Shown here piece after piece: positions 1-33,543 of a DNA stretch of 33,543 nucleotides. The DNA is from a virus. A program made the position numbers and the translations under genes. Below the pieces are notes generated by a model, which saw only the letters and a program-made list of their open reading frames with translations, did no database searches and was not told the DNA's origin. Every line of letters begins with the position of its first letter. The stretch's first letter is position 1. Location of the stretch: positions 1 to 33,543 of the IMG/VR virus record IMGVR_UViG_3300023109_000068; one strand, given 5' to 3'.

Positions 1-2
1 CA

Positions 3-122
3 GGATTGGTCTTCGCTGCGACAGACCGAGCCGACGTTATTGCCCCAGCAACGGGGCATCCTGATGTAGTAAGAAACGACCGAGGGCACATCGTTAGTGT
101 CCCTGCATTTCTTATTCATTAA
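3..122 (+). CDS. C-terminal end of a gene entering from the left
   Basis: An open frame runs from the left edge to a TAA at 120-122 and encodes about 39 residues, including the segments FAATDRADVIAPATGHPD and SVPAFLIH. The other two forward frames stop by position 83. The composition looks like ordinary protein, so this is probably the end of a real gene, but the family is not recognised. The first bases look richer in GC than the AT-rich genes that follow. Confidence 0.5.
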   Translation, partial: GLVFAATDRADVIAPATGHPDVVRNDRGHIVSVPAFLIH

Positions 123-140
123 TAGCATTAAGAACTCTGA

Positions 141-152
141 TATAATAATACT
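141..152 (+). promoter_or_regulatory. TATAAT box directly before the 153 start codon
   Basis: TATAAT lies at 141-146 and is followed by AATACT and then the ATG at 153. The same arrangement, TATAATAATAC-pyrimidine-ATG, recurs at 12020-12034. A sigma70 start site is usually about seven bases beyond the -10 box, which is the A of this ATG. No strong -35 hexamer is visible at the 16-17 bp position. Confidence 0.45.
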
Positions 153-671
153 ATGAAAAAAACAATAAAACAGCTAGAGGAGCAAGTCGATTGCTTACTA
201 AAACAAATGCCATCATCATTTGCCCCAACGGGTGAGTGGCAAGTAGTTAACACAGTCAAGGACGAAATAGCCTTGTCTGTTGCTGGTCAAGAGTGGCCTA
301 GTCCGTGGGAGCAGGATGAGTTTGTTGCTAAACACGGACTTGCTCTTGAGGATGCTGTAAAAGCACACCCGGTTTGCTTAAAAGCGCAAAAAGACTCAGA
401 GAATCTCCAACTTGTAATAAAAGAGCTCGAAGAGCTCAAAGAGTCTGCAATCTTTGACATAACAGGCGGCCTTGATAGGGAGACTGTCATGGAACTAGCG
501 GAGGCCGCGCTGGACGATGCAAGAGGATACTGGCCTGAGTTCACTGACGGCAAGATCATTGTCCGCAACACCAAGTCCCAATATATATATTGGGGCATTG
601 GAGACGATGGATGGTCAACGCCAGTCTACATAGGCGGCTCAATAGATCACAAGCCGTTTGATTACTGCTAA
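153..671 (+). CDS. Hypothetical protein, 172 aa, coiled-coil-like
   Basis: The product is acidic and not recognised. Residues 1-20 and 80-100 (KELEELKES) look like short amphipathic or coiled-coil helices. The C-terminal third contains several Trp and Tyr residues (QYIYWGIGDDGW) and looks like a small beta-rich domain. There is no signal peptide or membrane segment. No Shine-Dalgarno sequence precedes the ATG; a TATAAT box ends six bases upstream instead. The gene is followed after 21 bp by another small gene with a very similar upstream sequence, so both may be expressed early. Function unknown. Confidence 0.7.
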   Translation: MKKTIKQLEEQVDCLLKQMPSSFAPTGEWQVVNTVKDEIALSVAGQEWPSPWEQDEFVAKHGLALEDAVKAHPVCLKAQKDSENLQLVIKELEELKESAIFDITGGLDRETVMELAEAALDDARGYWPEFTDGKIIVRNTKSQYIYWGIGDDGWSTPVYIGGSIDHKPFDYC

Positions 672-692
672 TAGGAACACTAATATAATACT

Positions 693-974
693 ATGAAAGA
701 ACAAAAATCGAGATCAAACGCATACGTTATGACCGTTAATCATCACAGCGATGAAGGAAAGGAACAAATCAAAACTCTTAGAAAGTTAGTGAAAGCTAAC
801 AGCCAAGTAAATCGACGAGTGTGTTTAGCTGGGAGATTGGGAGCCAATAATCCAAAAGCACACAAATACCGATCTCGCTATAAACATCATAATGGTTTTG
901 GTGCACACTCACACCAAACAATTAGACTTAGCGATGCTGCTTATGTCGACGTCTATATTTACGATCGCTATTGA
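693..974 (+). CDS. Hypothetical basic protein, 93 aa
   Basis: The protein is small and rich in Lys, Arg and His (LRKLVKANSQVNRR; HKYRSRYKHHNGFGAHSHQ), which would suit nucleic-acid binding, but no known domain is visible. The start lies just after TAATATAATACT, the same AATACT-ATG junction as at 153, with no Shine-Dalgarno sequence. A late-type promoter box starts two bases after its stop codon, so this gene is probably the last of the leftmost group and separate from the lysis operon. Confidence 0.6.
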   Translation: MKEQKSRSNAYVMTVNHHSDEGKEQIKTLRKLVKANSQVNRRVCLAGRLGANNPKAHKYRSRYKHHNGFGAHSHQTIRLSDAAYVDVYIYDRY

Positions 975-975
975 A

Positions 976-983
976 TATAAATA
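976..983 (+). promoter_or_regulatory. T4-type late promoter box before the lysis operon
   Basis: TATAAATA matches the T4 late promoter motif exactly and lies upstream of the holin-like gene at 1073. An eight-codon reading frame (994-1020, ATG to TAA) follows 10 bases after the box, so the lysis operon could carry a tiny leader peptide. Confidence 0.6.
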
Positions 984-1072
984 AAATATAGACATGGATA
1001 AATTATACTTTCGCAACTAAGATGTTGTTGCAACGAACTGTCATAAATTGACGATATATAAAACATAAAAAA

Positions 1073-1462
1073 ATGAAAAAACTACTAACAAACATTATGC
1101 TAAAAATCTCTACATTTATAAATGTTGGAGGGTTATTGAAGAGCGTAAAAACAGCGCTTTCTCTTCTTTGGAGCAAAGGCGCGGTGATCTCACTACTATT
1201 GCTACTGATATTCAAATACACCGGATTGGGTGACGCACCATTTGCTGAGCTCATTTACGCTGGTATTCTTGTACTAACAGTTGCGGTTTTATCTCCTATT
1301 ATTCGCCTATTGGTTTTTGCTGAAGCAGCAGAATTAGCTGAAAGCGGAGGAGTTAGAAAACTTCTTAGAAAAAGAAGCATTTCCCCTGAACTCATTCACT
1401 ATTGGATTGCAACTGCAATCTCCTATATTGTAACACTGCTATGCGTTTCTTCGCTGTTATAG
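1073..1462 (+). CDS. Holin-like membrane protein, 129 aa
   Basis: The protein has three predicted membrane segments at about residues 35-50 (VISLLLLLIFKY), 58-82 (ELIYAGILVLTVAVLSPII) and 108-127 (IATAISYIVTLLCVSSLL), with a Lys-rich N-terminus and a charged loop (VRKLLRKRS). Size and topology fit a phage holin. The next gene starts inside its 3' end at 1441 and encodes a secreted lysozyme-like enzyme, the usual holin-endolysin pairing. Sequence identity to a named holin family was not recognised, so the call rests on topology and context. A long A-run precedes the ATG and no Shine-Dalgarno sequence is evident. Confidence 0.55.
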   Translation: MKKLLTNIMLKISTFINVGGLLKSVKTALSLLWSKGAVISLLLLLIFKYTGLGDAPFAELIYAGILVLTVAVLSPIIRLLVFAEAAELAESGGVRKLLRKRSISPELIHYWIATAISYIVTLLCVSSLL

Positions 1463-2073
1463 TATTAATATTAACACAACAATCCCTTCTCGCTTACGAG
1501 CGAGGAGAGGATTTGCGCGTTAAAAGATTTATCGAAGCTGAGCCAAATACTTCATACATCCCTCAGATTGATAAAATAATTAGAAGAATAACGATCAATA
1601 AGTGTCGTTATGTGCAAGTTGCTAAACAAACAAACACACCGTGGTATGTTATCGCAGCATTACACAATATGGAAAGCAGTGGAAGTTTTCGACATCACTT
1701 GCACGAAGGATCGCCATTAACAAGAAGAACACGCTGGGTTCCACGAGGAAGACCTAAAAGCGGAAATCCTCCATTTACTTGGGAAGAAAGTGCGATTGAT
1801 GCATTAGCGTATGATAATATGGGTGATAAGAGATGGGCATATTTATTCGACACTCTATGGGCAGTGCAGTGTTATAATGGCACCGGCTATTGGAAATACC
1901 ACAGAAGCACACCAAGCCCATACCTCTATTCAAAAACTTCAATCGAAAAGCCCGGAAAGTATGTCTCTGATGGAAAGTGGAGTAGCACTGCTCGATCAAA
2001 ACAAATTGGTATTGCTGCAATCTGGAAAAGAATGGAAGATAAAAAAATTCTAAGGTTCAAGTCTCTTAAATGA
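1441..2073 (+). CDS. Secreted lysozyme-like endolysin, 210 aa
   Basis: I place the start at 1441 rather than the longer frame start at 1402, because from here the protein begins with a classic signal peptide (MRFFAVIVLILTQQSLLA, cleavage likely before YERG). The mature part resembles phage lysozyme or muramidase-like proteins. TPWYVIAALHNMESSGSF contains the probable catalytic Glu (E78), followed by HLHEGSPLT, a basic PRGRP segment, FTWEESAIDAL and the substrate-cleft-like CYNGTGY at about 144-150. It would cleave peptidoglycan in the periplasm. It overlaps the holin-like gene by 22 bp and the next gene by 4 bp (ATGA), so translation is probably coupled. A second, unrelated lysozyme is encoded at 11362. 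Confidence 0.7.
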   Translation: MRFFAVIVLILTQQSLLAYERGEDLRVKRFIEAEPNTSYIPQIDKIIRRITINKCRYVQVAKQTNTPWYVIAALHNMESSGSFRHHLHEGSPLTRRTRWVPRGRPKSGNPPFTWEESAIDALAYDNMGDKRWAYLFDTLWAVQCYNGTGYWKYHRSTPSPYLYSKTSIEKPGKYVSDGKWSSTARSKQIGIAAIWKRMEDKKILRFKSLK

Positions 2074-2918
2074 AAGTACTAATAAAAAAGCATCAGCTAT
2101 CGCATCATCTGAAACCGATTGAAAATTTAATTCAAGGTATACGTAAGCATACGAAGTGTATAGTTGAAAAATCCGATATGGATTTATCTAAGGTTTCTAA
2201 AACGGATTTTGGTGTGTGTTGGGGCTTAAGGAACTTTTATTATCTACGAAAATACGTAAAAAACATTTTAGTAATTGAGAATGCTTATATTAATAATGTT
2301 CAAGGGCAAAACAAAGAGTGGCTATCGGTGGGGTGGAATGGTTTAAATGGTAGAGCGAATTTCTACAACTCCAATTCACCTAGTGATCGCTGGAAAAAAC
2401 ATTTCGACGATGGAAGACTTTTAGATTATAGCGATGGTGAATATATTCTAATTCCTATTCAAATTAGAGGAGATCAATCTTTAAGACATGTTAAACGCAC
2501 CATCAATTATCAGACAATTTGCGAAAACATACGCAAATACACAGACCTACCTATCGTTCTAAAGGATCACCCAACACGCCCTGGCACTCAACCAAAGGTA
2601 GTTGGTATTAAAAACTTAAAATACATTAATTCAAATATTCCTATATCAGAAGCAATTAAGAACGCAAAGGTTGTTGTCACAATAAATAGTAACAGCGGAG
2701 TTGATGCTTTAATTGGTGGTAAACCAGTAATTAGCCTCGACCATGGATCGATGGTGTGGGATATCGCAGAAAAAGATTTTATGCGGATAAATCTTCCGCG
2801 ATGGAAAGATAGAACACAGTGGTGTAATAATATATCATACGCGCAATGGCACCCTGATGAATTTAAAAGCGGAGAAGTCTGGGACCACCTAAAACAACAC
2901 TTAGAATATGATGATTAA
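2070..2918 (+). CDS. Putative capsule/CDP-glycerol-type glycosyltransferase, 282 aa
   Basis: The C-terminal half has the pattern of polysaccharide glycosyltransferases related to capsule (Kps-type) or CDP-glycerol enzymes: LPIVLKDHPTRPG at about 167-180 and VTINSNSGVDALIGGKPVIS at about 202-221, a likely nucleotide-sugar site. The N-terminal half is more variable. There is no signal peptide or membrane segment, so it would act in the cytoplasm on host surface glycans, phage DNA or a phage protein; the substrate cannot be told. It overlaps the endolysin by four bases (ATGA) and is therefore co-expressed with lysis genes, an odd place for such an enzyme. Confidence 0.55.
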   Translation: MKVLIKKHQLSHHLKPIENLIQGIRKHTKCIVEKSDMDLSKVSKTDFGVCWGLRNFYYLRKYVKNILVIENAYINNVQGQNKEWLSVGWNGLNGRANFYNSNSPSDRWKKHFDDGRLLDYSDGEYILIPIQIRGDQSLRHVKRTINYQTICENIRKYTDLPIVLKDHPTRPGTQPKVVGIKNLKYINSNIPISEAIKNAKVVVTINSNSGVDALIGGKPVISLDHGSMVWDIAEKDFMRINLPRWKDRTQWCNNISYAQWHPDEFKSGEVWDHLKQHLEYDD

Positions 2919-3072
2919 AATATTGAATAGAATAAAATACGAATTTCTGTATATCGTATACTCTCTTGCATTGCTTCCATTTGTTTTAATAGTATCCTAT
3001 GTGAGTGTTACGATTCACGCTTTTAAGCATGTTCCTCAAACAGTGATTGACATTTTGAACAAGAATAAATAA
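2908..3072 (+). CDS. Small single-pass membrane protein, 54 aa
   Basis: This short frame starts 11 bp inside the end of the glycosyltransferase gene and ends five bases before the ParB-like gene. After a basic start (MMIKILNRIKYEF) it has one hydrophobic segment (LYIVYSLALLPFVLIVSYVS) and a short tail. Its position between lysis-operon genes with tight spacing supports a real gene. It could be an accessory lysis or antiholin protein, but nothing in the sequence proves that. An ATG at 2911 is an equally possible start. Confidence 0.5.
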   Translation: MMIKILNRIKYEFLYIVYSLALLPFVLIVSYVSVTIHAFKHVPQTVIDILNKNK

Positions 3073-3077
3073 ATATT

Positions 3078-3518
3078 ATGAGTAAAAACGTACTAAAATC
3101 TAAATTTGAAAAAGAGTGGGAAGGTTATGATGTTGTTGAGTTACCCATAAAGGACATATGGGCTTCAGTGCCTATCGCAGAAACATTACTTGGTAGACCA
3201 TTTTTTGAAAATTTAAAAAAGGATATCGCTAAAGATGGTTTACATTTTCCAATCATGGCTGTACACACTAACTACGTAAAGTTAGAAAGAGCGAAAGAGC
3301 GATGGGGAAAAAAGATCCGCGAATTACCATTTTGGCATAACGAAATTAACAAACACAAAAAATTAATTTGGAGTGTGTGGGGTGGATCTAATCGTTTAGA
3401 AGCAGCAAACCAATTAGGATATACTCACATTGACTGTGCGGTTCTTCCAAATATAGCAAAAGCTGTTTCTCTTCAAAAGATAATGCGAAAACCTTTTAAC
3501 GACCGATATTATAAATAA
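3078..3518 (+). CDS. ParB/Srx-like domain protein, 146 aa
   Basis: The protein follows the ParB N-terminal (ParB/sulfiredoxin) pattern. ELPIKDIWA is followed by FENLKKDIAKDGLHFPIMAV (about 43-62) and then VWGGSNRLEAANQLGYTHID (about 100-119), where GGSNR replaces the usual GGHRR or GERR motif. Such stand-alone domains in phages can be nucleases, NTP-binding proteins or regulators; none can be chosen here. No helix-turn-helix partition domain follows, so a plasmid-style partition role is unlikely. It lies in the forward operon after the small membrane gene; the next gene has its own late promoter, embedded in the 3' end of this gene. Confidence 0.6.
   Translation: MSKNVLKSKFEKEWEGYDVVELPIKDIWASVPIAETLLGRPFFENLKKDIAKDGLHFPIMAVHTNYVKLERAKERWGKKIRELPFWHNEINKHKKLIWSVWGGSNRLEAANQLGYTHIDCAVLPNIAKAVSLQKIMRKPFNDRYYK
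3510..3517 (+). promoter_or_regulatory. Late promoter box before 3523
   Basis: TATAAATA overlaps the end of the ParB-like gene and is separated from the ATG at 3523 by only five bases. With T4 geometry (box at -13 to -6), transcription would begin at the A of the start codon. Confidence 0.6.
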
Positions 3519-3522
3519 CAAT

Positions 3523-3807
3523 ATGGAACACGAATTTTCAGGTGAATTTAACGATTTTGGGTTTACTGTCGTAGACGAAAAAGATCTAGAAGCATACCAA
3601 CAAGCTGAAGAACTTTCAACTACTATAGTGAAAGCATCTGCAGCAGCAAAGGCCACAGAAAAAAAGATTGACGAGCTTTATAAAGCAATTCAACCTCTTC
3701 TTAACAATCTTAAGTCAAATCCATCAAAAGAATATATCCTTTGGCCCGATCGTAAACAAAAGGTTGAAGAATTCGAAGCGTATCTTAAAAAGATATACAA
3801 TTCGTAA
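3523..3807 (+). CDS. Conserved small phage protein, 94 aa
   Basis: The protein is acidic and mostly helical. The C-terminal half (YKAIQPLLNNLKSNPSKEYI, then LWPDRKQKVEEF) resembles a short conserved protein I associate with marine T4-like phages; its role is unknown. The middle is an Ala-rich helix (KASAAAKATEKKIDELYK). It has its own late promoter five bases upstream, which suggests late expression and perhaps a virion or assembly role. It ends two bases from the end of a convergent reverse-strand gene, with no clear terminator between them. Confidence 0.65.
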   Translation: MEHEFSGEFNDFGFTVVDEKDLEAYQQAEELSTTIVKASAAAKATEKKIDELYKAIQPLLNNLKSNPSKEYILWPDRKQKVEEFEAYLKKIYNS

Positions 3808-3809
3808 TA

Positions 3810-4277
3810 TTACTCTGATTCGACGACTTCTTCTTCTGGAAGATCTGAAGGTAAGATGAGCTTATCACTTATACTTAATAGTTCTGAGAATGGCAGGTCT
3901 GAACCAGTGTGAGCATTCGTTCCAACAAACAGTCTTCCAGCACGTTCTAAGACACTGTGATTAGGTAACATCCATGTAGACCATGTGTTGCTTGTTACAA
4001 CTTCCTCTTCATCTGTAATAGTTGAACCTATTAAACCTGAATCAACTTCATCTGATTCTGCATTGATTTCAATAAACAAGGGAAAGTTTTGAACTTCACC
4101 ACCTTTAGAAACAACGAGTTTAGCGTAGTCAAGTGTAAAGAATTCATTTTCGATATTATAAGTAACACTTTCTCCGTTACGCTCTGGATGAACTCCTGCC
4201 ATTATTGAATATAACGCAAGAGGTTGAATTTGTGTATCAGTTTGAAGAACTGACATTGGTATAGTTGCTTTAATCAT
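3810..4277 (-). CDS. Hypothetical protein downstream of the lectin fibre, 155 aa
   Basis: The protein is not recognised. It has no membrane segment or signal peptide and ends in an acidic tail (LPSDLPEEEVVESE). It lies eight bases downstream of the 1042-aa adhesin in the same operon, a common position for a fibre assembly chaperone or a fibre-attached subunit; this is inference from position. The leader before the ATG is A-rich (GTAAATAAAAAA) without a Shine-Dalgarno sequence, and the box there departs from TATAAATA, so it is probably co-transcribed with the adhesin. Confidence 0.6.
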   Translation of the reverse strand: MIKATIPMSVLQTDTQIQPLALYSIMAGVHPERNGESVTYNIENEFFTLDYAKLVVSKGGEVQNFPLFIEINAESDEVDSGLIGSTITDEEEVVTSNTWSTWMLPNHSVLERAGRLFVGTNAHTGSDLPFSELLSISDKLILPSDLPEEEVVESE

Positions 4278-4285
4278 TTTTTTAT

Positions 4286-7200
4286 TTACGGGTTTTGAGT
4301 GTATTTTTCTGCGAGTGTTTTATCATCACCTGTTAAATCCTCTGTAAAGGTGATAAGCCTGTCGTCTTCAGCTGCTGATGTTATTCTATTATAGACTGAA
4401 TCGTCTGATGTAAATTCTGTACCAGATTCGATTGCATCTAATGCTGAATGACCACTTGTTGCTGGTGATGGGTTGTCACCCTCTGCGATGTTGTATGCGT
4501 CAAGCTCAGTCTCTGAGTCGTTGTAACCGTCTGTAATGGCTGGGTTGGTGAGTGTGTCGCCAAATACATCTTTCGTTGGGTCTGACGTATCAGCAGGTAT
4601 GCGGAGCAATGCAGGTGAGCCATTGACTGTGCCGTGGTTAGTTCCAACTAAATCCACCCAATCAGCATCGGTGTTTCCATGCCCTTCGTATTGAGCTATG
4701 AGGTTGGTATCATCAGGAGCATCGCCATTATACATGTCGAGAACATCTGCACTGGATAGCTCCTCATAATAGAAAGACGGATCAGAGATGATGCCTTTGA
4801 AGCGGTTTGTAACACCCCCAGTGGAATACCTAGCGCCAATAGTATAATTGGAGTCAGATTTCTGCCACGCACCTATGCTTCCTGACGAATAATCAGCATC
4901 ATCAACCTGCGCCCCGTTGACATAAATTTTAAATGCTCCGTTTGTCAATCCTCCAGACCATGTAACCGTGATGTGTGTGAGTGTATTACTATTGACGACG
5001 GCGGTCGCCTGTCTGCCTACCCATGCCCCACCAGACGTTAAGTAGTTGACGAGAACATCATCACCAGAAAGTCTAATCATAAAACCCTTGTTGTTGCCTC
5101 CAGATGCGCCGTCAAAATCTGAAAAAACAGTTTGTTTTGACAGACTGTTGTCTTCGGTCATTATTCGACCAACCCATGTTGCACCCGTAACGTCTGTTAT
5201 TTGTCCTGTTATGTCTGAGGGCAAAACTACATCATCATCCACCCCATCAAACAGCATCCGCTTGCTAAACCCGTTATTATTATTCAGCGCGTTCGCCTCC
5301 CCGTCTATCCTGCCAGCCCAGAAGCCCGCGCCCTCTGTGCCTGTGGAGGCGTTGTTGATTGTGCCGTGGTTGCCGTTACCAGAAACATCGTAAACAGTGT
5401 CTCCTGCGCCCTCTGTGAGTGGGTAGATGCTGCCGTTGAGTGTCGCTGAGTAAACATTGCCCGACAACCTGTTGGTGATCCCTGTATGACCTACTCCGAT
5501 GTAAAAGTCACCTGTCGATTCTTCAACCGTTCTCGCCACCGGCGATTGATTCACACCGTCAACCACGAGAGTAAGTGTGTCTGGCGATAGTGTGTAAACT
5601 AGTTTTATCTCGTGCCTAGTATTTACGACGATCGTTCCTGATGGAGCTAGAGTTGTAGACCCTTGTCCACCTAAAAAAGTAACCACAGACCCATCAGTTG
5701 CCACTCTCACCCACGCTCTACCTGTTCCCGTGCCAGCCGCCTGACTGAAAATGTCTGTGTTTGATGCCATGCTTGTTAGCATCACGTCCGCTTTCACGTT
5801 CCATGCTGACGTATTAAATACCCCTAACGGAAATGAGATGTAATCATTCACCCCATCAAAGCTCGCCGCGTAGCTGTTTCGATACTCTGGTCGCCGTGGG
5901 TAGACACTTCCGCTGTATTGCAGAGGGTTGCCAAAGATGTCGTTTTCTGAGTCGCTTTCGTCGCGTGGAATTATCACAACTGATCCTGTATCTGTTGATG
6001 GTGATTCGCCTCCGACTAGGTTTGTGTTGGCGGAATTTTCCATGTCAATATCCACTTGTAACACGTCTGAATCATCCCATATCTTGAACTCTTGAAACAC
6101 AGCACCAACGACACCATCACTACCAGCGAGACTTGGGCCAACCCAAACTTGGTTAACTGTTTTTTCCGTTGACGCAGAGTATGTGTATTTAGTCATCAAT
6201 GCATCATCTAGGTATATATCCCACGTGGTTGATCCTGTTGAGACTATCTCAACCACGTGGTATCCTGCTGGTATAACATCCTTGAGATATGTTCGGGAGC
6301 TTGTGTTACCACTAAACGTAAGTGTTTCATTAGTGGCTAAACCTGTTGAGTTGCCAATCTTAATGCTCATTGCTCCGTTGGTTGTGTACAACGCGCAAAG
6401 TGTTTTACCCGATGTTGCGGATGTAATTTCGTATGGTTGATACCAGCCAACTCTTATCTTACTTGCTTCAAATGTTGGTATTACACCTGTGTTAAAACGC
6501 ACTCGGCTACTAGATGCGCTCAAAACAGTGGCTTTGCTGAACCCCTCCAGATTAAGCCTGTCAGCCTCTGGTGGCAACGTGTTATCAACGACAAAAGCCG
6601 CGCCGTTTTGCAGTGTGCCGTCATTGCCGTTACCGCTGGAGTCGAAAGCGGTCGCGCCGCTGGCGTGGTTTAGGTTGTATTGCGCTACATCGCCGATAAT
6701 AACGCCAGACATATAGCCATCACATTGTCGAGTTTCTCTCTTGCCTATAAGCAAGCTGTTGCTGTTTGTCGTGAGCGTGGCTGTTGATGCAACTGTTCTG
6801 ACCTCAATACCATCAACGAAAATCCTAAAATGGGTGGCATCTTTTATGCATTGTATGTGATACCATTGACCTGTGGAAAGTGTGTATCCGCTCAATGATC
6901 CTACAGGAGTGCCAGAATCATACCCAAAGAACCTTAACCCGCCAGTGTAATCAACGGCGTAATTTGTCGTTGTTCCGACTCCTTTTGATATAAAGTTATG
7001 AAACCCTGTGTCGTTTAATTTTAAATAAAACTGAATGTTTATTAGATCGGGAAAATCAAATGACGTTGAGTTACCACAATCTATATAGTCATCCACCCCG
7101 TCAAACTCACAAACTTGCCCTTGTTGGACTGGTCGCGTTGATGCTGGCGCGTTGCTTGAAACAATAGGATCGAGTTCAAGAACTTCATTGTACAACTTTA

Positions 7201-7414
7201 AAGATTCACCATCCCAATATGTTTTGTTTAATTCGTTAGGAACTGAATCCATATTTGAACCAACAATTCTACAGTTCGTGTAAAGTTCATCACCGGATTG
7301 GTTTGTTCTTATTCCAGAAGTACCTGTTTCCCACAATGAAGTAAGTGCGCCATCAGGATCAGGAGGATCATTGTCGTATTGCCAATTAAGATCATTTATT
7401 TTTTTCCACGCCAT
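4286..7414 (-). CDS. Large adhesin or tail fibre with LamG-like lectin domains, 1042 aa
   Basis: At least three concanavalin/LamG-type jelly-roll domains are visible. Each opens with a CEFDGVDDYIDC, ASFDGVNDYISF or MLFDGVDDDVVL motif, at about residues 103-250, 517-660 and 719-890, and contains the typical WYHI...FRIFVDG or HITVTW...IYVNG strands. A fourth beta-rich region lies at about 300-450. Linkers carry the repeated SGNGNDGT / SGNGNHGT motif. Such domains bind glycans, so this is probably a receptor-binding fibre or surface adhesin. Base composition looks richer in GC than neighbouring genes, suggesting separate acquisition. A late promoter lies seven bases upstream of the start. Confidence 0.75.
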   Translation of the reverse strand: MAWKKINDLNWQYDNDPPDPDGALTSLWETGTSGIRTNQSGDELYTNCRIVGSNMDSVPNELNKTYWDGESLKLYNEVLELDPIVSSNAPASTRPVQQGQVCEFDGVDDYIDCGNSTSFDFPDLINIQFYLKLNDTGFHNFISKGVGTTTNYAVDYTGGLRFFGYDSGTPVGSLSGYTLSTGQWYHIQCIKDATHFRIFVDGIEVRTVASTATLTTNSNSLLIGKRETRQCDGYMSGVIIGDVAQYNLNHASGATAFDSSGNGNDGTLQNGAAFVVDNTLPPEADRLNLEGFSKATVLSASSSRVRFNTGVIPTFEASKIRVGWYQPYEITSATSGKTLCALYTTNGAMSIKIGNSTGLATNETLTFSGNTSSRTYLKDVIPAGYHVVEIVSTGSTTWDIYLDDALMTKYTYSASTEKTVNQVWVGPSLAGSDGVVGAVFQEFKIWDDSDVLQVDIDMENSANTNLVGGESPSTDTGSVVIIPRDESDSENDIFGNPLQYSGSVYPRRPEYRNSYAASFDGVNDYISFPLGVFNTSAWNVKADVMLTSMASNTDIFSQAAGTGTGRAWVRVATDGSVVTFLGGQGSTTLAPSGTIVVNTRHEIKLVYTLSPDTLTLVVDGVNQSPVARTVEESTGDFYIGVGHTGITNRLSGNVYSATLNGSIYPLTEGAGDTVYDVSGNGNHGTINNASTGTEGAGFWAGRIDGEANALNNNNGFSKRMLFDGVDDDVVLPSDITGQITDVTGATWVGRIMTEDNSLSKQTVFSDFDGASGGNNKGFMIRLSGDDVLVNYLTSGGAWVGRQATAVVNSNTLTHITVTWSGGLTNGAFKIYVNGAQVDDADYSSGSIGAWQKSDSNYTIGARYSTGGVTNRFKGIISDPSFYYEELSSADVLDMYNGDAPDDTNLIAQYEGHGNTDADWVDLVGTNHGTVNGSPALLRIPADTSDPTKDVFGDTLTNPAITDGYNDSETELDAYNIAEGDNPSPATSGHSALDAIESGTEFTSDDSVYNRITSAAEDDRLITFTEDLTGDDKTLAEKYTQNP

Positions 7415-7421
7415 ATAGATC

Positions 7422-7429
7422 TATTTATA
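7422..7429 (-). promoter_or_regulatory. Late promoter box for the lectin fibre operon
   Basis: On the reverse strand TATAAATA is followed by seven bases and the ATG at 7414. It is divergent from the box at 7453-7460, so a segment of about 40 bp fires both ways. Confidence 0.6.
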
Positions 7430-7452
7430 CGAAAATGGTGTTCAGCGTTGTG

Positions 7453-7460
7453 TATAAATA
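7453..7460 (+). promoter_or_regulatory. Late promoter box for the holin/lipoprotein unit
   Basis: TATAAATA is followed by AAT and an ATG at 7464 that opens a 12-codon frame. The holin-like gene starts inside that frame at 7487. Confidence 0.55.
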
Positions 7461-7463
7461 AAT

Positions 7464-7502
7464 ATGGAAACTAAAAACTTGATTAAATGTTTGGATTACT
7501 AA
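7464..7502 (+). CDS. Possible leader peptide, 12 aa (METKNLIKCLDY)
   Basis: The first ATG after the late promoter opens a 12-codon frame whose stop (7500-7502) lies 14 bp inside the start of the holin-like gene, in another frame. A ribosome finishing it could re-initiate at 7487, so it may set holin translation. It is short enough to be chance; the support is its position and overlap. Confidence 0.3.
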   Translation: METKNLIKCLDY

Positions 7503-7972
7503 CAATGTTATTATCAACACTCGGCGCCACTGGAATGGGCTCTATGCTTAAAATTATCGCCGGAATATTTACTGCGATAAGTGATGCGAAAGCAACTAAC
7601 GCTAAACGTGAACTTGCAAGGGATTTGGCTTTGTCCAAAGCAAGTATAGAAATGCAAAAAGCCGTATTCGGAGAACCAAATGAAAAAACATATATATTTA
7701 CTCGTACTACTCGCAGGATTATTGCTCTTATCGGCATGCTCAACTTCTCCGCAATATCAATATTGTGTACGTTGTGGCCAAGTGTCACGATCATTACCTT
7801 TACCCCAAACGCACAATCGAGGAACATCGAAATCCTATGGGGACTTATTACCATCCCAAGAGGAGATGAAGTCGTATCAGCAATCACAACGGGGCACATC
7901 TCTCTGGTCTCAATCGCCACTTTGGGGGCGATCGTGGGATTCTACTTTACGCCTTCCGCAGGAGGAAAGTAA
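7487..7972 (+). CDS. Three-helix holin-like protein, 161 aa
   Basis: Hydrophobic segments lie at about residues 1-28 (MFGLLTMLLSTLGATGMGSM and following), 75-98 (RRIIALIGMLNFSAISILC) and 136-153. Between the first two is a helical, charged stretch (AKATNAKRELARDLALSKAS). This order resembles the three-segment holins linked to gene-transfer-agent release (GTA_holin_3TM type); the match is from memory of the pattern. A lipoprotein gene is nested in another frame of its second half, which makes it a candidate partner in membrane disruption. It ends in SAGGK at a 29-bp sequence repeated at 9610. Confidence 0.55.
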   Translation: MFGLLTMLLSTLGATGMGSMLKIIAGIFTAISDAKATNAKRELARDLALSKASIEMQKAVFGEPNEKTYIFTRTTRRIIALIGMLNFSAISILCTLWPSVTIITFTPNAQSRNIEILWGLITIPRGDEVVSAITTGHISLVSIATLGAIVGFYFTPSAGGK

Positions 7973-7976
7973 TTAG
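7680..7976 (+). CDS. Nested lipoprotein, o-spanin (Rz1)-like, 98 aa
   Basis: This frame lies almost wholly inside the holin-like gene, in a different frame. It opens with a full lipoprotein signal: MKKH, a hydrophobic core (IYLLVLLAGLLLL) and the lipobox LSAC with the lipidated Cys at residue 20. GGAG sits six bases before the ATG, one of the few clear Shine-Dalgarno sequences in this window. Rz1-type outer-membrane spanins are short lipoproteins commonly nested in the gene for their inner-membrane partner. Here the host frame looks like a three-helix holin instead of a one-helix Rz. The mature part is short and polar, with Pro and Ser residues. The spanin role is inference. Confidence 0.6.
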   Translation: MKKHIYLLVLLAGLLLLSACSTSPQYQYCVRCGQVSRSLPLPQTHNRGTSKSYGDLLPSQEEMKSYQQSQRGTSLWSQSPLWGRSWDSTLRLPQEESN

Positions 7977-7984
7977 CGACCAAG
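7956..7984. repeat. 29-bp direct repeat, copy 1
   Basis: These 29 bases are identical to 9610-9638. They contain the stop codon of the holin-like gene and, on the other strand, the last codons (LGR and stop) of the homing endonuclease. The two copies bracket the endonuclease and the 267-aa virion protein. Confidence 0.85.
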
Positions 7985-8623
7985 TTGTTTATTTCTACCC
8001 TCTAAACCTTTCTTTCGAAAGAGTTCTTGGGTCTTTTTAGTGAACACTCGTCCTGGCAACCAACCCTCCTTTAAGAGTTGTTCATAATCTTCTTGAACAA
8101 CTCTTTTATTTTGTCCATTTAAGTTGCACCATCGTTTTCCCCTGTGCTTACCAGCCATTCCGGCTTTCATATTTTGAATATGTTCATCAGACTTAGGTTT
8201 ACCTTTATTTGATAGACCAACGGTCGCTCCAAGCAATTTGGATTTATCGCGGTATTCTTTGTCGTTTTCAAATAAGTCTTTTTGGACTTGAGATGTTATT
8301 TCACCAAAGTTATCTGGCTTATCGCTATATGTTTTATTGTCGGTTTTATTCAAGAATCTTTCGTCAATTCTTACTTTCATTCTTTTAAGAACAGTTGACT
8401 CCCAATCTCTAGCTTTTTCTTGATCATCAAATGCCTTCCTAATCTGAATAACATCTGGCTCGCCGTGATCTTCTCGAAGCTGTTTTACATATTTACTTGA
8501 TGTGAAGTAAGTATTCCACAGATCATTTGGTTGAGTGCCTTTGGCATACTTTACGCCGTAATACCATTTGTCTAATTTAGACCATCCAATAAGATAGGTG
8601 AATGGCTTTGTATAAATATCCAT
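7973..8623 (-). CDS. Putative GIY-YIG-type homing endonuclease, 216 aa
   Basis: The N-terminal domain resembles phage GIY-YIG-like endonucleases: FTYLIGW (8-14), WYYGVKYAKG (20-29), a mid-domain IRKAF and ARDWESTVLKR, with E75 the likely metal-binding Glu. A NUMOD3-type DNA-binding motif follows (GLSNKGKPKSDEHIQNM, about 136-152), then a C-terminal Trp/Gly-rich module (KRWCNLNG to GWLPGR). It would cut phage DNA lacking the insertion and drive its own spread. It is free-standing, on the strand opposite to its neighbours, with its own late promoter and a hairpin in its leader. It ends inside a duplicated 29-bp sequence. Confidence 0.75.
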   Translation of the reverse strand: MDIYTKPFTYLIGWSKLDKWYYGVKYAKGTQPNDLWNTYFTSSKYVKQLREDHGEPDVIQIRKAFDDQEKARDWESTVLKRMKVRIDERFLNKTDNKTYSDKPDNFGEITSQVQKDLFENDKEYRDKSKLLGATVGLSNKGKPKSDEHIQNMKAGMAGKHRGKRWCNLNGQNKRVVQEDYEQLLKEGWLPGRVFTKKTQELFRKKGLEGRNKQLGR

Positions 8624-8660
8624 AGCTGAACTTGGTGTTTTAATGTTAATAAGTTTAGTG

Positions 8661-8688
8661 CTGGTGGGAATTGCAGTTCCGTGACCAG
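8661..8688 (-). promoter_or_regulatory. Hairpin in the endonuclease leader
   Basis: CTGGT (8661-8665) pairs with ACCAG (8684-8688), and GGAA (8667-8670) with TTCC (8677-8680), around a six-base loop. It lies between the reverse late promoter and the endonuclease start. Some phage homing endonuclease mRNAs carry leader hairpins that limit translation; a role here is inferred. Confidence 0.4.
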
Positions 8689-8698
8689 CCTCTATATC

Positions 8699-8706
8699 TA
8701 TTTATA
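8699..8706 (-). promoter_or_regulatory. Late promoter box for the homing endonuclease
   Basis: TATAAATA on the reverse strand, 75 bp before the start codon. Unlike most late boxes in this window, it leaves a substantial leader, which contains the hairpin at 8661-8688. Confidence 0.5.
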
Positions 8707-8737
8707 CAAATAATCGTCTTTAAAGCTGTGTTTTCTT

Positions 8738-8745
8738 TATAAATA
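8738..8745 (+). promoter_or_regulatory. Late promoter box for the 267-aa virion protein
   Basis: TATAAATA is followed by seven bases and the ATG at 8753. It is divergent from the endonuclease promoter 31 bp away. Confidence 0.6.
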
Positions 8746-8752
8746 GCTATAT

Positions 8753-9556
8753 ATGGCTATTTGGAATACAGTATTACAGAAACTAAATAATAACAATACT
8801 CAACAGTATGAGGTTGTTATGATTGCCGATAAAGATGGCAATATCCAAAATACTATCGGCGCAGCATCTAATATTCCTATTGCTTCAGGTGATGTATCGG
8901 GTTATTCACACATCAATAAATTTGGTTATTCCGATAACGTAGCTACACTTTCTACTGTTTGGGACGGTCAATCAATTTACTCATATCCTACATCAGCGGG
9001 AGCAGTCACAGTTGAAAGTGATGCAAACTCAAACGGTGATGATGGTGCGGTGATTGAAGTTCAAGGATTAGATTCTGATTATAATCTTGTCATACAGGAT
9101 ATCACTATTAGTGGTTCAACAGGTACAGGAACAACTGATCTTATTCGCGTATTTAGAGCAAGAGTAAAGGATGCCGCAATAGGAAGTACCACTAATAATG
9201 GTGATATTGATATTGATATTGGAGGAGTGTTAAAGGCTAAAATCCTTGAAGATAAAGGACAAACTCTTATGGCTGTTTATACCGTTCCTGCAGGAAAGAC
9301 CGCATATCTTTTGAATCTATCTCTTTCGGTTGATAAGAACACCGATGTTATTTTTAAACTAATGGCTCAAACACATAATGATGGAGCCATTAATATCAAA
9401 GGTCAATTTGGCACCTTTGGTTCACCTATCGATCACAATTATCCCGTACCTCTTAAGTTTGAAGAGAAGACCGACATCGAAGTGAGAGCAGTTGCAGGAA
9501 ATTCTTGTGGTGCTGGTGCAACATTCGATATTATTCTCGTAGATAACCCAGTTTAA
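8753..9556 (+). CDS. Virion structural protein, 267 aa
   Basis: The protein follows a pattern I recognise from tail or decoration proteins of many marine phages. HINKFGYSDNVATLSTVWDG (about 53-72) is followed by a beta-rich region (AVTVESDANSNGDDGA, VIEVQGLDSDYNLVIQ) and a C-terminal receptor-like beta sandwich containing MAVYTVPAGKTAYLLNLSLS. The exact virion location is not known to me. It has its own late promoter, and its 3' end runs into a broken membrane-protein gene. It sits between two 29-bp repeats, so it may have moved with the neighbouring endonuclease. Confidence 0.65.
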   Translation: MAIWNTVLQKLNNNNTQQYEVVMIADKDGNIQNTIGAASNIPIASGDVSGYSHINKFGYSDNVATLSTVWDGQSIYSYPTSAGAVTVESDANSNGDDGAVIEVQGLDSDYNLVIQDITISGSTGTGTTDLIRVFRARVKDAAIGSTTNNGDIDIDIGGVLKAKILEDKGQTLMAVYTVPAGKTAYLLNLSLSVDKNTDVIFKLMAQTHNDGAINIKGQFGTFGSPIDHNYPVPLKFEEKTDIEVRAVAGNSCGAGATFDIILVDNPV

Positions 9557-9626
9557 AGATATACTTAATTTTATTAACGAAGTCGGAATACCGATCACTG
9601 TCGCTCTTGCCGCAGGAGGAAAGTAA
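9543..9626 (+). pseudogene. Fragment of a small membrane protein gene
   Basis: A frame that overlaps the end of the virion protein gene reads FKDILNFINEVGIPITVALA and then AGGK and stop. FINEVG-P-I..ALAAG is typical of a short single-pass membrane protein found near tail genes in marine phages (from memory). There is no ATG, GTG or TTG start, and the hydrophobic stretch is cut off at the 29-bp repeat. It is best read as a remnant left by recombination. A +1 frameshift from the upstream gene is possible but has no visible signal. Confidence 0.45.
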
Positions 9627-9638
9627 TTAGCGACCAAG
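9610..9638. repeat. 29-bp direct repeat, copy 2
   Basis: Identical to 7956-7984. On the reverse strand it keeps the end of an endonuclease-like frame (LGR and stop) although no endonuclease gene follows here. Confidence 0.85.
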
Positions 9639-9647
9639 GTGTTAGGT

Positions 9648-9878
9648 CATAAGTACCTTAAAACCAACCACTTACACATATTCAAATTTCATAAGTCCCT
9701 TAGAGCCAACCACTTACACACGGAAAATGCATTTCAAAAATTAGGTTTTCCAAAAAATGCATAAGTGATTGAAAACCAAAAGGTTACATAAGTCCCTTAG
9801 AACCAACCACTTATGAAAAAAGGTGAAAAAAGGCAAAAAAAAGTGCAATCATAAGTGGTTGATTTACAATAAGTTATG
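9648..9878. repeat. Non-coding region with five related repeats
   Basis: Part of the 9557-9969 gap. Three copies of CATAAGT-xCCTTA-rAxCCAACCACTTA lie at 9648-9678, 9690-9720 and 9787-9815. A diverged half-unit (CATAAGTGATTGAAAACC) begins at 9760, and an inverted unit (CATAAGTGGTTGATTTAC) lies at 9850-9878. Unit ends are mutually inverted (CATAAGT / ACTTATG), so each can fold or bind a dimeric protein. No gene is visible. It could be an operator cluster, a recombination or replication site, or RNA; the sequence does not decide. Confidence 0.7.
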
Positions 9879-9907
9879 AAAAAAGTGCATTTTTATGCAT
9901 TTTTTTT
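9879..9907 (+). terminator. Probable rho-independent terminator
   Basis: AAAAAGTGCA, a TTTTTA loop and TGCATTTTTTTT form a short stem with one G-T pair followed by a T-run. It ends just before the promoter at 9909 and would isolate it from upstream late transcription. The stem is AT-rich, so efficiency may be modest. Confidence 0.5.
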
Positions 9908-9908
9908 G

Positions 9909-9937
9909 TTTACAAACCGCTGTTTTTGTGGTATAAT
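9909..9937 (+). promoter_or_regulatory. Strong sigma70-type promoter, copy 1
   Basis: TTTACA (9909-9914), a 17-bp spacer and a perfect TATAAT (9932-9937). The spacer starts a small inverted repeat (ACAAA...TTTGT) that could be an operator. The leader carries AAGGTAAGGAAACC about 10-20 bases before the ATG at 9970. The whole segment 9908-9976 recurs at 10648-10716 with three mismatches. Confidence 0.75.
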
Positions 9938-9969
9938 ATATATAGAAAGGTAAGGAAACCAAATATATT

Positions 9970-10233
9970 ATGAAAGCACTAATTAAGACTCAGTACAAAG
10001 AATGGTACGGTTGCGAAGACAACATAGGTGTTGTCGGCCATGGCCGGTATAAGAATAAAGGCGGCCACAACTTCGTTATCGATATCGATAGCCACACTCT
10101 TCTTTATAATGAAGAGGCTGTTATTGAAGCCTTCCACAAGAAGTACAATAGAATCGGCGACTTCACTAGATGTGAAGTGCTGGAGATTGAGGGCTGTTAT
10201 TACGAGCCAGAACAAATTACTTTGGAACTCTAA
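9970..10233 (+). CDS. Hypothetical protein, 87 aa
   Basis: A small acidic protein of unknown function (GCEDNIGVVGHGRYKNKGGH, then NFVIDIDSHTLLYNEEAVIEAFHKKY in two parts). It is the first gene behind a strong sigma70-type promoter, so it is probably made early, when takeover proteins are expressed. Three bases separate it from the next small gene. No membrane segment or known motif is visible. Confidence 0.65.
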   Translation: MKALIKTQYKEWYGCEDNIGVVGHGRYKNKGGHNFVIDIDSHTLLYNEEAVIEAFHKKYNRIGDFTRCEVLEIEGCYYEPEQITLEL

Positions 10234-10236
10234 ATT

Positions 10237-10365
10237 ATGTACGATATTAAAGATACTCTTATGTTTCTTCTCCGCTTTATTATTGCGGGAGGAGTTCTTC
10301 TTACTCTAGCAGTCATTAGTTCAGAAGGATTTGCTGACGCGTTGGTTAGAATGCTACCATTTTAA
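10237..10365 (+). CDS. Small membrane protein, 42 aa
   Basis: A short frame three bases after the 87-aa gene. It has one membrane segment (FLLRFIIAGGVLLTLAVISS) between a charged N-terminus (MYDIKDTLM) and a short tail (EGFADALVRMLPF). Tight operon spacing and clean topology support it. Function unknown. Confidence 0.5.
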   Translation: MYDIKDTLMFLLRFIIAGGVLLTLAVISSEGFADALVRMLPF

Positions 10366-10382
10366 GGAATACCAATATAGTA

Positions 10383-10634
10383 ATGAACACAGTAATGTGC
10401 GGATGCGGTAATCCGGTAGAATCAGCGAGGGTTGATCTTAATCTTAAAAGGTGCAAAAAGTGTGCCTTTAGCAATGATGTAGAAAGACCGAAAGGTGTAA
10501 TGATTTATAGCGGAAAGGTAGGAGGAGAGATTGAGATTCATTCTGCCGAGGCTTGGAAAGAAAAGAAAAGGTATTATGTGCCATCTGGATCTAGGAGCTG
10601 TGTTAAGAATTTTAGCCGTAATATATGCAGTTAG
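10383..10634 (+). CDS. Zinc-ribbon-like small protein, 83 aa
   Basis: Four cysteines in the pattern CGC (residues 6-8) and CKKC (about 24-27) suggest a small zinc knuckle near the N-terminus (MCGCGNPVESARVDLNLKRC). The C-terminal part ends YYVPSGSRSCVKNFSRN, a pattern I have seen in other phage small proteins but cannot name. It belongs to the operon starting at 9970 and ends 14 bp before the second promoter copy. It may bind nucleic acid or a host protein; this is inference. Confidence 0.55.
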   Translation: MNTVMCGCGNPVESARVDLNLKRCKKCAFSNDVERPKGVMIYSGKVGGEIEIHSAEAWKEKKRYYVPSGSRSCVKNFSRNICS

Positions 10635-10647
10635 TACGCATTTTATG

Positions 10648-10716
10648 GTGTACAAACCGCTGTTTTTGTGGTATAATATATTTAGAAAGGTAAGGAAACC
10701 AACTATATTATGAAAG
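10648..10716 (+). repeat. Second copy of a 69-bp promoter-leader repeat
   Basis: Sixty-six of 69 positions match 9908-9976, from before the -35 box through ATGAAAG. It drives the 74-aa gene, so the phage reuses one promoter cassette for two adjacent units. Confidence 0.85.
10649..10677 (+). promoter_or_regulatory. Sigma70-type promoter, copy 2
   Basis: TGTACA (10649-10654), a 17-bp spacer and TATAAT (10672-10677). The -35 differs by one base from copy 1 and equals the -35 of the promoters at 11997 and 14198. Confidence 0.75.
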
Positions 10717-10934
10717 AAAATACGAAAACCCCCGCCGCTAAAATGTGCATTGCACAATATGATATTGATCGGCTACAGAAAATGCTAGATGATGAACTAG
10801 TTAGACGCTCGAAAGCTCTTAATGAACCTCTAGAGTCTACTCTCGTAAGCCAAGGTTCTAGTTGCACAGTATTTGTGCCAATGGAAATATGGAAAACCGA
10901 CCACGGTACTACCTTAGTGTCACCTGTAGTGTAG
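10710..10934 (+). CDS. Hypothetical protein, 74 aa
   Basis: Not recognised. It has a helical middle (YDIDRLQKMLDDELVRRSKA) and a short C-terminal strand region. It is the first gene behind the second copy of the promoter cassette, so it is probably expressed early. The first codons (ATGAAAG) are part of the repeat and shared with the 9970 gene; the rest of the two proteins differs. Confidence 0.55.
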   Translation: MKENTKTPAAKMCIAQYDIDRLQKMLDDELVRRSKALNEPLESTLVSQGSSCTVFVPMEIWKTDHGTTLVSPVV

Positions 10935-10967
10935 ATCTAACCCGACGAAAATTTAATCAATAAGATT

Positions 10968-11123
10968 ATGAAAGATAAACGCAAACGTTTTATGGTGGTC
11001 GATAACTTAAATGGTAATGTCCTTGCATCCTGTTTAGCTATCGATGAGAAAGAAGCTAGAATTAAGCTTAATTACTTTATCACCACATACCCGAGTTACG
11101 ATTTAGTCTCTGAAAATATTTAA
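10968..11123 (+). CDS. Hypothetical protein, 51 aa
   Basis: A short frame beginning MKDKRKRFMVVDNLNGNVLA and ending DLVSENI. It looks like a small alpha/beta fold with an ALA-rich helix region (AIDEKEARIKLNYFITTY). Its stop overlaps the next start (TAATG at 11121-11125), strong support for co-translation. Function unknown. Confidence 0.5.
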   Translation: MKDKRKRFMVVDNLNGNVLASCLAIDEKEARIKLNYFITTYPSYDLVSENI

Positions 11124-11365
11124 TGCCGATGAAAATACTTAAATTTAAAATTGAAGGAGAGATTTATGATCAAGAACTGCCTGATGACATCGCTGAAATG
11201 CATATGAAGGATGGTACCTTAAATGATCTTATAATGCAAAATCCTGACCGATTAAAGGGATATATTGAATCTGTTGATCTTTCGCTGAAAAACTCTCCTA
11301 ACAAAATTGCTGATAATATTATTCATGTCGGTGTTGGTGAAAATGGTAAATTACAAATAAAATGA
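11123..11365 (+). CDS. Hypothetical protein, 80 aa
   Basis: A small acidic protein (FKIEGEIYDQELPDDIAEMH, with a C-terminal HVGVGENGKLQIK) of unknown function. It shares one base with the stop of the preceding gene and overlaps the lysozyme gene by four bases (ATGA at 11362-11365), so three genes are translationally linked. A second in-frame ATG at 11129 is an alternative start. Confidence 0.55.
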   Translation: MPMKILKFKIEGEIYDQELPDDIAEMHMKDGTLNDLIMQNPDRLKGYIESVDLSLKNSPNKIADNIIHVGVGENGKLQIK

Positions 11366-11994
11366 AAATGTCAATTATTACAATTATAAGTATCCTCGCG
11401 TTAAACACTGGGTGCAACGAAAGAAATGGTGAAAATTTTATTGGAAATAAAAAACCTCAAACAGTGCCGATAGGTGTGTACATTAATCACCAAAAACAGT
11501 GGGGAGATATTATTACTCATGGTTTTTTAGACGATGTCAAAGAGGCTGAAAACGGTGTTAAAGCCGGATTGTGCAAAAGGACTAATAGGTGGTACTCGTA
11601 TAATTCACCAGAAGGAGGTACACAAACTATTGGTTATGGCCACAAATTGACGCGGGAAGAAGCTAATTCTGGTAAATTTAGAAAAGGGTTATCAAAAAAC
11701 CAAGCTGAACAACTTCTATTATCAGATCTCAATTTGGCTATAAGTAGACTAAAAATGCCAAACTCAAGATGGAATAGACTATCTTGGAAGCAGAAATGGC
11801 TTTTATTGGATTACCAATTTAATGTTGGAAGTGTTGAGCATAAGTTTCCTAAGTTCACCCATGGAGTGCTGACGGAAAATAAATCGATACTGCTAAAAGA
11901 ATATCTTCGTACATACAAAAAGGAAAATGGTAAACGGTATTACTTAGGTGATCGTAACAACCGCACATTAAATTTCATAAATGATAATTTTTAG
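11362..11994 (+). CDS. Lysozyme-like (GH24-type) enzyme with lipoprotein-like signal, 210 aa
   Basis: The core GGTQTIGYGHKLT (about 85-97) matches the catalytic strand of T4-type lysozymes (T-x-GYGH-LT), preceded by the likely catalytic Glu in KEAENG (E61 or E63). DYQFNVGSVEHKFPKF (about 150-165) fits the C-terminal lobe. Where T4 lysozyme has a catalytic Asp, the sequence is SYNSPEGG, a variant I associate with some phage lysozymes. The N-terminus is hydrophobic and ends ALNTGC, a weak lipobox (C18), so it may be exported or membrane-held. Late or early control is unclear. It is one of several peptidoglycan-cleaving proteins in the window. Confidence 0.65.
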   Translation: MKMSIITIISILALNTGCNERNGENFIGNKKPQTVPIGVYINHQKQWGDIITHGFLDDVKEAENGVKAGLCKRTNRWYSYNSPEGGTQTIGYGHKLTREEANSGKFRKGLSKNQAEQLLLSDLNLAISRLKMPNSRWNRLSWKQKWLLLDYQFNVGSVEHKFPKFTHGVLTENKSILLKEYLRTYKKENGKRYYLGDRNNRTLNFINDNF

Positions 11995-11996
11995 TA

Positions 11997-12025
11997 TGTA
12001 CAATTTAGCAAATCTATAGTATAAT
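11997..12025 (+). promoter_or_regulatory. Sigma70-type promoter for the 383-aa gene operon
   Basis: TGTACA (11997-12002), 17 bp and TATAAT (12020-12025). The ATG at 12032 lies exactly seven bases beyond the -10 box, where transcription would begin. Confidence 0.7.
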
Positions 12026-12031
12026 AATACC

Positions 12032-13183
12032 ATGAAAGTCAATAAGAGAAAATACCTTCGTTCTGGAAGGCTTGCAGCTCCAGATTTTAAATTTACTGGA
12101 GAAGAACCAGAATGGAAAAACAGTAAAAATTTGGATACAACCTTTAACAAGGCGCTCAACTTCTACAACTATTATCTAGATCGGGATGACTATATTCATA
12201 TCATTTGTGAATATATGAAATCTCAAGGTTATAACAAAGATGAAATTGAATTGATTGAAAGTGTGCCTAAGTCTAATAGCGATGTTGTTACAACAGGTAA
12301 AGTTTGTAGATGCTTTAACGTTGGAATGCCTGCTGAATTTAGAGATTATTCAACCTATGTGAAAAATAATATTTCTTCTATTATGTCTGATGCAAAGGAA
12401 CATATGTATCAAAAGAAATACGATACTACACAAAAGGTTAAGCCCAATGTTCATAGAATCATGCGAGAAAAAGTTCGTAAAGGAGTTTTATTTGAAATTG
12501 AATCAGTCTTTGACGAATGGTGTGCCAATCCAAAAGTAAAGATTAAAAAGATATCCATTTCTTCAATTCTACGAGCTGAAAACGTACCAGTCTCTTTTAT
12601 TGGCCCCGTTGCAGATCTAATTAAAGCACAAAAGGAAGAGTTTGATTTAGCATATAACAAAGAATGTGATCAGTTCGTTGAAGGATATTCATACCTCACA
12701 AAGGTTCAACTTAGAAAAAGAATTGAGGTATGTGATGATATGCTGAACGAGCTTGTTCTTTACAAATCTGCTAAAAAGGCCACTCGTAAACCTCGGATTA
12801 AAAAACCTAAATCCGCGGAGAAGCAGGTTTCGAGAATAAAGTACCTACCTGAATCTAAAGAATATTCAGTGTGCTCGTGTGATCCTGTTAGGGTTATTGG
12901 GTCTGAAACGTTGATCATATTCAATACTAAATATAGAAGAATGACAATGTTTAAATCACAGGGAAGGAATGGACTAACTGTTAAGGGCACAACAATTCAA
13001 GATTTTGACGAAAAATCTTCTTATTCTTTAACACTAAGAAAGCCACAGATTAGCAAACTACTTCCTATTCTAGTAAGTAAAACAGAAAAACAAATTGAAA
13101 AGGAAATAAACCTTATTAAAACCAAGCGCAAGCCAGCAAAAGGCAGGTGCAATAAAGACACCGTACTATTAAGAACAATATGA
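12032..13183 (+). CDS. Conserved hypothetical protein, 383 aa
   Basis: A basic protein without recognisable domain. The N-terminal third is helical and charged. The middle (about 249-275) is very Lys/Arg-rich (KSAKKATRKPRIKKPKSAEK), as in a nucleic-acid-binding linker. The C-terminal part is beta-rich (ETLIIFNTKYRRMTMFKSQG) and ends in another basic tail. It heads the operon that continues with gp33-like, gp59 and gp32 genes, so a role in DNA replication or transcription is plausible but unproven. It overlaps the next gene by four bases (ATGA). Confidence 0.6.
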   Translation: MKVNKRKYLRSGRLAAPDFKFTGEEPEWKNSKNLDTTFNKALNFYNYYLDRDDYIHIICEYMKSQGYNKDEIELIESVPKSNSDVVTTGKVCRCFNVGMPAEFRDYSTYVKNNISSIMSDAKEHMYQKKYDTTQKVKPNVHRIMREKVRKGVLFEIESVFDEWCANPKVKIKKISISSILRAENVPVSFIGPVADLIKAQKEEFDLAYNKECDQFVEGYSYLTKVQLRKRIEVCDDMLNELVLYKSAKKATRKPRIKKPKSAEKQVSRIKYLPESKEYSVCSCDPVRVIGSETLIIFNTKYRRMTMFKSQGRNGLTVKGTTIQDFDEKSSYSLTLRKPQISKLLPILVSKTEKQIEKEINLIKTKRKPAKGRCNKDTVLLRTI

Positions 13184-13428
13184 GTAAAGATAAAAAAATT
13201 GTAATTACACCCGCGATAACGAAAGAGCAGTTAAGACTCGAAGTTGAAAGACTTGTTCACCATGATGGTATGAGTTATACAGAATCCATTATTGAAATTT
13301 GTGAAAGAAGACAAATTGATCCAGAAGATATGGCTAAACTCGTAAAGCGCGGACCTCTTAAAAATAAACTAGAGGTCGAGGCAATGGATAGAAACATCAT
13401 AAAAAGAACAACAACAAAACTATATTAA
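13180..13428 (+). CDS. gp33: Probable late transcription co-activator, gp33-like, 82 aa
   Basis: The sequence YTESIIEICERRQIDPEDMA, then KLVKRGPLKNKLEVEAMDRN, resembles gp33 of T4-like cyanophages, a short protein that bridges host RNA polymerase and the sliding clamp at late promoters. The position just before gp59 and gp32 is also the T4 order. It is shorter than T4 gp33, and the clamp-binding tail is not obvious (it ends TTKLY). The many TATAAATA boxes in this window would be its targets. It overlaps the upstream gene by four bases and the downstream one by one. Confidence 0.5.
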   Translation: MSKDKKIVITPAITKEQLRLEVERLVHHDGMSYTESIIEICERRQIDPEDMAKLVKRGPLKNKLEVEAMDRNIIKRTTTKLY

Positions 13429-13556
13429 TGTCTAAAAAACTACAATCTTGGTGGAAAAACATAAACATGTCAGCATACATGTTCGCGTTTATATGGGCAA
13501 CAGGACCTCTTATCTTTTGGCTCCTTGTCTTTCACATTTTTTCAAAAATAATATAA
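13428..13556 (+). CDS. Small membrane protein between gp33- and gp59-like genes, 42 aa
   Basis: The start overlaps the gp33 stop (TAATG). After a Trp-rich basic start (MSKKLQSWWKNIN) a hydrophobic segment follows (MFAFIWATGPLIFWLLVFHI). One membrane span is likely. Coupling to its neighbour and clean topology support a real gene; the role is unknown. Confidence 0.45.
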   Translation: MSKKLQSWWKNINMSAYMFAFIWATGPLIFWLLVFHIFSKII

Positions 13557-13575
13557 AGATGATAAGAATTATTAT

Positions 13576-14169
13576 ATGAGCGGCTATCGTACATACCAAA
13601 TCTACCAATCTCTTAAATTACACTTTACGACTGATTACAATGCAGTAAAGTATAATTTCAAAACGGGCACAAAACAAGCAACGTTTGAAAAAAGAAGAGA
13701 TAGATACTTCTTTGAAAAGCTTTCTCGGAAGTTTAATGCCGAAACATTAATCGATTATTTTACTGCAAATCTTATTGAAAACCCAAATGTCTGGATCGGT
13801 GATGTAAACGATAAAGTCTATAACGATTATGTTGCACGGCAAGATAAATTAACCTATATGATGAATCAGGATATGAAAACAATGTCCAACAAAGGATACT
13901 CCTTTAATGAACTATGTACAACCTCTGATGACTTATCTTCTAATCCTCTTTTAGAGGCATTAAGAGGTGGCGAGATTAGCACTGAATCTGTCGTTATGGT
14001 TGATATACTCGTAAACTTTCTATCGTCTCTAAAGAAGAATCTAAGCGATCCTCTAGGTATAAATACCGATACTATTAACTTATTACAAAAATATAAGCTA
14101 ATAATGCTGCGTCGACCACTGCCACAAAATAAAATAAAGGAAAAGCTACTCTTATCTTTTACCACTTAA
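13576..14169 (+). CDS. gp59: gp59-like loader of replicative helicase, 197 aa
   Basis: The N-terminal sequence YRTYQIYQSLKLHFTTDYNA, then VKYNFKTGTK, matches the start of T4-type gp59 proteins, with FEKRRDRYFFEKLSRKF (about 39-55) following as in the family; T4 gp59 is 217 residues. gp59 loads the gp41 helicase on gp32-covered DNA at forks. The gene lies in the gp33-gp59-gp32 order seen in T4, which supports the call. The C-terminal domain is less conserved here. Confidence 0.75.
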   Translation: MSGYRTYQIYQSLKLHFTTDYNAVKYNFKTGTKQATFEKRRDRYFFEKLSRKFNAETLIDYFTANLIENPNVWIGDVNDKVYNDYVARQDKLTYMMNQDMKTMSNKGYSFNELCTTSDDLSSNPLLEALRGGEISTESVVMVDILVNFLSSLKKNLSDPLGINTDTINLLQKYKLIMLRRPLPQNKIKEKLLLSFTT

Positions 14170-14197
14170 ACTTTGGTAAATAAAAACAATTTAAGTA

Positions 14198-14226
14198 TGT
14201 ACAAAGAGTAAAATCTATGGTATAAT
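14198..14226 (+). promoter_or_regulatory. Sigma70-type promoter for gp32
   Basis: TGTACA (14198-14203), 17 bp and TATAAT (14221-14226). A leader of about 57 bases follows that is almost without G and contains the direct repeat CACTGTAATA / CACTGCAATA. An unstructured A/C-rich leader would suit binding by gp32 itself, as in T4 autoregulation; this is inference. Confidence 0.7.
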
Positions 14227-14289
14227 ACTTAAGAAACAACAAACAACACACACTGTAATACACTGCAATACGAACAAATAAAAAAAATT

Positions 14290-15201
14290 ATGTCATTCGA
14301 ACAACTAAAACAAAATCGGGATAACGCTATTAGTAAATTGGTAGCCGCATCAACATCAAACAATGAAAAGAAATCATACGGCGACGACCGTGTTTGGAAA
14401 CCTACTGTCGACAAGGCTGGAAACGGTTATGCCGTAATCCGCTTTTTACCAGCAGGTGGAGGTGAAGATCTTCCATGGGTACGTTATTGGGATCATGGCT
14501 TTAAGGGTTCAACTGGGCGCTGGTATATCGAGCGTTCTTTGACTTCTATTGGTCAAAATGATCCTGTTTCTGAACTTAACTCACAGCTATGGAATACTGG
14601 TCGTGATGAAGATAAGGAAACCGCCCGTCAACGTAAGCGTAGACTACACCACGTTTCAAACATCCTTGTTATTTCAGATTCTGCTAATCCAGAAAATGAA
14701 GGCAAAGTCTTCCTTTATGAATATGGTAAAAAAATCATGGATAAGATCATGGATGTTATGCAGCCACAGTTTGCTGATGAAACACCAATCAACCCATTTG
14801 ATTTTTGGAATGGAGCAAACTTTAAACTTAAAATTCGCAATGTTGAAGGATATCGCAATTACGATAAGTCAGAGTTTGATGCATCCACAAAACTATACGA
14901 TGATGATGAAACTCGACTAGAGGAAATCTACAATAACCTATACAAATTGGATGAATTTACCGATCCAGAATACTATAAGTCTTATGCTGAACTTCAAAAG
15001 AAACTCTTTGAAGTTATTGGCGAAGCTGATGTAGCAAATACATTTTCACCTGTTCAAACAGTGGAGATGAATACAACTAAAGAACCGATTGTTGATGCAC
15101 CTGCACCACAAACAGTTTCAGAACCTGTATCATCCACATCAGATGGAGACACGGGAGATGAAGACTCTTTAAGTTATTTCGCACGCTTAGCAAATAGCTA
15201 A
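14290..15201 (+). CDS. gp32: gp32-like single-stranded DNA-binding protein, 303 aa
   Basis: All three T4 gp32 regions are present: a basic N-terminal cooperativity arm (residues 1-20), the OB-type core starting GNGYAVIRFLPAGGG (44-58) through RLHHVSNILVI and ENEGKVFLYEYGKKI, and an acidic C-terminal tail (SDGDTGDEDSLSYF). It coats ssDNA during replication and recruits gp59. The T4 zinc ligands are mostly gone: His69 remains, but the three Cys positions are Ser83, Asp91 and Ser94 (RSLTSIGQNDPVSE). Some other marine T4-like gp32 proteins have a similar Cys-less segment (from memory). It has its own promoter and is followed by a terminator. Confidence 0.93.
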   Translation: MSFEQLKQNRDNAISKLVAASTSNNEKKSYGDDRVWKPTVDKAGNGYAVIRFLPAGGGEDLPWVRYWDHGFKGSTGRWYIERSLTSIGQNDPVSELNSQLWNTGRDEDKETARQRKRRLHHVSNILVISDSANPENEGKVFLYEYGKKIMDKIMDVMQPQFADETPINPFDFWNGANFKLKIRNVEGYRNYDKSEFDASTKLYDDDETRLEEIYNNLYKLDEFTDPEYYKSYAELQKKLFEVIGEADVANTFSPVQTVEMNTTKEPIVDAPAPQTVSEPVSSTSDGDTGDEDSLSYFARLANS

Positions 15202-15232
15202 TATACAAATAAACATACATACATAATATAGT

Positions 15233-15263
15233 AAAGGGCAATAGTGAAAGCTATTGCCCTTTT
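15233..15263. terminator. Bidirectional terminator between gp32 and the tape-measure gene
   Basis: AAAGGGCAATAG (15233-15244) pairs perfectly with CTATTGCCCTTT (15251-15262) around TGAAAG. T-runs or A-runs flank both sides, so it can stop transcription of gp32 on one strand and of the reverse-strand tape-measure gene on the other. Confidence 0.9.
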
Positions 15264-15264
15264 A

Positions 15265-16656
15265 TTATCCTTGCCAATATCCACCGCCATAAACACCTGC
15301 TATCGTTTTTGATCTAAGACCACTTTCTCCGATGACATTATACTGCGTATTATTTGGTGCGTTTATTGTGGTGTTTGTTGAAGAAACGTTTGCTGGACCG
15401 GCAGGTCTATTTCCACTACCTCCAAATTCGTTTATACCACGAGTTGCTTCAAGACCTTCTTCCAATTTTTTGATAGATTTAAGTTCCAAATCAACTCTTC
15501 TTTTTGCCGCGTTTGTTTGCGCGTCGAGATCATCGATGAAGTTCTCTGCAGACTCAGGTAAAAGAATCTTTGGGACCTTTTTAAGAAGACCAGTAATTCC
15601 TTGTTGTAAAAATAGGAAGAATGATGCAATTGATAAACCAATTTTCTTTAATGTTATTTTTATCTTATCAAGAGTATCAGCACCAAAAGTGTCCTTTATG
15701 AGTGCACCTAGCATATTAAAAGGAATCATGACAGCCCCAACTATTCCATCCCAAATCTTTTGTAAACCTCCCATCATTTTATCGGTATCCCACGTGAATA
15801 TACCAACTACTAAATCGACTAATCCACCAAAGACATCTTTAACGCTTTGAATAATTACTTCTGTTTGTTTACCTATTTCTTCTGCTATATTATCAAGACC
15901 AAGCCATTCGGCGAGCTTAGTCGGTATCCACGCTAATATACGAAGTAAGCCACCAACCAATCCATCAAACACTTCCATAATCCCCTGCTTGATGCCTTCA
16001 ATTATTCCACCTTCCTCGTAGCCTTTCATAAACCCTTTGACGAAGTCAATTACGCCGAAAAGAATTGTGATTGGTAAAAATATCTTTCCAAGTACTCTTC
16101 CAATACTACTTGCTACCTTCATAATAGACTTAAATGGTCCGGACTTTACAAAATCAGCAATACGCTTAAACACATCAAAAATCTTACTGAATGCCCCGCC
16201 TTTTCCAGCAAAGATCTTACTAATAAATTTATTATTCTTAAAAAAATCACGGATTGGCTTAAACATCTTATCAATCAATTTGCCAAATCCACCTCTCGTA
16301 AGGAAATTTAGTTCAACACCTAACTGGCCAATAAAGGCAAAAAACGTTACGAAAGGAGCCAATAATAAACCGAACCCTATACCTAATAGCTTACTAAGTC
16401 CACCATCTGTCTTAGGTATAAGCGATTTTAAAGCAGAAGACAAACCATCGACTAATGATGTAGAAAGCCCATTGATACCATCAGCAATATCTTGAAATAG
16501 CGACTTTTGCTCAATGTTTTCTTCAAGCTGTTTAAGATCGTTTTTCTTTTGCTCATCGATAAGTTTATCAATGGCCCCTTCTTCGTTGTTTACGATCATG
16601 ACCTTTTGAGTAACATCAGCAAGATCTTTTTTTGTTATGTAATCACCGTCAGGCAT
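15265..16656 (-). CDS. Probable tail tape-measure protein (gp29-like role), 463 aa
   Basis: The protein has long helical stretches and several hydrophobic segments (about 89-117, 189-208, 230-245, 339-363) separated by amphipathic Lys/Phe-rich helices (KMFKPIRDFFKNNKFISKIF). The C-terminus is low-complexity (SSTNTTINAPNNTQYN). This composition is typical of tape-measure proteins, which sit inside the tail tube and fix its length, and it lies in the tail operon region. T4 gp29 is 590 residues, so a somewhat shorter tail would be expected. A late promoter lies five bases upstream. Confidence 0.6.
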   Translation of the reverse strand: MPDGDYITKKDLADVTQKVMIVNNEEGAIDKLIDEQKKNDLKQLEENIEQKSLFQDIADGINGLSTSLVDGLSSALKSLIPKTDGGLSKLLGIGFGLLLAPFVTFFAFIGQLGVELNFLTRGGFGKLIDKMFKPIRDFFKNNKFISKIFAGKGGAFSKIFDVFKRIADFVKSGPFKSIMKVASSIGRVLGKIFLPITILFGVIDFVKGFMKGYEEGGIIEGIKQGIMEVFDGLVGGLLRILAWIPTKLAEWLGLDNIAEEIGKQTEVIIQSVKDVFGGLVDLVVGIFTWDTDKMMGGLQKIWDGIVGAVMIPFNMLGALIKDTFGADTLDKIKITLKKIGLSIASFFLFLQQGITGLLKKVPKILLPESAENFIDDLDAQTNAAKRRVDLELKSIKKLEEGLEATRGINEFGGSGNRPAGPANVSSTNTTINAPNNTQYNVIGESGLRSKTIAGVYGGGYWQG

Positions 16657-16661
16657 ATTTC

Positions 16662-16669
16662 TATTTATA
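16662..16669 (-). promoter_or_regulatory. Late promoter box for the tape-measure gene
   Basis: TATAAATA on the reverse strand with five bases before the ATG at 16656; the predicted start site coincides with the start codon. Confidence 0.6.
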
Positions 16670-16696
16670 CTAAAAGAAGAATGGTAAGTGTTTTAT

Positions 16697-17344
16697 TTAA
16701 AGTGTACTACGACGTTCATAATTTAATAAATCGTAATCGTTTGAATATCTTTCTTCAATTAATAATCGTGTTTTATTATCAATTTGCGGTTTAGAAAATG
16801 ATCCACTTGAATTTCGGTGGGGTATATCAGGATACACTCGCCCACAATGGTTTTCGATTATCTCTTGACAATTTCCCCAATCATACCTAATGTGTTCAAA
16901 TCTAATTATGTAATTTAATCTATTTAAATCCAAATCAAATGTTTGGGATCTAAAATGTTGATCACATTCCAAACCAGGTCCATCTTTTATTTTGCTAACT
17001 GATTTAATAAACTCATCAAATGACATCTTATGTTTAAACATATTGGGGTGACGACGATCAAATCCTTTATGATATCTCACGCCATTTACTTTGTCTTTCC
17101 AACAACTTATTAAGCGATCTTCTGGGTGACGAGAAAATCCGATGACTAAAGAATTATTAGAGAATTCTTTAGTGTCTAACATCTTCCATTTTAATGATGG
17201 GTTGGACGCAATTTGAGAATGTTTTCGATTATCCTTTTCAAATAATTCAATCAAAAGCCATTTCATTGACGTATTGCATGCCTTACATATCATTTGAAAG
17301 ATAATATTATCTTCTTCAATAAAATAGTTATTAGGATCAGCCAT
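16697..17344 (-). CDS. Sulfotransferase-family protein, 215 aa
   Basis: The layout fits carbohydrate sulfotransferases that use PAPS. A 5'-phosphosulfate loop-like FQMICKACNTSMKWLL lies at about 16-31. The 3'-phosphate site GFSRHPEDRLISCWKDK lies at 69-85, with Arg72, Arg77 and the conserved Ser80. RFEHI follows at 148-152, and a C-terminal YSNDYDLLNY. It would move a sulfate to a sugar or protein hydroxyl in the cytoplasm; the acceptor is unknown. It sits in the reverse tail operon, two bases after the frameshift-encoded gp26 extension and before the tape-measure gene, an unexpected place for a metabolic-type enzyme. Confidence 0.7.
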   Translation of the reverse strand: MADPNNYFIEEDNIIFQMICKACNTSMKWLLIELFEKDNRKHSQIASNPSLKWKMLDTKEFSNNSLVIGFSRHPEDRLISCWKDKVNGVRYHKGFDRRHPNMFKHKMSFDEFIKSVSKIKDGPGLECDQHFRSQTFDLDLNRLNYIIRFEHIRYDWGNCQEIIENHCGRVYPDIPHRNSSGSFSKPQIDNKTRLLIEERYSNDYDLLNYERRSTL

Positions 17345-17346
17345 TT

Positions 17347-17526
17347 TTAGTTTTGTTCAGCTCTTAACTTCTCTTCTTCCAAATGATTCTTTAATAAAGT
17401 TAAATAAATTTCCCTTTCCCACGGTATCATATTATCAAGCTCTGTTAAGCTATATTTGTGATGTTGTAACAAAGAAAACTGGACATAATAATAGTTTTCT
17501 AAGTTATTGTGAGAAAGGCTTATTCG
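17347..17526 (-). CDS. Frameshift-encoded C-terminal domain of gp26, 59 codons without own start
   Basis: After the gp26 stop, the -1 frame continues open to a TAA at 17347-17349. It reads RISLSHNNLENYYYVQFSLL, then QHHKYSLTELDNMIPWERE and a charged helical end. FSLLQHH-YSLTEL--MIPWERE-Y resembles small hub-assembly proteins that follow gp26 in marine T4-like phages and the T half of G/GT tail assembly chaperones. There is no ATG or GTG before the conserved part. The frame is entered exactly by -1 slippage on T TTT TTC at 17526-17532. The product would be a 290-residue gp26 fusion. Confidence 0.65.
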   Translation of the reverse strand, partial: RISLSHNNLENYYYVQFSLLQHHKYSLTELDNMIPWEREIYLTLLKNHLEEEKLRAEQN

Positions 17527-18221
17527 AAAAAATCAGCTAAACCAGCTAATGTTTTCTTATTTGAATGATTACAGTGTGGACATGTATATTCAATGTCATG
17601 CTTAAGAGAAGGGATTGTATTCACCCATTCGTTAATTTTTAGCACCTGCTCAGAACTTAATGAATCAATAAAATCGTTAATCTCTTTTGTTGAAGCTTCA
17701 GAAAACGGATAAACGTTATCTCCATCGAACACACTTTCGATTACAGTAGAAATCGCAGATGTCAAATCATTTGCATTCTTCCCTCTAGCTGATTTTTCAG
17801 CATCCTTTAATCCAGGCTCTTTAAGTATAACACCAATCTCATCAGTTAATTTAATATTGTTGTCATGATTACTTTCGTTAACATTAACATCAATGGCTGA
17901 TAGATCGATTTGAGTCTCCACATATTCATCGCAACCATCGCATTTTACATTAATATCGGATGTTTCACCTACACTTTTTGATCTAATTTGTAGAAGAATG
18001 TACTCAAGGTCATACATCGCCAAATTGTATAGATCAACTTTACCGAATGTACAAGACTTAATTACATCTTTCATAGCTGACAGTAAGCTTGAACTTGTGT
18101 TAGCTTCTTGTGCGATCATTAAGATCTTTTCTTCTTTTACGAGGAATGGTCTAAACTCAACGGTTTCCTTTGTAGATGGAACAGTGAGAGTATACTTTGG
18201 CGTTTCAATTGTTGGTAACAT
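17520..18221 (-). CDS. gp26: Baseplate hub subunit, gp26-like, 233 aa
   Basis: The protein begins MLPTIETPKYTLTVPSTKET followed by VEFRPFLVKEEKILMIAQEA, the start pattern of gp26-like hub proteins in T4-like phages. Two Cys pairs, CDGC (94-97) and CPHC (214-217), probably bind one zinc ion. gp26 takes part in building the central hub of the baseplate. T4 gp26 is 208 residues. The last codons, GAT TTT TTC GAA TAA, contain a perfect -1 slippery heptamer two codons before the stop, so a fraction may be extended into the 17347-17526 frame. Confidence 0.7.
   Translation of the reverse strand: MLPTIETPKYTLTVPSTKETVEFRPFLVKEEKILMIAQEANTSSSLLSAMKDVIKSCTFGKVDLYNLAMYDLEYILLQIRSKSVGETSDINVKCDGCDEYVETQIDLSAIDVNVNESNHDNNIKLTDEIGVILKEPGLKDAEKSARGKNANDLTSAISTVIESVFDGDNVYPFSEASTKEINDFIDSLSSEQVLKINEWVNTIPSLKHDIEYTCPHCNHSNKKTLAGLADFFE
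17526..17532 (-). promoter_or_regulatory. Candidate -1 ribosomal frameshift site (T TTT TTC)
   Basis: Read on the reverse strand in the gp26 frame: the last T of GAT, then TTT TTC. This obeys X XXY YYZ. Slippage puts the ribosome into the open frame that lacks a start codon. Only a weak downstream stem (TTTCT...AGAAA, 11-base loop) was seen as a possible stimulator. Confidence 0.6.
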
Positions 18222-18242
18222 AATAATTTTTGTTTTTATAAT

Positions 18243-18926
18243 TTAGATTAATTTCTTAAAGACTTTAAGTTTGTCTTTAGTACTATTTATTATAGATTTG
18301 ATAGCACCTTCTACGTTGAATGTATCGTACGTCATTACAACATCAATCTTAATTGTTTCGGAAGATGCATTAGATAGTTCAACACTGTTGACACTTACTG
18401 GGAATGCATCCAGAAGTCTAACTCCGTAAATTGGTGTGTTCTTTTGATCAAGTTGTTGAATAAAAACGTCTGTCTTATACTCACTATCATAAGAAACCAT
18501 GTGTGAATCTGGATCAATGATTGATTCCATCCATTTGTCAAAGAATTTTTTTACGTAGTAATCATTTGTGAGTAAAAAACTAAATGTCACATCTTCGTTA
18601 ACGACTGTGTTAGGTTTTTTTCTTGTTGCACGATCATACGGGTCGTAGTCAGTTGTTTGAATAATTCGACCAGGTAGTGAACACGATTCGCATAGAATAT
18701 TGATATCGCGTGGATCATTTACTAATCCACCTAAACTAAATGTCCCACTTAAGGCAGAAGCTGCAGCAGATTGTAGATCCAAATTTAATAGGCTTTGAGT
18801 AGGAGGAGTGATTGTTACTGCAAAACGATTACCTCTTGCAATACCTCCTCTTTTTCCAATCGTGGCCTTTAATTGATCAATCGTAACTGGATTGATTGTA
18901 TTTTTTACGTCATCTATAAGTCCCAT
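18243..18926 (-). CDS. Tail-tube-fold protein (gp19/gp54-like), 227 aa
   Basis: The sequence RGGIARGNRFAVTITPPTQS, then NDPRDINILCESCSLPGRII, then EDVTFSFLLTNDYYVKKFFD matches the T4-type tail tube fold. That fold is used both by the tube protein gp19 and by the tube initiator gp54. Its place beside gp26 and near gp48, among baseplate and tube-initiation genes, favours a gp54-like initiator role over the major tube protein, but I cannot separate the two by eye. It lies 21 bp upstream of gp26 in the same reverse operon. Confidence 0.65.
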   Translation of the reverse strand: MGLIDDVKNTINPVTIDQLKATIGKRGGIARGNRFAVTITPPTQSLLNLDLQSAAASALSGTFSLGGLVNDPRDINILCESCSLPGRIIQTTDYDPYDRATRKKPNTVVNEDVTFSFLLTNDYYVKKFFDKWMESIIDPDSHMVSYDSEYKTDVFIQQLDQKNTPIYGVRLLDAFPVSVNSVELSNASSETIKIDVVMTYDTFNVEGAIKSIINSTKDKLKVFKKLI

Positions 18927-18931
18927 GTTTT

Positions 18932-19543
18932 TTATGTGTAGTATTTTTTAGAATCTTGCCAAACTTTACTTGAAGGTACTTTAGCAAATTGTTTTGGCTC
19001 GTGCGGTAAGAATAAAACTGATTCCCAATGCTTTGATGGAACTTCAACGATACGTGATGTAACGTGCTTTCCAAGATAGTGTTTAAAACATGGTTTAAAG
19101 TATCGAAGTTGTGAGTTTCTTTTTAAAAAACTATATCGTAACCTTAAACGTGTAGTTTCATCATAGTCATCATTATTGGTATATTCTGTCAATCTATCGA
19201 AAAAGATAGCTCTTATTTTTGGTGGAAGGTAATGCAAATTTATGCCATAAAAACCACCTTTAGCTTCTCCTATTAAAAATATGAGTGGAAATCTATCATA
19301 GTATGGTAATGTTTCTTTTCCCTTAGGATCATATGTGTAAAAAAACATCCTACCTATCCATGATCTTTTCTGTGGTAATGATTTTCTTATAAGATTGTCA
19401 TCCCGCAGAACCTGCTTCATATATCTAGGTGCTCGAATAGTTTTTATTTCTTTTCTAAACCAATCAAGCGCTTCGCGCGTACCCTTCTCTATTCCAGCTG
19501 CGGATGATCTGGTTTCGAGCCTATTCAAAAAGGTATTTGGCAT
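18932..19543 (-). CDS. Conserved T4-like phage protein, 203 aa
   Basis: The central segment (FFYTYDPKGKETLPYYDRFP, then LIFLIGEAKGGFYGINLHYL) is a pattern I recognise as conserved in marine T4-like phages next to head-completion and baseplate genes. Its function is not certain to me. RYFKPCFKHYLGKHVTSRIV and a C-terminal SKVWQDSKKY are further likely conserved parts. No membrane segment. It has its own late promoter five bases upstream, with gp4 directly before it. A virion assembly or DNA-end role would fit the position, but this is a guess. Confidence 0.6.
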   Translation of the reverse strand: MPNTFLNRLETRSSAAGIEKGTREALDWFRKEIKTIRAPRYMKQVLRDDNLIRKSLPQKRSWIGRMFFYTYDPKGKETLPYYDRFPLIFLIGEAKGGFYGINLHYLPPKIRAIFFDRLTEYTNNDDYDETTRLRLRYSFLKRNSQLRYFKPCFKHYLGKHVTSRIVEVPSKHWESVLFLPHEPKQFAKVPSSKVWQDSKKYYT

Positions 19544-19548
19544 ATAAG

Positions 19549-19556
19549 TATTTATA
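19549..19556 (-). promoter_or_regulatory. Late promoter box before 19543
   Basis: TATAAATA on the reverse strand, five bases from the ATG and in the gap after gp4. It would drive the 203-aa gene, the tube-like gene, gp26 and the sulfotransferase. Confidence 0.6.
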
Positions 19557-19559
19557 CAT

Positions 19560-20003
19560 TTACAGAATCTTTATGCCCATAGATTTAAGTGTGTGTTCTG
19601 TCCAAATTCTAAACTCCATATCGTGTTTATGGGCAAAAGCTGCAGCTGCTTCCCACTTAGATTGGTTTTTAGCATATGTCATCACCTCCCTTAAATACTT
19701 CTTTGTTTTTCGACGAGATTGTTTTGGAGGCTGTGTTTGTTTATCTGGTTTAATTTCTATTAAATATAGTTTTCCGTTTTTCATACGAATAAAAAGGTCA
19801 ACAAAATATCTATGAATCTTTCCATCTGTTTTACAACGATATGGGACCACCACTTGTTCTGAACTCCAACCGATCACCGAAGGTGTTTCATCCAACCACT
19901 TGAACGCCTGCCTTTCCCACATTGAACGATAAACAACATTATTGAAATCACCTTCATACTTAGAAGGGTGTTTGACTTTGTATTTTCCTTTATAAAACTT
20001 CAT
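19560..20003 (-). CDS. gp4: Head completion nuclease-like protein, gp4-type, 147 aa
   Basis: The sequence KVKHPSKYEGDFNNVVYRSM, WERQAFKWLDETPSVIGWSS, VVVPYRC and RYFVDLFI follows the T4 gp4 (gp50) head completion family. It has a restriction-endonuclease-like active site: Glu30, Asp69 and Glu83-Ile-Lys85 (IEIK) fit the usual D...ExK arrangement. gp4 acts on filled heads before tail joining. T4 gp4 has about 150 residues, so this is full length. A palindromic late promoter region lies just upstream. Confidence 0.85.
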   Translation of the reverse strand: MKFYKGKYKVKHPSKYEGDFNNVVYRSMWERQAFKWLDETPSVIGWSSEQVVVPYRCKTDGKIHRYFVDLFIRMKNGKLYLIEIKPDKQTQPPKQSRRKTKKYLREVMTYAKNQSKWEAAAAFAHKHDMEFRIWTEHTLKSMGIKIL

Positions 20004-20013
20004 TCTCTATAAA

Positions 20014-20021
20014 TATTTATA
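20014..20021 (-). promoter_or_regulatory. Late promoter box for gp4
   Basis: TATAAATA on the reverse strand, ten bases before the gp4 ATG. A forward TATAAATA at 20008-20015 overlaps it by two bases, giving a palindromic element. Confidence 0.55.
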
Positions 20022-20056
20022 TCTCTAATCTTAGTTTGTTTCAAAAGACACTATAA

Positions 20057-20064
20057 TATAAATA
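20057..20064 (+). promoter_or_regulatory. Upstream late promoter box for the baseplate operon
   Basis: TATAAATA, 34 bases before the gp48-like start codon and 20 bp from a second identical box. Two tandem late boxes may raise output or provide both a leadered and a leaderless transcript. Confidence 0.45.
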
Positions 20065-20083
20065 TCTTAATCACATAATTTAT

Positions 20084-20091
20084 TATAAATA
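20084..20091 (+). promoter_or_regulatory. Late promoter box for the gp48-like gene
   Basis: TATAAATA with seven bases to the ATG at 20099. Confidence 0.6.
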
Positions 20092-20098
20092 ACTAATA

Positions 20099-21064
20099 AT
20101 GGAAGAACAGTTTAATACCACGAAAAAGTTCGTTGAGAATGCGCTAACAGAAGGGTCAACTGCGGACTCAGCTGATTCTACAAAACCTATTATTAGTTTT
20201 CCACGAGATCTCGAAGAATTGGGTCGACCATTTGTCCAATTTTCATGCATGGAAGAAGGTAGAAGCATATTTTTACCAATGCCCGCGGGAATTACAATAG
20301 CCGATGGAGGTGATTATTCTACTATCAATATCGCCACAATGTCGGCTCTTGCACAAACAGCGAGAGCTGGCGTGGATAAATTTACTGGAGGAGGCGGTGC
20401 TGGAGATGTTGCAATGGCTATGGCAAAGGACATTGGGAAGCAAACATTTTCAGGAGGTGGAATTGGTGCTGCTATTCTTTTATCGAAAAAAATGGGCTTA
20501 AATGATTTGGCCGATGCAGCTTCATTCGCAGGTAAAATGGTTGTTAACCCTCGAACAAACGTATCGTTTTCTGGAAACAACTTAAGGCAATTTGGATTTA
20601 AATTTACACTTATTGGTAGAGATAAAAGCGAAGTTAATGCTATCGATGATATACAGAACACTTTTCGTAATCAGGTTTATGCGTCTGAATTGGACAACGA
20701 AAAGCTTTTACTCAAATATCCAAACCAATGGCAAATTAAATTCTTTTCACCTAACGAACCTGGAAAAGAACTAGATTATATTCCAAAGATATACACATCA
20801 TATCTTACATCGTGTAGTGTTGCAGTCAACCCTAGTTCACCTCGTTTCCGAACTGATAACTCTCCATACGAACTTACTATTGATCTTGCCTTTCAAGAAA
20901 CTAAAATTCTCACAAGGAATGAAATACAAAGATTGGAAAATGGTGATCGTACAAATAGAGAAGCCGATGATCGAGCTGCACTTGGTGAAAATGTAAAATC
21001 ATTAGCTGATGCTGCAGCAAATAAATTACAAAATTTTGCAAAAGGTCTGGCAAAACCAAAATAG
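20099..21064 (+). CDS. gp48: Baseplate tail-tube cap, gp48-like, 321 aa
   Basis: The C-terminal half (VNPRTNVSFSGNNLRQFGFK, then FTLIGRDKSEVNAIDDIQNT and FR) carries the tube-like fold signature of gp48, the protein that starts the tail tube on the hub. The middle is Gly/Ala-rich (TGGGGAGDVAMAMAKDIGKQ), as is usual in this family. T4 gp48 has 364 residues. It begins the forward baseplate operon and stands 12 bp before gp53, and it is divergent from gp4. Confidence 0.75.
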   Translation: MEEQFNTTKKFVENALTEGSTADSADSTKPIISFPRDLEELGRPFVQFSCMEEGRSIFLPMPAGITIADGGDYSTINIATMSALAQTARAGVDKFTGGGGAGDVAMAMAKDIGKQTFSGGGIGAAILLSKKMGLNDLADAASFAGKMVVNPRTNVSFSGNNLRQFGFKFTLIGRDKSEVNAIDDIQNTFRNQVYASELDNEKLLLKYPNQWQIKFFSPNEPGKELDYIPKIYTSYLTSCSVAVNPSSPRFRTDNSPYELTIDLAFQETKILTRNEIQRLENGDRTNREADDRAALGENVKSLADAAANKLQNFAKGLAKPK

Positions 21065-21076
21065 AAAATATCAATA

Positions 21077-22147
21077 ATGTTCTTTAAACAATTTCCAAAA
21101 ACGACATATAGTGTTAAAAACGATGCTATACAACAAGAAATAGCAGACCATTTTAGGTATGTTGATGTCATTGAACGGTCATCACAGAACTTTTATTCAT
21201 ATAAAAAGGAACAGATTATTGATTCTGAAAGGCCCGACACAATGTCAAAACGGTTATACGGCACCAATGATTACTATTGGACATTCTTTATTGCGAATGA
21301 TACATTGAAAAACGGGTTATCTGCATGGCCTAAAGGTGATAACGAGATTAATCAATTTATTTCGAATGAATTTAAGAACTTAAGTGTATATAGATTTCCA
21401 TTTAATGATACTCGACAAGACGGTGTAATCGAAACTATAACGGGATTACCTATTAACAATCCTAAGTATTTGCCATATCTATATCTTCTTACTCCTATTG
21501 CATCAACTCCTTCTGCACCAGGTCCTGGTGGCGATCCTAAAAAGGTTTATGCAAAAGTTAAAATAGTTGACTATAAACCAAATCTTTCTCAAATTTGGAT
21601 TGACTCGTCAAGTATTACTTGGACAACTCCTGAATCACAGTCCTTTGAAAATCAGGTTGGAGATGGCGGATATGTTGATACATTATGGACCAACCTCGCG
21701 AAACAAGTATTTGAATCACAGAATAGTGTTGAAAATATCTCCATGGAGTTTAACATATTTTTCCAATCCGACGAAACACCCGAGGTTAATATTCTAAGAG
21801 AAGAGTATGTCAAATATATACGTGATGCGATCACCAAATTCTACGGTGACAAATGGGTTGATGATGACCCTGAAACAGTTGACGATAAATCTTTAATGCT
21901 ACTTCATGACTTGTATCCTACGCAATATTGGAAAGATTCCTCACTCGCACCTGCTCATTATTATGATTCCGCTAATCCCGAAAATGAGATTACTGAATAT
22001 GAAACATTTGATTTTTCATCACCTAACTATATAACATACCGTGATGATATGATTGAAGATAACAATTCCAAAAAGGAAATAGTAGTTGTCTCACCTTCAT
22101 ACATTGACCAATTCGCAAGAGAATATAAAAAATTGCTAAATGAGTGA
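21077..22147 (+). CDS. gp53: Baseplate wedge protein, gp53-like, 356 aa
   Basis: The N-terminal domain (FFKQFPKTTYSV, then YSYKKEQIIDSERPDTMSKR and LYGTNDYYWTFFIANDTLKN) matches gp53, which joins wedges around the hub; GLSAWP follows as in the family. T4 gp53 is only 196 residues, so the C-terminal 150 or so residues are an extension without recognised fold, ending in a conserved-looking VVSPSYIDQFAREYKKLL. It overlaps the next gene by eight bases. Confidence 0.8.
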   Translation: MFFKQFPKTTYSVKNDAIQQEIADHFRYVDVIERSSQNFYSYKKEQIIDSERPDTMSKRLYGTNDYYWTFFIANDTLKNGLSAWPKGDNEINQFISNEFKNLSVYRFPFNDTRQDGVIETITGLPINNPKYLPYLYLLTPIASTPSAPGPGGDPKKVYAKVKIVDYKPNLSQIWIDSSSITWTTPESQSFENQVGDGGYVDTLWTNLAKQVFESQNSVENISMEFNIFFQSDETPEVNILREEYVKYIRDAITKFYGDKWVDDDPETVDDKSLMLLHDLYPTQYWKDSSLAPAHYYDSANPENEITEYETFDFSSPNYITYRDDMIEDNNSKKEIVVVSPSYIDQFAREYKKLLNE

Positions 22148-23636
22148 ACTAAATAGATCATACGCGGGTGAGGAAGGAAAGTCATCCAAACAATCTTCCT
22201 ATAAGATTTTAAAATGCATCATGGTGAATTCCGATGGTGAAGAAAAGGATATACATAACATGGTTGGTTATACACGAATTCATGAAAGTATATTTTCAGC
22301 TGCACTAATATGTGAAATTGGTATTCGTGATGAGTCTAACTTCCTTGAAGAGTTTAACATCACGGGTAATGAACTTATCGAACTTGAAATTGAGATAAAC
22401 AACTTCGGCCAGAAACGTGAGTTAAATTATACGTTCTATGTACGAGAGTATAATGATTATGCTCGAAGCGCGGAAAACAATCAGATACAAGCATATACAC
22501 TTATTGCTGTATCAGAACATGCTTATATCGCACCTCTTATTAACTATTCAGGTACTGCATTTGGTACAACGACGAGTGTAATTGAAAACATATTTAAGAA
22601 TGAACTTGATACTACGGGTAAAGATCATAAGGCATTGCTCATAACTCAAGGAAATTGTGCAACCGAATACACTGGTACACATAACCTCGCAAATCCTCTG
22701 AAAGAGTCTCTTAAGATATTAAATCACGCGGCTGATGTTAATAACACTCCTTATGTTCTTTATCAGGATCTTTCGACAAATATAAATTTAGTACCTTTAA
22801 GTTACGTTACTGATAGAGAAGAAAATCCAATTTATAAAACATTTGTAAATAAACAAATCTTATCGTCGGATGATGGTGATAACGAATATGCTGAAAGATC
22901 AACTCAAATGTTGAATATCACGTCAAATATTGGGATGGCACCTTCGATAAGAACTGCGGATGGAGGCGTTGCAACAAACAATACATTTATCGATATTTCA
23001 AATAAACAAATACGAAGAAATGCTTTCTTTGCTGACATTGCTATTAATAAAGATTTTACAACTGCGAAGGCTTTACCCTCAACAACATACGGTATACCAA
23101 CACTACAACGTATACAGGCAGAACTCCACGCAAAAGCAAAAAAGAATGCTTCTACCGCTGCTTTAAATTTAATTCATCCTCTCGTTGGTCTTGCGAATAC
23201 TCTATTGTCAAAAGAAAATCCTTCGTCTGATCAATATAAATTTGGTCAAACTCGAACACCGACTGCAAAAGACGAGTATAGATATATTAACACCAATAAT
23301 GTAGAAGCAACCACACCTTCACAAACACAAGAACAACATTCAAACACATCACGAGCATATCTATCAAACTATGATTCATGCTCTCATAAATTTACTGTTA
23401 TGGGTGATACATTCTTGAATCCTGCACGAACAATTCAACTCAAATTTCCAAAAGCAACTGATCCTTCTGTATATAAGAAATATACTGGTAAGTCAGAAAC
23501 AAATCTATACGATCATCTACTTTCCGGACCATATCTTATCTTTGAAACAACTCATACCTTTCAAGAAGGAAAATACGAAACACAAATGACTGTTAAGACC
23601 GATGCACTCGTTCCACTCGGCCTCGAAGTCGAATAA
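22140..23636 (+). CDS. Baseplate hub protein (gp27-like position and size), 498 aa
   Basis: The product lies between gp53 and the gp5-like spike and is rich in beta strands: an N-terminal domain (HNMVGYTRIHESIFSAALIC, then IGIRDESNFLEEFNITGNEL), a middle domain and a C-terminal domain (FTVMGDTFLNPARTIQLKFP) typical of hub proteins that form the trimeric ring holding the spike. T4 gp27 is 391 residues. I infer the gp27 role from layout and fold pattern. No Shine-Dalgarno sequence is seen; the overlap with gp53 suggests coupled translation. Confidence 0.65.
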   Translation: MSELNRSYAGEEGKSSKQSSYKILKCIMVNSDGEEKDIHNMVGYTRIHESIFSAALICEIGIRDESNFLEEFNITGNELIELEIEINNFGQKRELNYTFYVREYNDYARSAENNQIQAYTLIAVSEHAYIAPLINYSGTAFGTTTSVIENIFKNELDTTGKDHKALLITQGNCATEYTGTHNLANPLKESLKILNHAADVNNTPYVLYQDLSTNINLVPLSYVTDREENPIYKTFVNKQILSSDDGDNEYAERSTQMLNITSNIGMAPSIRTADGGVATNNTFIDISNKQIRRNAFFADIAINKDFTTAKALPSTTYGIPTLQRIQAELHAKAKKNASTAALNLIHPLVGLANTLLSKENPSSDQYKFGQTRTPTAKDEYRYINTNNVEATTPSQTQEQHSNTSRAYLSNYDSCSHKFTVMGDTFLNPARTIQLKFPKATDPSVYKKYTGKSETNLYDHLLSGPYLIFETTHTFQEGKYETQMTVKTDALVPLGLEVE

Positions 23637-23641
23637 ACATT

Positions 23642-24967
23642 ATGATAAAGAATCCAAACTTCTTCCTCGGTGTAATTGAGGATATACAAGATCCCAGAGA
23701 ATCAAATCGTGTTCGCTGTCGTGTACTAGGACACCATACTGAAGATCTTACAAAACTACCCACGGAATCACTTCCCTGGATGAATGTAACCTTTCCTGTT
23801 ACATCTGCTTCTATGTCGAGTATAGGATCAGGTTCTCATGGTTTACTTCTTGGATCATGGGTATTTGGTATATTTATTGATCCCGAAAATCAACAAGGAC
23901 TTATACTTGGATCCCTTGCATCTGAATCAACACATCAAGAGGTATATGATCCAAACATTGGCTTTCGTGACCCTTCTGAAATATATCCACTATCAACTCG
24001 ATCTGATGCACCAGCTCTTACACAAACCGAAGCTGAACAATCTTCAAGTTACCAGTATAAAATAAACAATCGATACGAAGATATACCTGTTGCCACTCAA
24101 CCTCATCTATCTACAATTACTGAAGACTCCGCACCTGAAAGTAAAAAATACTCAACTCCAGATGCTCAAGAGTACGCACAACCAGTCTATCCTTATAATA
24201 AAGTAATACAATCAGAGTCAGGACATACACAAGAATACGATGATACACCCGGAAAGGAAAGAATATCCCAAACCCATAGGTCTGGAACCTCACAAGAGAT
24301 CATAGCTGACGGAACAAGTATACATACCATCGTTGGTAATGGGTATAAGATAGTAGCAGGAGAAAACAATGTCTATATAGTCGGAAATTGCAATATCACT
24401 GTAGATGGAGACATGAAAACACTCGTAGGTGGTAACTATGATCTAGAAGTAGAAGGTGATATGAATACGCTTATACACGGAAACAGGAAGACGAAGATTA
24501 GCGCCGACTGCGAATCAGAAATTATCGGAAAGCGAAATATACATATTAGTAAGGGCGATACTTTAAAAGTCGGAGAGTCTCAGAATATTAGTATCACCGA
24601 CGACGCGAAATTCGAAACACTTACTGGAGGTCAGGTAATTAACATAAAAACGAATAGGAACGCGAATATCGGGTTAAAAGATATTCATAATGTGGGAGAA
24701 GATTTCGATTTAAGTGTTACTGGTAATCGTAATGATGTTACATTCGGCGATTTAGGACACTCTATATACTCGAGTAGTAATTTAAAAATAACATGCCCGC
24801 AAAAAACGAATTTATCATCCCCAGTGCTTGAAGTATCGGGAGATATAATCGCAGGTAATGCAGGTGTATCACTTATAACACATTCTCACTTACAGCAAGC
24901 AGGTAATGATGCTGGTGCTGGTGCAGATACATTAGCACCAACCGCTGGAACAGGAGTAGGATCATGA
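23642..24967 (+). CDS. gp5: Central spike, gp5/VgrG-like without lysozyme domain, 441 aa
   Basis: Residues 1-110 form the OB-fold domain (FFLGVIEDIQDPRESNRVRC, LPWMNVTFPVTSASMSSIGS, HGLLLGSWVFGIF). A long linker follows to about 205. From about 215 to 390 short repeated strands (IDGTSIHTIVGNGYKIVAGE, NCNITVDGDMKTLVGGNYDL and more) build the triple-stranded beta-helix needle. T4 gp5 has a lysozyme between the OB fold and needle; here it is absent. Peptidoglycan cleavage may come from the next gene instead, which overlaps it by four bases (ATGA). Confidence 0.8.
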   Translation: MIKNPNFFLGVIEDIQDPRESNRVRCRVLGHHTEDLTKLPTESLPWMNVTFPVTSASMSSIGSGSHGLLLGSWVFGIFIDPENQQGLILGSLASESTHQEVYDPNIGFRDPSEIYPLSTRSDAPALTQTEAEQSSSYQYKINNRYEDIPVATQPHLSTITEDSAPESKKYSTPDAQEYAQPVYPYNKVIQSESGHTQEYDDTPGKERISQTHRSGTSQEIIADGTSIHTIVGNGYKIVAGENNVYIVGNCNITVDGDMKTLVGGNYDLEVEGDMNTLIHGNRKTKISADCESEIIGKRNIHISKGDTLKVGESQNISITDDAKFETLTGGQVINIKTNRNANIGLKDIHNVGEDFDLSVTGNRNDVTFGDLGHSIYSSSNLKITCPQKTNLSSPVLEVSGDIIAGNAGVSLITHSHLQQAGNDAGAGADTLAPTAGTGVGS

Positions 24968-27585
24968 ATCACTTAATACAAACACCAACACAGTTTGGAT
25001 CAGCAGAAGTAATAGCAAGAGGTACGAATGAGTATACGCTCTTTTATACGAATTTAACAAACCTCGCGCATCTTGAATCATGGACTCGATGGGAATCATT
25101 TCCATCAGTTGTTCGTGTTGGTAACTTTGTTTATTGTCTTGCAGCACTCACGGGCTCTAAATATTATACCTGGTGGACACTGATTGATGTTGTTCCTGAC
25201 CCAGCAGATCCTTATCGCCTTGGAAGTAATGTTGCGTATCCTCAGATTACGAATGAGATGAGCACTTCACTCGATCAGATACAGATTAATCCGGATGATG
25301 ATGAGAATATAACGAATGATGGCAATACTAATTTCGAATTGACAACACTTAAACCCTATTATACTCTACCTGTTACAGTTACAGGGTATAACACGAGTAA
25401 TAATATTGGAGGATTATTCTATTCAGCAAGCTATAATTTTGAAAAGATATATCCTTCCTTTCAACCAAATTGGTCAAGCGCGCGAATCGTGAAAGGTCAC
25501 AATAATGAAATTCGAATTTCAGGATGGGGTGAGCGAGTTGATCTTATACAAGACCCTGATTCGCCAACACCGCCGGCAATCACAGATAAGATTAGTTTAT
25601 TCGCGCCATTTGGAACAAAGAAACAATTTGAAACTCTTTATGGTAAGCAATCAGACTGGTGCGAGCCTGATGGTACTCAGTGGATGTTCGAAGCACCGGC
25701 GGGTCATGCTAATCAATCAGTACGATGGGCAGATGATGATGCGTTCCAAGCTGAAAACGCTGATGGTCGAACTTATTACTATCCATTCCAATTCGATGGG
25801 CCTTTAAGTAATCAATACTTTATTAATGTAAAAGGTGATGTAAATCAGGATGGTGTTGATGATACGCCTGTTAAGGATGTAGTTAAAACAATTGCAGGTA
25901 TCGCGATCGCTGATGAAATAACACAAAGGCTCGATGTTACGAAATGCGGATATGATTTCGATCTTAATCTAGGTAATCTACCAGTGCCGGAGTTTGTCAA
26001 GAGTATAGGTGCGAAGGCGAATGAAATGAAAGACACTATCGGATCTGCTATTAGTAAAGGCTCAGCAGGCATTCTGGAAATCGTGGAAAAGGCTGAGGGG
26101 GTAAAGGGCGCCTTAGAAGATGAGTTAAGTACAGTCGGTGAGAAGTTGACTGAGAACTTTTCTGAGGCACTATCGAAGATTAATCCTCTTGATACAGAGG
26201 CGATTGATTCATTGAAGGAGAAGTGGTCGGGTGTTGTTGATAATATCGAAGATATTCTTGAGAATTTAGATAAAGTTGACATATGTTCTCTTGTTGATGT
26301 TGTTGCAAAGGTTGATAAGAATGGTGTACTTATTAAGAAGCCAGAGATGGAAGATACTCCGATTGATCCGATTGAACCTTCGAAGAAAACACATATTGTT
26401 CCTATTACAAATGGTAATATACCTCAAACAAATATACAGAAGAAAGAGGGTATTGCACCGAATACGATAAAGTCGATTGAAGAGCAATACGAGTATGCGT
26501 GGAAGAAGTTGTATGATGTGGCTATCATTGGTGATTATACATCGAGTGTAGGTGAGAAGAAAATAAATGTTGTCGAGCTCGGTCAGCAATTAAGGGATGA
26601 TGAGGAGTATCAAGCAATACAGGGTGTGGTTGTCATGGGTCTTCCTGCACCGAGTAATTCTCGTCTTGAGGAGATGGAGAAGAAATGGGCGCAGGATCAC
26701 TACCTTCTCACGTATATTTCTCTTGTGTTATCACGTGCGCGTCAGCAAATATATCAAAGGTTCAAAGATCAGAAGAGACCTGATATTACATCCGACACTG
26801 ATCCGCGAGATCTTGTGAAGACATCACCAAAACTCTGGCAAGATGCACCTCAGCTATTGGGAACGAAGATGCATGCACCGGGTGTAATATGGTCGGTATA
26901 TACTCAAGAGGATTTGGATAAAAGGAATGAAATAAGAGATGAAATATTAAAGGCTATTCGTGAGTATATCCTTACTGAAGAGCTTATTCTATCACTGAAT
27001 AGACTTTCTGTCGCAGCGCCAAGCGAACATGTAAAGAATATAGAAACACCTGCATCAGATGAAGAAATCGGGGATGCAACCTTTGAAAGTGAAGGAGAAA
27101 AGAAATCGAATGAAATTGGAGGTGCTGTGAAGGATGGAAGTTCAGGTAAGGTGAGTTATGCTTATGAGAAGGGCACTATCCGTAATCAACCTATTCAGCC
27201 ACGGCTCTTCGATATTCTTGAGAATACCGCGATACAGCACGATTTAACAATACACATATATTCAGGAGGACAACCAGCGAAAGGTAGACGAACGGGTTCT
27301 TTACGACACAATAATGGATACGCGGCCGATGTACGCATTTATAATAAAGATGGTCGTCGTCTTACAGCAACAAGATCGAAGGATATACCTGAACTCGAGA
27401 AGATTGTGAAAACCCTTAGGGAAAACGGAGTAGAATCGATTGGTGCACATCCGCTTTATATGAATGGTAATTTACATATTGATATTGCATCATCCGGTCC
27501 TTCGAGTTCGCCAAGCGCTGTTTGGGGAAATACACATGGCTATGGTTCTTCTCCCAACTGGTTAAGAAAAGCATTTAAAATTTAA
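24964..27585 (+). CDS. Large tail protein with C-terminal M15-type peptidase domain, 873 aa
   Basis: The last 150 residues carry the zinc-site pattern of D-Ala-D-Ala-type (M15) peptidases: SLRHNNGYAADV with His782 and Asp789, and NLHIDI with His838 and Asp840. They should cleave peptide bridges in peptidoglycan. Residues 292-300 (DVNQDGVDD) resemble an EF-hand calcium loop. The N-terminal 300 residues are beta-rich; the middle (about 330-430) is helical. No signal peptide: it is probably a virion part near the spike, opening the cell wall during DNA entry. It is preceded by AGGAG, a clear Shine-Dalgarno sequence. Confidence 0.7.
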   Translation: MNHLIQTPTQFGSAEVIARGTNEYTLFYTNLTNLAHLESWTRWESFPSVVRVGNFVYCLAALTGSKYYTWWTLIDVVPDPADPYRLGSNVAYPQITNEMSTSLDQIQINPDDDENITNDGNTNFELTTLKPYYTLPVTVTGYNTSNNIGGLFYSASYNFEKIYPSFQPNWSSARIVKGHNNEIRISGWGERVDLIQDPDSPTPPAITDKISLFAPFGTKKQFETLYGKQSDWCEPDGTQWMFEAPAGHANQSVRWADDDAFQAENADGRTYYYPFQFDGPLSNQYFINVKGDVNQDGVDDTPVKDVVKTIAGIAIADEITQRLDVTKCGYDFDLNLGNLPVPEFVKSIGAKANEMKDTIGSAISKGSAGILEIVEKAEGVKGALEDELSTVGEKLTENFSEALSKINPLDTEAIDSLKEKWSGVVDNIEDILENLDKVDICSLVDVVAKVDKNGVLIKKPEMEDTPIDPIEPSKKTHIVPITNGNIPQTNIQKKEGIAPNTIKSIEEQYEYAWKKLYDVAIIGDYTSSVGEKKINVVELGQQLRDDEEYQAIQGVVVMGLPAPSNSRLEEMEKKWAQDHYLLTYISLVLSRARQQIYQRFKDQKRPDITSDTDPRDLVKTSPKLWQDAPQLLGTKMHAPGVIWSVYTQEDLDKRNEIRDEILKAIREYILTEELILSLNRLSVAAPSEHVKNIETPASDEEIGDATFESEGEKKSNEIGGAVKDGSSGKVSYAYEKGTIRNQPIQPRLFDILENTAIQHDLTIHIYSGGQPAKGRRTGSLRHNNGYAADVRIYNKDGRRLTATRSKDIPELEKIVKTLRENGVESIGAHPLYMNGNLHIDIASSGPSSSPSAVWGNTHGYGSSPNWLRKAFKI

Positions 27586-27587
27586 AC

Positions 27588-28010
27588 ATGAAAGATATAC
27601 TTAATATAGACACAAACGGGAAAGTAAGAGAGAAGTATCTTCGATATGTTCTTGTCGAAGAGATGCGTAAAAGCACACTGAACGGGTATGTACCATCAAA
27701 TGGTGCACAGCTTGGTGTGATTGAAGGCAAGCCAGAAGAGTACGCAGATTACTTAATTCGACAAGTTCAGAGTTCTGCAAAGATGAATGCTCTCTTTGAT
27801 AAGACAGTTCGGTCCTATTCTTCAGCAGGAAAATTGATCGAGACTCGTCGGCTTGGCCTGTTTAGTATAGATCCAAAGACAGTGAATGTTGTAAAGAATA
27901 CAGATCTTTTCAAGCCTCGCACAAATATAACTCACGCGATTCGATTGTATGAGAAATATATTCATCGAACAAGTAAGCTTCCTGTGATAAGTGGTGTGAT
28001 TTCGATATAA
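27588..28010 (+). CDS. Hypothetical tail-operon protein, 140 aa
   Basis: The gene is two bases after the peptidase protein, within the baseplate operon. The N-terminus (MKDILNIDTNGKVREKYLRY, then VLVEEMRKSTLNGY) is helical, and the C-terminus is basic. No known domain is seen. Co-location suggests a virion or assembly role. The late promoter for gp25 overlaps its stop codon. Confidence 0.6.
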   Translation: MKDILNIDTNGKVREKYLRYVLVEEMRKSTLNGYVPSNGAQLGVIEGKPEEYADYLIRQVQSSAKMNALFDKTVRSYSSAGKLIETRRLGLFSIDPKTVNVVKNTDLFKPRTNITHAIRLYEKYIHRTSKLPVISGVISI

Positions 28011-28013
28011 ATA
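28006..28013 (+). promoter_or_regulatory. Late promoter box before gp25
   Basis: TATAAATA spans the stop codon of the upstream gene and lies nine bases before the gp25 ATG. Confidence 0.55.
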
Positions 28014-28022
28014 GAATAGAGT

Positions 28023-28466
28023 ATGCCTTTGCAATCAGATTACAACGTCGACGAAAAAGCTCCTATCGATTATTCGGGAGGAAAGAATGCGTTGTATGCT
28101 GATATCCCAATGCAATTTGTTAAACACCCTGACACAAAGGACATCCGCCCAATTACAGATATTCGTGCAATTCGACAAGCTGTTAAAAATCTTGTACTTA
28201 CAAAAACACACGAACGCCCATTTCAACCAGAGCTTGGGTGTAGAGTAACTGCATACCTTTTCGAAAACGTTGATCAGTTTACTGCGATCGCGATTCGAGA
28301 TGAGATTGTACGTGTATTACAATTGCATGAACCGAGAATTAAAAATGTTCAGGTAACTGTTGATCTTGATACAGATAATAACAGGTTGCTTGTGACAATA
28401 CTATTTCAAATTAAATTAACTAACGAAAACGCAGAGGTAGAATTCTATCTCGATAGAATCAGATAA
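28023..28466 (+). CDS. gp25: Baseplate wedge subunit gp25, 147 aa
   Basis: This is a clear GPW/gp25 family protein: AVKNLVLTKTHERPFQPELG (about 53-72) and LHEPRIKNVQV with the family's EPR motif at 103-105, followed by two core strands (VTVDLD, RLLVTILFQI). gp25 binds the sheath and wedge and starts sheath assembly, as its relatives do in contractile injection systems. T4 gp25 is 132 residues. It is followed by gp6 after four bases, as expected for wedge genes. Confidence 0.9.
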   Translation: MPLQSDYNVDEKAPIDYSGGKNALYADIPMQFVKHPDTKDIRPITDIRAIRQAVKNLVLTKTHERPFQPELGCRVTAYLFENVDQFTAIAIRDEIVRVLQLHEPRIKNVQVTVDLDTDNNRLLVTILFQIKLTNENAEVEFYLDRIR

Positions 28467-28470
28467 GATC

Positions 28471-30285
28471 ATGCCAATTAAACAAATAAATGTAACAGAC
28501 TTAGATTTCGCTGATATTAAGGAAGCGATTAAGGATTACTATCAAAGAGAAGAAGGACCATTTAAGGATTTTGACTTTGATGGTTCGGGTATGAACATGA
28601 TTCTTGACATGTTAGCGTATAACACGCACTATAATGCTGTTCTTGCACACCTCACAGCGAATGAATCTTTTCTTTCCTCGGCGCAACTAAGAAAGAACGT
28701 CGTTGCTCGAGCGAAGACACTTGGTTATAATCCGCATGGTACATCTTCAGCAGAAACAGAAATTACTCTTTCAAATCTTGATTCTTCTATTTTATCGATT
28801 CCTGAAGGTACGATATTCAATACAACCGATTCAGTTAACAATTCAACGTATAGCTTTGTTACGTTTGAAGAAATTGGAGAGCCGGACAAACCATTTGTTA
28901 TACATGAAGGTTCGATCAGAACAAGCTCGTATGTTTTTGATAATAGCATTTCCAATTTAAGATTTGAAATTCCTCACGAAAATATCGATACAACAAAGAT
29001 TGTGGTGTCAGTGAGACAATCTGCGGCAAGTACTCAACAGGATATTTACACAAAATTCTATGAGCTTCCTGGTGTCGATTCTAACTCAACAGTTTATTTT
29101 ATTAATGAAAACCCAAATGGGAAATTTGAAATTTCCTTTGGTGACGGTGTACTTGGTAAGAAACCTGATGCAGGTTCAATTATCACTATTAAGTATTTAA
29201 CTACGAATGGTGCTGCGGCAAATGGTCTATCATCATTCACTACAGCTGATCCGATATTCAACGGTGTGAATAAACCAACCATCACCTCGACCGGCGCAAC
29301 GACAGGAGGAAGTGCAAAGGAAGCACTCGAAAGTATTCGTTCAAACGCTCCTCTTCAATTCGTATCTCAGAATAGAGCAGTGACGGTTGACGACTATATT
29401 GCACTTGTTCGTAAAAACACGAGTGTAAGTTCTATTTCAGTTTGGGGAGGAGAAGATAATAACCCTCCAGTGTATGGCTCAGTCTTTATATCTGCGAAGC
29501 CTCATGAAGGTGTTACTTTAAGCGATGAGGAAAAAACTCGACTTATGCCAATACTTAATTCAAAAGGTATTCTTACTGTCAAGCCTGAATTTGTCGATCC
29601 CGATATCACTTATTTGTATTTTGACATTTTCACAAAATATAACTCTTCACTTACTAACTTAGGCTCAGCTGGTGTATCAGCGCTTGTACGATCAGGAATT
29701 GAGACATTCAGTGATGATGAACTTGAAAAGTTTGATAAGATGTTTAGATATTCAGATTTGTTAAATTATATCACAAATCTCGATAATGCAATTACGAGTG
29801 CTTATGTACGAGTCTTCTGTTTAAAAAGCTTTACTGCGCTTAATACAAACACAAGCTCTTACCAAGTTAACTTTAACTTCCCGCTCGCTGTGCCGGAAGA
29901 TCCTACTGAATCACTTATTACATCGAGCGCTTACGTTAACGATGGTGTAAAATATTACTTTAAAGACGAACCATCTTCGGTTGATAACATTCGAAATATA
30001 TATCGTTACTATATTAACTCGAGCGGATCTGAAATTGTAGATGAACAATTCGTTGGTACTGTCGATACAGATACTGGTATGGCGCAAATTAAAGATTTCA
30101 ACGTGACCGCTGATACCGCGATTAATATATTTGCACGTCCTGAGTCAAACGACGTTGTTCCTAAAAGAAACCAGATTCTTGAAGTTGACATAGAAAATAC
30201 TGTGATCAGTTCTCAGATTGACACACTTGCTACAAGAGGTTCTGCTGGCGCGATTGAATACACAACCACTCCCCGCGAAAGATAA
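28471..30285 (+). CDS. gp6: Baseplate wedge protein gp6 (baseplate J family), 604 aa
   Basis: The N-terminal helical domain contains DFDFDGSGMNMILDMLAYNT (about 33-52) and HYNAVLAHLTANESFLSSAQ, typical of gp6. The central domain shows the baseplate-J signature, including FEISFGDGVLGKKPDAGSII and SQNRAVTVDDYIALVRKNT. gp6 dimers form the ring linking baseplate wedges. T4 gp6 has 660 residues. Its last base overlaps the start of the next gene (TAATG). Confidence 0.9.
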   Translation: MPIKQINVTDLDFADIKEAIKDYYQREEGPFKDFDFDGSGMNMILDMLAYNTHYNAVLAHLTANESFLSSAQLRKNVVARAKTLGYNPHGTSSAETEITLSNLDSSILSIPEGTIFNTTDSVNNSTYSFVTFEEIGEPDKPFVIHEGSIRTSSYVFDNSISNLRFEIPHENIDTTKIVVSVRQSAASTQQDIYTKFYELPGVDSNSTVYFINENPNGKFEISFGDGVLGKKPDAGSIITIKYLTTNGAAANGLSSFTTADPIFNGVNKPTITSTGATTGGSAKEALESIRSNAPLQFVSQNRAVTVDDYIALVRKNTSVSSISVWGGEDNNPPVYGSVFISAKPHEGVTLSDEEKTRLMPILNSKGILTVKPEFVDPDITYLYFDIFTKYNSSLTNLGSAGVSALVRSGIETFSDDELEKFDKMFRYSDLLNYITNLDNAITSAYVRVFCLKSFTALNTNTSSYQVNFNFPLAVPEDPTESLITSSAYVNDGVKYYFKDEPSSVDNIRNIYRYYINSSGSEIVDEQFVGTVDTDTGMAQIKDFNVTADTAINIFARPESNDVVPKRNQILEVDIENTVISSQIDTLATRGSAGAIEYTTTPRER

Positions 30286-31394
30286 TGCACGAGTCTATTG
30301 CAAATAGTAAACCTTTAAATCATGAAAGAGATAGGGTACGTGAGCTGATCCCAGATTACTTGAGAGAGTCAGCTGTGAATCTCATTTCTTTCATGGAAGA
30401 ATATTACAACTATCTTAACAGGGAAAATTTCGCCTCATATGAACTTGACCATGTAATTTCTGAAAACGATATTGACACTACTTCAGCGAAATATCTTGAT
30501 TCAATACAATCAGAAATAGCGAAGATTGTTCCAAACTCTTCTGTCATGGATAGGACCACGCTTTATAAGAGGATCGTGCACTATTATCGCATTAAAGGTA
30601 CTCCTGAAAGTGTTGAAGTATTTTTCCAAATGATGTTTGACACTATCGTTGAAATATTTTATCCTGGAGATCATCTTTTAAAATTGTCAGCAGGTGATTA
30701 CTCAGAAACGACTAATTTGTGGAGTGATAAAAGCGGATTCTTATCGAGCACTGATAAAATCCAAGACGGTGAATTTTGGCAAAAGTATAGTTATCAAATT
30801 AAATCCGAAATTACTTCTCAGCGATGGTTTGATGCGTTTAGTCGATTAGTTCATCCTGCAGGTATGAAGTTATTTGCGTTAGTTATTGTCACTGCTAGTT
30901 TTCGAAACAAATGGTTTGATAAGCTTAATTACGAGTCGACCATATCAAATCCAGAAGGTTGGTTAAACGATTTGCGTCCACCTTCGCTAGGTTATCACAC
31001 TCCCCGATATCAGCTTGGTTGGTTACAGTCATCTATCGCTCAATTTATTGAAAGCCTAGCGGAAAACCTATATGATACAACCACAGCCGCGGGCATAAAT
31101 TTAAATCGTGATCGAATTGTTAGTTTAGTTACGCAGTTATTAGTTACTTCGACTATTACTGCTGATAAGATAAACCGTGATCATTATTACAATCGAGGAT
31201 ATTGGGATGATGTAGAACCTCTCGCCAATTTAGGCATAGCCTCTACAACAATTTCTGAATTAATTGATGACGCGGCTGCACCTCAACCTAGCGTTGATAT
31301 CGACGGGTTCGTTGATACGAATAATTATAGAGGCCCCGATACTGATTCGGTTTACCTACAACCCGATGGAATTTCCAGATATAAATTCGCATAA
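30285..31394 (+). CDS. Baseplate-associated structural protein after gp6, 369 aa
   Basis: The N-terminal part (ERDRVRELIPDYLRESAVNL, then ISFMEEYYNYLNRE and RIVHYYRIKGTPESVEVFFQ) is a helical pattern seen directly after gp6 in marine T4-like phages; I recall it only as a structural protein. A domain with WFDAFSRLVHPAGMKLFALV follows at about 180-200. It could replace the T4 gp7 or gp8 wedge functions, but similarity to those is not visible. Start and stop codons of neighbours overlap, indicating one operon. Confidence 0.65.
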   Translation: MHESIANSKPLNHERDRVRELIPDYLRESAVNLISFMEEYYNYLNRENFASYELDHVISENDIDTTSAKYLDSIQSEIAKIVPNSSVMDRTTLYKRIVHYYRIKGTPESVEVFFQMMFDTIVEIFYPGDHLLKLSAGDYSETTNLWSDKSGFLSSTDKIQDGEFWQKYSYQIKSEITSQRWFDAFSRLVHPAGMKLFALVIVTASFRNKWFDKLNYESTISNPEGWLNDLRPPSLGYHTPRYQLGWLQSSIAQFIESLAENLYDTTTAAGINLNRDRIVSLVTQLLVTSTITADKINRDHYYNRGYWDDVEPLANLGIASTTISELIDDAAAPQPSVDIDGFVDTNNYRGPDTDSVYLQPDGISRYKFA

Positions 31395-31410
31395 TAACTT
31401 AAACATTTGA

Positions 31411-31418
31411 TATAAATA
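31411..31418 (+). promoter_or_regulatory. Late promoter box for the YadA-repeat fibre
   Basis: TATAAATA with exactly five bases to the ATG at 31424. Confidence 0.6.
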
Positions 31419-31423
31419 CTAAT

Positions 31424-32323
31424 ATGCCCGACGTAACAGTAACAACCGACATTGATACTTTTCTCCGAAGTTCAGACAATGCAGATGCTCGAAGCAACCT
31501 TGGTGCTGCATCATCAGCTGACCTTAGTGAAAAGCAAGATACCATAGGTACTAACGTAACAGAGAGTGGCACGGACGCTTTTGCACAAGGTAAAAACACG
31601 ATCGCAAGTGGAGCCCAATCTCATGCAGAAGGCCTTGGCACAACCGCAAGCGGTGATTGGTCACATGCCGAAGGTGTTAATACGATTGCAAGTGGAAATC
31701 CTTCCCACGCGCAAGGCCACACTACAACAGCAAGTGGAGATTATTCTCATGCGGAAGGACGGGATACTACAGCAAGTGGAGAAAGTTCTCATGCGCAAGG
31801 TGACGATACAACTGCAAGTGGAAACTATTCTCATGCACAAGGGCTTGAAGCTATCAGTGATAGACATGCAGAACACGCTCATTCTGGTGGCAAATTTTTA
31901 ACAAATGGAGACGCTCAAAGAATGGCTTTTGTTATGCGTCGGCAGATTACACACACCGCTAATACGTGGTATGGTTTAGGTCTAAAAGGTGTTAACCCAG
32001 TTTCATCATCGGAAAATAGATTAACTATTCCAACCGATACTGTTTATACTGGTAAAGCACTAATCTCTGGGACAACGCAGGGGTGTACAAAATCGTTTGG
32101 ATTTGAGATTCTTTTTGTTGCAGAAAACGACGGTGGAACTACATCAATATTATCGAGTTCAATCACCACAATTTACGATAGTGATGCAACCGACTATGAT
32201 GTTCGCGTAACAGCTGACACTACAAACGACCAAGTTCTAATTGAAGTATCTTCAATATCCTCTACTGATACAATTAGATGGGTTGCAAGTGTAGATGTAG
32301 TCTCTGTGTCATTCCCAGCATAA
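31424..32323 (+). CDS. Tail fibre with YadA-head-type repeats, 299 aa
   Basis: Residues about 58-141 consist of six perfect-length 14-residue repeats of the form NTIASGxxSHAEGxx (SHAEG or SHAQG), as in the left-handed beta-roll of trimeric adhesin heads such as YadA. The N-terminus (VTTDIDTFLRSSDNADARSN) resembles the baseplate-attachment end of phage fibres, and the C-terminal 130 residues form a beta-rich tip (FVMRRQITHTANTWYGLGLK). It is probably a trimeric fibre of the baseplate. It has its own late promoter. Confidence 0.7.
   Translation: MPDVTVTTDIDTFLRSSDNADARSNLGAASSADLSEKQDTIGTNVTESGTDAFAQGKNTIASGAQSHAEGLGTTASGDWSHAEGVNTIASGNPSHAQGHTTTASGDYSHAEGRDTTASGESSHAQGDDTTASGNYSHAQGLEAISDRHAEHAHSGGKFLTNGDAQRMAFVMRRQITHTANTWYGLGLKGVNPVSSSENRLTIPTDTVYTGKALISGTTQGCTKSFGFEILFVAENDGGTTSILSSSITTIYDSDATDYDVRVTADTTNDQVLIEVSSISSTDTIRWVASVDVVSVSFPA
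31595..31846 (+). repeat. Six tandem 42-bp coding repeats
   Basis: GCAAGTGGA or a close variant recurs every 42 bases at 31604, 31646, 31688, 31730, 31772 and 31814. Units differ at several positions but never in length, so frame is kept. Such arrays can gain or lose units by recombination and so change fibre length. Confidence 0.85.
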
Positions 32324-32341
32324 CATAACATATTAAAAATA

Positions 32342-33543
32342 ATGGCAGATCATACAAGAAATATAAAAGAAAATAAGGACTCAGCGAATATAAACCTTAT
32401 CGCCAACAAAGAAGCCGCCTATGCCCTGACAGGTGTAGCCGCTGGCACGGTTTATAAGACCGAGGACACGGGGCAGATTCTTGAACGGGCAGCAAAGCTC
32501 GATCTCGCTGCCGACTTCGTTATCGTCGGAAATGCCGCAGGCATGATGGGAGTGACTTTGGCGGGGACTTATTCTGCCGATACGGTTGGGCAGAATAGTC
32601 CACCCTCATCCGATGTAGGCTATCTAGGGTTTTACTGCAATGAGAACAGTGGCGGTAACAATATGTCAGTCACTTACGAATCTGGCAAGTGGATCATTAA
32701 GGGGTCTATGCAAGCCTTTGAGTCTGCTGGGGGTGAAGCTCACCCTGCAGATGTTACAGCGTGGACTGCCCTTAGTGGAGCGACAGGAACGATTGATTCA
32801 GTCACACGTAATGAACCCCGCAACTGGAAGCATGACGGCACAATCCTAGTCTATGACAACGACGAGAAAATCCTCCTAACCAACCTGCCAGACGGTCAGC
32901 AGGTTAAGATCGTTGGCGAGGGTGGACGCATTGAGCAACTACCACCATCACCACTACCAGACATTAAACGTGGCTTTATTGTTTCTAGTGATGGCAATCC
33001 AAGAAGTTCTACTTCCGATGGAGGCAACGCTCTTTCTGGTGCTTTTTTCTGGCATGAAGCCGATGGTATGTTTATCAGGGATGATAATGGGGCTTATAAT
33101 GCTTATATATACCATACTGGCTCTAGGTGGTACATAGCCTACCAATCATATGTTTACTTTCAATCAGACCCATGTGCCTCTACTGTTCACCCTGCTGACG
33201 CTACGGGATGGACTGCCTATGACGCAGGTGGGGGCATTGGTCAAGGAACGATAGCTGATGGTGGATTGGTTAAGACACGCGCATGTGAAGTCTACAATTC
33301 ACCACCATATGAAACATCAGGAAGTACCCCGTGGTTCACGATCAAGAACACGGTTTATCTGACTGTGAACGATGCGGCATCCTCTGGTGGGTATGCTGTA
33401 AATGGTGTGACAGTGGCTAACGGAGCCGTGCAGGGAATTGGATGGGTTCAAGTGGGTGAGCGTGTCGCAACGACAAAATCCACAATCCTATACAAGCTAT
33501 CCAAGGTCGATGAGGATACCACATTCACATTCGGTGCAACCGT
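32342..33543 (+). CDS. Tail fibre or receptor-binding protein, 5' part (runs off the window)
   Basis: An ATG at 32342 opens a frame without stop to the right edge (400 codons). The N-terminus (MADHTRNIKENKDSANINLI, then ANKEAAYALTGVAAGTVYKT) is a typical fibre attachment region. Two repeated modules follow, each ending in YESGKWIIKG...HPADVTAWTA or YHTGSRWYIAY...HPADATGWTA, a fibre-type beta module. Base composition is richer in GC than the upstream baseplate genes, as in the lectin fibre at 4286-7414, which suggests exchange between phages. No promoter or Shine-Dalgarno sequence is visible; it may be read through from the upstream fibre. Confidence 0.7.
   Translation, partial: MADHTRNIKENKDSANINLIANKEAAYALTGVAAGTVYKTEDTGQILERAAKLDLAADFVIVGNAAGMMGVTLAGTYSADTVGQNSPPSSDVGYLGFYCNENSGGNNMSVTYESGKWIIKGSMQAFESAGGEAHPADVTAWTALSGATGTIDSVTRNEPRNWKHDGTILVYDNDEKILLTNLPDGQQVKIVGEGGRIEQLPPSPLPDIKRGFIVSSDGNPRSSTSDGGNALSGAFFWHEADGMFIRDDNGAYNAYIYHTGSRWYIAYQSYVYFQSDPCASTVHPADATGWTAYDAGGGIGQGTIADGGLVKTRACEVYNSPPYETSGSTPWFTIKNTVYLTVNDAASSGGYAVNGVTVANGAVQGIGWVQVGERVATTKSTILYKLSKVDEDTTFTFGAT

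Follow-up and report, generated by a model that had tools for sequence, protein, structure and literature searches.

In a marine, T4-like phage represented by an uncultivated contig (IMG/VR record IMGVR_UViG_3300023109_000068, whose 33,543 nucleotides are referred to here as the window), the gene gp26 and the reading frame downstream of it very probably encode a pair of tail assembly chaperones (TAC): a -1 frameshift near the end of gp26 would give a short form of 233 aa (TAC-N) and a long form of 291 aa (TAC-NC). The layout on which this reading is built, a slippery heptamer at the end of gp26 followed by an open -1 frame, had been noticed in a preliminary description of the DNA, and is confirmed as real and far beyond chance. 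That ribosomes slip at this site, the efficiency with which they do so, and the chaperone activity of the products are what we infer from the sequence comparisons below. Frameshifted TACs are already described for T4-like phages, and the window is a further well-supported case.

The slippery heptamer and the -1 extension

All features of this locus lie on the minus strand. The short form (17520..18221, minus strand) comprises a TAC-like N-terminal domain and two CxxC zinc-ribbon-like motifs, and its gene ends GCT GAT TTT TTC GAA TAA. Within this end lies, in the gp26 frame, the heptamer T_TTT_TTC (17526..17532, minus strand), which is of the X_XXY_YYZ type, as the preliminary description had recognized; the spacing given there, two codons before the stop, is to be corrected to the single codon GAA. 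The -1 extension, or TAC-C domain (17347..17526, minus strand), corresponds to the C-terminal part of T4 gp51 and consists of 59 codons, beginning with CGA, and a stop; the -1 frame reads FF-RISLSHNNLENYYYVQFSLLQHHKYSLTELDNMIPWEREIYLTLLKNHLEEEKLRAEQN-stop, with the 59 codons following FF and the stop at 17349..17347. Immediately 5' of the slip the -1 frame of the window carries a TGA. The earlier claim that this frame is open for 59 codons and bears a conserved segment with no start of its own is borne out: no ATG, GTG or TTG lies upstream of the conserved part of the extension in the window, and up to the end of the conserved domain the only start-like codons are a TTG at +50 nt and an ATG at +92 nt (counting from the T that opens the gp26 stop); each lies inside the domain.

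The extension matches phrog_634, 'baseplate hub assembly catalyst' (gp51), with an E-value of 1.6e-25. There is a weak match, too, to the end of phrog_150, the gp26 family, implying that some members of that family carry both parts in one protein. A tblastn search for the extension hit 569 phage records; among the rows inspected, it nearly always lies right against or overlaps a gp26 gene. Over 257 pairs compared in the -1 frame, the mean pS is 0.77 and the mean pN is 0.17 (pN/pS about 0.22), with 3093, 978 and 5488 differences at codon positions 1, 2 and 3, respectively; all 26 relatives keep the -1 frame open, and in none of the 26 is either of the other frames open. The extension thus evolves as protein, and it is in the -1 frame alone that purifying selection acts.

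Conservation of the heptamer among relatives

No isolate phage matched the window in a megablast search. Among 53 distinct viral loci of the first round of searching, every one has an in-frame TTTTTTC or TTTTTTT located 7 or 10 nt 5' of the stop, and every one has the extension in the -1 frame. A homopolymer within a metagenomic contig does raise the thought of a sequencing or assembly error, or of a decayed in-frame fusion gene, but the two-frame layout recurs in these 53 loci and in isolate genomes, and purifying selection on the extension argues against error or decay alike; this explanation is refuted by the relatives that share the layout, and its probability is practically nil.

With named phages and further scans added, an in-frame T_TTT_TTN is present in 254 of the 263 relatives whose gp26 end is intact, corresponding to 58 of 63 clusters at 70% identity and 33 of 37 at 50%. 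Isolates carrying it include members of Kyanoviridae, Emdodecavirus, Pootjesviridae, Schizotequatrovirus and Menderavirus, as well as Xanthomonas phage X1, Pelagibacter phage HTVC008M and Ochrobactrum phage ORM_20. Cultured relatives that share the layout of the window include S-SKS1, P-SSM4 and phiM12. The gp26 stop is shifted by up to 10 codons downstream in some lineages, and the heptamer still stands at the protein junction. Both features for which the preliminary description had proposed a survey of relatives, the heptamer and the missing start, are kept in most of them.

The T-run is kept beyond what codon usage would give: the residue preceding Phe-Phe differs (D, S, N or T), yet the third base of its codon is always T, and the first Phe codon is always TTT, whereas the same genes use TTT for 54% of Phe. 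In 37 of 39 clusters T-TTT is invariant at the same place, for which the naive joint probability, ignoring shared ancestry, is about 6e-21.

This bears on the main alternative, in which the downstream frame is a gp51-like gene in its own right, which ribosomes would reach by coupled re-initiation at the gp26 stop or beyond it; the T-run would then do no more than encode Phe-Phe. Many public records do annotate gp51 as a separate ORF, and in seven phages (phiM9, RL2RES, PVA23, D481, S-CRM01, BUCT608 and phiM12) an ATG coincides with the gp26 stop or closely follows it. Against this alternative, codon usage does not account for the invariant wobble bases of the run, no ATG, GTG or TTG stands ahead of the conserved part in the window and most close relatives, the conserved residues begin directly after Phe-Phe, the phages with the TAATG or TGATG arrangement retain the heptamer as well, and gp51 of the T4 group is a complete fusion of N and C parts (see below). 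We regard separate initiation as very unlikely for the window. Relatives having a proper start codon and no slippery site had been named beforehand as evidence that would tell against frameshifting; some distant groups do have a possible start, but the heptamer is kept there.

Slippage of the RNA polymerase on the T-run, by which a fraction of the mRNAs would be shifted in frame, is slightly less probable still. The run measures 6-8 T, and one locus differs from a near-identical relative by one T within it; however, losing a T shifts the reading in the direction opposite to that needed for the extension, and the commonest form of the site is six T and then a C or G (44 TTTTTTC and 2 TTTTTTG among 58 clusters). 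A run of six T is short for polymerase slippage, and it is an exact fit for tandem tRNA slippage. The locus in question, L268, has five T at position 2249, as against six in the near-identical L267 and BUCT608, and its gp26 end is broken; the missing T probably reflects either a spontaneous variant or a mistake in sequencing.

Departures from the common arrangement

The seven loci in which the heptamer is accompanied by TAATG or TGATG at the stop, or by an ATG immediately past it (L084, L086, L087, L090, L092, L094 and L096) are distant relatives of the window, and independent synthesis of the C-domain is possible in them, judging by the position of the start codon. A different departure is seen in the Ackermannviridae (six inspected) and a related Vibrio phage, in which the -1 extension is kept and a canonical X_XXY_YYZ heptamer is lacking. 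At the stop, all seven of these loci (L093, 3265-3340; L099; and L102-L106) read NTT TTC (ATT, ATC or AAG) TAA, an Ackermannviridae example being GAG ATT TTC ATT TAA.

In T2 and Aeromonas phage 25, gene 51 is separate and encodes 249 aa that match the fusion profile in one frame, a gp26-like N part being followed by an extension-like C part; the profile scores are 50 and 69 bits, and none of 1000 shuffled copies scores above 7.5. The gp26 of T2 retains Phe-Phe as TTC TTT, so that the slippery site is gone, as one would expect were the fusion the working long form, with the T4 relatives making it from a dedicated gene. In the window the C-domain is found only as the -1 extension, and there is no independent gene 51 with its own N-domain. 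A review of T4 morphogenesis (PMC3004832) has gp26 and gp51 as hub assembly chaperones, gp51 being required and absent from the particle. Taken together, these cases suggest a tentative scheme, to which we give somewhat less than even weight, in which the long chaperone of T4-like phages would be made in at least three ways: by frameshifting on T_TTT_TTN (the window and the majority of groups), from a separate, duplicated gene (the T4 group), and by a non-canonical, T7-like slip on NTT TTC (Ackermannviridae).

Identity of gp26 and the tail module

The gp26 protein matches PF12322 with an E-value of 1.4e-60 and 205.1 bits (Pfam gathering cut-off 24.5), and phrog_150 with an E-value of 9.6e-62. 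An AlphaFold2 model of it has a pLDDT of 89. A Foldseek comparison of this model with the PDB gave no significant match, only chance hits, and searching PDB sequences with a profile brought up no relevant relative; with a second aligner, used after Foldseek, residues 1-94 of the model best matched 3FGX (Z 8.2 over 84 residues) and also the HK97 TAC 2OB9 (Z 7.3 over 82 residues), which are moderate Z-scores, the next and unrelated row having Z 2.8.

Directly upstream of the TAC gene is a gene for a tail tube protein (18243..18926, minus strand; phrog_3629, E 1.8e-34). On the other side, beginning 2 nt past the stop of the extension, a sulfotransferase gene (16697..17344, minus strand; PF03567, E 8.4e-13) lies between TAC-C and the gene for a tape-measure-like protein of 463 aa (15265..16656, minus strand), which matches phrog_1535 and other tape-measure families with E-values of 1e-7 to 6e-6. 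The order tube, TAC, tape-measure-like therefore holds in the window, with the one sulfotransferase gene intervening, and the order tube, TAC, tape measure is also found in phiM12, HTVC008M and D481 (the tape-measure product of D481 is unannotated). This Sulfotransfer_2-like gene is present in the relatives L002-L005; L001 has no match to it (around 3873-3926) and is otherwise about 99% identical there, which looks like a recent gain or loss within the tail module.

Because of its place between tube and tape-measure genes, which is usual for TAC genes, and because the model of its N-domain matches 2OB9, gp26 is better taken for a tail assembly chaperone, and less well for a hub subunit. The preliminary description had likened the locus, with a probable tape-measure gene beside it, to the G/GT chaperones of other long-tailed phages, but as an analogue situated in a hub gene; the likeness of layout stands, while the second part does not, gp26 being itself the equivalent of G/GT.

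Stimulatory signals

A possible hairpin with an 8-bp core stem (17467..17506, minus strand) begins 19 nt 3' of the heptamer (z -2.4 for an 81-nt stretch); it is kept only in the nearest relatives, and a role as frameshift stimulator is doubtful. Folding of 37 relatives found no universal downstream hairpin or pseudoknot, the hairpins being mixed and lineage specific: for the 40 nt from +6 the mean z is -1.2, with 13 of 37 below -2 and the window at 0.46. Strong hairpins occur a few nt past the heptamer in the cyanophage loci L083 (2505-2545), L097 and L098, which are outside the lineage of the window. Pairing with the anti-Shine-Dalgarno sequence peaks 6-9 nt 5' of the heptamer, at a G-rich, Shine-Dalgarno-like stretch; this peak is confounded in that it tracks a conserved Gly codon, and it is weak in the window. 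The stimulators of frameshifting seem to differ among lineages.

Proposed mechanism

A gp26 fusion protein of roughly 290 aa, made by -1 frameshifting, had been predicted from the outset, and this prediction (291 aa by our count) is strongly supported by the heptamer, by selection on the extension and by conservation. Most ribosomes would complete gp26 and produce TAC-N. A minority would slip back by one base on T_TTT_TTC, the two Phe tRNAs re-pairing from TTT TTC to TTT TTT, and would pass the gp26 stop to make TAC-NC, with its gp51-type C-domain. If lambda gpG/gpGT is a guide, the task of TAC-N would be to coat the tape-measure protein, and that of TAC-C to bring in tail-tube subunits.

Comparison with known systems

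Public records of cyanophages and their relatives mostly give gp26 and gp51 as two genes, or omit the second. Under the frameshift reading, gp26 ('baseplate hub subunit') would move to the tail assembly chaperone class, as would its companion, which is labelled 'baseplate hub assembly catalyst' or missed, and a -1 frameshift joining the two would correct hundreds of entries. Most T4-like phages would then fall under the rule of a short and a long chaperone that holds for long-tailed phages, with the T4 group as the exception.

Vladimirov, Gautam and Davidson reportedly identified the TACs of T4-like phages in 2022, with frameshifting conserved in several groups and T4 using genes 26 and 51. 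A 2016 review calls G-T frameshifting a conserved trait of long-tailed phages, 'except T4' (PMC5009743). As cited in later papers, Vladimirov et al. (Virology 2022, 566:9-15) found poly-T slippery sequences in T4-like TAC-N genes (PMC12846349), and some T4-like phages have separate short and long genes and no frameshifting (PMC10885494). As these papers cite them, those TACs are like the locus of the window: gp26 is TAC-N, the gp51-type domain is TAC-C, and a poly-T -1 site lies near the 3' end of TAC-N; the window differs in being an uncultivated contig, and in the sulfotransferase gene that splits TAC-C from the tape measure. The gp26 and gp51 of T4 and T2 (PF12322, phrog_150, phrog_634) have homologous domains in the same order, although in T2 and Aeromonas phage 25 gp51 has its own gene with a gp26-like N-domain, and the gp26 of T2 is without the slippery site. 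The TACs of Vandenendeviridae and Andersonviridae (PMC12846349) also depend on a -1 frameshift at a 3'-terminal, T-rich site of TAC-N, but the motif is GTTTTT and the phage families are others.

The slippery site of lambda is G_GGA_AAG. Lambda gpG/gpGT and the locus of the window have in common a short and a long chaperone related by a -1 frameshift and encoded between tube and tape-measure genes; in the window, by contrast, the site is T_TTT_TTC, and the TAC-like domain is followed by a long part bearing the zinc-ribbon-like motifs.
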